From contig NZ_BMPB01000015.1 in the NCBI RefSeq assembly GCF_014647375.1, forward strand, positions 124,001-188,000: DNA of 64,000 nt, given 5' to 3'. Positions 1 through 64,000 of this stretch are shown one piece after another. Source of the DNA: Parabacteroides faecis. GTDB taxonomy: Bacteria; Bacteroidota; Bacteroidia; Bacteroidales; Tannerellaceae. The number at the start of each line of letters is the position of its first letter. The first letter of the stretch is position 1. The position numbers were made by a program, and so were the translations under genes. Below the pieces are notes generated by a model. The model searched no databases. It had not been told where the DNA came from and saw only the letters and a list, made by a program, of their open reading frames with translations.

Positions 1-2
1 AC

Positions 3-650
3 GACAAGTTGTTTGTCCTGGCGGATATCAAGCAGATACGTCGTTTGAATGGCTGGGATAAAGACGAAGTCAGCGGACTGGAATTGCTTGTCGATGACTA
101 TAATGATCTGGATCAGATAGCAGAAGACCTGTATTTCAATTTGGTTGAACAACAGGATCGTCATGGAAATACCTATTTTACCCGTTCGATCAAAGAGATG
201 AATCCGATGATATTTAACTGGCTCGATGTGTTGGACGTGAATGTGGTCGTTATCCTTATCCTGATATTTTCTGTTGCCGGTTTTACAATGATCTCCGGTT
301 TGCTGATTATTATTCTGGAGCGGACTAATATGATCGGTATCCTGAAAGCGTTGGGAGAAAACAATGCCAGTATCCGTAAGATATTTCTCTATATCTCTTT
401 CTTCCTGATAGGGAAAGGGATGCTTTGGGGAAATGTGATCGGGATTGCCATCTGCCTGATCCAGTCTCATTTTCATATAATAAAACTGGACCCGTCCACC
501 TATTATCTGGATGCAGTGCCTATCGATCTGAGTGTACTCTCTTTAGTTCTGCTGAATATCGGAACGCTGTGTGCATCCATGTTGATGATGCTCGGCCCGT
601 CTTACCTGATCACAAAGATCGATCCCGCCAAAAGTATTCGGTTCGAGTAA
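3..650 (+). CDS. LolC/LolE-like lipoprotein-releasing ABC permease, C-terminal part (5' end outside window)
   Basis: This is the C-terminal part of an inner-membrane permease of the LolC/LolE (FtsX/MacB) family, which with a LolD ATPase extracts lipoproteins from the inner membrane. The frame is open to the left edge, so the true start is upstream; an apparent TTG start at 9 is only the first possible start codon in the visible part. The visible part holds the end of a periplasmic domain and then three hydrophobic segments (about residues 78-103, 123-150 and 175-203 of the visible frame). Between them lies the cytoplasmic motif ERTNMIGILKALG, typical of FtsX coupling helices, and it ends with the family signature DPAKSIRFE. 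LolC versus LolE cannot be decided. It converges on the glycosyltransferase gene 43 bases away. Confidence 0.85.
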   Translation, partial: DKLFVLADIKQIRRLNGWDKDEVSGLELLVDDYNDLDQIAEDLYFNLVEQQDRHGNTYFTRSIKEMNPMIFNWLDVLDVNVVVILILIFSVAGFTMISGLLIIILERTNMIGILKALGENNASIRKIFLYISFFLIGKGMLWGNVIGIAICLIQSHFHIIKLDPSTYYLDAVPIDLSVLSLVLLNIGTLCASMLMMLGPSYLITKIDPAKSIRFE

Positions 651-693
651 TCTTCCATTAATTTTCAATTCTCAATTTTCAACATTCAATTAT

Positions 694-1857
694 TCACAGT
701 CTGAACGTATAATCGTTCTTCCCTCTGAATATACGGTATATTCTTACATACAGATTGAACAGTGGTAAGATCAACTCCAACAGAAATAGCCAGCCTGTGA
801 CCGGTTTCTGTTGCAGGAGCTTGGCCGATTTGTGTAGGATGGCAGCTTTACAGGAAAACCGGATTATGTAAAGTAAGCCGGCCAGTATGGAGATCAGCCA
901 GTTTCCGAGGATACCCAATACGATACTGGTAATAACCGCGATGAAGAACAGGAAGTAGCTGATGCTCTCCGTTCTGAAAAAGGTCAGATTCCAACCTTTA
1001 TAATAACGCTGGGTTGCAGCACGTGATACTTTCATTTCTTTCCACATACTGAAACGGTCTATCTTGGCCATTTCGGTGATGCTATCCGGAGAATATTCCA
1101 CCCACGTGTTATCTTTGGTGGCGGATTCATTGATGAACAAATCATCGTCTCCGGCATGCAGGCTGAGCGATTTGTAATAACCCTTATGAGCAAAGAACAA
1201 GTCTTTCCGGTAGGAGAGGTTACGGCCGTTTCCGGTATAGGGATTTCCGGTAAGGGCAGACGAAATGTATTGCAGTCCGGTCATCAGGTTATCGTAAGCG
1301 ACCAGTTTGTGGAAAAATCCTTTATGGGGACCATACGCACAGAAACCTAAAACAATGCTTGTCTTGGATGTATAGTTGCGTGCCATAGCAGATACCCAGT
1401 TTTTACCCATCGGTTCGCAATTAGCCTCGGTGAAAAGGAGGATATCGTATTTGGCTGCTTTGATTCCGACGGTGAGTGCCAGTTTTTTGCGGCTCAGGTA
1501 TTTTACGTCTTCCGGAATATAGGTGTGATAAAGGTGATCGTATTCGTTTTTGAAGGTTTTTAAAACCTCGTCACTCTCATCCGTGGAGCCGTCGTTGACG
1601 ACGATAATTTCGTATTCCGGATAGTTCTGGTTCAGTAAAGCCGGGAGATGTTTCCTTAGATTCTCCGATTCGTTCTTGGCATAGACAATCACGGAAACGG
1701 CGGGTTTGGCCTGTCCTGCCTCCATTAGTCTCCTTTTTGCCTGTCTCAACGGACGGGCATAAGTAACAAGATAATACAAAAGCTGGATGATGAAAAGACC
1801 GGCAGTTGTAGCCGCCAGGATCAATTCTATATGGTTGAAAATAAGTAAGTCGTTCAT
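694..1857 (-). CDS. Membrane-anchored family 2 glycosyltransferase
   Basis: An inner-membrane glycosyltransferase of the GT2 (GT-A fold) family that would transfer a sugar from a nucleotide donor to an unknown acceptor, probably an envelope glycan or lipid. An N-terminal hydrophobic helix is followed by the catalytic domain with the nucleotide-binding motif VVNDGSTDESDE, a TEANCEP stretch at the usual DxD region, the NGRNLSYRK acceptor-side segment and GDDDLFI. Hydrophobic helices near the C-terminus would anchor it. An earlier in-frame start at 1896 adds 13 residues; I prefer ATG at 1857 because MNDLLIF leads directly into the first membrane helix. The metal-binding motif is TEAN instead of a strict DxD, as in some subfamilies. 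It stands alone, divergent from the sanA-like gene. Confidence 0.85.
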   Translation of the reverse strand: MNDLLIFNHIELILAATTAGLFIIQLLYYLVTYARPLRQAKRRLMEAGQAKPAVSVIVYAKNESENLRKHLPALLNQNYPEYEIIVVNDGSTDESDEVLKTFKNEYDHLYHTYIPEDVKYLSRKKLALTVGIKAAKYDILLFTEANCEPMGKNWVSAMARNYTSKTSIVLGFCAYGPHKGFFHKLVAYDNLMTGLQYISSALTGNPYTGNGRNLSYRKDLFFAHKGYYKSLSLHAGDDDLFINESATKDNTWVEYSPDSITEMAKIDRFSMWKEMKVSRAATQRYYKGWNLTFFRTESISYFLFFIAVITSIVLGILGNWLISILAGLLYIIRFSCKAAILHKSAKLLQQKPVTGWLFLLELILPLFNLYVRIYRIFRGKNDYTFRL

Positions 1858-1973
1858 TCTTGAATATGTAAATTTTAAAAACGTACAAATGTACATGTTT
1901 CCTGCCTAATAACCACACTCATAAAAGAAATATCCCGTTTCGTTTATTCTACTGAAAAATACTATATTTGTAG

Positions 1974-2636
1974 ATGGCGAATAAAAATAAAAGAAAAGAG
2001 GTGGTTGGTGTGCTTGCTGGTGTTCTGTTCACTGCCTGTCTGCTGGTTGGTATTGTGATACTATCCTGCCATGTTCGTATTCGTAATTATGCAAAGGAAC
2101 TCGTTTATGACGATACGGAACAAATCCCGGAAAATAAAGTCGGTTTATTGCTGGGAACTACACCTATGTTGAAGAACGGACGGAGTAACCTGTATTTCGA
2201 TTACCGGATCGAAGCCGCTGCCGAATTGTATAAGTCCGGAAAGATAAAATATATCCTGATCAGCGGGGACAACCGTCGACGAAATTATAACGAGCCGGAA
2301 GAGATGAAAAAAGCTCTTCTGATGTACCATATTCCCGATTCGGTCATTGTCCTGGATTATGCAGGACTGCGTACCCTGGATTCGGTTGTCCGTGCCAGGG
2401 AGATATTCGGGCAAGATCGTTTCACCGTTATTTCTCAACGATTCCATAATGAACGGGCTTTGTTCCTGGCTGGTAAGCATGGGATTCAGGCTGTCGGTTT
2501 CAATGCACGCGATGTGGATACCTATGCCGGATTCAAGACACGTATCCGCGAGTTGCTGGCGAGGGTAAAAGTCTTTATCGATCTGGCGACACGGAAGCAA
2601 CCGCGCCATCTGGGTGAACCGATCCCTATTCCCTGA
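1974..2636 (+). CDS. sanA: SanA/YdcF-like protein (DUF218), envelope barrier
   Basis: A 220-residue protein of the DUF218 family closest in layout to SanA, which in Escherichia coli helps the envelope exclude vancomycin at high temperature; the reaction is unknown. One N-terminal membrane helix (about residues 10-30) is followed by an extracytoplasmic domain with VGLLLGTTP, YRIEAAAELYKSGK, ILISGDN and the conserved SQRFHNERALFLA. Length matches the family (about 220-240). A good -7 element (TATATTTG, 1963-1970) ends only three bases before the ATG, so the message may be leaderless or the true start slightly later, but no good alternative ATG exists before the membrane helix. The Bcr/CflA gene follows after 97 bases. 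Confidence 0.8.
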   Translation: MANKNKRKEVVGVLAGVLFTACLLVGIVILSCHVRIRNYAKELVYDDTEQIPENKVGLLLGTTPMLKNGRSNLYFDYRIEAAAELYKSGKIKYILISGDNRRRNYNEPEEMKKALLMYHIPDSVIVLDYAGLRTLDSVVRAREIFGQDRFTVISQRFHNERALFLAGKHGIQAVGFNARDVDTYAGFKTRIRELLARVKVFIDLATRKQPRHLGEPIPIP

Positions 2637-2733
2637 AAGTTCCTGTTTATACCAGTAAATGTGCAATTAATGTAAAAGACGGACGGAAAGAAGGAAGTAC
2701 TTTTGTCGCGGTAATTTTAATAGGTATAATGTG

Positions 2734-3948
2734 ATGAATAGAAAAATGGGAATCGTGGTTCTGGTCCTTTCCTTACTGGCGGCTCTGGAACCTCTGAGTA
2801 TAGACCTTTATCTTCCTGCTTTTACAGATATTGCTGAGAGCCTGCAGGTTTCTCTGGGTGAAGTACAAATTTCCTTATCCATCTTCCTGGCGGGTTTTGC
2901 CCTCGGACAATTGTTCTGGGGATCGCTTTCCGATTATTACGGACGGAAAAATCCGATTCTGCTGGCAACTGCTTTATACACTGTAAGTTCGTTTGCTTCT
3001 ATCTATGTGACTTCGATAGAACAACTTTGGGTAATCCGTTTCTTTCAGGCTTTCGGAGGGTGCGCGGGTGTAGTGGTCGGACGTGCAGCCGTGAACGACC
3101 TGTTTGTGAATGAACAACGGACAAAGGTTTTCTCTTTACTGGTGATTATTTCTGGTATTGCCCCTGTTATTGCACCGACTATCGGTAATTTACTTTTGAA
3201 ACAATGGCATTGGCACGGGGTGTTCAATACAATGGCATTGTTAGGCGCTTGTACCATTTTGCTGACCTGGGTATTTCTTCCGAAAAGTAAACCGATACCT
3301 TTATCTGAGGGCGTAATTGCAAAGAAACCTTCGTTGAGGGAGATGACGAAAGGATATGTGCGAGTGATGAAAGTATGGCCGTTTGTGGTTTATACGATTA
3401 TTGGCTGTATGGCTTACGGCGGTTTGATGGTGTATGTTTCCAATGCTCCGTTCCTGATCATGGAGAAGGGAGGAATGTCGGGAGATACGTTTGCCATTAT
3501 TTTCGCAGTCAATTCGTTAGGTTTGATGTTCGGTACCTATATTATTAATTTCTTCCTGAAATATATGACGTTGAAGAAGCTGGTGAGATATACGCTTGTC
3601 TTTCAGTTGTTGATCGGGATATTGTTGGTGGTGACTTCGTTGGTGTCGACTTCCGTCGTTCCTTTGCTGGTGCTGGTTTTCCTGAATCTGATTCCGATCG
3701 GGTTGCTGCTTCCGGCAACGACTTCGCTTGGATTGGCTTATTTTAAGGAAGATAGTGGGGCAGCTTCGGCATTGATGGGATTCTTGCAATTATTGTTTAC
3801 CGGGATATTGTCGGCGGTAGTCAGTTTCCTGCAGAACAATTCGGTGGTACCGATGATGTGCGGATTGTTTGTTTGCGGACTGACCTCTTTCGTGCTGTTG
3901 TTTGTCGATACACGGCGACGGTTGGCAGTGATCAAAGTCCGTTCATGA
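2734..3948 (+). CDS. Bcr/CflA-family multidrug efflux MFS transporter
   Basis: A 12-helix major facilitator drug/proton antiporter of the Bcr/CflA (DHA1) subfamily, predicted to export small drugs or metabolites across the inner membrane. The N-terminus has the typical EPLSIDLYLPAF, and the loop between helices 2 and 3 carries GSLSDYYGRKNPILLA, the DHA1 motif A (G-x-L-x-D-x-x-G-R-R/K). Motif C-like glycine and proline residues follow (SGIAPVIAPTIGN). An upstream GTG at 2731 is in frame, but the adjacent ATG at 2734 is the more likely start. The stop overlaps the end of the convergent AraC gene by six bases. The substrate cannot be inferred. Confidence 0.88.
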   Translation: MNRKMGIVVLVLSLLAALEPLSIDLYLPAFTDIAESLQVSLGEVQISLSIFLAGFALGQLFWGSLSDYYGRKNPILLATALYTVSSFASIYVTSIEQLWVIRFFQAFGGCAGVVVGRAAVNDLFVNEQRTKVFSLLVIISGIAPVIAPTIGNLLLKQWHWHGVFNTMALLGACTILLTWVFLPKSKPIPLSEGVIAKKPSLREMTKGYVRVMKVWPFVVYTIIGCMAYGGLMVYVSNAPFLIMEKGGMSGDTFAIIFAVNSLGLMFGTYIINFFLKYMTLKKLVRYTLVFQLLIGILLVVTSLVSTSVVPLLVLVFLNLIPIGLLLPATTSLGLAYFKEDSGAASALMGFLQLLFTGILSAVVSFLQNNSVVPMMCGLFVCGLTSFVLLFVDTRRRLAVIKVRS

Positions 3949-4770
3949 CAGGTCTTTCTTCAGTAACGACCGGAATTGTTCGGGGGTACAACCACTTTGC
4001 TCCTTGAAGAAGCGGGTGAAATAAGAAGCTTCGCTAAATCCCAGGCTGAACGCTATTTCCTTGAAGCTCGAAGCTCCGGAACTGATCATGCGTTTGGCTT
4101 CCAGTAATAGCCGTTGGTCTATCAGTTGTTTGACTGTGTGGCCGACGGCCTTTTTTGTAAGCTCGTTCATCCGTTTGTTGCTGAGGTTTACTTCGCGGGC
4201 ATAGAAGTCTGTCGTACGTTCGTTGATGTAGTGCTTGTCTATCAGGGATAAGACTTTGCCGACACGTATATCCTGGTTGATCCGGGTGTCGGTATATAAT
4301 AGCAACAGATGGGTGATTAAAGCGTGCATGTATGAGTTGAGCAGGCTTTTCCGGTGTAGCCCTTCATGTTCGCAGTAGATCAGATGAACGATCTGGCGGA
4401 CGGCAAAGATTTCTTTCTCCGGGAGAAGAAGCATATTCGGAAATGTATGATCCGCATACCTCTCGATATGAAGGCAGAGGCGCTCGAAATAATCGGGATT
4501 GATAGCGAATAGGAATCCTTTCTGATCTTTTAGTTTCAGTGTATGTACTTGTCCGGGACGGAGTAGGTAAAGCTGGTTGGCTTGCAACGGATATTCGACG
4601 AAGTCGATGCTGTGGCTTTCGTTTGTCCCCGTTTCCGTAAAGAATTGCAGTTCGTAGAAATTGTGCCGGTGCGATCCCTGAAAATTCAAGGGCGCACAGT
4701 TTTCGATCCGTTCGACGACAAAGAAGTCCGTTTCATCCAGGTTATGTACGGGAATATTATCTAAGAACAT
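3943..4770 (-). CDS. AraC-family transcriptional regulator
   Basis: A 275-residue regulator with an N-terminal cupin-like sensor domain (about 1-150) and a C-terminal AraC/XylS double helix-turn-helix (about 175-272). The C-terminal half contains the conserved second helix-turn-helix with EIAFSLGFSEASYFTRFFKE and the following SGCTPEQFRS, a classic AraC signature. The ligand is unknown. The gene converges with and slightly overlaps the Bcr/CflA exporter and is divergent from the radical-SAM gene (67 bases between starts). It could therefore control either neighbour, but nothing in the sequence shows which. Confidence 0.9.
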   Translation of the reverse strand: MFLDNIPVHNLDETDFFVVERIENCAPLNFQGSHRHNFYELQFFTETGTNESHSIDFVEYPLQANQLYLLRPGQVHTLKLKDQKGFLFAINPDYFERLCLHIERYADHTFPNMLLLPEKEIFAVRQIVHLIYCEHEGLHRKSLLNSYMHALITHLLLLYTDTRINQDIRVGKVLSLIDKHYINERTTDFYAREVNLSNKRMNELTKKAVGHTVKQLIDQRLLLEAKRMISSGASSFKEIAFSLGFSEASYFTRFFKEQSGCTPEQFRSLLKKDLS

Positions 4771-4837
4771 TTCACTCTGTTTTATCGCAAAGATAGCTTT
4801 TTAATCCTTATTTTTGTATGGCATATCCTCCTAAAAT

Positions 4838-6103
4838 ATGAATGAAACTGTTCTCGAAAAACTGAAAATATTAGCAGAATCAGCTAAGTATGATGTATCC
4901 TGCGCGTCAAGCGGTACTTCCCGTTCCGGAAAGAAAGGAATGGTCGGAAGTGCGGCAGGGTGGGGGATTTGCCATAGTTTTGCGGAAGACGGGCGATGTA
5001 TTTCCTTACTGAAGATCATGCTGACCAATTATTGCATGTATGATTGTGCCTACTGTATCAACCGCCGGAGCAATGATCTGCCCCGGGCGACGCTTTCCGT
5101 AACGGAGCTGGTCGATCTGACGATCGAGTTTTACCGGAGGAATTATATAGAAGGTCTCTTCCTGAGTTCGGGGGTGGTGCGTAGTCCGGACTATACGATG
5201 GAACGTTTGGTCCGTGTCGTGAAAGATCTGCGGCTGATACACCGTTTCAACGGTTATATCCATATGAAGAGCATTCCCGGAGCCAGCCAGGAACTGGTAA
5301 ATGAAGCCGGATTGTATGCCGACCGTCTCAGTGTGAATATCGAGATACCCAATGAGAAAAGTTTGCAGACACTTGCTCCGGAAAAAGATTTCAAGAGCGT
5401 GTTTGCTCCGATGCGCTATATTCAGCAGGGCGTGTTGCAAAGTGCGGAGGAGAGGAAGCGTTTCCGGCATGCACCCCGCTTTGCCCCTGCCGGGCAAAGC
5501 ACGCAGATGATCATCGGAGCGACAGCCGATACGGACAAAGATATTCTCCGTTTGTCGTCAGCCCTCTATCAGCGTCCGACGATGAAACGTGTCTATTATT
5601 CGGGGTTTATCCCGGTGAATGATTATGATAACCGGCTTCCGGCATTGAAGCAACCTCCTCTGGTGAGGGAAAACCGTTTGTATCAGGCAGATTGGTTGTT
5701 GCGTTTTTATGAGTTTAAGGTGGACGAGATCGTGAATGATGCTTACCCGGAACTGGATCTGGAGGTTGATCCGAAGTTATCGTGGGCACTGCGGAATCCG
5801 CATATGTTTCCGGTCGATATCAATAAGGCGGATTATGAGTTACTTCTCCGTGTACCCGGTATCGGGGTGAAATCGGCGAAGATGATCGTTGTCTCCCGCC
5901 GCTATTCCCGTCTGGGATCGGAACAATTGAAAAAGATCGGGGTCGTGATGAAGAAAGCGCAATACTTCATCACCTGCCATGAATTGGCGATGCGGACGGT
6001 AAACGAGCTGACCCCGGAGAATGTGCGCCATATCCTGACTCAGAAAAAAGGCAGGAAGCTGGACGACCGCCAACTAACAATTCAATTTCAGGACGTATTG
6101 TGA
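4838..6103 (+). CDS. Radical SAM protein, putative DNA modification/repair (TIGR03916 type)
   Basis: A 421-residue radical S-adenosylmethionine protein of the type annotated as putative DNA modification/repair radical SAM protein. The cluster-binding motif is visible as NYCMYDCAYC, with cysteines at 66, 70 and 73 (CxxxCxxC). The C-terminal third holds a helix-hairpin-helix, LLRVPGIGVKSAKMIV, typical of non-specific DNA binding, supporting action on DNA. The stop overlaps the GTG start of the following DUF4130 gene (GTGA), so the two are translationally coupled. In other bacteria this pair is linked with a uracil-DNA-glycosylase domain; none is present in this window. The reaction is unknown. 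Confidence 0.88.
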   Translation: MNETVLEKLKILAESAKYDVSCASSGTSRSGKKGMVGSAAGWGICHSFAEDGRCISLLKIMLTNYCMYDCAYCINRRSNDLPRATLSVTELVDLTIEFYRRNYIEGLFLSSGVVRSPDYTMERLVRVVKDLRLIHRFNGYIHMKSIPGASQELVNEAGLYADRLSVNIEIPNEKSLQTLAPEKDFKSVFAPMRYIQQGVLQSAEERKRFRHAPRFAPAGQSTQMIIGATADTDKDILRLSSALYQRPTMKRVYYSGFIPVNDYDNRLPALKQPPLVRENRLYQADWLLRFYEFKVDEIVNDAYPELDLEVDPKLSWALRNPHMFPVDINKADYELLLRVPGIGVKSAKMIVVSRRYSRLGSEQLKKIGVVMKKAQYFITCHELAMRTVNELTPENVRHILTQKKGRKLDDRQLTIQFQDVL

Positions 6104-6864
6104 TTGCTTTTATATATGACAAAACTTTCGAGGGATTACTGACTGCCGTCTTCGACGCTTATGTCCGGAAGTCTTTTCCCAATGTGCTGCTTGCGGAGGG
6201 CGAGCCGTTACCTCTGTTTTGCGAGGAAACGGTGACGATTTATTCCGACAAGAAAAAGGCGGACCGGGTTTGGAAAGGGCTTGAAAAGAAAGTTTCGAAA
6301 CTATCCCTGTCGGGGTTGACAGTCTCCTGGTTGTCGGAACTGCCGGAGGTCGATATGTTGTTGTTCCGTTATATCCGCAAGGCGCTCGATCATTCCAAGT
6401 CCATCGAGTTGAATTTCGGTGATCCCGATGTGCTGCAGATCTCCAAAGTCTGGAAGAAAGTGAGTAACGAGCGCCTCCGCATCATGCAGTTCCTCCGTTT
6501 TCAGAAAGCATTGGATGGCACTTACTTCTCAGCCGTCGAACCTATATATAATGTTTTGCCGCTTGTCCTGCCGTATCTGAACGATCGTTTCGGTGATCAG
6601 AAATGGCTGATCTATGATATGCGCCGGGAGTACGGCTATTATTATGATCTGAAAGAGACGATCGAGGTCCGTTTTGAACAGAAGGAAGAGCATCTGTTAT
6701 CCGGTTTCCTCAATGAGAGTCTGATGGATAAGGATGAGAAATTGTTCCAGCAGATGTGGAAAGAGTATTTCAAGACGATTGCTATCAAAGAACGTATCAA
6801 CCCGAAGCTGCACCGCCAGCATATGCCTGCCCGTTTCTGGAAATATATGACGGAAAAACAATAG
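6100..6864 (+). CDS. TIGR03915/DUF4130 family putative DNA repair protein
   Basis: A 254-residue partner of the upstream radical SAM protein, recognised by the opening IAFIYDKTFEGLLTAVFDAY and the later segment YDMRREYGYYYD typical of DUF4130/TIGR03915 proteins. In many bacteria this domain is fused at its C-terminus to a family 4/5 uracil-DNA glycosylase; here the protein stops after the DUF4130 part (ARFWKYMTEKQ), so the glycosylase is absent or encoded elsewhere. It starts with GTG at 6100, overlapping the previous stop by four bases. No catalytic residues can be assigned; a role in base repair or modification is inferred only from the conserved pairing. Confidence 0.85.
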   Translation: MIAFIYDKTFEGLLTAVFDAYVRKSFPNVLLAEGEPLPLFCEETVTIYSDKKKADRVWKGLEKKVSKLSLSGLTVSWLSELPEVDMLLFRYIRKALDHSKSIELNFGDPDVLQISKVWKKVSNERLRIMQFLRFQKALDGTYFSAVEPIYNVLPLVLPYLNDRFGDQKWLIYDMRREYGYYYDLKETIEVRFEQKEEHLLSGFLNESLMDKDEKLFQQMWKEYFKTIAIKERINPKLHRQHMPARFWKYMTEKQ

Positions 6865-6954
6865 CATCCTATCTTTTTTGTCCGACTAAAGCTGTTTTTT
6901 TTCGCAGGAATCGCTTGTACTTCTTGTTCAGATCCCCATTTTCCCATCTTTTAC

Positions 6955-7013
6955 ACCCGGATGTGAACAATGCTAAGACCCGGGTGTGAAGGGTATAGAG
7001 ACCCGGGTCTCAA
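6955..7013. repeat. Three direct repeats of ACCCGGRTGTGAA at an exact 23-base period
   Basis: ACCCGGATGTGAA (6955-6967), ACCCGGGTGTGAA (6978-6990) and ACCCGGGTCTCAA (7001-7013) start exactly 23 bases apart. They lie in the 329-base gap between the DUF4130 gene and the convergent aroE, where neither flanking gene needs a promoter. Function unknown; phased protein-binding sites or an unannotated small transcript are possible. Confidence 0.7.
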
Positions 7014-7078
7014 GAAAGATATCTAACTATATTGTTAATAATAAGATATATACATCACCAACTTTGTCGGGTAGTTTT

Positions 7079-7181
7079 GTGATAGTATGATGGTTGAAAA
7101 TAGTACTATCATAACAACTGTCATAGGTCTTGTCCTTTAAATATCAAAACATTTTGGCAATTTGTGATAGTATGATAGTTG
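7079..7181. repeat. Direct repeat GTGATAGTATGATRGTTG, two copies
   Basis: An 18-base sequence occurs at 7079-7096 and again at 7164-7181 with one difference (G/A at position 14). The bases between them include a partly complementary stretch (around 7104-7120). The repeat sits in the same convergent gap as the 23-base-period repeats and ends just before the aroE stop. No gene is visible in 6865-7193. Confidence 0.6.
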
Positions 7182-7193
7182 TTTTTTAGTTTT

Positions 7194-7937
7194 TTATTTC
7201 TGCCATATCTCCCAGGCTGCGAACGCTTGCAACAACAGCATCTCAAGACCGTTTTTAACGACGGCTCCTTTTTCTTTTCCTTTCTTCATAAAAAGTGTCT
7301 CATCCGGGTTATACAGCAGGTCGTATAACAGATGGTCTGGGGTGAGCAGATCGTAAGGAATATCCGGGCAACTGTTGATGTTAGGGAACATTCCGAGCGG
7401 TGTGGTATTGACAATGACCGTGTATTGTTCCATCGTTTTGGCTGTGATCTCTTCATAGGTAATGCAAAATTCTTTCGGCTTGCGTGAGACTAAAGTTGCG
7501 CCAACTCCCAATTGTTTCAATCCCTGGAAGACCGCCTTTGAAGCTCCCCCCGTTCCGAGGATCAGGGCTTTCCGGTGCGTTTCGTTCAGGAAAGGTTCGA
7601 TCGATTGCTTGAAACCGATGATATCGGAATTGTAGCCGACCAGCTTTGTTCTTCCGAAAAGACCTTTTGTAAACTTGATCACGTTGACGGCACCGATCAG
7701 GCGTGCATCTTCATCCAGTTCGTCCAGATAAGGGATCACCTGTTCTTTATAAGGGATCGTAACGTTCAAACCATTTAATTCGGGATTCTCTTTCAGAACA
7801 TTCTTTATCTCTTTGATGTTCGGAATCTCGAAATTTACATATTGAGCATCTATCTTTTCCGCCTCAAACTTCTGGTTGAAATAAGTTTTGGAAAACGAGT
7901 GCCCGAGTGGATATCCCAATAAACCATATTTCTGCAT
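7194..7937 (-). CDS. aroE: Shikimate dehydrogenase
   Basis: Catalyses NADPH-dependent reduction of 3-dehydroshikimate to shikimate in aromatic amino acid synthesis, in the cytoplasm. The N-terminal substrate domain has YGLLGYPLGHSFS and NVTIPYKE with the catalytic lysine at 64, and NSD with the partner aspartate at 105. The nucleotide domain has the glycine loop LGTGGASKAV (about 128-137) and the NTTPLGM motif. At 247 residues it is somewhat shorter than the E. coli enzyme (272), as in other Bacteroidales. It is the last gene of the phoH-purC-ubiE-aroE run, 20 bases after ubiE. Confidence 0.95.
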   Translation of the reverse strand: MQKYGLLGYPLGHSFSKTYFNQKFEAEKIDAQYVNFEIPNIKEIKNVLKENPELNGLNVTIPYKEQVIPYLDELDEDARLIGAVNVIKFTKGLFGRTKLVGYNSDIIGFKQSIEPFLNETHRKALILGTGGASKAVFQGLKQLGVGATLVSRKPKEFCITYEEITAKTMEQYTVIVNTTPLGMFPNINSCPDIPYDLLTPDHLLYDLLYNPDETLFMKKGKEKGAVVKNGLEMLLLQAFAAWEIWQK

Positions 7938-7957
7938 AACCTTCTTCTTTTTTATGT

Positions 7958-8722
7958 TTAAATTGTAAGGGCAGTTCGCGAACTGTCCTTACTGGCTGTA
8001 TATAATGAACAAATCCCAAAGGTAAAGGTACGTGCTTTCGCCTGTGTAAAACCTTGTCGTGCGAGTAGTTTCTCCATAACCTTTCCTTGAGGAACGACCT
8101 TGATGGATTCCGGTAAATAACTGTATGCCGCTTTTTCCTTTGAGAACAACCGGCCTATAAATGGAATGATCGTCTTTGAATAAATGCGGTAGAGCTGTTT
8201 CATCGGAAAATGTTCCGGGGTGGAAAGCTCCAGGATCATGAGATGGCCACCGGGTTTCAGGACCCTGAACATCTCTGCTATTCCTTGTTCTATATTTTCA
8301 AAGTTACGTACTCCGAATGCGGCAGTAACGGCATCGAACGAATTGTCCGGATAGGTGAGCGCCGTACAGTCTTGTTGTTCGAACGAGATATGCTCCGAAA
8401 GACCGGCACGGGCTACTTTTTCACGTCCGACCTGCATCATGCCTTCTGAAATGTCGGCGCCGATGATCCGGTCTGCCTTCAGTTTCTTTTGCATGGAGAT
8501 GGCCAGGTCGCCTGTTCCGGTTGCGATATCCAGTATCGACTTCGGAGAAAAAGGACGCAGGAAAGCAATACCTTTCCTGCGCCATATTTTATCAATTCCG
8601 AACGAGAGCGTATGGTTCAGCAGATCATAGGTGCCTGCAATCGAGTCGAACATACGTCTGACTTGTGTGCTCTTTTGTTCTTCCCTGTTGTAAGGTAAAA
8701 TCTGTTCCGAACCGTACTTCAT
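7958..8722 (-). CDS. ubiE: Demethylmenaquinone methyltransferase (UbiE/MenG)
   Basis: S-adenosylmethionine-dependent C-methylation of demethylmenaquinone to menaquinone, the quinone of anaerobic respiration in these bacteria. Class I methyltransferase motif I, DIATGTGD, is at residues 65-72, and [15 protein letters not shown] and [25 protein letters not shown] follow, both typical of UbiE. The protein seems to end naturally near LYTASK; the last residues, DSSRTALT, are encoded by a 28-base palindrome (7965-7992). The C-terminus has thus apparently been extended or replaced by a repeat element. purC lies six bases upstream. Confidence 0.95.
7965..7992. repeat. REP-like palindrome with core GCAGTTCGCGAACTGT
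   Basis: A 28-base near-perfect palindrome, with one mismatched pair, centred on TTCGCGAA. Its core closely matches the 20-base perfect palindrome GGGCGGTTCGCGAACCGCCC at 31998-32017, so both are probably copies of one dispersed repeat family. This copy lies inside the 3' end of ubiE and encodes its final residues. Confidence 0.7.
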
Positions 8723-8728
8723 ACATTC

Positions 8729-9679
8729 TTATTTATTGTTCAGATAATCTGTAACATTCTTTTCGATACGTGCAAGCAAGTCGTCTGTATCGCCTTTCAC
8801 GAATTTTTCGCCGGTGATGTGTTCGAATAACTCGATGTAACGGTCGCTGATACCTTCGACGATAGCCGGAGTCATTTCAGGAACAACCTGGCCTGCTTTA
8901 CCTTGGAAGCCGTTATCCATCAACCATTCGCGAACAAATTCTTTAGACAGCTGTTTCTGCGGTTCACCTTTGGCGAAACGGTCTTCGTAACCTTCTGAAT
9001 AGAAATAACGGGAAGAGTCCGGTGTATGAATCTCATCGATCAGGTAGATCTTACCGTCACGGTGACCGAATTCATATTTGGTGTCGACCAGGATCAGTCC
9101 GCGTCCGGCTGCGATCTCTGTACCACGTTTGAACAGCTCCATTGTATATTTTTCAAGAACGGCGTAGTCGGCTTCAGAAACAAGTCCCTGTTTCAGGATT
9201 TCTTCTTTGGAGATATCTTCGTCGTGAGCACCGATGGCAGCTTTCGTTGTCGGGGTGATGATAGGTTCCGGGAAACGCTGGTTTTCGCGCATACCTTCCG
9301 GCAGTTTCACACCACAGATTTCGCGTACACCGCTTTTGTAAGCACGCCATGCGCTACCGCAAAGGTAACCGCGTACGATCATTTCAACAGGGAAACCTTC
9401 GCACTGTACACCAACGGTAACCATTGGGTCGGGTGAAGCCATTTTCCAATTCGGGCAAATGTCGGTGGTCGCGTCAAGGAATTTGGCAGCAATCTGATTC
9501 AACATCTGGCCTTTGTAAGGAATACCTTCCGGCAATACTACGTCGAAAGCTGAAATACGGTCGGTTGCGACCATCACCAATACTTCGTCATTGATATTGT
9601 ACACGTCGCGTACTTTACCATGATAGACACTCTTTTGTCCCGGGAAATTGTAATCTGTTTTAACTAACGCCTTCTTCAT
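8729..9679 (-). CDS. purC: SAICAR synthase
   Basis: Phosphoribosylaminoimidazole-succinocarboxamide synthase, joining CAIR and aspartate with ATP in purine synthesis. Family motifs are clear: GKVRDVYNI near the N-terminus (nucleotide loop), [32 protein letters not shown], and [13 protein letters not shown] (metal and substrate site). Its 316 residues fit the longer PurC form common in Bacteroidetes. An upstream in-frame TTG at 9685 would add two residues; ATG at 9679 is preferred. Gaps of 6 bases to ubiE and 13 to phoH support cotranscription. Confidence 0.96.
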
Positions 9680-9692
9680 GACCAATTTATTT

Positions 9693-10703
9693 TTAATTGT
9701 TTTCTGATAGTTTGTTGTTCTTTTCTATTGTTGTTTTAGGCGAGTGGGCCTTTGTCTCACTGCGTCGTTTATCGTCGAATTTGTCGTACGCTTCCACTAT
9801 ACGTTGCACCAGTTTATGTCGTACGATATCTTTCTTATCGAATTCAATTTTGCCGATCCCTTTTACGCCTTTCAGTATCTGCATGGCCTGCACGAGTCCG
9901 GAAGTTGCTGTGGGGGGAAGGTCGATTTGCGTTACGTCACCGGTAATAATCATTTTAGCGTTCATACCCAGGCGGGTGAGGAACATCTTGATCTGGTGCG
10001 TAGTCGTATTTTGTGCTTCATCGAGGATAATAACGGCATCGTTCAGCGTACGTCCGCGCATAAAAGCCAGCGGGGCAATCTGAATCACATTATTTTCCAT
10101 ATACTCTTTGAGTTTCGCTCCCGGTATCATATCCTGCAGGGCATCGTACAACGGCTGGAGGTACGGATCGAGCTTGTCTTTCATTTCTCCCGGAAGGAAT
10201 CCCAGCTTCTCGCCGGCTTCGACGGCGGGACGACTTAGGATGATCTTTCTTATTTCTTTGTTCTTTAATGCTTTTACGGCCAGGGCGATGGCTACGAATG
10301 TCTTACCTGTTCCGGCCGGGCCGGTGGCAAATACCAGGTCGTTATTTTCGAATGCCTTCACCAGTAATTGCTGGTTTTCGGTACGGGCAACGATCGCCTT
10401 ACCGTTCATCCCATGAATGATCAGGTTCTCCTGTTTAACGACAGTCGGGGCTTTGCCTTTAATAATGTCGAGTATGACATCTTCTGTCAGGGAATTGAAC
10501 TCTTCGCAGTATTTCTCAACTTCCCGGATTTTCTTCAGGAACAGTTCGGATTCATCTTCGTCTCCGATTACTTTCATCACATTTCCTCGGGCAACGATGC
10601 GAAGCTTGGGAAACAGTGTTTTGATAAGCTGCATGTTCGCATTGTTCACTCCGTAAAAAATAACCGGGTCTACACTTTCCAGAATATATATTCGTTCTAT
10701 CAT
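9693..10703 (-). CDS. PhoH-like ATPase
   Basis: A cytoplasmic PhoH/YbeZ-type P-loop ATPase, in other bacteria tied to ribosome maturation and RNA metabolism with YbeY. A KH-like N-terminal region (about 1-60) precedes the ATPase domain with Walker A GPAGTGKT at residues 128-135, the [17 protein letters not shown] signature and Walker [11 protein letters not shown]. The C-terminal tail is short and charged. It is the first gene of the phoH-purC-ubiE-aroE run; a plausible -7 element for leftward transcription (TAATTTTG on the minus strand, 10765-10772) lies about 60 bases upstream. Confidence 0.93.
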
Positions 10704-10822
10704 CCGTTCTTTTCCTTTTTCCTTATAATTTTTATGTTTTTATCCCATCTATTATTTAGGTACGCAAAATTAGTAATATTCTTTGTCTCCTAAATAGATT
10801 CGGGCTTTTTTTTGAGATATAA

Positions 10823-11137
10823 CTATCGGAACATTTCTTTAAGCTTCCAGTCGTCTTGCCTGCAATCCCATATGGCATGTATTTCGATGAGGTCGGGACT
10901 GATCGTATAGATCAGCTTGTAATGTTTTTCGACAACAAACGAATGAAAGTTTTGTGGAAAATCCTTTAATGAAGGTTCGAGAGGTCCTGCGTGAGGAAAT
11001 GTCTTTAACAAGTCGGCAGAATCAATAATTCTGTTATATAAGCGAACGGCAGAGCATTCGCTCTTCTTACTGTAATAATCGTAAATATTTTCAAGTAAGG
11101 TAATAGCTTGTGGTAACCACTTTAATCTTGTTGGCAT
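10823..11137 (-). CDS. RelE/ParE-family toxin
   Basis: A 104-residue protein of the RelE/ParE toxin superfamily, whose members cleave ribosome-bound mRNA or poison gyrase; which applies cannot be told. The typical pattern is visible: WLPQAITLLENIYDYYSKKSE, then RLYNRIIDSADLLKTFPHAG, and the C-terminal HYKLIYTISPDLIEIHAIWDCRQDD strand region. It overlaps the preceding antitoxin gene by 16 bases, a usual toxin-antitoxin layout. Confidence 0.85.
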   Translation of the reverse strand: MPTRLKWLPQAITLLENIYDYYSKKSECSAVRLYNRIIDSADLLKTFPHAGPLEPSLKDFPQNFHSFVVEKHYKLIYTISPDLIEIHAIWDCRQDDWKLKEMFR

Positions 11138-11376
11138 AGAGGGTGTCTTTTTCGTAATTCATCGGAAGTCATACCTAACCCTTGTTTGGATTCTTCTATA
11201 GATTTTTTCAACACCTCTTTCAGCTCATCTACCGTCATTTGTGCTGGCAGGCGTTCGACTTTCTTGCCTGTGTGCTGGCTGATAAGATTTTTGATCTTAT
11301 GCAACAACTGCTCGTCATCGATTTGCTTTAATTGTTCAATCAGTGAAAGTTTTAGTTCTAAAGTACTCATATCCAT
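11122..11376 (-). CDS. Antitoxin of the RelE-type pair
   Basis: An 84-residue, helix-rich, charged protein directly upstream of and overlapping the RelE-type toxin, therefore its likely antitoxin. I do not recognise a known DNA-binding fold in the N-terminal half (LELKLSLIEQLKQIDDEQLLHKI); the C-terminal part would bind the toxin. Start could be 11376 or two codons later (11370). A -7-like element, TACTTTTG on the minus strand (11399-11406), lies 23 bases upstream and could drive the pair. Confidence 0.75.
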   Translation of the reverse strand: MDMSTLELKLSLIEQLKQIDDEQLLHKIKNLISQHTGKKVERLPAQMTVDELKEVLKKSIEESKQGLGMTSDELRKRHPLCQQD

Positions 11377-11476
11377 ATTCTTTTATTTATACTGTTTACA
11401 AAAGTACGAAATCTTTTTTCTCTTGTCCTGTTAAGTCTGTTATTTTTCTTATTTTTGTTTCCCAAAATCAAAAGGG

Positions 11477-12127
11477 ATGAAATTATTTATAAATACAATA
11501 AGTTTACTGGCCGTATTGATGGCTGTTTGTGCTTTTTCTTCTTGCAAGGAAAAGCGGGGTGAGTTGAAAACCATTTGGTATAATGGTAGTTATAACCGGG
11601 ACTTTAATGACTTGAATGATGTTCAACTGGCGGTAGCACAGAAAATAGGAATAGAACCTATCAGTAACCGGGATGATGCCGAACATGCCTCTAAGAAAAT
11701 GAAGGAGATCAAGACCTGCGATTATTATGAAGTGGAAGAATTGAAACATTCCATCCCTTATCTGATCCCCGAAGCTGCTACATTGCTGGAAGATATCGGA
11801 CGGAATTTCCAGGATTCCCTTTATAACCTGAATGCTTCCATCTATAAAATAAAGGTGACGAGCGTTACCCGTACGGTCGATGACGTGAAGAAATTAGGAA
11901 AACGCAACTATAACGCTTCTATGAATTCTGCTCACCGCTATGGTACTACTTTTGATATATCCTGGGTTCGTTACACTAAAATAGACGAAAAGGATACCTT
12001 GAATATCGATAACGACCGTCTGAAAATGGTACTTGCGTCTGTGCTCCGCGATCAGCGAAAGGCTGAACGTTGTTATATCAAGCACGAACGCAAGCAAGGC
12101 TGTTTCCATATTACAGTCCGTAAATAA
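11477..12127 (+). CDS. DUF5715 family lipoprotein, possible M15-like peptidase
   Basis: A 216-residue lipoprotein: the signal peptide ends in CAFSSC, with the lipid-bearing cysteine at 23. The DUF5715-type core contains SAHRYGTTFDISW (H153, D160) and GCFHITVR (H211). The spacing H-x6-D and the late histidine resemble the zinc ligands of M15 (VanY/VanX-type) D,D-peptidases, which cut D-Ala-D-Ala in peptidoglycan. A cell-wall peptidase role is my inference, not established. The usual second catalytic glutamate is not obvious. It stands alone between the toxin-antitoxin pair and a convergent thioredoxin. Confidence 0.75.
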   Translation: MKLFINTISLLAVLMAVCAFSSCKEKRGELKTIWYNGSYNRDFNDLNDVQLAVAQKIGIEPISNRDDAEHASKKMKEIKTCDYYEVEELKHSIPYLIPEAATLLEDIGRNFQDSLYNLNASIYKIKVTSVTRTVDDVKKLGKRNYNASMNSAHRYGTTFDISWVRYTKIDEKDTLNIDNDRLKMVLASVLRDQRKAERCYIKHERKQGCFHITVRK

Positions 12128-12143
12128 CGGAGTGTAATGACTC

Positions 12144-12503
12144 TTATTTCAGGATATTTTCTTCAATGATCTTTTTTAACTCGTGCTTGGGCATTGTTCC
12201 GAGCATGAATTCTTTTGTCCCGTCTGGTTTGCAGATAAGGAGTGTAGGGATAGTACGGATGTTGAATGCCGTTTCCAAAGCTTCCTCATCGTCTACATTT
12301 ACTTTATAGATATCCAGTTTTCCGTCATACGTTTCGGCGAATTCATCCAATATCGGGTCCAAACGTTTGCAGTAACCACACCATGGTGCCTGGAAATCTA
12401 CGATACAAGGTTTATCTCCTATATATTTCCAATCTTTCGGGTCAGCTTCGAAATTACCTACTTTCTGAATGAAATCTGCTTTTGTCAATTCTACTGGTTT
12501 CAT
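12144..12503 (-). CDS. Thioredoxin-fold protein with CGYC active site
   Basis: A 119-residue thioredoxin. The active site WCGYCKR carries the redox cysteines at 42 and 45. CGYC replaces the classical CGPC, which would make it less strictly reducing than TrxA. The conserved cis-proline is in RTIPTLL. There is no signal peptide, so it acts in the cytoplasm. It is a single gene, convergent with the DUF5715 gene (16-base gap), and is probably not the housekeeping TrxA. Confidence 0.9.
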   Translation of the reverse strand: MKPVELTKADFIQKVGNFEADPKDWKYIGDKPCIVDFQAPWCGYCKRLDPILDEFAETYDGKLDIYKVNVDDEEALETAFNIRTIPTLLICKPDGTKEFMLGTMPKHELKKIIEENILK

Positions 12504-12627
12504 ATGCTTATTGTTTTTATTTACAGTGCAAAGTTACACAGGATAAAAAATCAATGACATAGCAATATGGCTAATATACTTGTCAATTTTTCCGTATGTC
12601 CGTTTTAAAAGTTACTGCCGACTATCC

Positions 12628-13932
12628 TTAAAATAATTGTATAAGAAGTAGTCCAAGCAATACAGAAACTCCGGTTGCGATCAATCCGGGGATCATAAAA
12701 GAGTGATTCAGGATATATTTCCCGATATGGGTAGTTCCTGTACGGTCAAAATTGATTGCAGCAACGACTGTCGGATAATTCGGTATGAAAAAGTAACCGT
12801 TTACGGCAGGGAAGAGGGCGATTAACATATAAGGAGATATTCCCAGCGCCAATCCTAAAGGAAGTAAAGCACGTACGGTTGCTGCCTGGCTGAACAGCAG
12901 AATAGACATCAGAAACAGGGCGATCCCGAATAACCAAGGCATTTCGGTAACGATCTGTTCAATCGAGCCTTTCAGCTCCGCCATATTCCCGCCGATAAAA
13001 GTGTCGCCCATCCAGGCAATACCGAAGATGGCGACAACAGCCTGCATACCGGCAGAAAAGACCGAACCCTGAACGGCTTTGATCCCGTCCGTCCGGGTTG
13101 CCAGTAGGATGATGGCAGCAGCCGATAACATCAATATCTCGATAATGTAAGCCATCGACAGAGACTGGCCGTTGAATGTCGGACGGATACTTTCGATAGA
13201 ACCGAACAGGATGATACCGATAGTCGCCAGGATAAATATGATGACCGACCAGCCGGCCGCTTTCTGATTCTTTACATCTTTCAACTCATACTTCTGGGTT
13301 GTGAATTCTCCTTCAGCAATACGTCTTTTGAATTCAGGATCGTCTTCCAGCTCTTTACCGACACGTAGGGAATAGAAAGCACCAGCCAGCACACCTGCCA
13401 GCGTACAAGGCACGGAGATCATCAGAATATCGAATAGAGTCACATTGAACCCTTGTCCTACCAGCATACTCAACAGAGCCACGGTAGCAGCAGAGATCGG
13501 ACTGGCTGTAATAGCCTGCTGTGAAGCGATCACGGCAATACCCAGCGGGCGTTCCGGACGTATTTTCGTTTCGGTCGCCACTTCCGCGATAACCGGTAAA
13601 ACCGAGTAGGCTACATGTCCTGTCCCGGCAATGAATGTGAAAACATAGGTAACCAGCGGACTTAATATTGTAATTTTGGAAGGATTCTTACGAAGAAGTT
13701 TTTCTGCCCATTTCACCATCAGGTCCAGGCCACTGGCTGCCTGCATGCAACTGGCTGCAGCGATGACGGCTACGATCATCAACATTACGTCGATAGGAGG
13801 AGAAGTTGGTTCGAGCCCGAAGACAAAAGTCAGTACGGCAAGCCCGAGTCCACCTAAAACACCAAGCCCGATACCACCAAGACGGGCTCCGATTATAATT
13901 GCAATTAGTACAAACGCTAGTTGAATTAACAT
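12628..13932 (-). CDS. dcuB: Anaerobic C4-dicarboxylate transporter (DcuA/DcuB family)
   Basis: A 434-residue inner-membrane carrier of the Dcu family that exchanges or takes up fumarate, malate and aspartate and exports succinate, central to fumarate respiration. The protein is hydrophobic throughout with about ten to twelve helices. Landmarks are the N-terminal GARLGGIGLGVLGGLG, ITASPISAATVALLSMLV and FPAVNGYFFIPNYPTVVAAINFDRTGTTHIGK, all characteristic of DcuA/B. DcuA and DcuB cannot be separated by eye. Its leftward promoter region is shared with the divergent beta-galactosidase: a minus-strand -7 (13974-13981) abuts the plus-strand -7 (13984-13991). Confidence 0.92.
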   Translation of the reverse strand: MLIQLAFVLIAIIIGARLGGIGLGVLGGLGLAVLTFVFGLEPTSPPIDVMLMIVAVIAAASCMQAASGLDLMVKWAEKLLRKNPSKITILSPLVTYVFTFIAGTGHVAYSVLPVIAEVATETKIRPERPLGIAVIASQQAITASPISAATVALLSMLVGQGFNVTLFDILMISVPCTLAGVLAGAFYSLRVGKELEDDPEFKRRIAEGEFTTQKYELKDVKNQKAAGWSVIIFILATIGIILFGSIESIRPTFNGQSLSMAYIIEILMLSAAAIILLATRTDGIKAVQGSVFSAGMQAVVAIFGIAWMGDTFIGGNMAELKGSIEQIVTEMPWLFGIALFLMSILLFSQAATVRALLPLGLALGISPYMLIALFPAVNGYFFIPNYPTVVAAINFDRTGTTHIGKYILNHSFMIPGLIATGVSVLLGLLLIQLF

Positions 13933-13960
13933 ATTCAGTAACTTGTTATTGTAGATTTAG

Positions 13961-13991
13961 TTTGTGAAAGCTGCAAATTTAGCTATTTTTG
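13961..13991 (+). promoter_or_regulatory. Beta-galactosidase promoter, back to back with the dcuB promoter
   Basis: TTTG (13961-13964), a 19-base spacer and TATTTTTG (13984-13991) match the Bacteroidetes sigma consensus on the plus strand. Two bases to the left, CAAATTTA (13974-13981) is the same -7 element (TAAATTTG) reading leftward to dcuB. The two -7 elements form a GCAAA...TTTGC dyad and could not be bound by two polymerases at once. Confidence 0.7.
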
Positions 13992-14019
13992 CTGCGCTAA
14001 GAACTACAAAAACATTAAA

Positions 14020-16533
14020 ATGCGCATGAAAAGATTCAATTTAGTTATTTTAGTCGCGTTATTCGGACTGCTGACCAACCTTTCAGCACAAGTACGTAGT
14101 GAGTTCCTTCTGGAGAAAAACTGGAAGTTCACCCGTGAGGATAACCCCGACTTTATCAAACCCGCTTTCGACGACAGTAAATGGCAATCGGTGACAGTGC
14201 CTCACGATTGGGCGATATACGGTCCGTTCAGTTCCCAGAACGACAAGCAGGAAGTAGCCATTTCACAGGATGGTCAGAAAGAGGCAATGGAACACGCCGG
14301 ACGTACAGGTGGTCTGCCTTTTGTTGGTGTCGGTTGGTACCGTACCGAGTTTGAAGTCCCCCAGTTCGCTGAAGGTAAAAAAGCATCCATCCTGTTCGAT
14401 GGAGCGATGAGCCATGCGAAAGTGTATATTAACGGAGAAGAAGTAGGGTATTGGCCTTACGGATATAACTCGTTCCATTTCGATATTACGAAGTATCTGA
14501 AACCGGGACAGAAAAATACATTGGCTGTCCGTCTGGAAAACCTGCCGGAATCATCCCGCTGGTATCCCGGAGCCGGTCTGTATCGTAACGTACATGTGAT
14601 TGTTACGGAAGATGCACATATCCCTGTTTGGGGAACGTATGTGACAACTCCTATCGTAAAGAAAGAATTTGCCAAAGTGAATGTAAACACGAAGGTGAAC
14701 CTGCCGGCAGGAGCTGACCCGAAACAATATGCAGTAAAAACAAGCCTTCGTAATCCGAACGGACAGATGCTGGTAGAGACAATGCTTCCATTGACCGACA
14801 TTAAATATAATAACGGTTCGGTCGACCAGGAGTTTATTGTTCATACTCCGACACTTTGGTCACCGGATATGCCGGCCCTATATGTGGCAGAAAGCCGTTT
14901 GTACCGGAACGGAACCGAGTTGAAAGACGAATACACGACCCCGTTCGGTATCCGTTCTATCGAGATCATTCCGGGTAAAGGCTTTTTCCTGAACGGTGAA
15001 AAGACCGTGTTCAAAGGCGTATGTAACCACCATGACCTGGGGCCGTTGGGAGCAGCCGTGAATGATGCCGCTATCCGTCGCCAGATTCGTATCCTGAAAG
15101 AGATGGGGTGTAATGCGATCCGTACTTCCCACAACATGCCTGCTCCTGAACTGGTGAAGGCTTGTGATGAGATGGGTATGATGCTGATGGCTGAAAGCTT
15201 CGACGAGTGGAATGTCGCTAAATGTAAGAACGGCTACAATCTCTTCTTCGATGAATGGGCGGAAAAAGATATGGTAAACCTGGTTCACCATTTCCGTAAT
15301 AACCCAAGTGTGGTGATGTGGTGTATTGGTAATGAAGTTCCGAACCAGTGGATTGAAGGAGATGCCAAGATCGCCCGCTTCCTGCAGGACATCTGCCACC
15401 GGGAAGACCCGACTCGCCCGGTAACGCAGGGTATGGATGCGCCGGATGCTGTCGTAAACAATAACTTTGCTGCGGTAATGGAGGTTGCCGGTTTCAACTA
15501 CCGTCCGTTCAGATATCAGGTTAATTACAAGAAACTACCGCAGGAAATTATTCTGGGAAGTGAGACGGCTTCAACGGTAAGTTCACGCGGTGTCTATAAA
15601 TTCCCGGTTGAACGTAAGGCGATGGCTGTCTACGATGATCATCAGAGTTCTTCTTACGACGTAGAGCATTGCGGCTGGTCAAACTTGCCGGAAGACGATT
15701 TCATCCAGCATGAAGACCTGCCTTATTGTATCGGCGAGTTCGTATGGACCGGTTTCGACTATCTGGGTGAACCGACTCCGTATTATACCAACTGGCCGAG
15801 CCATAGTTCCCTGTTCGGTATCATTGACCTGGCCGGTATTCCAAAGGACCGCTACTATCTGTATCGCAGTCATTGGAACAAGGCTGAAAAGACGTTACAT
15901 GTCCTGCCTCACTGGACATGGCCGGGACGCGAAGGTGAAGTGACTCCGGTGTTTGTTTACACCAACTATCCTTCTGCCGAGCTGTTCATTAACGGAAAGA
16001 GCCAGGGCAAACGTACGAAAGACCTGAGTATCGGCATCGACAGTAGCTATACGGAAGCGGCTCAGAAGAGTTTCGAACGTCAGAAACGCTATCGCCTGAT
16101 GTGGATGGATACCAAATATGAGCCGGGTACGCTGAAAGTGATTGCTTACGATAAGGATGGAAACGCCGTTGCCGAAGAGGAAGTACATACAGCCGGTAAA
16201 CCTCATCATATCGAGCTTTCTGCTGATCGCAATAATCTGACAGCCGATGGCAAAGACTTGTCTTTCATCAATGTGCGGGTAGTAGATAAGAACGGAAACC
16301 TTTGTCCGGATGCCACCAACCAGATCAAGTTCAATGTTCGTGGAGCCGGTACATATAAAGCGGCAGCCAACGGTAATTCGGCAAGCCTCGAATCTTTCCA
16401 GGCTCCGCAGATGAAACTGTTCAGCGGACAGCTGACCGCCATCGTACAAACGGAAGAGACTCCGGGAACGATCTACTTCGAAGCATCTTCACCGGGAGTC
16501 AAGAGTGCACGGATTGAGTTGATAAGTAGATAA
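14020..16533 (+). CDS. Secreted GH2 beta-galactosidase-like glycoside hydrolase
   Basis: An 837-residue glycoside hydrolase family 2 enzyme, predicted to release beta-linked galactose or a similar sugar. A signal peptide (about 1-23, ending LSAQ) implies the periplasm or cell surface. Domains in order: sugar-binding jelly roll (about 25-200), Ig-like (205-310), TIM barrel (312-620), DUF4982-like segment (about 630-700) and a C-terminal Ig-like domain (725-835). The acid/base is probably E439 in IGNEVPNQW and the nucleophile probably E573 in CIGEFVWTGFDYLGEP. A second ATG six bases downstream (14026) is an alternative start. It is an isolated gene, not part of a polysaccharide utilisation locus here; its own promoter and terminator are visible. 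Exact linkage specificity cannot be read from sequence. Confidence 0.92.
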   Translation: MRMKRFNLVILVALFGLLTNLSAQVRSEFLLEKNWKFTREDNPDFIKPAFDDSKWQSVTVPHDWAIYGPFSSQNDKQEVAISQDGQKEAMEHAGRTGGLPFVGVGWYRTEFEVPQFAEGKKASILFDGAMSHAKVYINGEEVGYWPYGYNSFHFDITKYLKPGQKNTLAVRLENLPESSRWYPGAGLYRNVHVIVTEDAHIPVWGTYVTTPIVKKEFAKVNVNTKVNLPAGADPKQYAVKTSLRNPNGQMLVETMLPLTDIKYNNGSVDQEFIVHTPTLWSPDMPALYVAESRLYRNGTELKDEYTTPFGIRSIEIIPGKGFFLNGEKTVFKGVCNHHDLGPLGAAVNDAAIRRQIRILKEMGCNAIRTSHNMPAPELVKACDEMGMMLMAESFDEWNVAKCKNGYNLFFDEWAEKDMVNLVHHFRNNPSVVMWCIGNEVPNQWIEGDAKIARFLQDICHREDPTRPVTQGMDAPDAVVNNNFAAVMEVAGFNYRPFRYQVNYKKLPQEIILGSETASTVSSRGVYKFPVERKAMAVYDDHQSSSYDVEHCGWSNLPEDDFIQHEDLPYCIGEFVWTGFDYLGEPTPYYTNWPSHSSLFGIIDLAGIPKDRYYLYRSHWNKAEKTLHVLPHWTWPGREGEVTPVFVYTNYPSAELFINGKSQGKRTKDLSIGIDSSYTEAAQKSFERQKRYRLMWMDTKYEPGTLKVIAYDKDGNAVAEEEVHTAGKPHHIELSADRNNLTADGKDLSFINVRVVDKNGNLCPDATNQIKFNVRGAGTYKAAANGNSASLESFQAPQMKLFSGQLTAIVQTEETPGTIYFEASSPGVKSARIELISR

Positions 16534-16553
16534 GATTATTTAATGTATAAAGA

Positions 16554-16593
16554 AAATCCCTTTCGCAGAATGATGTGCGAAAGGGATTTTTTT
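16554..16593 (+). terminator. Intrinsic terminator of the beta-galactosidase gene
   Basis: AAATCCCTTTCGCA pairs with TGCGAAAGGGATTT across an eight-base loop (GAATGATG) and is followed by a T run, about 20 bases after the stop codon. Confidence 0.9.
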
Positions 16594-16672
16594 ATGGATA
16601 GATTTGGATATTGTCAGATGTGAACTATCTTATCAATAAATGAACTATCCCGCAGTCGAAGTGACTTAGCTA

Positions 16673-16844
16673 TTACAGGTTCATTTGCCGTTGGTTTTAA
16701 CCAACGGTCTACAGATTGTATCCCTTTTTGGGCTTTAGCCGCATTTCTCTTAAATAGCGAGACTGTATAAAATGGGACTAAAGTCCAATGAGATAGATTA
16801 TTTACCAATCCGTCAGCTGAAGCTGACGGCAAATGAACCTGTAA
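16673..16844. mobile_element. MITE/REP-like element with 18-bp terminal inverted repeats and four hairpins
   Basis: TTACAGGTTCATTTGCCG (16673-16690) is repeated exactly in inverse at 16827-16844. Between or overlapping the ends are four short hairpins: 16688-16707 (CCGTTGGTT stem), 16731-16740 (GGCTTTAGCC), 16775-16786 (GGACT/AGTCC) and 16810-16829 (CCGTCAGC-TGAA-GCTGACGG). There is no coding capacity. The design resembles REP arrays moved by RAYT (Y1 HUH) transposases, but none is in the window. Together with flanking sequence it fills the 383-base gap between the beta-galactosidase and the PepSY-like gene. Confidence 0.65.
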
Positions 16845-16878
16845 CTAGGCATGCCTTATGTACGATTGATGGCTTATA
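16830..16878 (+). repeat. 49-base dispersed repeat, copy 1 (inverted copy at 21822-21870)
   Basis: The right end of the MITE-like element and the next 34 bases match the reverse complement of 21822-21870 with only a handful of differences over 49 bases. The two copies face each other across the PepSY-like gene, the adaptor and the first permease pair. Confidence 0.75.
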
Positions 16879-16916
16879 GCCGGATAGGTTTAATTATTTC
16901 TAAATACGAACCTTAC

Positions 16917-17756
16917 TCATTGTACGATATTTCCGATCGCATCGAACGTTACCTCCGTGCTCTGTCCATTATGATTGACAGTAAAGGTATAGAATGTGCC
17001 GTTTGCATCGATCTTTACATTGATAGACTCTATTGTGTCTCCGGCATAGCCCGTAGACTGGAAACTATCCATGATAATCTCCGGTACATTCTGCTCCGCG
17101 ATCTGGTAGGAAGTGCTTTGCCATAAATAATTCTTATTCAACTGAGCAATCTTGTACACCTTTCCATCCAGCATATTCAGGATATACCCGTCGGCATTAC
17201 TCTGTATATCCAGCAAGTCGCAGGTAGCAAAGGTGAATGCCATCAATGTATGTACCTCTGCCGGTATCACGATCGGGGCATCCTCATTCCCTTCGTCATT
17301 TACAGCCTTGATAAGATTGCCGTACGGGGAGTAATACAGATCCATATCACTGTTCCCTTTTTCGGCATCGATCTTATAAACGACTGCCATACTATCCCGG
17401 TTGATCGTATAGGAATCATCCACTTTCCAACCGGCATAAAGTCCGTTATCGAATGCGGCGGTCACCGCTTCCGGAAGCTGGTTGAAAGGTGTATCCGCTT
17501 TGTCCATCATCCACTTGCCCTGTTCGGTTAGCCACGCTTCGGTAGAGACACCGTTGTTCGTGAATTCCGCTACGTAGTAATTACCCTCTATCGTAAAGAT
17601 CGGGTTGGAGGCATTCGGATATTTCTTGTTGAAAGCCTGCATGACCGGTTCGGTCGGTTCGATGGCATTTTTGTGATCGTCGTCGTTATTGTCGCAACTG
17701 GCGAGAAATAATCCCAAAACGGCGAAAAGGGATAAAAAGATTGACCTGATGTTCAT
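16917..17756 (-). CDS. Lipoprotein with PepSY-like (beta-lactamase-inhibitor-like) repeats
   Basis: A 279-residue lipoprotein: the signal peptide ends LFLASC with the lipid cysteine at 21, followed by the acidic stretch DNNDDD that often marks surface export in Bacteroidetes. The mature part shows PepSY-like units, recognisable by FNKKYPNASNPIFTIEGNYYVAEFTNNG with a following W-x-T-E-Q-G-K-W turn, and similar strands near the C-terminus (MDSFQSTGYAGDTIESINVKI). Such proteins are common in Bacteroidales, and their function is not established. The gene is divergent from the adaptor; 207 bases separate the two starts and include the sigma-54 promoter of the adaptor. Confidence 0.75.
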   Translation of the reverse strand: MNIRSIFLSLFAVLGLFLASCDNNDDDHKNAIEPTEPVMQAFNKKYPNASNPIFTIEGNYYVAEFTNNGVSTEAWLTEQGKWMMDKADTPFNQLPEAVTAAFDNGLYAGWKVDDSYTINRDSMAVVYKIDAEKGNSDMDLYYSPYGNLIKAVNDEGNEDAPIVIPAEVHTLMAFTFATCDLLDIQSNADGYILNMLDGKVYKIAQLNKNYLWQSTSYQIAEQNVPEIIMDSFQSTGYAGDTIESINVKIDANGTFYTFTVNHNGQSTEVTFDAIGNIVQ

Positions 17757-17852
17757 ATTCTTATTGTTTTAGCGATTAATAAGTGCATATTTCTATTTGT
17801 CGATAAAGAACAAGCCAGACGTAGGGAATGTTTTCCGTAAAACCGAACACAC

Positions 17853-17868
17853 TGTCCGATATTGAACA
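17853..17868 (+). promoter_or_regulatory. Enhancer-like dyad TGTCC-N6-GAACA upstream of the adaptor operon
   Basis: TGTCCGATATTGAACA matches TGTTCGTTATTGAACA at 23949-23964 in 14 of 16 bases. In both cases the dyad centre lies 54.5 bases upstream of the first G of the -24 GG, so this is a likely binding site of the same sigma-54 activator. Confidence 0.7.
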
Positions 17869-17913
17869 CCCATTCATCCTTCCTTTTTGCACATAATCAG
17901 CTGTTTAGCTTTT

Positions 17914-17928
17914 TGGCACGGAGTTTGC
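17914..17928 (+). promoter_or_regulatory. Sigma-54 promoter of the adaptor-permease-ATPase operon
   Basis: TGGCACGGAGTTTGC has the invariant GG (17915-17916) and GC (17927-17928) separated by ten bases, as in the sigma-54 consensus TGGCACG-N4-TTGC. Transcription would start near 17940, leaving a leader of about 24 bases before the adaptor ATG. Confidence 0.85.
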
Positions 17929-17963
17929 CCCTAGGAGGACAGAAAATAAAAACAATACTAAAT

Positions 17964-19208
17964 ATGGACAGAGAGATATCGAAAGAGGTTCGGAGAAAAG
18001 AACAACGCAAACAGATCATCAAGATCGGGGCAGGGGTAGGGAGCATCGTTCTCGTCGTTGCCGTTGTCATCTCTTTTCTGCAAACCAGCCTGAATCGTAA
18101 AGACATTACTATTTCGAAAGTGGATAAAGGGGTGATCGAAGTATCGGTCAGCGCATCCGGGAAAGTGATTCCCGCCTTTGAAGAAATAATCAACTCACCG
18201 ATCAATTCCCGCATCGTCGAGATCTATAAAAAAGGCGGCGACTCCGTGGATGTCGGTACCCCCATCCTGAAACTGGACCTGCAAAGTGCAGAAACCGAAT
18301 ACAACAAACTGCTGGATGAAGAACAGATGAAACGCCTGGAACTGGAAAAGCTGAAAGTCACCAACCAAAGCAAGCTGTCTGAAATGGAAATGAAACTGAA
18401 AGTGTCCCGCATGGAACTCGACCGGAAAGCCGTGGAACTCCGTAACGAACGCTATCTCGACAGCCTCGGTGCCGGAACAACCGACAAAGTGCGCCAGGTA
18501 GAACTCGATTTCAACGTCAGCCAGCTCAAACTGAAGGAAGACGAACAGAAATACATCAACGAACAAGCCCTTTCCGAGGCTGACCTGAAGGTAAAAGAAC
18601 TCGACCTCAATATCTTCCGCAAAGGTCTTTCCGAAACGAAACGTACCCTCGACGATGCCCAGATCCGTTCGCCGCGTAAGGCTATCCTGACGTATGTGAA
18701 CAACGAGATCGGTGCCCAGGTGCCACAGGGAACGAAAGTCGCCATCGTCTCCGACCTGTCCCATTTCAAGATCGAAGGAGAGATAGCCGACACGTATGGC
18801 GACCGTATCGCCGCAGGCAGTAAGGCGGTCGTTAAGATCGGCAGCGATAAGCTGGAAGGTACCGTCAGCGACGTCACCCCGCTTTCAAAGAACGGCGTCA
18901 TCTCCTTTACCGTACAGTTGGAGGAAGACAACCACCGCCGCCTCCGCTCCGGCCTGAAGACAGACGTATATGTGATGAACGCAATAAAAGACGACGTTTT
19001 GCGTATCGCTAATGCCTCTTATTACGTTGGCAAAGGCGAATACGAACTGTTCGTCATCAACGGCGACCAACTGCTGAAACGCAAAGTCCAGCTGGGCGAC
19101 AGCAATTACGAATACGTGGAAGTGATCAGTGGCCTGCAACCCGGCGACGAAGTCATCGTCTCCGACATGAGCAGCTACAAGGACAAAAACAAGCTTAAAA
19201 TCAAATAA
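17964..19208 (+). CDS. HlyD/MacA-type periplasmic adaptor (membrane fusion protein)
   Basis: A 414-residue adaptor that would link inner-membrane ABC permeases to an outer-membrane channel or substrate. A short charged N-terminus is followed by one membrane helix (about 21-41), a barrel-sandwich half (VSASGKVIPAFEEIINSP), a long coiled-coil hairpin (about 95-220, rich in E, K and L), the second lipoyl half (IRSPRKAILTYVNNEIGAQV) and beta-barrel domains to the end. An in-frame start at 17862 would add 34 residues, but it lies upstream of the sigma-54 promoter, so ATG at 17964 is chosen. It is the first gene of the operon; the first permease follows after 21 bases. Confidence 0.9.
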   Translation: MDREISKEVRRKEQRKQIIKIGAGVGSIVLVVAVVISFLQTSLNRKDITISKVDKGVIEVSVSASGKVIPAFEEIINSPINSRIVEIYKKGGDSVDVGTPILKLDLQSAETEYNKLLDEEQMKRLELEKLKVTNQSKLSEMEMKLKVSRMELDRKAVELRNERYLDSLGAGTTDKVRQVELDFNVSQLKLKEDEQKYINEQALSEADLKVKELDLNIFRKGLSETKRTLDDAQIRSPRKAILTYVNNEIGAQVPQGTKVAIVSDLSHFKIEGEIADTYGDRIAAGSKAVVKIGSDKLEGTVSDVTPLSKNGVISFTVQLEEDNHRRLRSGLKTDVYVMNAIKDDVLRIANASYYVGKGEYELFVINGDQLLKRKVQLGDSNYEYVEVISGLQPGDEVIVSDMSSYKDKNKLKIK

Positions 19209-19229
19209 CCGTCCCTACCCAACAATAAT

Positions 19230-20501
19230 ATGATCAAACAATATATAAAACAAGCCCTGAGCATGCTGCGTGAGAGTCCTCTCATCAGCGTGATATCCAT
19301 ACTCGGAACGGCACTGTCTATCGCAATGATCATGATCGTCATCCTGGTCTTTCAGGTACAGCTGACCAATTTTGTACCAGAGGTGAACCGCGACCGGATG
19401 CTCTATGTGGAACAAGGGACCGAGGTAAAGACTAAGAACAGCTGGAGCAGAGGAAACATGTCTGTCGAAGCTGTCCGCGAATGCTTCTATTCGTTGAAAA
19501 CACCCGAAGCCGTGTCTGCCTGGTTCACGATGTCATACCCTTTGTCGTTGCCCGGTAGGCAAATGTTTAAGACATATAAGATCTTTTATACCGATCCGGG
19601 TTTCTGGAAGGTCTACGCCTTCTCTTTTCTGGAAGGCAAGCCGTTCACGGAGGCAGACTTCACATCCGGCATTCACCAGGCTGTTGTCTGCGAGAGTGTT
19701 GCGAGAGTGTTGTATGGCACGACTCAGGTAGTAGGAAAGCCGGTCATCATCGACCGTCAGCCTTTTACGATTTGCGGGGTGGTGAAAGATGTCAGCCGTG
19801 CCTCCGACTCTTCCTACGGACAAGTCTGGACACCTTACACGACCAATCCGATGGTACTCAATATGGCATACATCGAGAATATGTCGGGTGCTTTCAATAC
19901 CTGCCTGTTGGCTCGCGATGCATCCGACTTCGATACCATCCGCCAAGAACTGAAGGGGCAGATCGCTCGTTATAACTCAACGAAGCAGGAAGCGGAGATT
20001 CATTTTTTCCACAACCCGATTACCCGTTTCGACAAGGCGATCGGTACAATCGGGCAGGTCAAAGTCGAACTGAAAGATTTCCTCGCAGAGATGGGTGGCC
20101 TGCTGCTTTTCCTACTGCTCGTTCCGGCGCTGAACCTGATGGGCGTGACGCAGTCAGCCGTACAGAAACGCCGCGGGGAGATGGGTGTTCGTAAGGCATT
20201 CGGGGCAACCTCCGGTGTACTTGTACGCCAGGTTCTTTATGAGAACAGTGTGACGACCCTGCTGGGCGGTGTGATCGGACTGATCCTTTCGTTCCTGCTT
20301 CTGACTGTCTGTCGCGACTTCTTGTTGCCCAATGCCGATACGACGTTGCAAGGCGATATGCTGTTTAAGCCCGGTATCTTCTTCATCGCCCTGTTATTCT
20401 GCTTGTTGCTCAACCTGCTCTCAGCCGGGATACCTGCCCTGCGCATTGCCAATGAACAGATAGCCGGCTCGTTGAAAGGAGAAGACTCGATAGATAAATA
20501 A
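19230..20501 (+). CDS. MacB/FtsX-type ABC permease, type A, pair 1
   Basis: A 423-residue inner-membrane permease of the MacB/FtsX family: one N-terminal helix (about 20-45), a large MacB-type periplasmic domain (about 46-270) and three C-terminal helices. The coupling segment RRGEMGVRKAFGATSG precedes helix 3, and the protein ends with NEQIAGSLKGE. It belongs to the type A series in this locus (starts MIKQYIKQAL/MYKQYFKQ). By family knowledge it works as a dimer with its neighbour and an ATPase, moving a lipid, peptide or drug or transmitting force; the substrate is unknown. The type B partner follows after 22 bases. Confidence 0.88.
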   Translation: MIKQYIKQALSMLRESPLISVISILGTALSIAMIMIVILVFQVQLTNFVPEVNRDRMLYVEQGTEVKTKNSWSRGNMSVEAVRECFYSLKTPEAVSAWFTMSYPLSLPGRQMFKTYKIFYTDPGFWKVYAFSFLEGKPFTEADFTSGIHQAVVCESVARVLYGTTQVVGKPVIIDRQPFTICGVVKDVSRASDSSYGQVWTPYTTNPMVLNMAYIENMSGAFNTCLLARDASDFDTIRQELKGQIARYNSTKQEAEIHFFHNPITRFDKAIGTIGQVKVELKDFLAEMGGLLLFLLLVPALNLMGVTQSAVQKRRGEMGVRKAFGATSGVLVRQVLYENSVTTLLGGVIGLILSFLLLTVCRDFLLPNADTTLQGDMLFKPGIFFIALLFCLLLNLLSAGIPALRIANEQIAGSLKGEDSIDK

Positions 20502-20523
20502 CAAGATAAAAGACGAAACGAAG

Positions 20524-21786
20524 ATGATAAAGCATATACTAAAGATAATCTGGAACCAACGACGCAGCAATGGCTGGATCTTTGCCGAACTTCTGGTTGT
20601 AGTCGGCATTCTATGGGTCATGATGGATTCACTGCTGGTGGATAAGTACACCTACTACCAACCGTTGGGTTTCAATATCGATAATGTTTATAAGGTGCAG
20701 TTGGGAGTTATTATGCCGGGTACTTCGGGGCATGTGGAAGACTCGTTACTCACCACCCGACAAGGTGAGGACGTACTGCGTCTGGTCGACAACATCCGTC
20801 AGGAAGACAAGGTGGAAGAAGTTTCATTGTCCCACGTCGGCTGTGTCTATACGGAGAACCGTTCCTGGTCGACACTCTTCCGGGCAGATGCGGATACGTT
20901 TATCAAGGCAGGTTTCCGACAGTCGACCGTCACTCCTGAGTATTTTACCGTATTGCGGATAAAAGAAAAAGAGGGAAAGGATCTTTCAACGCTTATCGGA
21001 CAACGAACCGGGATCGTTATTTCCGCCGATATGGAGCGTGCTTTCTACGGGGAGAAAGGTTCGGCTCGTGGGCAGTTTGTCAAGTATTATCCCGAGAGTT
21101 CGGATGAGCTGCTCGTCCTGGCGGTTTCCGGTTCCGTCCGCGAGTCGGAATATAAAGAGAGCATACCTTTCTTTTACCAGATACCCACCCGGGAGCAGCT
21201 GCTCGGGGAAATTGAAGAGAATCAACCGCAGGCTGTCGACTGCCTGGTGCGAATGAAACCCGGTTTCCGGGCGGAAGACATGGAAGCACTCCTGCAAGGG
21301 ATGGGAGACCGGCTGACGGTGAACAATGTCTACGTTTCGAGTGTCGTCCCGCTCAGTGAAATGAGAAGCCAAATTCTGAAGAGCCGCGAAGACAATATGA
21401 AGAAAAAGACCGCCCTGGTGGGTTTCATGCTGATCAACGTCTTTTTCGGTATCATCGGAACCTTCTGGCTGCGTACGCAGGCACGGCAGGGGGAGATGGG
21501 ATTGCGTGTCGCTCTCGGCTCGAACCGCCGTCAACTCAGCCGCCTGATGAACCTCGAAGGACTTATTCTGCTGGCTCTCACTATTCCCTTTCTGCTGGTA
21601 TTCATCGTGAATATGCTTTACTTCGATATGCCTGACACCTATCGTCTTCCGTATACTTGGTGGCGGTTCGCGGCGACCTTTGGAGGGGCTTATCTGCTGA
21701 TGGGGGGAATGATCACCCTCGGTATTTGGTTCCCGATCCGTAAAACGATGAAGATGAAACCGGCGGAGGCACTACATTATGAATAA
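20524..21786 (+). CDS. MacB/FtsX-type ABC permease, type B, pair 1
   Basis: A 420-residue partner of the preceding permease with the same layout. The type B hallmarks are the start MIKHILKIIWNQRRSNGWIF, the coupling segment RTQARQGEMGLRVALGSN after the second helix, and the C-terminal PAEALHYE shared by all five type B proteins here. It forms a presumed heterodimer with the type A protein. It is followed by a 191-base gap containing the inverted 49-base repeat and then the ATPase gene. Confidence 0.88.
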   Translation: MIKHILKIIWNQRRSNGWIFAELLVVVGILWVMMDSLLVDKYTYYQPLGFNIDNVYKVQLGVIMPGTSGHVEDSLLTTRQGEDVLRLVDNIRQEDKVEEVSLSHVGCVYTENRSWSTLFRADADTFIKAGFRQSTVTPEYFTVLRIKEKEGKDLSTLIGQRTGIVISADMERAFYGEKGSARGQFVKYYPESSDELLVLAVSGSVRESEYKESIPFFYQIPTREQLLGEIEENQPQAVDCLVRMKPGFRAEDMEALLQGMGDRLTVNNVYVSSVVPLSEMRSQILKSREDNMKKKTALVGFMLINVFFGIIGTFWLRTQARQGEMGLRVALGSNRRQLSRLMNLEGLILLALTIPFLLVFIVNMLYFDMPDTYRLPYTWWRFAATFGGAYLLMGGMITLGIWFPIRKTMKMKPAEALHYE

Positions 21787-21821
21787 GAAAATAAATATAG
21801 AAAGATGTGAGCCTATTAAGG

Positions 21822-21870
21822 TATAAGCCATCAGTCATAAATAAGACATGCCTAGTTACAGGTTCATTTG
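21822..21870 (-). repeat. 49-base dispersed repeat, copy 2 (inverse of 16830-16878)
   Basis: The reverse complement of this stretch matches 16830-16878 with few differences, including the CAAATGAACCTGTAACTAGG end of the MITE-like element. It separates the first permease pair from its ATPase. No second full element is present here, only this end. Confidence 0.75.
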
Positions 21871-21977
21871 CGAAGTCACATTGATAAGAGAATAGTTACC
21901 TCTGACTTTGATAAAGAGAGAACTTAAAACTTGTAAATAACGAATTAATCAATAATAACAATTAAATATCAAACATC

Positions 21978-22643
21978 ATGATCAAGTTAACAAACCTCGA
22001 AAAGATCTACCGCACGAAGGAGATCGAAACAGTTGCTCTGGAAAATGTAAATCTGGATATCCGGAAAGGTGAATTTCTGAGCATCATGGGACCCTCCGGT
22101 TGTGGAAAGTCGACCTTATTGAACATTATCGGCCTGCTGGACGCTCCGACAGGCGGTATGGTGGAAATTGCCGGTACGGATACGAGCCATATGAACGACA
22201 AGCAACTGGCAGCTTTCCGTAATAAGACGCTGGGCTTTGTCTTCCAGTCGTTCCACCTGATCAATTCCCTGAATGTCCTGGATAATGTGGAGTTGCCGTT
22301 ACTTTACCGCAACGTCTCTTCCTCCGAACGCCGCAAGGCAGCCGAAGCCGTTCTCGAAAAGGTCGGTCTGAGTCACCGTATGCGTCACTTCCCGACCCAG
22401 TTGTCCGGTGGTCAGTGCCAGCGTGTAGCCATTGCCCGTGCGATCGTCGGTAATCCCGAGATCATCCTGGCGGATGAGCCGACCGGTAACCTGGACTCAA
22501 AGATGGGTATCGAGGTTATGGAGATACTTCATAAACTGAACAAGGAAGACGGACGCACCATCGTAATGGTAACCCACAACGAAGCACAGGCACAGCAAAC
22601 CAGCCGCACGGTGCGTTTCTTCGACGGACGCCAGGTTCAATAG
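21978..22643 (+). CDS. ABC transporter ATPase (LolD/MacB type)
   Basis: The only ATPase gene in the permease locus, 221 residues. Walker A GPSGCGKS is at residues 38-45, the signature is LSGGQCQRVAIARA (Q-C-Q instead of the common Q-Q-Q), and Walker B is IILADEPTGNLD followed by the H-loop MVTHNEAQA. It is of the LolD/MacB/FtsE group that serves FtsX-like permeases. It follows permease pair 1 and presumably powers it; it may also serve the other four pairs, which have no ATPase of their own nearby. It may be cotranscribed from the sigma-54 promoter at 17914. Confidence 0.93.
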   Translation: MIKLTNLEKIYRTKEIETVALENVNLDIRKGEFLSIMGPSGCGKSTLLNIIGLLDAPTGGMVEIAGTDTSHMNDKQLAAFRNKTLGFVFQSFHLINSLNVLDNVELPLLYRNVSSSERRKAAEAVLEKVGLSHRMRHFPTQLSGGQCQRVAIARAIVGNPEIILADEPTGNLDSKMGIEVMEILHKLNKEDGRTIVMVTHNEAQAQQTSRTVRFFDGRQVQ

Positions 22644-22986
22644 GTCGTTACTTTTGGCTTGATCCAAAAGTAACCAAAAGATCAAGGCTGCACCCGCTTC
22701 GCTACTCCGGTGAAAGACTACGCTGTCGTCTGTGAACTCGCTTCGCTCAAACAGCACAGCCTCCGGACGCTTCGTCTTTCACCTTCGTTTAACGCTCACC
22801 GGCTGAGGCCTTTCCCGGAACGCTTCGCGTTCCCTTAGGATGGCCGATACCGTCCGTTTCAATGGCGGGAGTAATCTTTCCCTTCTTGAGAGGGGGCAGG
22901 GGGGGGGCACAGGCAGGGCTGACAGAGGCAGTGTACTAACCCTACACCCGTTAGAGAGTAGTGTCGATAGCCTAAGGCGAGGCAGT
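22644..22986. other. Non-coding GC-rich stretch with small inverted repeats
   Basis: There is no convincing gene. It begins with an inverted pair (TTACTTTTGG and CCAAAAGTAA, 22649-22674) and continues with short inverted pairs such as GAACGCTTCGCGTTC around 22818-22832. A G-rich run lies near 22905. The style resembles intergenic repeat islands of Bacteroidetes; I cannot identify its family. Confidence 0.4.
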
Positions 22987-23073
22987 ACCGCACCCTGATG
23001 CAGTAGACTACCGCACCCCGATGCGGTGAAGAGCCGCACCCGGATACAGTTAGTCACCGCGTCCCGACGCGGT
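22987..23073. repeat. Four tandem hairpin units at an exact 23-base period
   Basis: Units of 18 bases start at 22987, 23010, 23033 and 23056. Units 2 and 4 are perfect hairpins: ACCGCA-CCCCGA-TGCGGT and ACCGCG-TCCCGA-CGCGGT. The A-to-G and T-to-C changes between them are compensatory, keeping the stem. Units 1 and 3 are weaker. The last unit encodes the C-terminal residues of the HU-like gene on the minus strand. Confidence 0.75.
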
Positions 23074-23856
23074 AGTGTCGAGTACAGTAAGGGTGACCAT
23101 CCCCACACGAGGCTTTTGATAGAGGCGGTAGCTAGGATTGTACTGACTATGCACCTCCGCCACCCACCTGCCCGGTGTCAACGGCTCGGGCAGCATAAAG
23201 GCCAGGTGTGTCGACTCATTGATAAAAACCATCCGGGGATTGATGAAATACTTTTTCTCGCCCTCTTCCTGTCTGATGATGATGCCTACTTCCGGATGAT
23301 CGCCCATCAATTTGAGACGGCTGCCATGAATGAAGAGCGGAAGAGTATAGTTGGCTGGGATAACGCAGAACTCGCGATCCTCCTGTTGACGGTAGCAGTC
23401 ATTATGGATGCTGACTTCGTTGGGTAGCGGTGCGTTGCGGTAGTAAGGGATGACCTCCGCCGGAAACCAACCGGCCAGTTGATTAAGCCGGGGCGAAGGA
23501 CGGAGTTTGATGCAAATCGCATGCCGTTCGCGGTCGAACTTCTCGTATTCAGTCTTGAAGCGGCCCTTGACGGTCATTTCTGTCCGCCCCAGTCCGAAGT
23601 CGACGTTGAAGCCGTCTTCGATGGCACCATATATCTCTTCCACCATCGTGCGGAAGGAAGCAATGAGCGTCCCGCGCGAATAGGAAGAACGATTCTTCAC
23701 TGCGCGTTCGGCGATATCCTCGAGGGTCAGTGAAGGATGAAAGGGAAGTGTTCCTTTATAAAACGGTTCCTGTCCGGGAAGCTGGCTTTTAGTCAGGTTG
23801 ACGAATAGTTTGCCGGGTTTGACGGTCATCTTCGATTGGGGAAGTTCTTTATCCAT
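23050..23856 (-). CDS. HU-like DNA-binding domain protein (DUF4469-like C-terminus)
   Basis: A 268-residue protein resembling the Bacteroidales proteins with an N-terminal HU-like DNA-binding domain (about 10-125) and a C-terminal beta-rich domain annotated as DUF4469. The N-terminal part shows HPSLTLEDIAERAVKNRSSYSRGTL and FNVDFGLGRTEMTVKGRF, equivalent to the HU helix pair and beta-arm. The C-terminal half contains PLFIHGSRLKLMG and VAEVHSQYNPSYRLYQKPR. The last residues, TASGRGD, are encoded by a hairpin repeat unit, so the natural end may be lost. It lies between the ATPase and the eight-permease operon, reading opposite. Chromosome-architecture or regulatory roles are guesses. Confidence 0.7.
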   Translation of the reverse strand: MDKELPQSKMTVKPGKLFVNLTKSQLPGQEPFYKGTLPFHPSLTLEDIAERAVKNRSSYSRGTLIASFRTMVEEIYGAIEDGFNVDFGLGRTEMTVKGRFKTEYEKFDRERHAICIKLRPSPRLNQLAGWFPAEVIPYYRNAPLPNEVSIHNDCYRQQEDREFCVIPANYTLPLFIHGSRLKLMGDHPEVGIIIRQEEGEKKYFINPRMVFINESTHLAFMLPEPLTPGRWVAEVHSQYNPSYRLYQKPRVGMVTLTVLDTTASGRGD

Positions 23857-23948
23857 AAGACTTATAGGTTACTATTGAATGCAAAGATAGGTAATATGTC
23901 CGGACAATATATCATACCGGACACCGCAGTGTTCGAAACCGTGAGCAC

Positions 23949-23964
23949 TGTTCGTTATTGAACA
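23949..23964 (+). promoter_or_regulatory. Enhancer-like dyad TGTTC-N6-GAACA upstream of the eight-permease operon
   Basis: TGTTCGTTATTGAACA is a perfect five-base-arm dyad. A further GTGTTC half site is at 23929-23934. Its distance to the -24 GG (centre to first G, 54.5 bases) equals that of the matching dyad upstream of the adaptor operon. Confidence 0.7.
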
Positions 23965-24009
23965 CTTCCGGATTTGGCATTCATGCTTACTATCAGCCGG
24001 TTACATTTA

Positions 24010-24024
24010 TGGCACGGCATTTGC
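24010..24024 (+). promoter_or_regulatory. Sigma-54 promoter of the eight-permease operon
   Basis: TGGCACGGCATTTGC has GG (24011-24012) and GC (24023-24024) ten bases apart, nearly identical to the promoter at 17914-17928. Transcription would start near 24036, about 20 bases before the first permease ATG. Confidence 0.85.
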
Positions 24025-24056
24025 CTTTGCAGAAACAAAACAAATAATATAGCACC

Positions 24057-25364
24057 ATGTATAAACAATACTTCAAACAAGCCTGGAACCTGATGAAGCA
24101 AAACCGCTTCTTCAGTACCGTTTATATTATCGGTACGGGACTAGCCATTTCGATGGTAATGGTGATGGCGGTGGTTTACCATATCCGGACAGCGAATATT
24201 GCACCGGAGGTCCACCGTGACCGGATATGTTATGTAAGATATGTTTCTTACCGGATGAACGATGATAAAGGCTCGTTGAACAGTAGTTGCGGTCCTCGGT
24301 TCCTAAAGGAAGTGATTTATAACCTGAAGACGCCTGAGGCGGTGGCTGTCACTACCGATCCCTCTATTACACGTTTTATGTTGGGGGATATTTTTGTACA
24401 GGTTCCTGGGCATGAAGAAATGCCGAAGGTCAACCTACTGGGGTGCAACGACCAGTTCTGGAAAGTCTATTCGTTTAACTTCCGGGAGGGGAAACCGTTT
24501 ACCGAAGCAGATTTCGAGTCTGGCCTTCCGCGTGTGGTGTTGGCCGGATCGTTGGCCCGCCGCCTGTTCGGGGAAAACGAGGCGACCGGGCAGACCTTAT
24601 TGATTAATGAGGCGAGATATACCGTAAGCGGGGTAGTGGCCGATGTGTCCGGCATTACTTCCGATGTCTATGCGGAAGTTTGGGTTCCTTACTCTTCTTT
24701 GAATGCTATAATGAAAGAGATGACGAGTGAGGATGAGGGTTCGGCCGGACCTCTGATCGCTAAGATTCAGCTTCGTGACGCGAAAGATATCGGTACGCTG
24801 ACGGATGAATTGGCGGAGTCGGTGAAACGTTATAATACGGGTTTGGCCGGAGGGCAGGTTACATACGGCAAGCCTGTGTCTTATGCGGATTATATGATCG
24901 GCAGCTTGTTTTATAAGGACAGGAATCAAACCTATTTCATTCTTGCTGTCGTACTGCTGCTTTTCCTGCTGGTCCCGGCGTTGAACCTATCGGGGTTGAA
25001 TACGTCGCATATGCAGGACCGCATTCCGGAAGTCGGCATACGGAAAGCCTTCGGGGCATCGCGTTCGACCCTGTTGTCGCAGATATTTGCCGAGAATATG
25101 ATACTGATGTTACCGGGGGGAATAGCCGGGTTGCTGTTCTCGTATGTGCTGGTGTTCCTTTTCCGGAATATCCTCTTGTCTTCCGGATTCTTTGCGATGC
25201 AGATGGGGACAGGTAACACGATAGCTCTTTCACCGGGGATGCTGTTGAATATGGAGGTGTTCTTTTACGCTTTCCTTATCTGTCTGGTGCTGAACCTGCT
25301 GTCTTCGATGGTCCCGGCATGGCGGGCTGTCCGGGTGAATATAACAGATGCGTTGAACGGATAA
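24057..25364 (+). CDS. MacB/FtsX-type ABC permease, type A, pair 2
   Basis: A 435-residue type A permease with the N-terminal helix, a large periplasmic domain and three C-terminal helices of the MacB/FtsX fold. The coupling segment is RIPEVGIRKAFGASRS and the protein ends with NITDALNG. It shares IRTANIAPEVHRDR and most of its N-terminus with the type A protein of pair 3; their first 55 bases are identical at DNA level, pointing to recent duplication or gene conversion. It is the first gene after the second sigma-54 promoter. No ATPase is encoded with it. Confidence 0.88.
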   Translation: MYKQYFKQAWNLMKQNRFFSTVYIIGTGLAISMVMVMAVVYHIRTANIAPEVHRDRICYVRYVSYRMNDDKGSLNSSCGPRFLKEVIYNLKTPEAVAVTTDPSITRFMLGDIFVQVPGHEEMPKVNLLGCNDQFWKVYSFNFREGKPFTEADFESGLPRVVLAGSLARRLFGENEATGQTLLINEARYTVSGVVADVSGITSDVYAEVWVPYSSLNAIMKEMTSEDEGSAGPLIAKIQLRDAKDIGTLTDELAESVKRYNTGLAGGQVTYGKPVSYADYMIGSLFYKDRNQTYFILAVVLLLFLLVPALNLSGLNTSHMQDRIPEVGIRKAFGASRSTLLSQIFAENMILMLPGGIAGLLFSYVLVFLFRNILLSSGFFAMQMGTGNTIALSPGMLLNMEVFFYAFLICLVLNLLSSMVPAWRAVRVNITDALNG

Positions 25365-25379
25365 TAAAACGATAAGACA

Positions 25380-26654
25380 ATGGTAACACATATATTGAAA
25401 TTGATTAAGGCACAGTTCCGTAGCAATAGCTGGGTGCTGGCAGAACTGCTGGTCGTATTTGTCGTACTGTGGTTCATGGCGGATTATTTCCTGATGCAGG
25501 GTATTCAGATGAACCGTCCGATAGGTTTCAAGCTGGATAATGTTTATCAGGCAGTCGTTTCGATTCGCCCGGCGGAAAGTCCTTCGTTCATCCGGTATGA
25601 GGAGGGAAGCGAGGAGCCGTTGCATAACTTCGAACGCATCATCGAACGCATCGAGCGGCATCCGGATGTGGAAGTAGTGGGGGTATCGTATTATTCGCTG
25701 CCTTATACGCACTCCAATATGGGAGACGGGATAAGGAGGGATTCTACTCATTTGGATGTACGGTCTATGCTGGTATCACCCGGCTATTTACAGGTATTCG
25801 GTATTCGTTCGGCTACAGGGGAGTCTTCGGAGGAGCTGGGAAAGAAGTTGCCGGATATGCTGAACATGACAGATATGGCAATCTCTGCCGGAATAGCAGA
25901 AGAGCTTTTTGGACGTACTGATGTGATCGGAGCGGAACTGTATGGATATGGCGATTCGATACCCAGGCATGTAGTGGCCGTAACAGAACAGCTACGTAAC
26001 GATGAATACGATCTGATACATCAGAATACACTCTTTACCCGTTTGGATTTGCCTTTGTTTCAGAGGAAAATGGGTGAAAGTGATTTTACGCGGATACAGG
26101 TTACATTCCGGACGCGTCCGGGGATCTCTTCTCCCGACTACGGACAGCAGTTCCTGAAAGAGATGAAACGTCAGTTGACAGCCGGGAATTATTGGGTGTC
26201 GGACGTGGTAAGTTACCGGGATATACGTGCCGACTTCCTGGCTAACTCGAAGGAAACCAACAACCGGAAGCTATTCTCCGCACTGGGTGTTTTCTTCCTG
26301 GTAAACGTCTTCCTGGCTGTGATCGGTACTTTCTGGTTCCGCGTGAACCGCCGGCGCAGTGAACTAGGATTACGTATGGCGGTCGGTTCCACCCGTTCGG
26401 GCATTCAGACGCTGATGATCGGGGAGGGAGTGGTTCTGCTGACACTTGCCGCACTCCCGGCCTTGCTGGTCTGTGCGAACCTGGTCTGGATGGATCTCCT
26501 TTCCGCTACGGTGATGCCTGCCGGTACGCTACGTTTCTTTGTCGTCAGCCTGATTACCTGGGCGACGTTGGCATTAACGATCATCCTGGCAACCTGGTAT
26601 CCGTCGCGCAAAGCGTCGCATCTGGAACCTGCCGAAGCCCTGCACTATGAATAA
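25380..26654 (+). CDS. MacB/FtsX-type ABC permease, type B, pair 2
   Basis: A 424-residue type B permease, 15 bases after its type A partner. Recognisable by VTHILKLIKAQFRSNSWVL at the start, RVNRRRSELGLRMAVGSTR in the coupling region and the final PAEALHYE. The RVNRRR form is shared only with the type B protein of pair 3, whereas pairs 1, 4 and 5 carry RT(Q/R)xRxGEMGLR. The predicted extracytoplasmic domain covers roughly residues 50-280. Confidence 0.88.
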   Translation: MVTHILKLIKAQFRSNSWVLAELLVVFVVLWFMADYFLMQGIQMNRPIGFKLDNVYQAVVSIRPAESPSFIRYEEGSEEPLHNFERIIERIERHPDVEVVGVSYYSLPYTHSNMGDGIRRDSTHLDVRSMLVSPGYLQVFGIRSATGESSEELGKKLPDMLNMTDMAISAGIAEELFGRTDVIGAELYGYGDSIPRHVVAVTEQLRNDEYDLIHQNTLFTRLDLPLFQRKMGESDFTRIQVTFRTRPGISSPDYGQQFLKEMKRQLTAGNYWVSDVVSYRDIRADFLANSKETNNRKLFSALGVFFLVNVFLAVIGTFWFRVNRRRSELGLRMAVGSTRSGIQTLMIGEGVVLLTLAALPALLVCANLVWMDLLSATVMPAGTLRFFVVSLITWATLALTIILATWYPSRKASHLEPAEALHYE

Positions 26655-26672
26655 ATCTTGTTCAAAGTCTAT

Positions 26673-26776
26673 ATTAGGGGACGCAGACGACGCAGATAAC
26701 GCAGAGTTTCGCAGACTAATTAATATTCTTATCAGCGTTCTTCTGCGCTCTGTCTGCGTCGTCTGCGTTCCCTAAT
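26673..26776. repeat. 24-base inverted repeat with GCAGA-rich arms inside the permease operon
   Basis: The arms 26673-26696 and 26753-26776 are complementary with one mismatch and enclose 56 bases. The left half contains CGCAGA four times about nine bases apart. The repeat lies in the 157-base gap between pair 2 and pair 3. In RNA it would form a long hairpin without a T run, so it is more likely a processing or stability element, or a dispersed repeat, than a terminator. Confidence 0.7.
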
Positions 26777-26811
26777 ACGAACTGTATATACAAATATAAA
26801 CAACAAAAGCT

Positions 26812-28119
26812 ATGTATAAACAATACTTCAAACAAGCCTGGAACCTGATGAAGCAAAACCGCTTCTACAGCGCGGTCTATATCATCGGTACCGGACTGGC
26901 TATCTCGATGGTGATGGTCATGGCGATCGTGTACCATATCCGTACCGCCGATATCGCTCCCGAAGTGCATCGCGGCAAATATCTGTATGTCGACCAAATG
27001 AAATATGAACGGGGGAAAAGCAGCTCTACTTTCTTCTGGGGCATCCGTTCTGCTAAAGAATGCCTGATGCCGTTGAAGTCGGCGAAGGAGGTGGCACTGA
27101 TGACCAACACGGCCATTACAAGCATGCTTCATGGCGATACTTATGTACAGATTCCAGGGGGAGACGACCCGCAGAAGGTACAGGTGATGGGGACGAACAA
27201 TAGCTTTTGGCGCCTCTTTTCTTTTTCATTTATCGAAGGGAAGCCGTTTAGTGAGGAAGAGTTCCAGTCGGGTTTCCCCCGCGTGGTCGTTTCCGAATCG
27301 CTGGCACGCCGTATTTTTTCGATGGCGACCGGTGTGACGGGAAAAAGCATCCTGCTCGATGATACCGAATATTCCGTCAGCGGTGTGGTGAAAGATATCT
27401 CTGCCGTTACACCGTCCGTTTATGCCGATATGTGGATGCCTTATACTTCCATACCGCTGGTTATGGCGGCCTCCAACGAACGCGATGTGTCGGTCGGCTT
27501 GCTGACGGTCTGTATTCTGCCTGTCGACGGGATGGGAGCCGATGAGGTGAGCCTTGAACTGGAAGAAATGATCGACCGTTATAATACGACCCTGGCCGAC
27601 GGAAAGCTAAGTATGATGAACGGGGTGGAGACGCATCTGACGCATGTGGTCCGCCAGTTTGTGATGGGTGGCTCCGTGACTGCGGTTTATCTGATACTCC
27701 TGTTTCTGATCCTGCTTTTCATGCTGATCCCGGCTCTGAACCTGTCCGGTCTGAACGCTTCACGGATGCAGGACCGTATTTCCGAACTAGGTGTGCGGAA
27801 GGCTTTCGGGGCACGTAAGAACCGACTGTTGACACAGGTACTGATAGAAAACTTGTTGCTGATGCTGCCGGGCGGATTGGTTGGACTACTGGTCTCTTAT
27901 GGGATGGTCGCGCTTTTCCAGCAGTTGCTGCTTACTCCGGGTATCATTGCCATGATACAGGGCAGTGTGCAGATGGAACTGACATTCGGAATGCTGTTGA
28001 GTCCGGCCGTGTTCGGCTATGCCTTCCTGGTTTGCTTCGTCTTGAACCTGATGTCGTCGATGATTCCTGCCTGGCGTGCGATCCGTGTGAATATAACTGA
28101 GTCATTAAACCACAATTAA
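26812..28119 (+). CDS. MacB/FtsX-type ABC permease, type A, pair 3
   Basis: A 435-residue permease, the closest relative in this window of the type A protein of pair 2 (same length, near-identical first 45 residues, shared HIRTADIAPEVHRGK region). The periplasmic domains diverge more (for example the acidic FLMPLKSAKEV region replaced), which fits selection for different partners or ligands. Coupling segment RISELGVRKAFGARKN; end NITESLNHN. The type B partner begins ten bases later. Confidence 0.88.
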   Translation: MYKQYFKQAWNLMKQNRFYSAVYIIGTGLAISMVMVMAIVYHIRTADIAPEVHRGKYLYVDQMKYERGKSSSTFFWGIRSAKECLMPLKSAKEVALMTNTAITSMLHGDTYVQIPGGDDPQKVQVMGTNNSFWRLFSFSFIEGKPFSEEEFQSGFPRVVVSESLARRIFSMATGVTGKSILLDDTEYSVSGVVKDISAVTPSVYADMWMPYTSIPLVMAASNERDVSVGLLTVCILPVDGMGADEVSLELEEMIDRYNTTLADGKLSMMNGVETHLTHVVRQFVMGGSVTAVYLILLFLILLFMLIPALNLSGLNASRMQDRISELGVRKAFGARKNRLLTQVLIENLLLMLPGGLVGLLVSYGMVALFQQLLLTPGIIAMIQGSVQMELTFGMLLSPAVFGYAFLVCFVLNLMSSMIPAWRAIRVNITESLNHN

Positions 28120-28129
28120 AGAGATAGAT

Positions 28130-29404
28130 ATGCTGTTACATATACTGAAACTGATCAAGACACAACGCCGCAGCAATACCTGGGTGTTTATCGAACTACT
28201 TGTCGTCTTTGTACTGCTTTGGTACGCCGTCGACCGGATGATGATGAACCGGATAACACAGGCGCAACCGATGGAATATTCATTTGAAAATGTCTATAAG
28301 GTGACGCTGGCAGTGCGTCCTTCAAGCAGCGCTTCCTATATTGCCTACGAAAAGGGAAGCCAGGGGGCGGGAGAGGATTTCATGCGTATCATCCGCCAGT
28401 TGGAGGCACATCCCGACGTGCAGGTGGTGGGCATGGCAAACGGGGCTTCGATGCCTTATACCTATATGTCCAATTCGGAGACTTACTTTCAGGAGAAAGA
28501 TTCTCTTTTCCGGAATGCCTTTGACTTCAACGTTACACCCGGTTATTTTCGTGTATTCGATATACATACGGCTGATGGCGGTTCATCGGATGAGCTGGCA
28601 TCTGCTATTCAGGAGGGTATCCTTATCAGTGAGCCGATGGCGATGGAATGTTTCGGTTCGACGAAGGTGGACGGCGAGGAGTTGCTTATCCTTCAGGATG
28701 ATACCTTTCGTTTTCGTGTGAAGGGAGTGACGGGGGCTGTGAAACGCGAAGAGTTCAGTCAACCGCCTTCGATTGTCTTTAAAGAGATGAAGGAACGGAG
28801 TATCCTCAGGATGGGTGAACAGGAGCTGGGGAAGATGCAGATCTGTTTCCGGGTTCGTCCGAATGTCGCGGCGGAAAGTGCTTCCGAATATGCCGTCCGT
28901 TTTAAGAAAGAGATGAAACACCGGCTGGCGGCGGGAAACTTCTGGCTGGCGAATGTTCAATATTATCCCGATGTACGTACGAACTATCTGGCGACCTCGA
29001 TGAATACGGGTGGGCAGAAGTTGGACGTTGCCATTAACCTCTTCCTGCTGATCAATGTCTTTTTGGCTGTGATCGGGACATTCTGGTTCCGTGTGAACCG
29101 CCGCCGTAACGAGCTGGGGATTCGCATGGCTGTCGGTTCTACCCGTCTCCGCCTGCAGCAGTTGCTGATTGGTGAAGGATTGATGATACTGACCATTACT
29201 GCCGTACCTGCCTTGCTGATTTGTGTGAATGTGGCCTTCGCCGGCCTGCTGAGCACGGAAGTCATGGAGGTGACTGCCGGGCGCCTGTTGCTTGTCAGCT
29301 TGCTGACATGGCTCTTGCTGGCTGTTATTATCATTTTAGCTGTCTGGTATCCGTCCCGCAAGGCAGCACATCTGGAACCGGCGGAAGCATTACATTATGA
29401 GTAA
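28130..29404 (+). CDS. MacB/FtsX-type ABC permease, type B, pair 3
   Basis: A 424-residue type B permease, sister of the pair 2 type B protein: same length, RVNRRRNELGIRMAVGSTR and a long identical C-terminal stretch ending WYPSRKAAHLEPAEALHYE-like. Four membrane helices and one large periplasmic domain (about 50-280). It is 21 bases ahead of pair 4. Confidence 0.88.
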   Translation: MLLHILKLIKTQRRSNTWVFIELLVVFVLLWYAVDRMMMNRITQAQPMEYSFENVYKVTLAVRPSSSASYIAYEKGSQGAGEDFMRIIRQLEAHPDVQVVGMANGASMPYTYMSNSETYFQEKDSLFRNAFDFNVTPGYFRVFDIHTADGGSSDELASAIQEGILISEPMAMECFGSTKVDGEELLILQDDTFRFRVKGVTGAVKREEFSQPPSIVFKEMKERSILRMGEQELGKMQICFRVRPNVAAESASEYAVRFKKEMKHRLAAGNFWLANVQYYPDVRTNYLATSMNTGGQKLDVAINLFLLINVFLAVIGTFWFRVNRRRNELGIRMAVGSTRLRLQQLLIGEGLMILTITAVPALLICVNVAFAGLLSTEVMEVTAGRLLLVSLLTWLLLAVIIILAVWYPSRKAAHLEPAEALHYE

Positions 29405-29425
29405 ATTATTTTAAGAGTAGAAACC

Positions 29426-30706
29426 ATGTATAAGCAATATTTTAAACAAACGATACAAATGATGAAAGAAAGTCCCTGGCTCACTTTCATCTCCATATTC
29501 GGTACGGCCTTGGCGATATCGTTCATTATGACGATCATCATCAGCCATCAGGCAATGTACAAGAATATAGCTCCGGAGACCGCCCGCGAACGGACGCTTT
29601 ATGTCAAATGGGTCGGCGTGCAGGATAAACTGACTGAGAGTACCCAGGCGAACGGTTATCTGTCGCTGAAGACGATCCGCGAGTGTTTCCAGTCGCTGGA
29701 GATACCGGAAGCGGTGAGCATCACTTCGCCGGCACAGTCACGCCTGGCAACGGTTCCCGGTAATCCGGGTGAACGCTGTTTCGTGCTCTTTACCGACGAT
29801 GTATTCTGGAAAATCTGTTCCTTCAACGTGCTGAGGGGAAATCTCTATACCAAAGCCGAGTTTGATGCCGGTATCCGGAAAGTGGTGATCAGCGAATGGC
29901 TGGCACGCCGGATGTTCGGTACGATCGATCAGGTGGTGGGCAAGACCATACAGTTTAGTTTTATTACCTATACGGTCTGTGCCGTGGTGGCGGATGTCAC
30001 GCCCCGTACTACTTTCTCCTATGCCCATGCCTGGGTGCCTTTTACCGCTGCCGGTATTCCGGAGATAAAAGGTTCGGAAAATATCATGGGGCATTACAAA
30101 TGTATGATCGTTGCCCGTTCGTCGTCCGACTTCGATGAGATACGCGACGAGATCACCCGGCAAACGGAACAGTATAATAATACGCTGGTTGATCATAAAG
30201 TCTATTTCTATGACCAGCCCGATACGAAATATGTGGAAGAGATGCGCTTCGGACCGGGGATGCCCAATATGCAGTCTATCTATCTCAGTGCCATCCTCCC
30301 GATTCTGATCGCCTTGTTGGTACCTGCCATTAACCTGTCGGGATTGACCTTGTCGCGGATGCAGGAGCGGGTGAGCGAACTGGGCGTACGTAAAGCTTTC
30401 GGCAGTACACGGGCGGGATTGCTCGGACAGATCGTGTACGAGAATATCGTGGTGTCGGTGATCAGTGGGATGCTGGGGTTATTGCTCTCTTATTGGTTCC
30501 TTTATCTGCTGAAAGATTCGATGTTCACATCGTCTACCTATTTCGGCATGGATGTGACGGCGGAGGTTCCGGTATCGGCTCTGATCCGTCCGGAGGTGTT
30601 CCTGATCGCCTTCCTGTTCTGTTCTTTTCTGAACCTGCTGAGTGCCTGCGTTCCCGCGTGGCGTGTGTCGTCGATACCTATTGTTGAATCGTTAAAAGGA
30701 GAATGA
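29426..30706 (+). CDS. MacB/FtsX-type ABC permease, type A, pair 4
   Basis: A 426-residue type A permease. The N-terminal helix TFISIFGTALAISFIMTIII is followed by a periplasmic domain closest to that of pair 5 (NGYLSLKTIRECFQSLE, LFTDDVFWKI are shared). Coupling segment RVSELGVRKAFGSTRA; C-terminal PIVESLKGE. The next gene starts 13 bases downstream. Confidence 0.88.
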   Translation: MYKQYFKQTIQMMKESPWLTFISIFGTALAISFIMTIIISHQAMYKNIAPETARERTLYVKWVGVQDKLTESTQANGYLSLKTIRECFQSLEIPEAVSITSPAQSRLATVPGNPGERCFVLFTDDVFWKICSFNVLRGNLYTKAEFDAGIRKVVISEWLARRMFGTIDQVVGKTIQFSFITYTVCAVVADVTPRTTFSYAHAWVPFTAAGIPEIKGSENIMGHYKCMIVARSSSDFDEIRDEITRQTEQYNNTLVDHKVYFYDQPDTKYVEEMRFGPGMPNMQSIYLSAILPILIALLVPAINLSGLTLSRMQERVSELGVRKAFGSTRAGLLGQIVYENIVVSVISGMLGLLLSYWFLYLLKDSMFTSSTYFGMDVTAEVPVSALIRPEVFLIAFLFCSFLNLLSACVPAWRVSSIPIVESLKGE

Positions 30707-30719
30707 GGAGGAACATATA

Positions 30720-31985
30720 ATGATCAAACACCTGTTTACAATCATATGGAATCAGCGCAAGAGGAATATCTGGATCCTGACGGAACTGATGTTAATATCT
30801 GTCTGCCTGTGGTACGTCATCGATTATATGAGTGTGCTGTCCACGATAGTCCGTACCCCGCTGGGATTTGATATTGCGGATACCTACCGCGTCGATATCA
30901 AAGAACGTACCCCGGAAAGCGACGGCTATATCGATCCCGAAACGAAAGAAACGACTACCGGAGCTGACCTGCTGACAATCATGGAGCGTATCCGGCAGTA
31001 TCCGTCCGTAGAAGAAGTATCTATGTCGATCGGCTCTCAGCCGTATGCTTCGACGGGATATACCAGCCAGGTCTATTACAGCCGCCTGTTCTATAAAGAT
31101 ACGGTGGGGGTGACTATGCAACGATATAAAGTGACACCTTCTTTCTTCCGTGTTTTCCGTATAGAGCGCGAAAGCGGGAACGGTCCGGCGTTGGCGGATG
31201 CACTCGACGTACATTCTATCATCTTGTCTGCCAATGGCGCCGAAGAGTTGCTGCCGGGAGAAAGTGCTACGGGTAAGAGCCTGCAGATCGGGAAGGATGG
31301 TTACTTTAAAGAGGTGAAGGCGCTCTGCATACCTATCCGCTGGACGGAATATGAGAAGAGCAGACCTTGCTATTACTCCTTATTGTCGGAAGATGAGATA
31401 GCCGGTGAGCTTGGTTCGGGCAACCTGGAGAATATGGAACTGTGTATCCGTATCCGTCCCGATGCCGCGGCCCGTTTCAGTGAGGATTTCCGCCGGGATA
31501 TGGGAGCGCAACTGTCGGTTGGAAACCTTTACCTGATGGATGTCCGCTCTTCTTCGCTGATAAGGGAAGCAATAGTGAGTCCGGTGGGAAGTGATATCCG
31601 GATGCGTCTGAACTTGTTGATTTTCCTGAGTATCAATATCTTTCTGGGAATCTCCGGTACATTTTGGTTCCGCACGCAGCATCGCTGGGGAGAGATGGGG
31701 TTACGTGTAGCCCTGGGCTCCACCAGGCATGGCCTACGGGCATTGCTGATAGGTGAAGGGCTGGTCATGCTTGCTTTGGCTATGCTACCCGCCGTTGTTA
31801 TCAGTTTCAACCTGGGGATAGCCGAACTGGTCAACCTTAATTGGGCGGACTTTACCGCTGTCCGTTTCCTGACGGGGATTGCTCTGACCGGCTTGCTCAT
31901 GGCATTGATGATCATCTCGGGTATCCTGTATCCGGCATGGCGTGCCGTGAGAATGAAACCGGCGGAAGCCTTGCGTTATGAATAA
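30720..31985 (+). CDS. MacB/FtsX-type ABC permease, type B, pair 4
   Basis: A 421-residue type B permease beginning IKHLFTIIWNQRKRNIWIL, with coupling segment RTQHRWGEMGLRVALGSTR and the end PAEALRYE, the only type B protein here with R instead of H before the final YE. The predicted periplasmic domain is about 45-280. A palindromic repeat lies between it and pair 5. Confidence 0.88.
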   Translation: MIKHLFTIIWNQRKRNIWILTELMLISVCLWYVIDYMSVLSTIVRTPLGFDIADTYRVDIKERTPESDGYIDPETKETTTGADLLTIMERIRQYPSVEEVSMSIGSQPYASTGYTSQVYYSRLFYKDTVGVTMQRYKVTPSFFRVFRIERESGNGPALADALDVHSIILSANGAEELLPGESATGKSLQIGKDGYFKEVKALCIPIRWTEYEKSRPCYYSLLSEDEIAGELGSGNLENMELCIRIRPDAAARFSEDFRRDMGAQLSVGNLYLMDVRSSSLIREAIVSPVGSDIRMRLNLLIFLSINIFLGISGTFWFRTQHRWGEMGLRVALGSTRHGLRALLIGEGLVMLALAMLPAVVISFNLGIAELVNLNWADFTAVRFLTGIALTGLLMALMIISGILYPAWRAVRMKPAEALRYE

Positions 31986-31997
31986 ACTATCTCGTAC

Positions 31998-32017
31998 GGG
32001 CGGTTCGCGAACCGCCC
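31998..32017. repeat. REP-like perfect palindrome GGGCGGTTCGCGAACCGCCC
   Basis: A 20-base perfect palindrome, 12 bases after the pair 4 stop and 23 before the pair 5 start. It matches the core of the palindrome at 7965-7992. In the transcript it would be a strong hairpin between cistrons and could alter the stability of the upstream or downstream mRNA. Confidence 0.75.
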
Positions 32018-32040
32018 TTGCATAAACAACAATAACGACT

Positions 32041-33327
32041 ATGTATAAACTCTATTTCAAACAAGCCCTGGCCATGCTGAAGGAGAATAAACTCCTCAGC
32101 CTGATCTCCATTCTGGGAACAGCTTTGGCTATCTGTATGATCATGGTGATGGTGATCACTTACGAGGTGAGGGTAAATAACTATTCGCCGGAGGACAACC
32201 GCGACCGGACCATGTATGTGCGGTGGGGCGGACGTGACTTTAAAGGTGCAAATCATGGTAACGGTTACCTCTCCCTGAAAACGATCCGGGAATGTATCCA
32301 GACAATGGAAACGCCGGAAGCCGTCGCCATCGTTTCCCCTTGGCGTAGCCAGCTGGCTTCCATCCCGGGAGGGCAGGAGAAGAAAGATTGCCTGATGCTG
32401 TTTACCGACGATGTGTTCTGGAAGATATTCGACTTCGACTTTGTGGCCGGTAGCCCGTATACGAAGGAAGAGGTGCAGTCGGGTATCAAGAAGGTCGTTA
32501 TCGCGGAGTCGCTTGCCAATCGGCTTTATGGTACTTCTGATGCGGCTGGCAAGACGATCATGATCAGCTATAAACCCTATACCGTCAGTGGCGTAGTGAA
32601 GGATGTGTCTACGATTGCCAAAGCATCGTATTCCGAAGTATGGGTGTCTTATTCGGCGCAGCCTTTCCCCGACGATACCTGGGCTGAGAGTATAACCGGG
32701 TGGTATCAGGCCATTATCCTGGCACATTCCTCTTCCGATTTCGAAGCCATCCGGCAGGAACTGGATAGACAGCTGGTTCGTTACAACAGTTCGCTGGCCG
32801 ACTACAAACTCACCCTGTACGACCAGCCCGATACCCATCTGGAATGGGAGATCAAAGGGTTGGGAGCTATGGGGCCTGACAAGACAAAGACCATCCTGCA
32901 ATATATGCTGGTGATCGTTATTCTGTTGCTCGTACCTGCCATTAACCTGTCGGGGATGACCTTGTCGCAGATGCGGAAGCGCATGTCGGAGATCGGTATC
33001 CGTAAGGCATTCGGAGCTACCCGGGGAACGCTGATGGTACAAATCCTTTCGGAGAGTATGCTGCTGACCCTGCTGGGAGGTATCATCGGATTGTTTATCT
33101 CTTATATAGCTATCTGGCTGATGCGTACCTGGTTATTGAGCAACAGTTTTGCTTCTATCTCTTCTGTCTTTGGAGGCACGCCGGCGTTGTCGGTGACGGA
33201 GTTGCTTAACCCGGTGATATTCCTTTATGCCTTTGTGTTCTGTCTAATACTGAACTTGTTGTCGGCGGGAATACCGGCTTACCGGATGGCCCGGAAGAAT
33301 GTGATGGAAGCGTTGAACGAATACTAA
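32041..33327 (+). CDS. MacB/FtsX-type ABC permease, type A, pair 5
   Basis: A 428-residue type A permease, closest to the pair 4 type A protein in its periplasmic domain (NGYLSLKTIRECIQTMETPEAVAIVSP, LFTDDVFWKIFDFDF). Coupling segment RMSEIGIRKAFGATRG and end NVMEALNEY. The long reverse-strand reading frame over this gene (31987-33042) is an antisense shadow. Confidence 0.88.
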   Translation: MYKLYFKQALAMLKENKLLSLISILGTALAICMIMVMVITYEVRVNNYSPEDNRDRTMYVRWGGRDFKGANHGNGYLSLKTIRECIQTMETPEAVAIVSPWRSQLASIPGGQEKKDCLMLFTDDVFWKIFDFDFVAGSPYTKEEVQSGIKKVVIAESLANRLYGTSDAAGKTIMISYKPYTVSGVVKDVSTIAKASYSEVWVSYSAQPFPDDTWAESITGWYQAIILAHSSSDFEAIRQELDRQLVRYNSSLADYKLTLYDQPDTHLEWEIKGLGAMGPDKTKTILQYMLVIVILLLVPAINLSGMTLSQMRKRMSEIGIRKAFGATRGTLMVQILSESMLLTLLGGIIGLFISYIAIWLMRTWLLSNSFASISSVFGGTPALSVTELLNPVIFLYAFVFCLILNLLSAGIPAYRMARKNVMEALNEY

Positions 33328-33339
33328 ACTCATACGAAG

Positions 33340-34590
33340 ATGATCAATCATATATTAAAACAAATATGGAACCAGCGGAAGAGTAACGGCTGGTTGTTCG
33401 GTGAACTGTTGCTTGTTGCCGTTAGCTTGTGGTACATAGTCGATTTTTTGCTGGTGACACTGTATGCTTTCAATGCTCCTATGGGGTTTGATATCGACCA
33501 TACCTATAAGCTCCAGTTCAGTGCACGCGAAGAAGGTGCCGAAGGGTATCTGTCCCCCGAAGAGCATCCAGCAGTTGTAGGCGAGGACCTGTGGGATGCG
33601 ATGAACAGACTCAGGCTGCATGCGGGGGTGGAAGCTGTTACTTTGTCGAGATTCGGTGTACCGTATAACAATATAAACAATTATATGTCTTTGGGACGTG
33701 ATACGGTAGTGGAGAAGACGGCTTGCCGCATCTATTACGTAACACCGGAGTATTTTGATGTCTACCGTATCCCTGCGGCACCGGGAAGTAACCGGCAGCC
33801 GGGAGAGGGGGTGACTGCCAATAGCATTGTCCTGACAAAAGATGCAGCCGATAAGATATTCGAGGGGGAGGATGCCTTTGGAAAGATTGTCTATTCCGGT
33901 GATAATACCTGGACGACTAAAGTAGGAGCCATCTGCGGGACTGTGCGTGGTTCGGAATTCAAGCGACCCAGACCGAATGTTTATCTCTGTATGGGGGAAG
34001 GGGATATAAAAACGATAAATGCCGATTTCCTTCCTTGGGCCGAAGTCTCGGTAAGGGTAAAACCGGAAGCGGACAGGGATTTTGCCGATACCTTTATGAA
34101 AGAGAATAGTAATCAGGTGGAGATTGGAAATCTTTATCTGCAGAGTATCACACCCCTGTCTGTTTTACGGGAGGACGGCATACGTGACGGCAAAGGAGAG
34201 ATGAATACCCGTTTGTCTATCCTGCTCTTCCTGCTGATCAATATATTTCTGGGGATAGTCGGTACGTTCTGGTTCCGTACCCGTCAGCGGCAGGGGGAAA
34301 TGGGACTTCGCATGGCATTAGGTTCTACTCGCAACCAACTGCGGAGCACTGTCCTGGGAGAAGGCATCTTGTTGCTGACTCTTGCCTTTATTCCGACGGT
34401 AGTGATCTGTGTCAATATCATGTTGGCGGATCTGACGAATACGGTGCTGATGGATAACACGGTCCTCCGTTTTGTCGTAGGCATGCTGATCACTTACCTG
34501 TTGATCGTAGGGATGATCATTGCCGGAATCTGGTATCCGGCCAATGAGGCAGCACGCCTTCAGCCGGCGGAGGCTTTACATTACGAGTGA
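33340..34590 (+). CDS. MacB/FtsX-type ABC permease, type B, pair 5
   Basis: A 416-residue type B permease, the last gene of the array, starting INHILKQIWNQRKSNGWLF and ending PAEALHYE. Coupling segment RTRQRQGEMGLRMALGSTR. It is closest in style to the type B proteins of pairs 1 and 4. A strong terminator begins 42 bases after the stop, closing the operon. Confidence 0.88.
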   Translation: MINHILKQIWNQRKSNGWLFGELLLVAVSLWYIVDFLLVTLYAFNAPMGFDIDHTYKLQFSAREEGAEGYLSPEEHPAVVGEDLWDAMNRLRLHAGVEAVTLSRFGVPYNNINNYMSLGRDTVVEKTACRIYYVTPEYFDVYRIPAAPGSNRQPGEGVTANSIVLTKDAADKIFEGEDAFGKIVYSGDNTWTTKVGAICGTVRGSEFKRPRPNVYLCMGEGDIKTINADFLPWAEVSVRVKPEADRDFADTFMKENSNQVEIGNLYLQSITPLSVLREDGIRDGKGEMNTRLSILLFLLINIFLGIVGTFWFRTRQRQGEMGLRMALGSTRNQLRSTVLGEGILLLTLAFIPTVVICVNIMLADLTNTVLMDNTVLRFVVGMLITYLLIVGMIIAGIWYPANEAARLQPAEALHYE

Positions 34591-34632
34591 TTATTTCTCA
34601 TATAAATTACATTAGCCACGTAGAGCTAATAA

Positions 34633-34672
34633 AGCCCGGATCTGTAGCGAATACATGTCCGGGCTGTTTTTT
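34633..34672 (+). terminator. Intrinsic terminator closing the eight-permease operon
   Basis: AGCCCGGA (34633-34640) pairs with TCCGGGCT (34658-34665), followed by a T run. There are no comparable terminators between the eight permease genes. Confidence 0.9.
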
Positions 34673-34689
34673 GTCTGTGCCGTGTGGCG

Positions 34690-35256
34690 TCAGAAAGTCA
34701 TCGAGGCATAAATACCGAAATGCTTGTCACCGGCAAGCGGGCTGAGTGTCAGGTTGTGCTTTTGGGCGAACGGACGGGTAAAGATATAGGCACTGCCGAT
34801 ACCCATAGCGGCTCCGGCTGCCACGTCCCACCAGTCATGTTTCTTGGCATACGTACGGCTCCAACCTACATAGGTAGCTACGGCATATGCCGGAATTCCC
34901 CATTTCCAACCATATCTGCGTTGGATAAAAGCTGCTCCGGTAAAAGATACCGAGGTGTGCATGGAAGGGAAGGAATGGTTGTCGCTGCCGTCCGGACGTT
35001 CTTTCTTGATAAGATACTTCAGGGCATACGTCATTCCGACGGTACTTACACCAGCCAGTGCTCCTTGCTTCAATCCTTGCCAGTCCTGTAAGATCAATAC
35101 CGTCGCCAGGCTGGCTGCCGGAGTCAGGCAGGCAAGTACGTCGCCCGAGGTGCGGACGGCTTTCCGGCTACCGCTTAACTTGACTTCTTGTGCATGACCG
35201 TTGAAACAGGCGATAAAGGCCAGGAGGAAGACAAAGAGATAGGTTGTACGTTTCAT
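34690..35256 (-). CDS. PAP2-family phosphatase
   Basis: A 188-residue membrane-associated phosphatase of the PAP2 superfamily. The three signature motifs are present: K-x6-RP in KYLIKKERP, PSMHTS, and SRTYAKKHDWWDVAAG (SR-x5-H-x3-D). Such enzymes remove phosphate from phosphatidate, undecaprenyl pyrophosphate or lipid A; which substrate applies here is unknown. The signal peptide MKRTTYLFVFLLAFIACFNGHAQ supports export. An open frame extends to 35352, but ATG at 35256 is the only start giving a proper signal peptide. It is the last gene of the leftward group rmuC-dgkA-DUF4250-PAP2. Confidence 0.88.
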   Translation of the reverse strand: MKRTTYLFVFLLAFIACFNGHAQEVKLSGSRKAVRTSGDVLACLTPAASLATVLILQDWQGLKQGALAGVSTVGMTYALKYLIKKERPDGSDNHSFPSMHTSVSFTGAAFIQRRYGWKWGIPAYAVATYVGWSRTYAKKHDWWDVAAGAAMGIGSAYIFTRPFAQKHNLTLSPLAGDKHFGIYASMTF

Positions 35257-35290
35257 ATATTTATTGTTAGTGCAAATATAGAAACGGAGG

Positions 35291-35467
35291 TTACCAGAAC
35301 TTATTGTTCTCGGCACTGTACTCAAAGCCGGCAATTGCCAACTTGTGGACAAGCATATCTTTGTCTACGTCCATTTTACTACATAATTCATCGAGTGATG
35401 CATAACGGTCGCGCAGTTTCATGTTGACTACGCTGAAGAGCATCATCGGATCTTCGGGAAGTTTCAT
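35291..35467 (-). CDS. DUF4250 small protein
   Basis: A 58-residue protein with the DUF4250 pattern LPEDPMMLFSVVNMKLRDRYASLDELC and the tail GFEYSAENNKFW. The function of the family is unknown; it is small, acidic and presumably cytoplasmic. In-frame ATGs at 35479 and 35476 would add up to four residues; the start at 35467 (MKLPEDP) fits the family. Confidence 0.85.
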   Translation of the reverse strand: MKLPEDPMMLFSVVNMKLRDRYASLDELCSKMDVDKDMLVHKLAIAGFEYSAENNKFW

Positions 35468-35528
35468 TGTTCTCATCATTTAAATTAAATAACTGTTATT
35501 GATTCTATTTTGTTTAAAACGCCTGGTT

Positions 35529-35906
35529 TCAGCATAAAGCGATTAGTTTAGGGAAAAAGATAATTCCGCCTACGATTGCGGCGGCAATAGCTATGATCAA
35601 TACGGCTCCCGCCGCCAGGTCTTTGGTTCGTTTAATGGCTTCACTGTATTCCGGCGAAACGAAGTCCGCTATCGCTTCCAGTGCCGAGTTGACTGCTTCG
35701 GCAGCCAGTACGGCCCCGATCACGATCACGACAGCGATCCACTCCATTTCTGACAGTCCCAGCAAAATACCGGCAACAACCACACAAACAGCAACAAAAC
35801 AATGTATCCAGGCATTATGTTCCCGGGTAATCAATAAACGTATCCCATTGAAAGCATACCGGAAACTCCGTAGCCGTTTGCGGAAAGTAAAACCGTCGTT
35901 TTTCAT
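35529..35906 (-). CDS. dgkA: Diacylglycerol kinase family membrane protein
   Basis: A 125-residue integral membrane enzyme of the prokaryotic DgkA/undecaprenol kinase family, phosphorylating diacylglycerol or undecaprenol with ATP. Family features are RLRSFRYAFNGIRLLI, the glutamate-rich ILLGLSEMEWIAVVI, and EAVNSALEAIADFVSPEYSEAIKRTKDLAAGAV. Three membrane helices are expected. The open frame reaches a TTG at 35930, but ATG at 35906 gives the expected length. A -7 element TATCTTTG (minus strand, 35928-35935) suggests its own promoter just beyond the rmuC stop. Confidence 0.9.
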   Translation of the reverse strand: MKNDGFTFRKRLRSFRYAFNGIRLLITREHNAWIHCFVAVCVVVAGILLGLSEMEWIAVVIVIGAVLAAEAVNSALEAIADFVSPEYSEAIKRTKDLAAGAVLIIAIAAAIVGGIIFFPKLIALC

Positions 35907-35943
35907 CTGTTTATCCTGTTGAGGTGACAAAGATAGGTATTTT

Positions 35944-37215
35944 TTATGATTCAGTATCCTCTTCCTCTGTCAACGGTCCCAATTCCGGAATGATCGCACG
36001 AGCTTCGCGGTCGCTCAATGTATCGACATCTTTCAGCTTTCGCTGGATAGCGCGGGTACGGGTACCGAGAACTTCTTCTATCTGGCCGCTGGCCGTTTGC
36101 AGGTTCTTTTGTGCTTTCTCCAGCATGCCGCTCACCTTTTCGAACTCCTTTTTTACGGCACCGAGAATGGTCCATACTTCTCCCGAATGTTTCTGGATAG
36201 CCAGTGTGCGGAAACCCATTTGCAAACTGTTCAGGATGGCGGCAAGCGTAGTAGGCCCCGTTACAACCACTTTGTAAGTACGCTGTAACTCTTCCATTAA
36301 AGCAGAACGGCGTACCACTTCGGCATAAATACCTTCGAACGGCAGGAACATGATGCCGAAATCGGTCGTCGCAGGCGGAGCCAGGTATTTGTCGGAAATA
36401 TCTTTAGCCATCTTCTTGATCGTCGTTTCCAGTAACTTCCCGGCAGCCTCGATCGCCTGCGGATCGGCATTGTCGTAGGCATCCAGCAACTGTTCGTAGA
36501 TATCTTTCGGGAATTTGGCATCTATCGGAAGATAAACGTATTCGCGTATATCATCCCGTCCCGGCAACTTGACGGCAAATTCGACGACAGCATCCGAACC
36601 TTTACGGGTATGAACATTGGCCTCATATTGTTCCGGAGCCAGTATCTGTTCCAGCAACATACTCAGTTGTATCTCTCCGATATTCCCCCGTGTCTTGACA
36701 TTGCTCAATACCCGTTTCAGGCCGCCTACATCCTGTGCCAGTGTCTGCATTTCCCCGAGTCCTTTCTGTACACTCTCCAGTTGTTCGGTGACCAGGCGGA
36801 ACGACTGACCGATCCGGTCGTTCAATGTTTTTTGTAATTTCTCGTCTACCGTAACACGGATCTCCTCCAAACGTTTTTCGGTGTTTGCTACCAACATGCG
36901 CTGCTGTTCGTCCAGGTTGGCGAACTTTTCCCGTTGCAGGTTGTTAAAGGAAGCGATCCCCCGGTCGAAAGCTTCCCGAAATTCGTTCATGGAACGGGTC
37001 AGCTCTTCCCTGTTATCGCGGGCAACGATGCGGCCTTCTTCGCGGTTCAGGCGGAAGTCCTCCCGGAAGTTTTTTTCAATGCGTTCGAAGGAACGCTGCA
37101 TTTCATCCAGCAGGCGTTTCAATTCGTTTTGTGTATCGGTATTGTCCTTTTTAGGACGGAATAAGATCTGTAAAACAATGATGATAAGTAATGTACAAAT
37201 AATCAACCAATCCAT
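35944..37215 (-). CDS. rmuC: DNA recombination protein RmuC
   Basis: A 423-residue RmuC-family protein, a predicted nuclease that limits recombination at inverted repeats in E. coli. An N-terminal membrane helix (LIICTLLIIIVLQILF) is followed by a long coiled coil (about 25-165) and the conserved domain with KTRGNIGEIQLSMLLEQIL, LPIDAKFPKDIYEQLLDAYD, PPATTDFGIMFLPFEGIYAEV and VVTGPTTLAAILNSLQMGFRTLAIQ. ATG at 37215 is preferred over the TTG three codons earlier. A minus-strand -7 TATCTTTG (37233-37240) lies just upstream. The many inverted repeats in this window would be natural substrates for its pathway, although that is only a remark. Confidence 0.92.
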   Translation of the reverse strand: MDWLIICTLLIIIVLQILFRPKKDNTDTQNELKRLLDEMQRSFERIEKNFREDFRLNREEGRIVARDNREELTRSMNEFREAFDRGIASFNNLQREKFANLDEQQRMLVANTEKRLEEIRVTVDEKLQKTLNDRIGQSFRLVTEQLESVQKGLGEMQTLAQDVGGLKRVLSNVKTRGNIGEIQLSMLLEQILAPEQYEANVHTRKGSDAVVEFAVKLPGRDDIREYVYLPIDAKFPKDIYEQLLDAYDNADPQAIEAAGKLLETTIKKMAKDISDKYLAPPATTDFGIMFLPFEGIYAEVVRRSALMEELQRTYKVVVTGPTTLAAILNSLQMGFRTLAIQKHSGEVWTILGAVKKEFEKVSGMLEKAQKNLQTASGQIEEVLGTRTRAIQRKLKDVDTLSDREARAIIPELGPLTEEEDTES

Positions 37216-37303
37216 GTCATTCAATTTTGCGTCAAAGATAGAAAAACTGTTCTCTGAACAAGTAATTAAAAAGAGTTAAAAGGAAAAACATTATTCTTTA
37301 ACT

Positions 37304-37336
37304 TTTGTTTTAGTCATACAAAGCCGCTTATATTTG
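37304..37336 (+). promoter_or_regulatory. Promoter of the thiol peroxidase gene
   Basis: TTTG (37304-37307), a 21-base spacer and TATATTTG (37329-37336) fit the Bacteroidetes housekeeping promoter. The ATG is 38 bases downstream. Confidence 0.7.
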
Positions 37337-37374
37337 TGAGCCGCTTTTAACGTAAAACATAAAATACTACAAAG

Positions 37375-37878
37375 ATGGCAAAAATAACATTTAAAGGTAA
37401 TGAAGTAAATACCAACGGTACATTACCGGCAGTTGGAGCAGAGGCTCCGGATTTCAAAGGAGTAAAAAGTGATCTATCGGAATTATCTCTCAAAGAATTG
37501 AAAGGTAAGAATGTTGTAATTAACGTATTTCCCAGTCTGGACACTGCTGTGTGCGCCGCTTCGGTGAGACGTTTCAACAAAGAAGCCGCTTCTTTACCCA
37601 ACACTGTGGTACTTGCCGTATCAAAAGATTTACCTTTTGCACATGGACGCTTCTGTACGACGGAAGGCATCGATAAAGTGATCACACTTTCTGCATTCCG
37701 GTGTTCATGTTTTGAAGATAAGTACGGGATGCTGATGGTTGACGGTCCGCTGAAAGGTCTATTGGCCCGTGGCGTGATAGTTGTCAACGAAGCAGGTAAA
37801 GTGGTTTATGAGGAACTTGTTTCCGAAATTACCAACGAACCGAATTACGAAGCCGCAATCGCTTCGCTAAAAAACTAA
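37375..37878 (+). CDS. tpx: Thiol peroxidase (2-Cys atypical peroxiredoxin)
   Basis: A 167-residue Tpx that reduces hydroperoxides with electrons from thioredoxin, acting in the cytoplasm or periplasm (no signal seen here). The peroxidatic cysteine is C60 in SLDTAVCAASVRRFN with T57 three residues before it, and the resolving cysteine is C94 in GRFCTTEG; the active-site arginine would lie in the LLARGVIVV segment. The prolines and VITLSAF also fit Tpx. It has its own promoter and terminator, divergent from rmuC. Confidence 0.95.
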   Translation: MAKITFKGNEVNTNGTLPAVGAEAPDFKGVKSDLSELSLKELKGKNVVINVFPSLDTAVCAASVRRFNKEAASLPNTVVLAVSKDLPFAHGRFCTTEGIDKVITLSAFRCSCFEDKYGMLMVDGPLKGLLARGVIVVNEAGKVVYEELVSEITNEPNYEAAIASLKN

Positions 37879-37925
37879 TTAAGTAGATTATTGTTTTTCA
37901 TTGGTTAAAGTTAAGGGTTAGTGTA

Positions 37926-37965
37926 GAAGGCTGTCGGATGTGAATCCCGCAGCCTTCGTTTTTTT
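37926..37965 (+). terminator. Intrinsic terminator of tpx
   Basis: GAAGGCTG (37926-37933) pairs with CAGCCTTC (37950-37957) and is followed by G and seven Ts. The remaining bases up to 38169 hold no recognisable gene. Confidence 0.85.
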
Positions 37966-38169
37966 AGAGTTTGGTATCTCGGAATTTATTCGTATCATTG
38001 CATCAAATTAAATCATCTTATGTGTTCAATAACTTCTAAATTTGGTTTCGTTTACTTTGTGTAACGATAGATAAGAGCCATCTTATCTTTTGAACCTACG
38101 TTTCGATTCCCTGTCATGGCTATGGGGAACCCTCTTTTCTACATATTTTATTTTAATTAAAAAGAAGTT

Positions 38170-39387
38170 ATGAATAACTGGAAAAAAGTATTCGCTATTA
38201 TATGGATCGGTCAGTTCTTTTCTATCCTGACCAGTTCGATCGTTAATTTCGCTATCATCTTATGGCTTAGTTTTGAAACTAAATCGGCTGAAGTATTGGC
38301 TTTTGCTGCCATAGCCGCCATGCTTCCGCAGTCGGTACTCGGGTTGTTTGCAGGTATATTTGTCGACCGCTGGAAGAGGAAACGGGTCATGATCATGGCG
38401 GATAGCTTCATTGCTTTCTGTACGCTGATCCTTGCCGTCCTGTTCTATCTGGATGTAGCGAAGCTCGGACATGTGTATATCCTACTGGCTTTGCGTTCGG
38501 TAGGATCGGCATTTCATATGCCGGCGATGCAGGCTTCCGTACCTTTACTGGCTCCTAAGTCGGAACTGATCCGTATAGCCGGGATCAATCAGATCATTCA
38601 GTCGGCCTGTAATATTGCTGGACCTGCTCTGGCAGCACTTTTTATTTCCTTTATGGAGATGACGAATATATTGCTGTTGGATGTGATCGGGGCGGCATTG
38701 GCTTGTACTTCGCTTCTGTTTGTAAAGATTCCCGATCCGGAGAATGAAGAGAGAAGTCAAAAGGTACAACTATTGAAGGAAGCCAAAGAAGCCTATACGG
38801 ATGTGCGTGCGCAGAATGGATTGTCGTGGTTGTTTGTCCTGTCTATCCTGGCTACTTTCTTTATTATGCCGGTCGGTGTGTTGTTCCCTTTGATGACACT
38901 GAATCACTATTCGGGGAATGCTTATCAGATCAGCTTGGTCGAGGCAGCTTGGGGGATAGGTGCTTTGCTGGGAGGAGCCTTTCTGGGGATCAAGAAGTTT
39001 AAACTGAACGAGATCTCATTGATAAACTGGATGTATCTTCTGCTCGGATTTACATTCTTGTTGTCTGGTGTCCTGCCTGTTTCAGGATATCCTTTGTTTG
39101 TCGGGTTGACGGCCATTGGCGGCATATCCGGTTCTCTTTATATGGCTTCCTTCACTACCGTACTGCAAACCCGTATCAATCCGGTAGTGATGGGGCGGGT
39201 ATTCTCGTTTTATATGAGTGTCAGCCTTCTTCCTTCGATGATAGGATTATTGAGTACTGGTTTTCTGGCTGATAATATCGGAATAGGGAATACTTTTATA
39301 ATTGGCGGTGTACTGGTCGGGATGATCGGGGTAATTTCATTTTTCGTACCGTCGATAAGAAAGTTGCGAGATAGCTTTATTCCATAA
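38170..39387 (+). CDS. MFS transporter (macrolide-efflux/EntS-like)
   Basis: A 405-residue, 12-helix major facilitator of the EntS/MefA-like group (DHA3-type), predicted exporter of drugs or siderophores. Typical features are NWKKVFAIIWIGQFFSILTSSIVNFAIILWL at the start, LFAGIFVDRWKRKRVMIMAD (motif A) and the central loop rich in E and K (NEERSQKVQLLKEAKEAY). Substrate unknown. It is a single gene ahead of the invertible segment and susC. Confidence 0.88.
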   Translation: MNNWKKVFAIIWIGQFFSILTSSIVNFAIILWLSFETKSAEVLAFAAIAAMLPQSVLGLFAGIFVDRWKRKRVMIMADSFIAFCTLILAVLFYLDVAKLGHVYILLALRSVGSAFHMPAMQASVPLLAPKSELIRIAGINQIIQSACNIAGPALAALFISFMEMTNILLLDVIGAALACTSLLFVKIPDPENEERSQKVQLLKEAKEAYTDVRAQNGLSWLFVLSILATFFIMPVGVLFPLMTLNHYSGNAYQISLVEAAWGIGALLGGAFLGIKKFKLNEISLINWMYLLLGFTFLLSGVLPVSGYPLFVGLTAIGGISGSLYMASFTTVLQTRINPVVMGRVFSFYMSVSLLPSMIGLLSTGFLADNIGIGNTFIIGGVLVGMIGVISFFVPSIRKLRDSFIP

Positions 39388-39422
39388 CTTGTCAGAGAAG
39401 AATCAAAAATACTTATTGTATA

Positions 39423-39469
39423 AAATGGCATTTATTGTAGATGGTGAATATCTATAATAAATGCCATTT
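39423..39469. terminator. Hairpin after the MFS gene
   Basis: AAATGGCATTTATT (39423-39436) pairs perfectly with 39456-39469, a 14-base stem with a 19-base loop. No T run follows, so it is only a possible terminator; it ends four bases before the left arm of the putative invertible segment. Confidence 0.55.
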
Positions 39470-39473
39470 ATGA

Positions 39474-39714
39474 CATAGTTCTGATAGAACTAGTGCAAGC
39501 CGTACACCAATAAAGACCAGAAATACAATAAGATAAACAAAAAGGAATTGAAAACTACCGCTACTTAAGATTAACTTATTTTCTTAGATTAATTATTAAC
39601 ATTATCCAGCTTAAATATTGACTATTATTAATTTAATTGTTTCAATAAGCTATTTATAATAAAAAATATACTATATTTGCAGCATAAATATAAAATAGTT
39701 CTATCAGAACTATG
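39474..39714. promoter_or_regulatory. Putative invertible promoter segment bounded by a perfect 19-bp inverted repeat
   Basis: CATAGTTCTGATAGAACTA (39474-39492) recurs exactly inverted at 39696-39714, enclosing 203 non-coding bases. Each arm is itself a near dyad (AGTTCT-GAT-AGAACT), the layout of a recombinase site. The segment carries TATATTTG (39672-39679), a good Bacteroidetes -7 element pointing at susC, with no clear -33 match at the usual spacing. No -7 element reads the other way. As drawn, the switch would be ON. No recombinase gene is present in the window. Confidence 0.65.
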
Positions 39715-39853
39715 TTTGGTGGTTTAAATCCTTAGAGACGTGAGAATCTGAATGCCATAGAAAATATGTAATCTATAAGTAGTGGTGAGTTTCAGCTCCT
39801 TGGATCTAATTCATATAGTTACTAGTATTATTATTAAACAAAAAGCAATTGTT

Positions 39854-42800
39854 ATGTTGAAAATCGCAAGACCAGTCAGCCTTATGCTATTGTCTGTTGC
39901 ATTATGCTCCGGGGGAGCTTATGCATCCGGTCATACAGCAATTCCCAAAGTTGACATTTCTCAGCAACAAAAAAGTTTGAAAGGGACAGTGAGTGATGAT
40001 TTCGGCCCTGTTGCCGGAGCTTCTGTTGTCGTAAAAGGTACGACGAACGGAACAGTTACCGATATGGACGGTAATTTTGTTCTGGACGTCAGAAACGGAG
40101 ATGTGATCCAGATTTCTTTCATCGGTTATCTGACTCAGGAGATTAAGTATACGGGGCAATCTTCTCTGAAAGTCAGTTTGGTCGAGGATACACAAAAACT
40201 GGATGAAGTTGTAGTGGTGGGTTACGGAACACAGCAGAAAGCCAACCTTTCGGGAGCCGTGGCATCTGTGGCCAGTGACGAGTTGACCAATCGCCCCATC
40301 TCTAATGTATCATCCGGATTGCAGGGATTGATGCCGGGTGTAACGATCACAGCCGGTGAGGGTCGTCCGGGACAGGATGGTAGTAATATCCGTATCCGTG
40401 GTGTCGGAACCCTGAACAACGCTTCCCCTTATATCCTGATCGATGGTATCGAAAGCGGTTCGATGGACAGTGTCGACCCTAATGATATCGAAAGTATCTC
40501 TGTCCTGAAAGATGCATCCTCCGCAGCCATCTATGGTTCGAAAGCATCTAACGGTGTAATCCTGATAACCACCAAACGAGGTAAATCGGGTGCTCCCCGC
40601 ATCTCTTACAACGGCTATGTCGGTGTATCGAGTCCCACTGCCGTTATCGACCGTGTAAGTTCGGCCGAATATGCTATGCTGTATAACCGGATCGACGATA
40701 ACAACGGGCAACCGCACCGGTACAGCGATGAAGATATCCGTCTGTTCCAGGATGGTTCCGACCCATACGGACATCCGAACACCGACTGGAATGATGCCGC
40801 TTACCGTACGGGAGTATTGCATAAACACAATGTGAATGTGAGCGGTGGTAATGAGAACACGAAGTATATGGCCTCTGTCGGCTATCTGGGACAGACCGGT
40901 ATTCTTCCCAATTCGGAACGTAAGCAGTTTAACGGCCGTACGAACCTGGATATGAATATCACCAAGAGACTGACCGTCCGTTTGAATATGGCTTATATCA
41001 AGAATGACTATAAAGACCCGAACTCCAACTACGGCGGCGGTTGGTCCGACCAGATCATTCGCCAGTTGAATATTCTGAGTCCGATGATCCCTATTTATAA
41101 TGAAGACGGAACTTACGGTTCTACGAATGACGGAAACCCTATTGCCTGGCTGAACTCGGGGCAGACGGTCGATAAATACAACCAGAACTTCACTGGTTCA
41201 CTGGCTGTCGACTATCAGATCATAGATGGCTTGAAAGCAACCTTGTCCGGCTCGTATGTAAATGATGACCAACATTTCAAGACATTTGTTATGAAACTGG
41301 CCGAAGATCCGGCGCAGGCAAACCGTCCGAACAGTCTCGAAGAACGTTTCACGAACTGGACACGTTATAACTTCGATGCTTTGTTGAACTACGACAAGAC
41401 ATTCGGTAAACACGGACTGAAAGTAATGTTGGGATACCATACCGAACAATACGATGTACGTTATAATGATATGTATCGCGAAAACTTCCCGAACAATGAA
41501 CTGGACGATATGAATGCCGGTGCTACCGCAACGCAAACCAACTCCGGTTTTACCCGCGAACTAGCCATGCTTTCCTATTTCGGTCGTGTGAACTACGACT
41601 ATGCCGGAAAGTATTTGTTGGAAGCCAATTTCCGTTCGGATGCTTCTTCCCGCTTCGCTCCCGGACACCGTTGGGGCTATTTCCCTTCTTTCTCTGCCGC
41701 ATGGCGTATCAGCGAAGAGAGTTTTATGGAAAATACGAGAGACTGGTTGAACAGCCTGAAGATCCGCGGATCGTGGGGTATGCTCGGTAACCAGGATGCA
41801 TTGAGTGACGGAACACCTACCGGCGGTGACTTCTATCCCTGGCTGAATACCTATAACCTGGGGGCAAATTATCCGATGGGCGGTTCGCTGACAACCGGTT
41901 ATTATCAGGGAAGTTATAAGATCGAAGACCTTTCATGGGAAAAGTCGACCACCTGGGGGCTGGGACTGGATGCTATAATCAATGATAAGATCAGCTTCAC
42001 TTTCGATTATTACGATCGTAAGACGACGGATATTATCATGGAAGTACCTGTGCCGACCGAATTTGCATTGGGAGCTTACAAAGACAATGTCGGTGCTATG
42101 CGTAACCGCGGTGTTGAAATCCAGTTGGGTTACAACAATACCTGGGGCGACTGGAAACTGGGCGTTGTCGGTAACTTTGCCTACAATAAGAACAAGATTG
42201 AAAACCTGGGCGGTGTAAACCGTATGGCAGACGGCGACTTCATGCGCCAGGTCGGTTCGCCGATCAATTCATGGTATGTGTACAGAACCGACGGTTTCTT
42301 CCAGTCGGATGACGAAGCACAGGCCTGGATGGATAAATATGCCGGACAGGACGGCTATCCGTTCGGTCTTAAGTTCAAAGGCGGCGACCTGAAGTATGTG
42401 GATACGAACGGCGACGGTAAGATCACGGCTGAAGACCGCGAACTATATAAGACAAAAGACCCGGTGATGACTTTCGGTCTGAACCTGAACGCCGGTTATA
42501 AGAACTTCGACCTTACCCTGAACTTTACAGGTGCTGCGAATGTCGGTTTTGCTTATACAAAAGAAGCTTTCGGTGAATTCTCAGGGAGTGCCGGCCACCC
42601 GTCGACAGCCTGGTTGGACTCATGGACACCCGAAAATAAGAACGCAAGTATGCCTCGCGTTGCGGAAGCCCGTATGTCACCGAGTGAAGCATCCGTCGTT
42701 TTCTCCGATTTCTGGGTAATGAACACAAGCTATCTGCGTCTGAAAACGGCCCAGTTGGGATATACTTTCCCGAAAGGACTCCTGGAAAAAGCAGGTATCC

Positions 42801-42946
42801 AGAACCTGAGAGTGTATTATTCGGCAGAAAACCTGTTAACATTCGACTCTATGCCGTTGAATGTAGACCCGGAAACTGTAAGTACGCGTTTGTCGAGCTA
42901 TCCTTTATCGACAACCCATTCATTCGGTGTTAATGTTACCTTCTAA
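39854..42946 (+). CDS. SusC/RagA-family TonB-dependent outer-membrane transporter
   Basis: A 1030-residue outer-membrane TonB-dependent transporter of the SusC family that imports an oligosaccharide or other large nutrient together with the SusD lipoprotein. A signal peptide ending about AYASG is followed by a carboxypeptidase-D-like N-terminal domain (about 42-125, GTVSDDFGPVAGASVVVKGT), the SusC junction EVVVVGYGTQQKANLSGAV, the plug (about 140-250) and the barrel to the terminal phenylalanine (NVTF). ATG at 39854 is chosen over the open frame start at 39782 because it begins the signal peptide. The SusD gene follows after 34 bases. No sensor, anti-sigma factor or glycanase gene is attached, so the substrate cannot be inferred. 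Confidence 0.95.
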   Translation: MLKIARPVSLMLLSVALCSGGAYASGHTAIPKVDISQQQKSLKGTVSDDFGPVAGASVVVKGTTNGTVTDMDGNFVLDVRNGDVIQISFIGYLTQEIKYTGQSSLKVSLVEDTQKLDEVVVVGYGTQQKANLSGAVASVASDELTNRPISNVSSGLQGLMPGVTITAGEGRPGQDGSNIRIRGVGTLNNASPYILIDGIESGSMDSVDPNDIESISVLKDASSAAIYGSKASNGVILITTKRGKSGAPRISYNGYVGVSSPTAVIDRVSSAEYAMLYNRIDDNNGQPHRYSDEDIRLFQDGSDPYGHPNTDWNDAAYRTGVLHKHNVNVSGGNENTKYMASVGYLGQTGILPNSERKQFNGRTNLDMNITKRLTVRLNMAYIKNDYKDPNSNYGGGWSDQIIRQLNILSPMIPIYNEDGTYGSTNDGNPIAWLNSGQTVDKYNQNFTGSLAVDYQIIDGLKATLSGSYVNDDQHFKTFVMKLAEDPAQANRPNSLEERFTNWTRYNFDALLNYDKTFGKHGLKVMLGYHTEQYDVRYNDMYRENFPNNELDDMNAGATATQTNSGFTRELAMLSYFGRVNYDYAGKYLLEANFRSDASSRFAPGHRWGYFPSFSAAWRISEESFMENTRDWLNSLKIRGSWGMLGNQDALSDGTPTGGDFYPWLNTYNLGANYPMGGSLTTGYYQGSYKIEDLSWEKSTTWGLGLDAIINDKISFTFDYYDRKTTDIIMEVPVPTEFALGAYKDNVGAMRNRGVEIQLGYNNTWGDWKLGVVGNFAYNKNKIENLGGVNRMADGDFMRQVGSPINSWYVYRTDGFFQSDDEAQAWMDKYAGQDGYPFGLKFKGGDLKYVDTNGDGKITAEDRELYKTKDPVMTFGLNLNAGYKNFDLTLNFTGAANVGFAYTKEAFGEFSGSAGHPSTAWLDSWTPENKNASMPRVAEARMSPSEASVVFSDFWVMNTSYLRLKTAQLGYTFPKGLLEKAGIQNLRVYYSAENLLTFDSMPLNVDPETVSTRLSSYPLSTTHSFGVNVTF

Positions 42947-42980
42947 ATGATTAATGATTATCTAATATAAGTTGAATTTT

Positions 42981-44588
42981 ATGAAACGATTATCTATATA
43001 TTTATTGGCCGGAGTAGCTCTTTTGTCTGCCTCCTGCTCTGACTTTTTAGATACAGCTCCACATGATGCCCTGTCGCCTTCCACTACCTGGAAGACAGAG
43101 GCCGATGCCGAAAGCTTTGTGGTAGGATGTTATAACGGTTTGTGGGATCCGGGCTCGATCCTGTATCTGGATTGCGGTTCCGATCTGGGGTATAACAACT
43201 TCTCCTGGGAAGGATGGCGTCCGTGGGGAGACGGCTCTTTGTCAAGCTCCAATACAGGTGCTTCGTTCTATAGTTTTACCATTATCCGCCGTTGTAATAC
43301 GGTACTCGATAATATCGATAACGTAGAGTTCAAATCGGAAGAAAAGAAAAAAGACCTGATCGCACAAGCCAAGGCGATCCGTGCTTACAAATACTTCCTG
43401 ATGAACTGGTGGTATGGCGGTGTGCCTATCATCGACTCTTACCTGACGGCCGAGGAGGCCCAGGTGCCCCGTAATACGGAAGAAGAAGTGCGTAAACAGA
43501 TCGCTCAGGACCTGGATGATGCCCTGGCCGGTATCAATACGGTTCCTTCCGAACGCGGACGTATTGCCAAAGGTGGCGTTTTAGCTATTAAAATGCGTGA
43601 AGCCTTGTATTATGGCGAATGGCAGAAAGCCAAAGAGGCTGCCCAGGCTATCATCGACCTGAAACAGTATGAGCTCGATCCTGATTTCTCCAACCTGTTC
43701 AAACTGACCGGTGTCGACTCGAAAGAAATTATCATTGCCGACCAACGTATTCCCAATACCTTCGGTCTGGGTACGATAGGCCAGATGTATAACAACAAGG
43801 ATGCCGGCTGGTCGTCTATCGTTCCGACTCAGAACCTGGTGGATATGTATGAAATGACGGACGGTAAAACGAAGGAAGAGTCGAGCCTGTACGATGCGGC
43901 TCATCCGTTCGCCAACCGCGATCCCCGTATGGAAATGACCATCCTGTTCCCGGGACAGGACTGGAGAGGTGAGGTATTGAATACACTGGACGAACTGACA
44001 CCGGAAGGCGGGAAGAACATCAACTATCCGACCTATACGGACAATGCTTCCAAGACGGCTCTTACCTGGGCGAAATACCTGGACCCGTTTGAACAATATC
44101 CCAATGTATGGAATACCGGAGCTTGTGTGATCGTATTCCGTTATGCCGAGGTATTGCTTTCTTATGCTGAAGCCGAAAACGAGTTGAACGGTCCTTCGGC
44201 TCAGGTGTACGACTATCTGGATCAGATCCGTACCCGTGCAGGTATGCCGGTGGTAGACAGGGCGAAGTATGCATCTAAAGACCAATTGCGTGAACTGATC
44301 CGCCGCGAACGGGCTGTCGAGTTTGCCGGTGAGGGTTTGCGTCGTGCTGATATTCTGCGTTGGAAAGATGCCAATAATAAAATGCTGGCTGAGACAGTAT
44401 TGAACGGTACATTGAACCGTATTTCCGGTACTATCGACTACAATGAAACGGATTCTTACAAACGTGCTGTCGTAAAAGGCTCGGAGTTCATCGAAAACCG
44501 CCAGTTCTCCGCAAAGAACCGTTACTTGCCGATCCCCCAGAGTAGCATAGATAAGAATCCGAAACTGGAACAGAATCCGGGCTATTGA
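42981..44588 (+). CDS. SusD/RagB-family nutrient-binding lipoprotein
   Basis: A 535-residue cell-surface lipoprotein that closes over its SusC partner and captures ligand. The lipoprotein signal ends LLSASC with the lipid cysteine at 19, followed by SDFLDTAP, a standard SusD opening. The body shows SusD/RagB features: an N-terminal SusD-like domain with tetratricopeptide-type helices (NVEFKSEEKKKDLIAQAKAIRAYKYFLMNWWYGGVPI) and the C-terminal RagB part with LSYAEAENEL and RRERAVEFAGEGLRRADILRWK, ending YLPIPQSSIDKNPKLEQNPGY. A TTG nine bases upstream is an alternative start; ATG is preferred. Cotranscribed with susC. Confidence 0.95.
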   Translation: MKRLSIYLLAGVALLSASCSDFLDTAPHDALSPSTTWKTEADAESFVVGCYNGLWDPGSILYLDCGSDLGYNNFSWEGWRPWGDGSLSSSNTGASFYSFTIIRRCNTVLDNIDNVEFKSEEKKKDLIAQAKAIRAYKYFLMNWWYGGVPIIDSYLTAEEAQVPRNTEEEVRKQIAQDLDDALAGINTVPSERGRIAKGGVLAIKMREALYYGEWQKAKEAAQAIIDLKQYELDPDFSNLFKLTGVDSKEIIIADQRIPNTFGLGTIGQMYNNKDAGWSSIVPTQNLVDMYEMTDGKTKEESSLYDAAHPFANRDPRMEMTILFPGQDWRGEVLNTLDELTPEGGKNINYPTYTDNASKTALTWAKYLDPFEQYPNVWNTGACVIVFRYAEVLLSYAEAENELNGPSAQVYDYLDQIRTRAGMPVVDRAKYASKDQLRELIRRERAVEFAGEGLRRADILRWKDANNKMLAETVLNGTLNRISGTIDYNETDSYKRAVVKGSEFIENRQFSAKNRYLPIPQSSIDKNPKLEQNPGY

Positions 44589-44640
44589 TCTGTGTGATTC
44601 TGCGTGCCATTTAATACTTGGAACGCCTTTATATATAGCG

Positions 44641-44698
44641 GAGGAAGAGTTTTAACCGCTGTCATTTCTTTGACAGTATGGCTGAAAAGCTCTTCCTC
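44641..44698 (+). terminator. Long hairpin after the susD gene
   Basis: GAGGAAGAG (44641-44649) pairs with CTCTTCCTC (44690-44698), with an inner CTGTCA/TGACAG stem and additional TTTT/AAAA pairing. It lacks a good T run but lies 52 bases after the stop and probably ends or protects the susCD transcript. Confidence 0.6.
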
Positions 44699-44780
44699 AC
44701 TGTTTATTAGAAAGAATACTACCGAAAACTATTGCTTTTCTCCCGATATTTTATATCTTTAGTCCTGACTTAGTAAAGCC

Positions 44781-44855
44781 ATCCTCTACACCTCGGCAGA
44801 CCACGGTGTACACTTTATCCGATTATCCTATACACCATAATCGACTATCCTGTAC
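44781..44855. repeat. Three copies of ATCCTNTACA upstream of the HU-like gene
   Basis: ATCCTCTACA (44781-44790), ATCCTATACA (44824-44833) and ATCCTGTACA (44846-44855), spaced 43 and 22 bases apart, lie 95-170 bases before the HU-like gene. They may be operator sites. Nothing else is recognisable in the 44699-44949 gap. Confidence 0.5.
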
Positions 44856-44949
44856 AGGCTGATATTACCGGATTGTAACCTTTGATATAGAAGGTGGTAA
44901 GCTATGATATAACTAGTAGTAATATTAAATCTAAAAGAAAGGGAACCGC

Positions 44950-45336
44950 ATGGCTGTAAAGTACAAACTCACGAAAATCAATGACAATATTACCAATAAA
45001 GAGCAGGTGAAGTACTCAGTAACCACCGTAAGCAACGGTAATGTTAATCTCGACGCCCTGGCAGAACAGATGGCCGATGCCAGCACCTTCAACTATGGAG
45101 AAGTGAAAGGAATGATCGAAAACCTGACCCGTATGATTGCATTTCATCTGAAAGATGGCTATACCGTTACAATAGACGGTTTGGGTACGTTCAGTATCAC
45201 CGCCCAACCGAACCGGGAAGTGGAAGTTCCTTCTAAAATACGTGCCGAATCGATCAAATTGAAAAGTATCAGCTTTAAACCCAGTCCGAAACTGAAAGAA
45301 AAGCTGAGTGATATTGAATTCACGAAGCTGAAATAA
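44950..45336 (+). CDS. HU-family DNA-binding protein (Bacteroidales long type)
   Basis: A 128-residue HU-like protein of the Bacteroidales type that begins MAVKYKLTKINDNITNKEQ before the HU fold. The helices NLDALAEQMADASTFNYGEVKGMIENLTRMIAFHL are followed by the beta-arm YTVTIDGLGTFSITAQP and a tail rich in K and S. It binds DNA without strict sequence preference, bending it. Such proteins are often found next to VirE/VapE-family genes in Bacteroidales, and the next gene is one. Confidence 0.88.
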   Translation: MAVKYKLTKINDNITNKEQVKYSVTTVSNGNVNLDALAEQMADASTFNYGEVKGMIENLTRMIAFHLKDGYTVTIDGLGTFSITAQPNREVEVPSKIRAESIKLKSISFKPSPKLKEKLSDIEFTKLK

Positions 45337-45366
45337 TCGTTTATACATAAAGTTTTGGGAATTTAT

Positions 45367-45464
45367 CTGTCATCTGCCACTATTGTTGGTAGATGGCTGA
45401 AAGATATTTTATTAGGTGTGGCAGATGATGAGGTGCTATCTGCAACAGCATCTGTTATCTGTCA
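45367..45464. repeat. GCAGATGA-type repeats upstream of the VapE-like gene
   Basis: CTGTCATCTGCCAC (45367-45380, inverse of GTGGCAGATGACAG), GTGGCAGATGATG (45418-45430) and an inverse TATCTGCAACAGCATCTG stretch (45438-45455) carry the same core as repeats after the gene (47577-47722). They fill most of the 156-base gap between the HU-like and VapE-like genes. Confidence 0.6.
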
Positions 45465-45492
45465 CACACCTCAAATAAAATAAAGGGTATTT

Positions 45493-47565
45493 ATGAAAGT
45501 AACACAAATGAAAGGTGATGGAAAGTCGCTGAAAAATATAGAGTTGGATGCTGTAATGGCAACGATGGCCAATGAAGAGTATAGCAGAGAAATAGCATTG
45601 TTGAGAGAGTCACTGAAAAGCATAATGCCTGGTCGCAAAAATGTCCATGCCGATAAGATCCCTGTTTTACTGTTTGCTGCTAAGTTCAGGAAAAAAGAGA
45701 ATGAACTGTATTTCAGCTCGTACAATGGAGTCGTTTTGGTACAGGTCAATAATCTGGCAGATCGCCGGGAAGTGGAAAAGATAAAGAAATTAGCTTCTGA
45801 AGCTCCGCAGACGCTGGCGGCTTTTACCGGATCAAGTGGGAAAAGTGTGAAAATACTGGTTCTGTTTACCCTGCCGGATGGTTCTTTGCCGCAAACGAAA
45901 GAGTTGGCAGAATTGTTTCATGCAGCAGCCTGCCGGCGTACGGTGAATTATTACCGTGGTCAGTTACAATGTGATATTCCGTTTGAAAATCCGTCTTTGG
46001 AGCAAGGGTGCAGGTTCTCGTATGATCCGGAACTTTATTATAATCCTTCGGCTATCCCATTGACATTGGAGCAACCGATGCAGCTGTCTTCTGAAATTAC
46101 CTACAGGGAGGCGGTTGAGAAAAATGAAGACCCATTACTGCGATTAATGCCGGGTTATGAGCGTAGCCATATTATTTCCCGTTTGTATAATGCCTGTGTA
46201 CAGGATGCGTTGGACAAGACCGGAGGGCTGGATGAAGGGAGAGAGGTCAGGCCTTTTCTGATCCGGTTGGCTGAAAACTGTTTCCATTCGGGTATCCCGG
46301 AAGAAGATGCTGTTCGTTGGACGATGATATACCAGGATCTGACCTTTTTTGAAGAGGAAATAAGGGAAACGATACATACGGCTTATCAATTATCCAGGAA
46401 TTTCGGGAAGAAGTTTATTGTATCCCAGGAACAATTGATGGCTGTTAAAACGGCTGAGTTTATGAAGCGGCGTTATGAATTCCGGCGTAATATGCTGACC
46501 GGGGAGGTCGAGTTTCGTGCCCGCGGATCTTATTATATTCAGTTTGCTCCGATAACAGATACCGTATTGAATAGTATCGGGTTGAATGCTCAGGCGGAGG
46601 GGTTGGCATTGTGGGACAGGGATGTGAAACGGTATGTTTATTCGGATCGCGCACCGGTCTTTCACCCATTGGATGATTTTCTGGATCATTTGCCTGTCTG
46701 GGACGGAAAGGATCATATTCGTGCTTTGGCAGATACATTGCCGACTGCTAATCCGGATTGGCGCGATTTGTTTTATATTTGGTTTCTGAGTATGGTTATG
46801 CATTGGCGCAGGCGCGAACATTTGCATGCGAACAGTTCGTTGCCATTGTTGGTAGGTCCGCAGGGATGCGGCAAGTCTACCTGGTGCCGGAATTTGTTAC
46901 CTCCTTCCCTGCGTCTATATTATACCGATAGCATTGATTTCGGGAACAAGCGAAATGCGGAGTTGATGTTAAGTCGTTTTGCACTGATCAATATCGACGA
47001 GTTCGACTCGGTTAGTTCCGCTTATCAGAGTTTTTTGAAGCATGTCCTTCAAAAGCCGGTAGTCAATGCCCGTCAGCCTTATAAGCGGAGTGTCGATGCG
47101 CTGCATCGTTATGCTTCTTTCATTGCGACCTGCAATAATTACGATTTATTATCCGACCCGACCGGAAGCCGGCGTTTTATTTGTATTGAAATAACAGGTA
47201 CGATCGATCATTCGTCTACGGTAAATTACGAGCAATTGTATGCACAGGCATCAGCCGCTTTAGCTTCCGGAGAGCGTTACTGGTTTACTTCCGAAGAAGA
47301 GTTTTCGACGACAAAGAATAATGAGGCTTTTCAGCAAATGCCTGTCGAAGAACAATTGCTTTTGCAATATTTCCGTCCCGCTTTGCCGGATGAAGATTGT
47401 GAATGTTTTTCTCCGATTGAAATAATCCTTTATCTGCAAAAGATGAGTGGTGTGAAGTTGGGGAATAAACGGTTATCTTATTTCGGTCGCCTGTTACAGA
47501 AAAACAAGTATCCTTCCCGGCGTACCCGACGCGGTACTTGCTATTCTGTCGTAAAAATAAAGTAA
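45493..47565 (+). CDS. VirE N-terminal/VapE-type P-loop helicase-like protein
   Basis: A 690-residue protein of the BT4734/BF3469 type: an N-terminal VirE-like domain (about 20-185, related to primase-like folds) and a C-terminal VapE-type helicase domain with Walker A GPQGCGKST at residues 455-463 and a Walker B-like LINIDEFDS. SFIATCNNYDLLSDPTGSRRF resembles the sensor and arginine region of primase-helicases of mobile elements. These genes are abundant in Bacteroidales and probably come from integrated elements, although no integrase, relaxase or att site is seen here. HU-like neighbour upstream, MATE gene downstream. The biochemical role is not established. Confidence 0.85.
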   Translation: MKVTQMKGDGKSLKNIELDAVMATMANEEYSREIALLRESLKSIMPGRKNVHADKIPVLLFAAKFRKKENELYFSSYNGVVLVQVNNLADRREVEKIKKLASEAPQTLAAFTGSSGKSVKILVLFTLPDGSLPQTKELAELFHAAACRRTVNYYRGQLQCDIPFENPSLEQGCRFSYDPELYYNPSAIPLTLEQPMQLSSEITYREAVEKNEDPLLRLMPGYERSHIISRLYNACVQDALDKTGGLDEGREVRPFLIRLAENCFHSGIPEEDAVRWTMIYQDLTFFEEEIRETIHTAYQLSRNFGKKFIVSQEQLMAVKTAEFMKRRYEFRRNMLTGEVEFRARGSYYIQFAPITDTVLNSIGLNAQAEGLALWDRDVKRYVYSDRAPVFHPLDDFLDHLPVWDGKDHIRALADTLPTANPDWRDLFYIWFLSMVMHWRRREHLHANSSLPLLVGPQGCGKSTWCRNLLPPSLRLYYTDSIDFGNKRNAELMLSRFALINIDEFDSVSSAYQSFLKHVLQKPVVNARQPYKRSVDALHRYASFIATCNNYDLLSDPTGSRRFICIEITGTIDHSSTVNYEQLYAQASAALASGERYWFTSEEEFSTTKNNEAFQQMPVEEQLLLQYFRPALPDEDCECFSPIEIILYLQKMSGVKLGNKRLSYFGRLLQKNKYPSRRTRRGTCYSVVKIK

Positions 47566-47576
47566 AGGGGTGACAG

Positions 47577-47734
47577 GTGGCAGATGCGGTTGCAGATAAA
47601 TAGTTGAGTCTGCAACCGTAAATTCGTTGTTCAATAGTTTGTTATGTGTATTTGTTGCAGATGACAGATGAGATAAGTGAAACATTTGTATGAAAGCTGT
47701 TCGGCATTGTTGTTGCAGATGATACAAATCTGAT
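47577..47734. repeat. GCAGATGA-type repeats downstream of the VapE-like gene
   Basis: GTGGCAGATG (47577-47586), TTGCAGATAA (47590-47599), TGTTGCAGATGACAGAT (from 47653) and TGTTGCAGATGATACAAAT (from 47710) repeat the motif found upstream. The last two share TGTTGCAGATGA exactly, 57 bases apart. Confidence 0.65.
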
Positions 47735-47782
47735 AAAATGCAAACAAATCTGTATCTTTGCATGTCAATATAAGGATGTAAT

Positions 47783-49066
47783 ATGAACAAAAAGATACTT
47801 CAACTAGCAATACCCTCTATTGTCTCAAATATAACCGTTCCTCTATTGGGACTGATCGATGTCGCCATTGTGGGGCATCTGGGATCGGCTTCCTACATCG
47901 GAGCGATCGCAGTGGGAGGGATGCTGTTTAATATAATCTATTGGTTGTTTGGTTTCCTGCGGATGGGGACGAGTGGGATGACTTCGCAGGCATTTGGTAA
48001 ACGTGATCTGAACGAGGTGACCCGTGTTTTGTTGAGGGCGGTGGGAGTAGGACTTTTTATCGCTTTATGCCTGTTACTGCTTCAGTATCCGATTCGGAAA
48101 GTCGCTTTTCTTTTGATAGATGCTACTGCCGAGGTTCGCGAGTTGGCTACGGTTTATTTTAGTATCTGTGTATGGGGAGCACCCGCTGTACTGGGGTTGT
48201 ATGGTTTTGCCGGGTGGTTTATCGGCATGCAGAATTCCCGTTTCCCGATGTTTATCGCGATTACACAAAATATAGTGAATATCGTGGCGAGTCTGGCTTT
48301 TGTCTATCTGTTGGATATGAAGATCGAGGGTGTGGCATTGGGTACGCTGATTGCCCAATATGCCGGACTATTTATGGCTTTACTGCTTTGGCTACGTTAT
48401 TACGGAAGATTGAAAATTCCTTTTCGCTGGCGGGAGATCCTGGGCTGGACAGCTATGCATCGTTTCTTCCAGGTAAATAGCGATATCTTTTTCCGTACGT
48501 TGTGCCTGGTGGCTGTCACAACCTTTTTCACGTCGACAGGGGCGCGGCAGGGAGATGTCGTATTGGCTGTCAATACCTTATTAATGCAGTTATTCACCTT
48601 GTTTTCTTATATTATGGATGGCTTTGCCTATGCCGGCGAAGCGATGACAGGGCGTTATGTCGGTGCACAGAACCGGAATGGATTACAAAGGATGATCCGG
48701 CTATTATTCCGTTGGGGATGGGGTTTATCATTATCCTTTACAATTCTGTATATGATAGGCGGTCAAGGCTTTCTGGGTTTATTGACCAACGACACGACAG
48801 TCATAGAGGCTGCCGGAACTTATTATTACTGGGTGCTGGCTATCCCATTGGCCGGTTTTGCCGCTTTCCTTTGGGATGGCATCCTGATCGGGGCTACGGC
48901 TACCCGCCTGATGCTTTATTCGATGCTGGTCGCTTCAGGAACATTCTTCGTTGTCTATTATCTGTTTTACGGAATAATGGGAAACCATGCATTATGGATG
49001 GCATTCCTGATTTATTTATCGTTACGAGGATTTATGCAATGGATGTTATGGCATTACCATCGATAA
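47783..49066 (+). CDS. MATE-family efflux transporter (DinF-like)
   Basis: A 427-residue, 12-helix multidrug and toxin extrusion carrier of the MATE family, closest in style to DinF. Features include PSIVSNITVPLLGLIDVAIVGHLGSASYIGA at the start, FGFLRMGTSGMTSQAFGKRD and the second-half WDGILIGATATRLM repeat. Coupling to Na+ or H+ and the substrate are unknown. A -7-like TATCTTTG (47753-47760) lies 22 bases before the ATG, so it has its own promoter. Confidence 0.9.
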   Translation: MNKKILQLAIPSIVSNITVPLLGLIDVAIVGHLGSASYIGAIAVGGMLFNIIYWLFGFLRMGTSGMTSQAFGKRDLNEVTRVLLRAVGVGLFIALCLLLLQYPIRKVAFLLIDATAEVRELATVYFSICVWGAPAVLGLYGFAGWFIGMQNSRFPMFIAITQNIVNIVASLAFVYLLDMKIEGVALGTLIAQYAGLFMALLLWLRYYGRLKIPFRWREILGWTAMHRFFQVNSDIFFRTLCLVAVTTFFTSTGARQGDVVLAVNTLLMQLFTLFSYIMDGFAYAGEAMTGRYVGAQNRNGLQRMIRLLFRWGWGLSLSFTILYMIGGQGFLGLLTNDTTVIEAAGTYYYWVLAIPLAGFAAFLWDGILIGATATRLMLYSMLVASGTFFVVYYLFYGIMGNHALWMAFLIYLSLRGFMQWMLWHYHR

Positions 49067-49086
49067 CACCTGCCTTTTTTGAAATA

Positions 49087-49125
49087 AAAAATCCGGATAT
49101 CAAACGATACCCGGATTTTCTTTTT
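49087..49125. terminator. Bidirectional terminator between the MATE and acyl-CoA dehydrogenase genes
   Basis: AAAAATCCGG (49087-49096) and CCGGATTTT (49111-49119) form a stem flanked by A and T runs, serving both converging genes. Confidence 0.85.
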
Positions 49126-49140
49126 TATGAGATGGTTGTA

Positions 49141-50847
49141 TTATGCTTGTCTGTAATACGCCAGATCTTCGCGGTTGAAGTTGTTGATGAAAGATTCGAT
49201 CTTGTCAACTTCTGCCTGGCCGTAGTTGATATATACTTCGGCTGAACGGCGGTAACTGTCGTCTTTGTTGGCATCCTGCAGTAGCAGGTAACCGAAGACA
49301 CAATGAGCGGCAGCTTCTACCATACGGCGTGCCTGGAAGTCGATGTATTCGTTGTCTTTGGTTTCTGTAACCGCGGCAACTACTTTTTCGTACTTGTCAG
49401 TCATTGCTTTCAGCTTGTTCTTCAGACCTTCCAGTTCCGGTTTGTATTCGATGGCTTCGTATTCACGGATCTGAGCCAGGTAAGTACCTGTGGTGACGTG
49501 GCGGATCGCTGCAACCACCTGCAACTGGGTAGTACCTTCGTAGATGTTTGTGATACGGGCATCACGGTAGATACGTTCGCAGGCATAGTCTTTCATAAAA
49601 CCTGAACCACCGTGGATCTGGATCGCGTCATATGCATTCTGGTTGGCATATTCGGTGGTCATACCTTTACCCATCGGTGTATATGCATCAGCCAGTTTGC
49701 TGTATTTCTTCATTTCCTGACGTTCTTCCGGAGTCAGCTTACGTTCTTTGGATATATCGTCCAACGCCTTGTAAACGTCTACGAAACGAGCAGTTTCGTA
49801 AAGCATGGAACGGGAAGCATCCGCTTTGGCACGCATCAGGGCTACCATTTCATATACAGCCGGGAATTCGATGATCGCTTTGCCGAACTGTTTACGCTCT
49901 GTTGCATAGGTATAACCTTCGCGGTAAGCCGCTTCGCTCAAACCTACGGCCTGTGCCATGATACCCAGACGGGCACCGTTCATCAATGCCATTACATATT
50001 TGATCAAACCTAGTTTGCGGTCACCGCAAAGTTCGGCTTTAGCATTCTTGAATACCAATTCGCAAGTAGGGGATCCTTTGATACCCATCTTGTTCTCGAT
50101 ACGGCGAACATTCACACCACCGTTGCGTTTGTCGTAGATGAACATGGACAAACCACGACCGTCGCGTGTGCCTTCTTCGGAACGTGCCAGTACCAGGTGA
50201 ATATCGGCATCACCGTTGGTAATGAAACGTTTTACTCCGTTCAGATACCAGCAATCGTCCTTTTCGCAGTAAGTAGCTTTCAGCATAACAGACTGCAGGT
50301 CGGAACCTGCATCCGGCTCTGTCAGGTCCATCGACATCGTTTCTCCGGCACAAACACGCGGGATATAACGCTGACGCTGGTCGTCGTTACCGAATTCGTA
50401 TAATGTTTCCGCACAGTCCTGCAATCCCCAAAGGTTTTCAAAACCTGCATCGGCACGCGATACCATATCGGCTGCCATGATGTAAGGAACGATCGGGAAG
50501 TTCAGACCGTCGTAACGGCGGGGCATTGCGATACCCATCAGGCCGGCTTTGCGTACGGCATCCAGGTTTTCCTGGGTACCTTTGGCATACGTCACACGTC
50601 CGTTGGCAACAGACGGGCCTTCATGGTCTACGCCCTCAGCATTGGGAGCGATGATCTCACCACAGATTTCACCTACAATTTCCAGTACCTTTTCGTAGCT
50701 GTCCATTGCATCTTCGAAATCCTGAGGAGCATAGTCAAATTTATCCTTGTCGGCATAGCCGCGTTCTTTCAGCTCTACGATCCGCTGCATCAACGGGTGA
50801 TGCAGGTGATGTTTCATGCTGGGATTATCTAAATAAAAGTTAGCCAT
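49141..50847 (-). CDS. Acyl-CoA dehydrogenase family protein
   Basis: A 568-residue flavoprotein of the acyl-CoA dehydrogenase superfamily, longer than the classical 380-residue enzymes because of an added C-terminal domain (about 430-568). FAD- and substrate-site motifs are visible: MDLTEPDAGSDLQSVMLKA, KRFITNGDADIHLVLARS and QIHGGSGFMKDYACERIYRDARITNIYEGT, where the E of YEGT is the expected catalytic base. It presumably passes electrons to the ETF encoded by the two genes before it. Its acyl substrate (butyryl, glutaryl or branched) is not decidable. It starts three bases after the etfA stop. Confidence 0.93.
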   Translation of the reverse strand: MANFYLDNPSMKHHLHHPLMQRIVELKERGYADKDKFDYAPQDFEDAMDSYEKVLEIVGEICGEIIAPNAEGVDHEGPSVANGRVTYAKGTQENLDAVRKAGLMGIAMPRRYDGLNFPIVPYIMAADMVSRADAGFENLWGLQDCAETLYEFGNDDQRQRYIPRVCAGETMSMDLTEPDAGSDLQSVMLKATYCEKDDCWYLNGVKRFITNGDADIHLVLARSEEGTRDGRGLSMFIYDKRNGGVNVRRIENKMGIKGSPTCELVFKNAKAELCGDRKLGLIKYVMALMNGARLGIMAQAVGLSEAAYREGYTYATERKQFGKAIIEFPAVYEMVALMRAKADASRSMLYETARFVDVYKALDDISKERKLTPEERQEMKKYSKLADAYTPMGKGMTTEYANQNAYDAIQIHGGSGFMKDYACERIYRDARITNIYEGTTQLQVVAAIRHVTTGTYLAQIREYEAIEYKPELEGLKNKLKAMTDKYEKVVAAVTETKDNEYIDFQARRMVEAAAHCVFGYLLLQDANKDDSYRRSAEVYINYGQAEVDKIESFINNFNREDLAYYRQA

Positions 50848-50850
50848 ATC

Positions 50851-51870
50851 TTATTTACTGTTCTGTTTGTAATACTTGATCATCTTCGGGATCACTTCTT
50901 CAACCGAACCGTTGATCACATAGTCAGCAATGGTGTTGATCGGAGCGTTCTCGTCGTTGTTGATAGAGATGATAATACCTGCGTCCTGCATACCGGCAAT
51001 GTGCTGGATCTGTCCGGAAATACCGCAAGCGATATAGAGTTTCGGGCGAACGGTCAGACCGGTCTGTCCGATCTGGCGGTCGTGGTCACAGAAACCGGCG
51101 TCGACAGCAGCACGGCTGGCACCTACTTCTGCATGGAGTTCTTTAGCTAATTCGAACAGCAGGTTGAAGTTTTCTTTCGACCCTACGCCATAACCTCCGG
51201 CAACTACGATAGGAGCACCTTTCAGGTTGTGTTTCGCTTTTTCAACGTGACGGTCGATCACTTTTACTACATAATCAGCATCGGATACATATTTTGCTAC
51301 GTCGTGTTTTACCACTTCGCCTTTATAATTGGCATCCAGGATCTCTTTCTTCATCACTCCTTCGCGAACGGTAGCCATCTGAGGACGGTGTTCCGGGTTG
51401 ATGATGGTTGCCACGATGTTACCACCGAAAGCTGGACGGATCTGATACAACAGGTTTTCATATGTGATACCTGCCCGTTTATCTTCGTGAGGACCGATCT
51501 CCAATGAAGTACAGTCTGCAGTCAGACCGCTGGTCAGTGCAGAAGATACACGAGGACCCAGGTCGCGACCGATAACGGTAGCACCCATCAGGCAGATCTG
51601 AGGTTTTTCTTCCTTGAACAGGTTGATCAGGACAGAAGAATGGGGTAATGAAGTGTAAGGGAACAGGCCCGGAGCATCGAACACGTGTACTTTGTCGACG
51701 CCGTAAGGCAGTACCTGGCTTTCTATACCTTCGAGGCCGCTACCGGCAACAACTGCTTCCAGCTGGCAGCCTAACTGATTCGCTAACTTACGACCTTTGG
51801 TCAGAAGTTCGAGACTTACATCGGCAATGGTTGTGCCTTCAATCTCACAATATACAAATACGTTATTCAT
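50851..51870 (-). CDS. etfA: Electron transfer flavoprotein alpha subunit
   Basis: A 339-residue ETF alpha subunit. The N-terminal nucleotide-binding domain is followed by the FAD-binding C-terminal domain with GGYGVGSKENFNL, SRAAVDAGFCDHDRQIGQTG and the signature KLYIACGISGQIQHIAGMQD, ending with INNDENAPI. It forms a heterodimer with EtfB and shuttles electrons from the dehydrogenase to a quinone or ferredoxin partner. Whether it bifurcates cannot be read safely from sequence. The gene is four bases after etfB and three before the dehydrogenase. Confidence 0.95.
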   Translation of the reverse strand: MNNVFVYCEIEGTTIADVSLELLTKGRKLANQLGCQLEAVVAGSGLEGIESQVLPYGVDKVHVFDAPGLFPYTSLPHSSVLINLFKEEKPQICLMGATVIGRDLGPRVSSALTSGLTADCTSLEIGPHEDKRAGITYENLLYQIRPAFGGNIVATIINPEHRPQMATVREGVMKKEILDANYKGEVVKHDVAKYVSDADYVVKVIDRHVEKAKHNLKGAPIVVAGGYGVGSKENFNLLFELAKELHAEVGASRAAVDAGFCDHDRQIGQTGLTVRPKLYIACGISGQIQHIAGMQDAGIIISINNDENAPINTIADYVINGSVEEVIPKMIKYYKQNSK

Positions 51871-51874
51871 AATC

Positions 51875-52783
51875 TTATCCGATGGTATGGTTAGCTAACA
51901 GTTCAACAATCATCTCTTCTATATCCTTATCCGCGCTGGTCAGCGTTTTGCTTTCCTTTGCCTGGAACACGATATTCTGTATAGTCTTTACCTTTGTAGG
52001 TGAACCGGACAGACCGCACTGTGTCAGATCTCCGTTTACATCGTTCACGCTCCATTCCTGGATATTCAGATACGGACGTTTTTCGTAAAGATTTGCATAC
52101 GGCAGTTCGCTCGGAACGTCCGGATGGCAGGCTGTCGGGTGGGCTGCTTTTTCCTGTGCACCCATGGCACGTTTGTATTTCTGTACCAGTCGGGCATTGC
52201 GCGGACGGCAGGGAGCTGCCGAGCCGTTTACTGTGATGACGATAGGCAGCGGACCTTCTACGGTTTCTACGCCTCCGTCGATATGACGTTTAACGGTGAT
52301 ACGGCGTGCTGCTTCATCCACATTCTGGATTTCTTCAGCGTAAGTGATCTGTGTCAATCCCAGCTTTTCTGCTACCTGGGGACCAACCTGTGCTGTATCT
52401 CCGTCGATAGCCTGACGGCCACCGATGATGATGTCATAATCATTAATTTTTTTGATAGCCGTAGCCAAAGCGTATGAAGTAGCCAGTGTATCGGCTCCGG
52501 CAAAGGCGCGGTCGGTTAACAAAAAGCCGCCGTCTGCTCCGCGGTATAAACCTTCACGGATAATTTCGGCGGCACGTCCCGGGCCCATAGTCAGTAATGT
52601 AACAGTTGATCCGGGGTAGGCATCTTTCAGGCGCAGAGCCTGTTCCAATGCGTTCAGGTCTTCCGGGTTAAAGATGGCGGGAAGTGCGGCACGGTTTACC
52701 GTGCCGTCTTCTTTCATCGCATCCTTTCCCACGTTGCGTGTGTCCGGAACCTGCTTCGCTAAAACAATAATTCTTAAACTCAT
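51875..52783 (-). CDS. etfB: Electron transfer flavoprotein beta subunit
   Basis: A 302-residue ETF beta subunit, with the expected start SLRIIVLAKQVPDT and the core MGPGRAAEIIREGLYRGADGGFLLTDRAFAGADTLATSYALA. It is longer than the usual 255-260 residues because of a C-terminal extension (after about 250) that would embrace EtfA. It is the first gene of the etfB-etfA-acd operon, which has a recognisable promoter (52853-52882) and a dyad near its transcription start. Confidence 0.94.
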   Translation of the reverse strand: MSLRIIVLAKQVPDTRNVGKDAMKEDGTVNRAALPAIFNPEDLNALEQALRLKDAYPGSTVTLLTMGPGRAAEIIREGLYRGADGGFLLTDRAFAGADTLATSYALATAIKKINDYDIIIGGRQAIDGDTAQVGPQVAEKLGLTQITYAEEIQNVDEAARRITVKRHIDGGVETVEGPLPIVITVNGSAAPCRPRNARLVQKYKRAMGAQEKAAHPTACHPDVPSELPYANLYEKRPYLNIQEWSVNDVNGDLTQCGLSGSPTKVKTIQNIVFQAKESKTLTSADKDIEEMIVELLANHTIG

Positions 52784-52823
52784 ATTAAATAGGAATATTA
52801 GATTTCTATTGTCTGAAAATTAT

Positions 52824-52849
52824 TCGGTAATTAGTAAAAAAATTACCGA
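52824..52849. promoter_or_regulatory. Perfect dyad TCGGTAATT-N8-AATTACCGA over the etfB transcription start
   Basis: The two nine-base arms (52824-52832 and 52841-52849) are exact inverse copies. On the minus strand they lie three bases downstream of the -7 element, spanning the expected transcription start, a place where repressors bind. No regulator is identified. Confidence 0.6.
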
Positions 52850-52852
52850 TTG

Positions 52853-52882
52853 CAAAAGTAGTCAAACATTCTTTATATCAAA
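52853..52882 (-). promoter_or_regulatory. Promoter of the etfB-etfA-acd operon
   Basis: On the minus strand TTTG (52879-52882), an 18-base spacer and TACTTTTG (52853-52860) fit the Bacteroidetes promoter consensus. The ATG is 70 bases downstream. Confidence 0.7.
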
Positions 52883-52952
52883 CAACTTTAACCTGAAATG
52901 TGCACACTTTAGGGTTTTTTGAGCACTCTGAGACAGGTTTTTTCATATATTC

Positions 52953-52983
52953 TTTGTTGTGTAGATGATTAATTTTACCTTTG
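52953..52983 (+). promoter_or_regulatory. Promoter of the small membrane protein pair
   Basis: TTTG (52953-52956), a 19-base spacer and TACCTTTG (52976-52983) match the consensus exactly; the ATG is 22 bases downstream. Confidence 0.75.
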
Positions 52984-53004
52984 AATCGATAAAAATCTTA
53001 GCAT

Positions 53005-53247
53005 ATGGGAAAATGGAGTTTTCAACAGGAATTGAAGCGAGAGGAAAAGGAACTGAATATAGTTCGAAAAGAGAATCTCTGCAAGTTTGTTTATGATTTG
53101 GCAAAATTAATTTTTGCGGGTATTGTGATTGGAGGTGTTGTTCCATTGTATGGAAATCCTCAGAATCATATTCAATGGTATATTGTTCTGGGAGGTGTGT
53201 TTGGAACTATAGTATTGGCTTTATTTGCGAATAAAATTTTAAAATAG
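53005..53247 (+). CDS. Small membrane protein (possibly DUF6722 type)
   Basis: An 80-residue protein with a charged amphipathic N-terminus (QQELKREEKELNIVRKENL) and two predicted membrane helices (about 27-48 and 57-77). It resembles the small Bacteroidales proteins grouped as DUF6722, though I am not certain of the family. It has a near-perfect promoter of its own and is followed after five bases by a 35-residue hydrophobic protein, suggesting a two-protein membrane unit. Function unknown. Confidence 0.75.
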   Translation: MGKWSFQQELKREEKELNIVRKENLCKFVYDLAKLIFAGIVIGGVVPLYGNPQNHIQWYIVLGGVFGTIVLALFANKILK

Positions 53248-53252
53248 AAGGT

Positions 53253-53360
53253 ATGACAACATTAGGATTTCTTTTTATTGTTGTAGATGTCATTGTGGTA
53301 ATTTTGCTTCTTTGGACATCCTACACGAAGTCCGGGAAAAGATGGATAAAGAACTTGTAA
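53253..53360 (+). CDS. 35-residue single-helix membrane peptide
   Basis: ATG at 53253, five bases after the preceding stop, opens a frame of 35 codons ending TAA at 53358-53360. The product has one strong hydrophobic helix (FLFIVVDVIVVILLLWTSY) and a basic tail (TKSGKRWIKNL), like regulatory single-pass peptides. A bidirectional terminator follows 27 bases later, so the pair 53005-53360 forms one transcript. Being so short it would be missed by most gene callers; the tight coupling, positive-inside tail and bounded transcript support it. Confidence 0.65.
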   Translation: MTTLGFLFIVVDVIVVILLLWTSYTKSGKRWIKNL

Positions 53361-53387
53361 CCGGTTTTTTCGGTGAAGTATGTATAC

Positions 53388-53429
53388 AGAGAGACTATGT
53401 CAAGAATAACATAGTCTCTCTTCTTTTTA
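53388..53429. terminator. Bidirectional terminator after the small membrane proteins
   Basis: AGAGAGACTATG (53388-53399) pairs perfectly with 53410-53421 across a ten-base loop and is followed by TCTTTTT. It also serves the converging POT-like gene. Confidence 0.88.
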
Positions 53430-53453
53430 ATAAAATTATTTGTTTCTTTTTTC

Positions 53454-54836
53454 CTACCCTTTCCCAGCATCCAATCGTTTCACCACTTGCCCGTAAATGA
53501 TCAGGGCGAATGCCGAAACGAGGGCGATTGCACCGAAATAATACCAGATATAATGGGCATTGGCACTGGCTGCCACCCATTCTTCATGCGTAGCGAACAG
53601 GGTCGGCTCCGGACAATATTTGCTTAGTAAGAAACCTGATAATCCGAATCCGAGAATGGACGACAGGAACGAGTGGAGATGACTGAAGCCTAGATATAAC
53701 CCTTCTTCTCCTTTGGGGGCTTGTAATGAGAAATATTCGAGGAAACGGGGAGATATAAATGTCTCAGCCAATCCTTGGAAAACGATACCGACTACCATCA
53801 TAAAGGCAACCGGATGCATACCCAGAATCGTTGTATTTCCATCGAGCATATTTCCCGAAGCCATACAAAGTGCGGATATCGGCATAATGAACATGCCGAA
53901 TGTCATAGAGGTCAGTGCTGTCTTTTTACGCATTAACTGGGTGACCAGATTAACGGTCAGCACAACCACCAACGGGTTTACGTTGGCATACCAGGAGGGA
54001 GAAGCCCCTTCGCCTGCCAGACGTAAAACATACTTAGGCATGGTTGCATACAACTGGTGCTGAACCATCCAGAATCCGGAGATGATGATGATTAGCGTGA
54101 TCAGGCGTCCGTTTGTACATACTTTGATCAATGCTTTCCATATCTGTCCGAATGTCTTTCCTTCTCCCGAGTGCTGGCTGCTTTTATAGAAGAACCAGAT
54201 CGCAAGTAAGGCGAGAAAAGTCATCGAAGCGGAGAAATAGTTGAGGGTGATTAATCCTTCGTTCCCTAATGCTTCGCGCAATGGTTTTACAATCGTTTTG
54301 CCGGAGAAAGCTCCGATATTTACCATTGCATAGAATATGGAGAAACCTTTGGCACGGGTTTCGGGAGTCGTTTCTTTGGCTACCGTTCCGGAGATCACAC
54401 TCTTGATGAATGAGCCGCCGATAACGATCAGTATCATGATCGGGATAATCCCATAACGAAGATTACTTTCAAGCAATCCGGTAAATGTAGTCGTAGTCCC
54501 GTATTCGACCAGTCCGGCAGACTGAAGCCAGGTAGGATAAAGTCCTAAACCGGCATAACCGATGGTCAGTAAAGAAAAAGCCAGCAGCATGGAATTACGG
54601 AATCCGATCTTATCGGCCAATGCACCGGCGAAAGTTGGAAGAAAATAAAGAAATGCAGAGAATGTTCCGGCGATAGTTGCCGCCTGTATGTCGTTGAACC
54701 CGAGGATGCGGCTGAGATAAAGGGTTATTACGATAAATACGCCGTAGTAGGCAGCACGCTCAAATAGTTCGACGGTATTGGCTACCCAAAACGCTTTACT
54801 GAATTTGATTTTCTCTTTCTTTGTCGTTGTATTCAT
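53454..54836 (-). CDS. POT-like (PTR2) MFS transporter
   Basis: A 460-residue major facilitator resembling proton-dependent oligopeptide transporters. The opening FWVANTVELFERAAYYGVFIVITLYL has the POT-type E-x-F-E-R-x-x-Y-Y-G signature, followed by the motif A-like FAGALADKIGFRNSMLLAF. About 12 to 14 helices are expected. It may carry peptides or another solute; some Bacteroidales members of this group are only distantly peptide-like. It follows the GHL10-type gene on the same strand, but a terminator lies between them. Confidence 0.82.
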   Translation of the reverse strand: MNTTTKKEKIKFSKAFWVANTVELFERAAYYGVFIVITLYLSRILGFNDIQAATIAGTFSAFLYFLPTFAGALADKIGFRNSMLLAFSLLTIGYAGLGLYPTWLQSAGLVEYGTTTTFTGLLESNLRYGIIPIMILIVIGGSFIKSVISGTVAKETTPETRAKGFSIFYAMVNIGAFSGKTIVKPLREALGNEGLITLNYFSASMTFLALLAIWFFYKSSQHSGEGKTFGQIWKALIKVCTNGRLITLIIIISGFWMVQHQLYATMPKYVLRLAGEGASPSWYANVNPLVVVLTVNLVTQLMRKKTALTSMTFGMFIMPISALCMASGNMLDGNTTILGMHPVAFMMVVGIVFQGLAETFISPRFLEYFSLQAPKGEEGLYLGFSHLHSFLSSILGFGLSGFLLSKYCPEPTLFATHEEWVAASANAHYIWYYFGAIALVSAFALIIYGQVVKRLDAGKG

Positions 54837-54879
54837 ATGATAGTTATTTGTTTTTAGAATATAGAATATAAAACGTAAA

Positions 54880-54926
54880 ACGCAGGTATAGGCAGATGAG
54901 AAAATTAGAGCTGCGTATACCTGCGT
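54880..54926 (-). terminator. Terminator after the GHL10-type lipoprotein gene
   Basis: ACGCAGGTATA (54880-54890) pairs perfectly with TATACCTGCGT (54916-54926); on the minus strand the stem is followed by TTTTACGTTTT. Confidence 0.8.
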
Positions 54927-54953
54927 GTATTTACATTTCGTGTAAGTCTTTTT

Positions 54954-56069
54954 TTATTTCTTTACAGTGTAAGTTTGATGAATAGCCTTGTCGAAAGCCT
55001 TCCAGTGTTCGTCAGTCATGCTACCTGGTGTGAACAGGGCTACACCGGCTGCACCGGCTTCCATCGATCCGCGAACGGCTTCTTCGATCTCTGATGGGAT
55101 TAATCCGTGTCCTTCCGGATCTTTGATGTTGGCTTTGTTTTGCCAGTCACGACAGATGAACAGACCGCTGTAAACAGGTTTTTCCCCCTTGACAGAGTTC
55201 ACTTCTTCTTTGGTCACTTCGCCTACCCAGGCAGCATCTTCCAGATAGAAATCGTTGTAGTTCATCGGGAAGAATGCATCGATATTCCATTTGTTCCATT
55301 CCTGGCGAACCATCCATTTGGCATGAGAGTCAGGACCGGGGAATACGGCAGCACTTACCTTCTTACCTTTTGCGTGAACAGTATCGGCAATGCGGTCGAC
55401 CAGCTTCGTGATCAGGTCGCAGCGGAATTGTGCCCATTCTTTACATTTGGAAGGATCTTCAACCGATTTGATGTCGATGCCGGTAGCAGCTTTGAAGTCG
55501 GCTACACATTTATCGCAATAGCAATAGTCGGCAGTCGGATATTCTTCATCCATCACTAAGCCGTATTTTTCCCAAAGACCTTTTGCCAGGATCACGTCTA
55601 CATAGCGGATGTAGTCTAGGTGGACATAATCCACTTCCGGGATATCAGCCACTTTGCCATACAGGTCAGTCAGGAATTCTGCCGTACCTTCATGGTTCGG
55701 GCAAAGACATTTGTAATAAGGAACATATGCCTGTACTTCGTAAGCAGGTTCACCTTTACGGTTTACGGCATAAAGGGTTGAATCCATATCCCCTTGCAGC
55801 ATGGCAGGGATCCAGGCATGATACTCCATGCCGTTTGCATGAGCGACTTTCGCTGCACGCTGAATTTTCTGTAAGTCGTGTCCGGCATTATAGCACATAC
55901 CGTCCAGGCCATGAGATTTCCATTTACTAAAATCGGCTTGTAAGGTCTCTTCGGTCGTGTTACCACCTTCGCCTTGCCAGCCGTACACTTTGATTTTTGA
56001 TTCCGGTGCTTTCGTGCAAGCCGTTGCCAGAAGGGCAACGGCTGCTAAAGCGATAAATACTTTTTTCAT
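54954..56069 (-). CDS. TIM-barrel lipoprotein, glycosyl-hydrolase-like (GHL10 type)
   Basis: A 371-residue lipoprotein: the signal ends LLATAC with the lipid cysteine at 18. The mature protein looks like a glycoside-hydrolase-type TIM barrel of the GHL10 group, with YHAWIPAMLQ, the strand-end VDYVHLDYIRYVD (candidate acidic residues), a CYCDKC pair of cysteines, VSAAVFPGPDSHAK and the DAFFPMNYNDFY barrel strand. Substrate and true activity are unknown. It is 16 bases after gcvP on the same strand, a curious partner for a metabolic enzyme. Confidence 0.75.
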   Translation of the reverse strand: MKKVFIALAAVALLATACTKAPESKIKVYGWQGEGGNTTEETLQADFSKWKSHGLDGMCYNAGHDLQKIQRAAKVAHANGMEYHAWIPAMLQGDMDSTLYAVNRKGEPAYEVQAYVPYYKCLCPNHEGTAEFLTDLYGKVADIPEVDYVHLDYIRYVDVILAKGLWEKYGLVMDEEYPTADYCYCDKCVADFKAATGIDIKSVEDPSKCKEWAQFRCDLITKLVDRIADTVHAKGKKVSAAVFPGPDSHAKWMVRQEWNKWNIDAFFPMNYNDFYLEDAAWVGEVTKEEVNSVKGEKPVYSGLFICRDWQNKANIKDPEGHGLIPSEIEEAVRGSMEAGAAGVALFTPGSMTDEHWKAFDKAIHQTYTVKK

Positions 56070-56085
56070 TCAGATTTGTTTGTTA

Positions 56086-58938
56086 TTAAATTTCACAAGC
56101 ACAGAGAGTCGGGATCAGGTTACGGTCGCCGTATGCATTGTCTACGCGTGCCACATTGATCCAGAATTTACTGTCATGCAACCATTCCAGCGGGAAAGCT
56201 GCTTTACTACGAGGGTATTCATGCTTCCATTCATCGGCTGTTACTTCGTATTCAGGATGCGGAGCATTTTTGAGCACATTATCTTCTTTGGATGCCTTAC
56301 CTTCTTCTACTTCTTTGATCTCTTTCCAGATGCAGTCCATTACTTCGGCGAAGCGGTCGAGTTCGGCTTTGCTTTCGCTTTCGGTCGGTTCGACCATCAA
56401 GGTACCGTGTACCGGGAATGAGAGCGTAGGAGCATGGTAACCGAAGTCCATCAGACGTTTGGCGATATCGCCTTCGTCGATACCGGATGCTTCTTTTACG
56501 CCGCGGCATTCGAGGATCAACTCATGGCCGACACGTCCTGTGGCACCTGTATAAACGATACCGTAAGTATCTTTGAATTTAGAAGCCAGATAGTTCGCAT
56601 TCAGGATGGCTGTTTTTGTAACGGTTTCCAATCCTTCTGTACCCAGCATGCGGATATAAGCGTATGTGATCGGCAGGATACCGGCACTTCCGTAGGGAGC
56701 GGCAGAAACCGTATTCAGATCGCTGCCCCAGACCACCGGGTGAGAAGGCAGGAACGGAACCAGATGTTCGGCTACGCAGATCGGACCGACACCCGGGCCG
56801 CCACCACCGTGAGGCGATGCAAATGTCTTGTGCAGGTTCAGGTGGCAAACGTCTGCGCCGATGGTTCCCGGATTTGTCAATCCTACCTGGGCGTTCATGT
56901 TGGCACCGTCCATATATAACTGACCGCCGCAAGCGTGAACGATGTCGCACATTTCTTTAATGTCGGCTTCAAAAATACCGTGTGTAGACGGATAAGTGAT
57001 CATGCTGGCAGCCAGATTCTCCTTGTTAGCTTCCGCTTTGGCACGGAAATCTTCCAGGTCGATATTGCCGTTCTCGTCACATTTAACGGTAACAGTCGCA
57101 TAACCGCACTGGATGGCACTCGCCGGGTTTGTACCGTGAGCCGAAGCAGGTAGCAATACGATATTGCGATGTCCTTGTCCGATGCTTTCCTGGTAAGCGC
57201 GGATAACACGGAGACCTGTATATTCGCCGGCAGCACCTGAGTTCGGTTGTAAGGTAACACCTTTGAATCCGGTGATCTCAGCCAGGTAGCAGCATAGGTT
57301 CTCGATCAGCTCTTTGTAACCTTCTACCTGTTCTTCCGGGGCATACGGGTGAATATTCATAAACTCTGCACGGCTTAACGGAAGCATTTCAGAAGCAGCA
57401 TTCAGCTTCATCGTACATGATCCCAGAGAGATCATTGACTGAGCCAGCGACACGTCTTTGCGTCCCAGACGGGTGATGTAACGCATCAACTCGGTTTCCG
57501 TACGATATTTCTTGAATACATCTTCTTGCAGGAAGTCCGAAGTACGGGCGAATTTCGGATCGAAATAAGTCTTTTCCGGGATCGCTTCTTCCAGCATATA
57601 ATCTTTTCCGGCAGCACCGGCAAAGATATACAACAATACGCCTATATCGGTAGGCTGTGTTGTTTCGTCGATACTGATGCCTACCTGACCGCCTTCGAAG
57701 TAGCGAAGGTTCACCTTGCATTCCAATGCGATCTCGCGGAGCGCGTTGATGGATACGTTGGCAGGTAATTCGATCTTCAAGGTATCGAAATAATCTTTAT
57801 TCAGCTGTTTGTAGCCTAACTTTTCCAATTCGGCAGCCAGGAATCCGGCAGAAGCATGGATACGTCCGGCGATGTTGCGCAAACCATCTGCTCCGTGATA
57901 TACAGCGTAGAATCCGGCCATTGTTGCCAGTAAAGCCTGTGCGGTACAGATGTTGGAGGTCGCCTTTTCGCGTTTGATATGCTGTTCGCGTGTCTGTAAA
58001 GCCAGACGGTAAGCCGGGTGTCCGTAAGCATCTTTCGAGATACCGATGATACGTCCCGGGATAGCACGTTTGTATTCATCTTTCGTAGCGAAGAATGCAG
58101 CAGAAGGACCGCCGTAGAACATCGGTACACCGAAACGCTGGCTGCTACCGAATACGACATCGGCACCCCATTCTCCCGGAGGAGTCAGCAATACCAGGCT
58201 CATCAGGTCGGCAGCCACGGCAACACGGGTTTCGTTCGCATTGGCTTTCGCGATGAATTCTTTGTAATCTTCAACCGAACCGTCTGCATTCGGGAATTGT
58301 ACGATCGCACCGAATACTTCAGGAGTGAATGTAAATGTCTTGTAATTGCCGACCACAACATTGATTCCCTGCGGAACCATACGTGTACGGATCACGGCCA
58401 ATGTAGATTCAAAAACATTTTCATCTACAAATAAAGTGTTAGCTCCTGCCTTTACCTGTGCGCGGCTGCGAGTTCCGTAAAACATCGTGGCAGCCTCTGC
58501 AGCTGCGGTAGCTTCGTCCAATAGAGAACAGTTGGTCAGGGGCAGAGCTGTCAGTTCACTGATGACAGTCTGGAAGTTCAGCAACGCTTCGAGGCGTCCC
58601 TGAGAAACTTCCGCCTGATACGGGGTATATGAAGTGTACCATACCGGATTTTCAAAAACATTGCGCTGGATAGGAGCAGGACAAACTGTGTCATACCATC
58701 CCATTCCGATGTAAGATGTGAAGACTTCGTTTTTGGAGGCAAGTTCTGCGATATGTTCTGCAAACTCCCTTTCAGTCATTGGCTCCGGAAGGTTCAGAGG
58801 TTCTTTCAGACGAATATTGGCCGGGATTGTCTGGTCAATCAGTTCGTCAACCGATTTAACACCGATAGCTTCAAGCATAGCCGGAATATCTTCCTTTGCA
58901 ATGCCGACGTGGCGGTTTACAAATTTATTTGTGTCCAT
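56086..58938 (-). CDS. gcvP: Glycine dehydrogenase (decarboxylating), P protein
   Basis: A 950-residue fused P protein of the glycine cleavage system. Using pyridoxal phosphate it removes CO2 from glycine and passes the aminomethyl group to the H protein. Opening RHVGIAKEDIPAMLEAIG and the middle SLGSCTMKLNAASEM are standard. The PLP lysine is K704 in NLHKTFASPHGGGGPG, the glycine-rich loop of P proteins. Length is as expected for the single-chain form. gcvT and gcvH are not in this window. It sits 15 bases after the MBL hydrolase gene. Confidence 0.97.
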   Translation of the reverse strand: MDTNKFVNRHVGIAKEDIPAMLEAIGVKSVDELIDQTIPANIRLKEPLNLPEPMTEREFAEHIAELASKNEVFTSYIGMGWYDTVCPAPIQRNVFENPVWYTSYTPYQAEVSQGRLEALLNFQTVISELTALPLTNCSLLDEATAAAEAATMFYGTRSRAQVKAGANTLFVDENVFESTLAVIRTRMVPQGINVVVGNYKTFTFTPEVFGAIVQFPNADGSVEDYKEFIAKANANETRVAVAADLMSLVLLTPPGEWGADVVFGSSQRFGVPMFYGGPSAAFFATKDEYKRAIPGRIIGISKDAYGHPAYRLALQTREQHIKREKATSNICTAQALLATMAGFYAVYHGADGLRNIAGRIHASAGFLAAELEKLGYKQLNKDYFDTLKIELPANVSINALREIALECKVNLRYFEGGQVGISIDETTQPTDIGVLLYIFAGAAGKDYMLEEAIPEKTYFDPKFARTSDFLQEDVFKKYRTETELMRYITRLGRKDVSLAQSMISLGSCTMKLNAASEMLPLSRAEFMNIHPYAPEEQVEGYKELIENLCCYLAEITGFKGVTLQPNSGAAGEYTGLRVIRAYQESIGQGHRNIVLLPASAHGTNPASAIQCGYATVTVKCDENGNIDLEDFRAKAEANKENLAASMITYPSTHGIFEADIKEMCDIVHACGGQLYMDGANMNAQVGLTNPGTIGADVCHLNLHKTFASPHGGGGPGVGPICVAEHLVPFLPSHPVVWGSDLNTVSAAPYGSAGILPITYAYIRMLGTEGLETVTKTAILNANYLASKFKDTYGIVYTGATGRVGHELILECRGVKEASGIDEGDIAKRLMDFGYHAPTLSFPVHGTLMVEPTESESKAELDRFAEVMDCIWKEIKEVEEGKASKEDNVLKNAPHPEYEVTADEWKHEYPRSKAAFPLEWLHDSKFWINVARVDNAYGDRNLIPTLCACEI

Positions 58939-58953
58939 AGTATTTAATGTGTT

Positions 58954-59592
58954 TTATAAATAAGGATTGTTTAATTTTTCGTCGATAACTCTCGTTTCCG
59001 GGCCATGTCCGGGGTAAATGACCGTTTCGTCCGGCAGTGACAACAACTTGTCGTTGATGGCAGCGATCAATACTTCCTGATTGCCGCCCCACAAGTCTGT
59101 ACGCCCGATGCTTCCGGCAAATAAGGCATCTCCCACGATGGCGAAACCGTTCTTCTTATTATAGAAGGCAACACTTCCGGGAGAATGACCGGGAACAGTC
59201 AGTACCAGCAGCTCCGAATGGCCGAACTTGATCACTTCATTGCCGACCAATAGTTTCTGGACCGGAATATGCTGATAATGTCCCGGCAATCCGAAAGCCT
59301 GCGCCTGCTTGTCGGGAGGTGGAAGCTGTTCCACATCGAGCCTGTGTGCCTGCGGCGACAGCCCATATGTTTTGAATACGAACGGATTACCAAAGATATG
59401 GTCCAGATGCAAGTGAGTACATAACAGATGCTTTACCGTCAGTTTGTTCTCTGCAATGAAATCACTTAATTCTTTTTCTTCCGACGGACGAAGGCATCCG
59501 CAATCGATAATAACCGCCTCTTTGGTATCATCATACAACACGAATGTGTTTTCCTGGAAGTAATTGAACTCAAACGCTTTTATTGTGATCAT
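58954..59592 (-). CDS. MBL-fold hydrolase (glyoxalase II-like)
   Basis: A 212-residue metallo-beta-lactamase-fold hydrolase with the metal motif CTHLHLDHIFG (H60, H62, D64, H65), and the later VPGHSPGSVAFYNK and GDALFAGSIGRTDLWGG, which are typical of glyoxalase II-like proteins. It may hydrolyse a thioester such as an acyl-glutathione analogue or act on another substrate. It overlaps the start region of the rsmG stop by four bases (ATGA) and lies 15 bases before gcvP. Confidence 0.9.
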   Translation of the reverse strand: MITIKAFEFNYFQENTFVLYDDTKEAVIIDCGCLRPSEEKELSDFIAENKLTVKHLLCTHLHLDHIFGNPFVFKTYGLSPQAHRLDVEQLPPPDKQAQAFGLPGHYQHIPVQKLLVGNEVIKFGHSELLVLTVPGHSPGSVAFYNKKNGFAIVGDALFAGSIGRTDLWGGNQEVLIAAINDKLLSLPDETVIYPGHGPETRVIDEKLNNPYL

Positions 59593-60209
59593 AATGGTAC
59601 GTAAACTACTTTTTTAGTACTAAAAAATTCTTCTTTGAAATGGTCGCCTAACTCGACAACAATCGCTTGTTTCCGAAAAGCCTGTATTTCGTGTTCCAAC
59701 TCACCTCCTTTCAGACATATTAAACCATTCGGCAGTGCGTTCTGTTGTTCCTTCCGTATGTTTTTACGGGAAATTTTAACCAGATCGCCCAGCGGCATAA
59801 CAGCCCGGCTGACAACAAAATCGAACAGTTGCTTTTCTTCTTCGGCGCGGCAATGGCGGAAAGTGACATTTTTCAAACCGATCGCTTCGGCAACGGCTTG
59901 CCCGACCTTGATCTTTTTTCCGATACTGTCTACCAGATGGAATTGTACTTCAGGAAAGAAGATAGCCAGCGGAATACCCGGAAATCCGCCTCCCGTACCG
60001 ATATCCATTACGGTAGAACCGTTTTTGAATTTCATCATTTTGGTTAGCCCCAGCGAATGGAGTACATGATGCGGATAAAGATTCTCGATATCTTTGCGCG
60101 ATATGACGTTAATCTTTGCATTCCAGTCTGTATATAAGTCGTACAGAGCTTCGTATTGTGCAAGTTGCGTTTCGTTTAGCTCCGGAAAATAAGTTTTTAT
60201 CAGTTCCAT
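59589..60209 (-). CDS. rsmG: 16S rRNA m7G527 methyltransferase RsmG (GidB)
   Basis: A 206-residue S-adenosylmethionine-dependent methyltransferase that adds the 7-methyl group at G527 of 16S rRNA (E. coli numbering). The SAM loop DIGTGGGFPG is at residues 69-78, with NVISRKDIENLYPHHVLHSL before it and FDFVVSRAVMPLGDLV after it, all diagnostic. Overlaps the following MBL gene by four bases; the DUF3298 gene is nine bases upstream. Confidence 0.95.
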   Translation of the reverse strand: MELIKTYFPELNETQLAQYEALYDLYTDWNAKINVISRKDIENLYPHHVLHSLGLTKMMKFKNGSTVMDIGTGGGFPGIPLAIFFPEVQFHLVDSIGKKIKVGQAVAEAIGLKNVTFRHCRAEEEKQLFDFVVSRAVMPLGDLVKISRKNIRKEQQNALPNGLICLKGGELEHEIQAFRKQAIVVELGDHFKEEFFSTKKVVYVPL

Positions 60210-60218
60210 AAATTGTAT

Positions 60219-61067
60219 TTAAAATGCCAGATGTGCGATCGGACTCTCTTTCTTGAGCAGGTACTGTATCTCTTCATAAGGGAGATGTACACTCGTTGCG
60301 CCGACCACATAGGCTGCTATCTCATATTCATTAAATGTATAGGTAATCCCATTCTCGTCGATCAGGAAGTTGTTGTTCGGGAAAATCTCGTCGATGCTGA
60401 AGAAACCGATGTTTTCCAGATCCTTGGCATTCTCCACGCTGTTCTGTTTGGCGATCCGGTCTACAAGGATCTGCGCCAGGTCGTCCTGGAAATCTTCGAT
60501 GAAAATATCGGATTCCGTAACCGGAGTACCGGTTTTCATGTTGATGACATGGTTGGCGGTCGCATGCGAGCCATGCGCCCCTCCGGTATAGTTTTCTACG
60601 TAGATTGAGTAACTGAGGATATCGTTCTGGTTATAGGCGATATCGTTGGTAGACATTTCGTAATAAGAGAACCAGGCTCCGACCGGCGTTTCGTCGGCTT
60701 TTGCCACTTCTTCTTTGTATTCGCCCTCCAGGTCCTTATAATTATTCAGATAATCCTCCGTGTACTTGGCTACCGCTTCTTCAGGAGATAGCTTTTCGTA
60801 ACTGTCCCCGAAGTATGCAGACACAAATTGCTGCTGTATCTTTTTCAGGATCTCTTTGTCGTCGTATTTGGCCGGATAGGTAAAGTTTATCTGAAGGTTA
60901 CAATTCGGATTCTCCGGGTTTTCCAGAAGATGATAGGTCTTGTCCACACTGATCGAATCAAATGTAATATCATTATCCGCCGTTTTTTTTGTCCCGGTGT
61001 TACAACCGCTGACAATTATACTTATGAGAAAAAGAGCTACAAGCTTTTGGCATAATTGCGTCTTCAT
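60219..61067 (-). CDS. DUF3298/DUF4163 lipoprotein (RsiV-like)
   Basis: A 282-residue lipoprotein: the signal ends IIVSGC with the lipid cysteine at 22. A DUF4163-like region (about 50-145) is followed by DUF3298 (about 170-265, with YTGGAHGSHATANHVINMKTGTPV and the ITYTFNEYEIAAYVVGATSVHLPYEEI end). RsiV, a lysozyme-sensing anti-sigma factor of Firmicutes, has this domain order; here the anti-sigma part is absent. A minus-strand -7 TACATTTG (61101-61108) precedes it. It heads the run to rsmG, the MBL hydrolase and gcvP. Confidence 0.82.
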   Translation of the reverse strand: MKTQLCQKLVALFLISIIVSGCNTGTKKTADNDITFDSISVDKTYHLLENPENPNCNLQINFTYPAKYDDKEILKKIQQQFVSAYFGDSYEKLSPEEAVAKYTEDYLNNYKDLEGEYKEEVAKADETPVGAWFSYYEMSTNDIAYNQNDILSYSIYVENYTGGAHGSHATANHVINMKTGTPVTESDIFIEDFQDDLAQILVDRIAKQNSVENAKDLENIGFFSIDEIFPNNNFLIDENGITYTFNEYEIAAYVVGATSVHLPYEEIQYLLKKESPIAHLAF

Positions 61068-61311
61068 TGTGATACAGATTTAATTGAATACTTTAAAATG
61101 CAAATGTACATGTTTATCTCCGAATTACCGAATAGATAAACGAAATTAGTTCGCGCTAAATCAGTTTTCAGCATCCTGAAAAACAGAAACGAGGGAGGCA
61201 TAAAAAATTTCAACGTACCGTCAGACAAATCCCCTTTGAGATAACTAAATGAGGAGTAGGCAGGAAGCCATGTGCAGGGTGGAAGATATGTATATATTTT
61301 TTAGCGAAAAA

Positions 61312-61341
61312 TTGATTATTTGAATCTTCTGTGTATCTTTG
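61312..61341 (+). promoter_or_regulatory. Strong promoter of the candidate structured RNA
   Basis: TTG (61312-61314), a 19-base spacer and TATCTTTG (61334-61341) fit the Bacteroidetes promoter. No coding frame of substance follows for more than 600 bases, so it likely serves an RNA or a very long leader. Confidence 0.65.
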
Positions 61342-61347
61342 TTCCGC

Positions 61348-61620
61348 ACATGAAATGCAAGGTGTTGCAACATGGGCGATTTGTTAGTTAGACATAAGCG
61401 TTTTTAAATATTATTTGACATTGAAATCTCGACAATTTCATCCCAACAAATAATAGTACTGTAAATGCAAATGTTCTTTTCTATTTATACACACCGAGAG
61501 AATTGTAGAAATTGATTCGTGTATATGGATAAGAGCGTGGTACTGTTATATATATTGTTGGGGGGCCTGTCGAGAGCCTCAATGTCTATATATCAACAGT
61601 TTCCACGCTTCTTTTGTTTA
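61348..61620 (+). ncRNA. Candidate structured non-coding RNA upstream of the betaine transporter
   Basis: The stretch after the promoter ends in a long hairpin: AGCGTGG (61534-61540) pairs with CCACGCT (61603-61609), then CTGTT with AACAG (61543-61547/61595-61599), then ATATATA with TATATAT (61548-61554/61587-61593, one bulge), then a GC-rich top. About 30 pairs are possible, followed by TTCTTTTGTTT. The overall plan (Bacteroidetes promoter, structured body, long stem, terminator-like end) would suit a Bacteroidales 6S-like RNA or another regulatory RNA; I cannot confirm a family. The exact 5' and 3' ends are inferred. Confidence 0.4.
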
Positions 61621-61980
61621 GCAGGCAACCGATAGGTTTCCTGAATATGATTGGTTATCACCTTTCGTCAGGTACGAATTTATTCACGTAATTTCATTCA
61701 AAAATAAGATAATTCTTTATTTCCTGAAACTAAGCCTATCGGATGCTTCCATCAGCATTAACTTCCTGATATAAATGAACAAATTCAAGGCTTACTTGTT
61801 ATATAAACGAAAGAGTAAAATTTTCGTCTACCATTAAGGTATAAAAATTAGCAGATAAATTTACGATTAAAAAGTCATTCCGGATTCACTGCGTGCGTCC
61901 GGAAGAGGAACTTTGCTTATCCGGCCAGTATGAACCGGAGCACGACCCCTTGTATCATCAACCTAAATAATAATCGAGAT
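61621..61980. other. Gap before the betaine transporter genes
   Basis: I see no gene here. A weak inverted pair, ACCGATAGG (61628-61636) and CCTATCGG, spans about 100 bases, and a stem TTCCGGA/TCCGGAA lies near 61878-61905. No -7 element of the usual type is obvious, so the transporter may be transcribed from the promoter at 61312 or from another type of promoter. Confidence 0.35.
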
Positions 61981-63207
61981 ATGGCAAAAATAGAAATAAA
62001 AAACTTATCCATCCTTTTCGGTCCCGAGAAGAGCCGGGCGAAAAAGATGATCCTGAAAGGAAAAAGCAAACAGGAAATACTAAAAGAAACAGGCTGTACC
62101 GTTGCCGTGCGTAACGCGAACCTGGAAATAGAAGAAGGCGAGATGTTCGTCATTATGGGCCTCTCCGGCAGCGGTAAATCGACATTATTACGCTGTATCA
62201 ACCGGCTGAACGAGCCGACAATGGGAGAGATCCGGGTGAACGGGATAGATATAACCCGTTCGTCGGACAAGGAACTGTTGCAGATCCGGCGAAAAGAGCT
62301 GGCGATGGTTTTCCAACACTTCGGGCTGCTACCTCACCGCACCGTTCTGAATAACGTATCCTTCGGCCTCGAACTGCAAGGCGTCCCTAAACAGGAGCGC
62401 GAAAAGAAAGCCTTGGAGAGTATCCTTCAGGTCGGCCTGAAAGGGTACGAAAACCAGCGGGTCGATGAATTATCAGGCGGAATGCAGCAGCGTGTCGGAC
62501 TGGCACGTGCCCTGGCAAACAATCCCGAGGTCCTTTTGATGGATGAAGCCTTCTCTGCACTCGACCCGCTGATCCGTGAACAGATGCAGGACGAGTTGCT
62601 GCTCCTTCAGGAGAAGATGAAAAGGACGATCGTCTTTATCACCCACGACCTGGACGAGGCGATCAAGCTGGGTGACCGTATCGCCATTATGAAAGACGGC
62701 GTCATCGTGCAGGTGGGAACACCGGAAGAGATACTGACCGACCCCGCCAACGATTACGTCACCCGTTTTACGGAAAGCGTGGACCGCGGCCGAATCGTAA
62801 CAGCCTCGTCGATCATGCTCAGACAACCCATCGTTGTCAGAGTCAAAAGAGACGGTCCGGAAACCATTCTCCGGAAGATGCGTGAAAGACGCCTCTACGC
62901 ACTGCCCGTCATCGGCAATGACGACCAATTCATCGGAGAGATACACTATAAAGATGTACTGAACCTGCGGAAAGAAGGCGGGAAGGATATCAGCCCCATT
63001 ATCAAAAAGGAAGTCCCGTCCGTCCTCGAAAACACCATTGTGGAAGATATGCTCCCTCTGCTGTCCAAAGTACGGCAGGCATTGCCGGTAGTCGATGAGA
63101 ACAACCGCTTACTGGGCGTTATCCCCCCATCCGCCATTATCATTGAAATGACAGGAAAGGATGAAAAAGAAATAGAAGAAATAATTCAAAACGCAATAGA
63201 TTTATGA
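61981..63207 (+). CDS. proV: Glycine betaine/proline ABC transporter ATPase (ProV/OpuAA)
   Basis: A 408-residue ATPase of an osmoprotectant importer. Walker A GLSGSGKS is at residues 60-67, the signature is LSGGMQQRVGLARAL, and Walker B VLLMDEAFSALDP precedes the H-loop FITHDLDEA. The family-specific N-terminal stretch SILFGPEKSRAKKMI and a C-terminal pair of CBS domains (about 275-400), which sense ionic strength in OpuA, are both present. An in-frame start at 61930 would add 17 residues, but ATG at 61981 (MAKIEIKNLS) fits the family. The stop overlaps the permease ATG (ATGA). Confidence 0.94.
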   Translation: MAKIEIKNLSILFGPEKSRAKKMILKGKSKQEILKETGCTVAVRNANLEIEEGEMFVIMGLSGSGKSTLLRCINRLNEPTMGEIRVNGIDITRSSDKELLQIRRKELAMVFQHFGLLPHRTVLNNVSFGLELQGVPKQEREKKALESILQVGLKGYENQRVDELSGGMQQRVGLARALANNPEVLLMDEAFSALDPLIREQMQDELLLLQEKMKRTIVFITHDLDEAIKLGDRIAIMKDGVIVQVGTPEEILTDPANDYVTRFTESVDRGRIVTASSIMLRQPIVVRVKRDGPETILRKMRERRLYALPVIGNDDQFIGEIHYKDVLNLRKEGGKDISPIIKKEVPSVLENTIVEDMLPLLSKVRQALPVVDENNRLLGVIPPSAIIIEMTGKDEKEIEEIIQNAIDL

Positions 63208-64000
63208 TCAATATCGGAAAATATATAGAAATCGCCATCAACTGGATGACGGAACACTGGGCGCATTTTTTTGATGTCGTCAACAATATAATCGGAGGCT
63301 TTATCGACGCCTTCCAGAACGGCCTGCTATGGATACCCTTTTATATAATGATCGCGGCCCTGACCGTATTGGCTTGGTATAAAGCCGGAAAAGGAACAGC
63401 CGCCCTGACACTGCTGGGTTTGTTCCTTATCTATGGAATGGGCTTCTGGGAACAGACTATGCAGACCGTCGCATTGGTCCTGTCCTCTACCGTGATTGCC
63501 CTGATCCTCGGCGTACCGCTGGGAATATGGACGGCGCGTAACCGGGTTGCTGCCAAGATAATCCGCCCTGTCATGGACCTGATGCAGACCATGCCCGCCT
63601 TCGTTTACCTGATCCCCGCAGTCTTGTTCTTCGGACTGGGTCCCGTCCCGGGTGCATTCGCGACCGTTATTTTCGCCATGCCGCCCGTCGTTCGTCTGAC
63701 GGACCTCGGTATCCGGCAGGTACCGGAAGATATCGTCGAGGCGACCCGTTCTTTTGGCGCCACCTCCGGACAGCTGCTATTCAAAGTACAGCTTCCTCTG
63801 GCATTGCCGACGATCATGACCGGCGTGAACCAGACAATCATGATGGCGCTCTCGATGGTAGTCATCGCCGCAATGATCTCGGCAGGCGGTTTGGGCGAGA
63901 TAGTCCTCAAAGGAATCACACAGATGAAGATCGGCCTCGGTTTTGAAGGCGGTATTGCCGTTGTGATCCTTGCAATCATCCTCGACCGTATCACCCAGGG
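63204..64000 (+). CDS. proW: Glycine betaine/proline ABC transporter permease (ProW/OpuAB), 3' end outside window
   Basis: The frame opens with ATG at 63204, overlapping the ATPase stop, and stays open to the right edge (265 codons visible). It encodes a ProW-like membrane protein: an N-terminal region INIGKYIEIAINWMTEHWAHFFD, several helices, then the binding-protein-dependent transport core with IRPVMDLMQTMPAFVYLIPAV, the coupling (EAA) loop VEATRSFGATSGQLLFKVQLPLALPTIMTGVNQ, and ALSMVVIAAMISAGGLG. The gene is nearly complete; a substrate-binding protein gene (ProX/OpuAC) is expected just downstream. Confidence 0.93.
   Translation, partial: MINIGKYIEIAINWMTEHWAHFFDVVNNIIGGFIDAFQNGLLWIPFYIMIAALTVLAWYKAGKGTAALTLLGLFLIYGMGFWEQTMQTVALVLSSTVIALILGVPLGIWTARNRVAAKIIRPVMDLMQTMPAFVYLIPAVLFFGLGPVPGAFATVIFAMPPVVRLTDLGIRQVPEDIVEATRSFGATSGQLLFKVQLPLALPTIMTGVNQTIMMALSMVVIAAMISAGGLGEIVLKGITQMKIGLGFEGGIAVVILAIILDRITQ

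Follow-up and report, generated by a model that had tools for sequence, protein, structure and literature searches.

Results

An inverted repeat upstream of a susC/susD pair

The window (the whole stretch of 64,000 nucleotides that was analyzed) contains a short intergenic region between a gene for a major facilitator superfamily (MFS) transporter and a susC/susD pair. The features of this locus are as follows.

38170..39387, + strand: MFS transporter gene (Pfam PF07690), ending 85 bp before the left arm
39423..39469, no strand assigned: 20-bp hairpin, 95% complementary, between the MFS gene and the putative inverton (inverted-repeat search; − strand fold z −5.70)
39473..39492, + strand: left inverted-repeat arm of 20 nt, 100% complementary, with the 17-nt site TAGTTCTGATAGAACTA at 39476-39492
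39493..39695, + strand: putative invertible segment between the arms, geneless, in the ON orientation in the assembly and flipped in the relatives G038 and G013
39672..39679, + strand: predicted −7 promoter element, TATATTTG, directed toward susC and 16 nt away from the 17-nt site (sequence match to TAnnTTTG)
39696..39715, − strand: right inverted-repeat arm with the same 17-nt site inverted at 39696-39712 (inverted-repeat search)
39716..39853, + strand: 5′ leader of susC, outside the segment, 138/138 identical in G038
39854..42946, + strand: susC, TonB-dependent transporter of 1030 aa (Pfam PF07715, PF13715), the putative controlled gene
42981..44588, + strand: susD, 535 aa (Pfam PF07980, PF14322), next gene after susC on the same strand

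The preliminary description placed a perfect 19-bp inverted repeat at 39474-39714. The repeat is real, but its arms (39473-39492 and 39696-39715) are 20 nt long, one base more at each outer end, with 203 nt between them and a total length of 243 bp. Inside each arm lies the 17-nt dyad TAGTTCT-GAT-AGAACTA (TAGTTCTGATAGAACTA), as had been described, and the segment is indeed without genes in that no ATG-started open reading frame of more than 20 codons was found to end within 39473-39715. No other perfect inverted repeat at 60-3000 bp in the window is as long; in 60 simulated order-2 Markov windows the longest was 17 nt, and 20 nt was reached in none of them. Allowing up to 3 mismatches, the 17-nt site had five strand matches in the window (the two arms on both strands, which account for four, and one place with 3 mismatches at 7101) versus 0.11 expected, and five matches were reached in none of 100 shuffles. 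A chance repeat was ruled out by the Markov windows and the shuffles. A second perfect inverted repeat, of 19 nt (16673-16691 and 16826-16844, spanning 172 bp), is intergenic and carries nested small hairpins. By eye it resembles REP or MITE repeats more than an inverton, and no exact copy was found among the 324 loci examined.

The −7 element was found where it had first been reported, at 39672-39679 on the + strand and pointing at susC, a direction that agrees with the earlier ON call for susC. The locus has inverted repeats around a short segment with an outward-facing promoter element, as an inverton would, the promoter being recognized as a sequence match. In the orientation given, the element would point out of the right arm and through the leader into susC-susD (ON), and the segment promoter is predicted to drive transcription of these genes. 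After inversion it would point at the 3′ end of the MFS gene, with the promoter running against that gene (OFF). The lack of a clear −33 element had been listed as a weakness of the promoter assignment. No such element is present at the window locus, but its absence appears to be a trait of the class rather than a weakness, because TTTG stands 17-23 nt before the −7 element in only 2 of the 23 promoter-bearing inverton ends described below. A scan for the sigma-70 consensus was uninformative at the locus (2 sites versus 4.4 in shuffles). The product of susC has plug and CarboxypepD_reg domains. As a guess, the hairpin at 39423-39469 is possibly an insulator or a terminator; a terminator scan at the hairpin found nothing, and a search of 39380-39900 against Rfam returned three weak matches, all far below gathering scores.

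The segment lies in the opposite orientation in relatives

We compared the genome of the window (G000) with 39 genomes of the genus. In a search with 39380-39990, the segment matched G038 and G013 (P. goldsteinii) on the strand opposite to its flanks. The comparison of orientations described below had four inverted matches at this locus, two of which (L324 and L307) were left out of the count because their flanks were weak and distant. Judged by the direction of the −7 element, the window is ON and both G038 and G013 are OFF. Both orientations therefore occur in nature, between species, and the variation test set out in the preliminary description, which could be run between species of the genus, came out in favor of its invertible-promoter reading.

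In G038, positions 36002-46500 of the window are syntenic at 85-88% identity and 39473-39715 is inverted at 97.5%. With G038 turned to the same gene order, its segment agreed with the window in 131 of 254 aligned columns before flipping and at 237 of 243 positions afterwards, and the −7 element of the flipped segment faces away from susC, as had been predicted for the inverted state. The segment in G013 is flipped at about 75% identity. When the window was compared with G038 in 100-nt bins, identity was 96-100% for 38900-39399, 88% in the 39400 bin, 97-100% for 39716-39899, 93% in the 39900 bin and 75-92% in the remaining bins of the range compared (38300-41599). Given this high identity relative to the bins further out, the flip is probably younger than the shared tract 38900-39900; strong constraint on the tract is the alternative to a recent inversion within it. 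The susC leader is identical in G038 at all 138 positions, and 39716-39842 is 97-100% identical in G013, unlike the first 1.7 kb of susC, which is 75-93% identical to G038 per 100-nt bin. The identity of 39716-39853 would follow from constraint on the leader or from recent sharing of the tract.

The surroundings of the segment in G013 differ from those in the window. A sulfatase gene (L166:11888-13480) lies across the inverton from the leader and reads away from the inverton, and the flipped promoter would be expected to face it. Flipping in G013 would then decide which of two operons is transcribed; at the sulfatase position the window is without a gene. Integrase and topoisomerase genes (L166:4000-11330 and L165), by eye an integrated element, stand between the inverton leader and the former susC of G013. 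The element sits at a position corresponding to about 39838-39842 of the window, and susC is thus on another contig.

Two readings would do without any inversion. Assemblers can pick either orientation at long inverted repeats, so that the opposite orientation in relatives might be an artefact of assembly. We consider this the least credible of the explanations, since arms of 20 nt should be far shorter than reads, G038 is assembled in 8 contigs with the locus inside one of 4.5 Mb, and G013 shows the flip independently. The two dyads might also be operator sites or RNA hairpins: each 17-nt site is a palindrome and would form a predicted 8-bp hairpin in the leader RNA, although shuffles of the whole leader fold just as well (z 0.33). 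Against this second reading, which is very improbable, the flanks in G038 and G013 are fixed while the segment between them is inverted, and the centres of the sites match as inverted copies within pairs and differ between loci (see below). An operator pair or a terminator was ruled out on the flipped orientation in relatives. We conclude, with a probability of roughly 0.9, that 39473-39715 is an inverton, in which a promoter on a 203-nt segment is flipped by a site-specific tyrosine recombinase acting between inverted 17-nt sites. The comparison is between species; within one strain the flip is presumably reversible.

At least 34 pairs of the same site in the genome

The preliminary description had proposed a search for further copies of the site, and these were found in large numbers. 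With up to 1 mismatch, the pattern TAGTTCNNRNNGAACTA had 57 + 53 strand matches genome-wide versus 9 + 13 for the pattern read backwards, and there were 31 exact matches versus 0 for the backwards pattern. We worked with 77 sites, which are the distinct places in 100 listed of the 110 matches with up to 1 mismatch plus two further places; one place with 2 mismatches (C1:672565) was left out. Fifty-five of these sites make 28 opposite pairs at 27 loci, with spans of 158 to 1669 bp. All 28 pairs that lie 60-2500 bp apart among the 77 listed sites are inverted and have matching 5-nt centres; the count of 27 loci used the matching centre as a rule, and no near pair failed it. Of the 22 sites left unpaired, the seven exact ones were searched for a partner with up to 4 mismatches anywhere, and 7/7 have an inverted partner with an identical central 7 nt and 2 or 3 outer mismatches. 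All 31 exact sites of the genome therefore have a partner, and these seven pairs together with the 27 loci make at least 34 inverted site pairs.

The sites follow a simple rule. Positions 3, 4 and 6-16 agree within pairs in 27/27 loci, while positions 1, 2, 5 and 17 do not always agree, and between loci positions 8-10 agree at only 0.27-0.33. Agreement outside the 17 nt was similar for the arms of one locus and for different loci (0.34 versus 0.32 over the outer 12 nt and 0.31 versus 0.34 over the inner 12 nt). Each site has conserved ends (consensus TAGTTC and GAACTA), and the 5 nt at its centre are shared by the two sites of a pair but differ from locus to locus. Centres matched in this way are what a tyrosine recombinase would need for exchange across an overlap that is tested for homology, and the centre may serve that role here. 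Because the ends are conserved and the centre is locus-specific, a single enzyme could serve about 34 loci, with strand exchange occurring mostly between the two sites of one locus. Loci that share the centre TGATA (the window locus, C1:529684 and C16:47597) could recombine with each other.

Putative promoters, targets and orientation across the loci

The TAnnTTTG motif was found up to 45 nt inside one site in 23 of the 27 loci and at both sites in none. It lies 13-18 nt from the site in 20 of these 23, and its presence at 23 of 54 ends compares with a mean of 2.0 and a maximum of 8 in 500 rounds of a first-order Markov simulation. Four of the 27 invertons have no TAnnTTTG near a site. Among genes starting up to 900 bp away on a side, the target is SusC-like at 15 loci, an ECF sigma factor at 7 and neither at 5; these target counts and the ON/OFF counts that follow cover the 27 loci from the listed sites, to which the 7 added pairs are additional. 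Twelve SusC loci have a defined −7 element, and in the assembly the window locus is the only one that is ON, with 11 OFF. Two of the six sigma loci with a defined −7 are ON and four OFF.

Some loci have a different layout. The site pair of L193 (G000:C10:57038-57610) has no nearby −7 element, a FecR-like gene and a SusC gene on one side and a SusC gene on the other; it is perhaps a gene-swapping shufflon. In G015, G012 and G014 (L169, L170 and L171) the homologue of the window susC is divergent to a second susC-like gene, and repeats of the site class spanning 732-1288 bp lie upstream in G015, G012 and G021 (L172 and L173 in the last). This arrangement suggests either-or switches.

We also compared the orientation of the segments elsewhere in the genome. 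Nine other loci (20 comparisons) could be set against G038, G013 or G009, and all had the orientation of G000, the window locus alone differing; many of these comparisons rest on one flank and 60-90 nt of segment, and some stretches of the relatives match two loci of G000, so that their orthology is uncertain. Flipping may hence be rare or biased, and either an OFF-biased switch or slow switching would give such a picture. The constant orientation at these nine loci and the OFF state of 11/12 SusC loci would also fit a segment that flipped during evolution and is now a fossil or almost locked, with no working phase switch in the strain. This is unlikely, as the two 20-nt arms have no mismatch, the tract that surrounds the flip is highly similar, and the genome encodes a full-length tyrosine recombinase with the usual catalytic positions.

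A candidate recombinase

The genome of the window has 23 matches to tyrosine recombinases (22 of them over the cut-off) and four to serine recombinases. The flipping enzyme is probably the 387-aa chromosomal tyrosine recombinase L038 (G000:C3:454683-455843), a proposal based on its sequence and on the distribution of its orthologues. Its gene follows a SusC/SusD-like pair at the end of the contig. The protein has Arm-DNA-bind_5, SAM_5 and Phage_integrase domains, the set of arm-binding tyrosine integrases, and is full length with what we take, from a reading of the motifs, to be the usual R, K, HxxR, H and Y positions.

A full-length orthologue (at least 59% identity) was found in 19 of the 39 genomes of the genus. 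These 19 genomes hold 123 exact sites versus 23 in the 20 others (16 versus 11 for the backwards control), where the others include G010 and G011, whose orthologues are partial (75% at the edge of a contig and 68% over residues 102-383), and G008, which has fragments. At least five exact sites were present in 8/19 genomes with the orthologue versus 1/20 others (P 0.008), and sites per Mb also differed between the two groups (Mann-Whitney P 3e-5); kinship was ignored in both tests. At least one exact site was present in 19/19 versus 6/20 (P 3e-6, kinship again ignored), a comparison that overstates the link between enzyme and site in that single exact sites are near background, the backwards control having 27 in the 39 genomes. 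Outside the genus, where the looser criterion of E at most 1e-60 was used for a homologue, the site was found in 4 of 8 genomes with one versus 1 of 30 without (P 0.004, kinship ignored); in one of the eight, G074, the gene contains a stop and the site is absent. G039, a 3.3-Mb genome from another genus of the family, has 32 exact sites and a shorter homologue only.

In 20 relatives we inspected the neighborhoods of the orthologues (4-17 kb). A site of the class was present in 13 and absent in 7. Repeat pairs of the class lie between divergent susC genes near the orthologue in G002-G005, pairs or single sites lie in or at susC starts in G001, G006, G012, G014, G015, G019 and G038, and single sites occur in G018 and G011, the latter perhaps by chance. 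We found no site adjoining the gene in G000, where the stretch ends with the contig, or in G013 and G009, both of which are site-rich. These last absences, and the near-background level of single exact sites, lower the odds that we give to the candidate.

A substantial but lesser possibility is that the inverton is flipped by another recombinase, such as a mobile-element integrase, XerC/XerD or any of the four serine recombinases. The genome offers many such enzymes, three genomes (G000, G013 and G009) have no site beside the candidate gene, and G022 has 13 exact sites and no orthologue (best match about 31%). On the other side, the C3 recombinase co-occurs with site-rich genomes, and most other recombinases are, judged by eye from neighboring translations, in mobile-element or phage contexts or XerC/XerD-like (L043 and the fragment L054 had no such reading). 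L048, L049 and L050-L053 were set aside because each adjoins an inverted repeat of another motif, and a tyrosine trio on C17 and the hsdS-linked L037 were set aside on gene context by eye. Serine invertases have a 2-bp overlap, and pair-specific centres of at least 5 nt fit a tyrosine recombinase rather than a serine invertase.

NCBIfam was run on 20 of the 23 tyrosine matches (all except L042, L045 and L054), and none of these proteins scored above the cut-off against any invertase model. Below the cut-off, two 'tyrosine-type DNA invertase' models matched some of them (L032-L036) but not the candidate L038. Six tyrosine recombinase genes of G000 (L202, L203, L204, L205, L206 and L228) each adjoin an inverted-repeat pair of another motif, of the ACCTTATTT..AATAAGG type in five and the GTCTCTTGG..AGAGAC type in one. 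They are near likely fimbrial or other surface genes.

Discussion

The SusC/SusD invertons and shufflons of B. fragilis YCH46, the subject of work by Nakayama-Imaohji et al. in 2009, are said to have the site consensus AGTYYYN4GDACT. The two arms in the window, AGTTCT-GATA-GAACT and AGTTCT-ATCA-GAACT, fit this consensus when the site is read from either arm. In its anatomy, and by this consensus, the window inverton resembles the SusC/SusD invertons that are reported to be flipped by Tsr0667 of B. fragilis. In both types the sites are short and inverted, a single site class recurs at many distant loci, and the targets are SusC/SusD, with several susC/susD loci per genome (15/27 SusC-like here). 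Next to the candidate enzyme, G001, G012, G014, G015 and G038 also have related sites (AGTCTTTGCAGAACT), which lie within or at the starts of susC genes. The two differ in that the genus here is Parabacteroides and not Bacteroides, ECF-sigma genes are also targeted, the window locus is a simple promoter flip, and the loci number about 34, versus three SusC/SusD clusters and nine other regions in passages on Tsr0667 (PMC4747536, PMC11852207). Among open-licence papers that mention Tsr0667, neither the consensus string nor BF0667 was found.

Other systems share single traits with the window locus. The Mpi invertons of B. fragilis likewise have a promoter on a short segment between inverted repeats and one master invertase for many loci; Mpi, in the account given in part of PMC4747536, is a serine recombinase that acts at 13 regions including capsule promoters. 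The target at the window locus is SusC/SusD and not a capsule (UpxY) operon, and the pattern of the sites suggests a tyrosine recombinase. In the Tsr19/BF2766 system, as outlined in the same source, a tyrosine recombinase flips a local and a distant promoter with the −7 element TAnnTTTG. That system, unlike the window inverton, controls EPS genes and another gene cluster, and the recombinase genes of G000 with an adjoining repeat pair carry other motifs. Phase-variable regions have been reported in Parabacteroides distasonis, according to a section of PMC10773633. Excerpts of two surveys describe invertons more broadly: one covers 39 genomes including P. distasonis, with SusC/SusD regions prominent (PMC10939037), and the other groups invertons by repeat motif (PMC11892184). 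In open-licence papers we found no account of sites of this class at SusC loci in P. goldsteinii or related bacteria; supplementary tables may list such loci. The kind of mechanism is already known from B. fragilis, and we file the window inverton under that known kind.

Taken further, these observations lead us to a tentative picture, to which we give somewhat less than even odds. A single chromosomal tyrosine recombinase, encoded beside SusC/SusD genes, would run about 34 receptor and ECF-sigma switches in Parabacteroides, with the locus-specific crossover of at least 5 nt serving as the address. Nearly all SusC switches would rest in the OFF state, leaving few receptors per cell. If right, SusC/SusD phase variation of the B. 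fragilis type would exist on a large scale in Parabacteroides close to P. goldsteinii. The analysis yields a site rule (fixed ends and a locus-specific centre), a named candidate invertase and a receptor locus that is ON in the assembly. SusC/SusD receptors import nutrients and may be targets of phages or of the immune system, and a list of the switchable ones would therefore be useful, as it would let the state of a population be read from sequencing reads.
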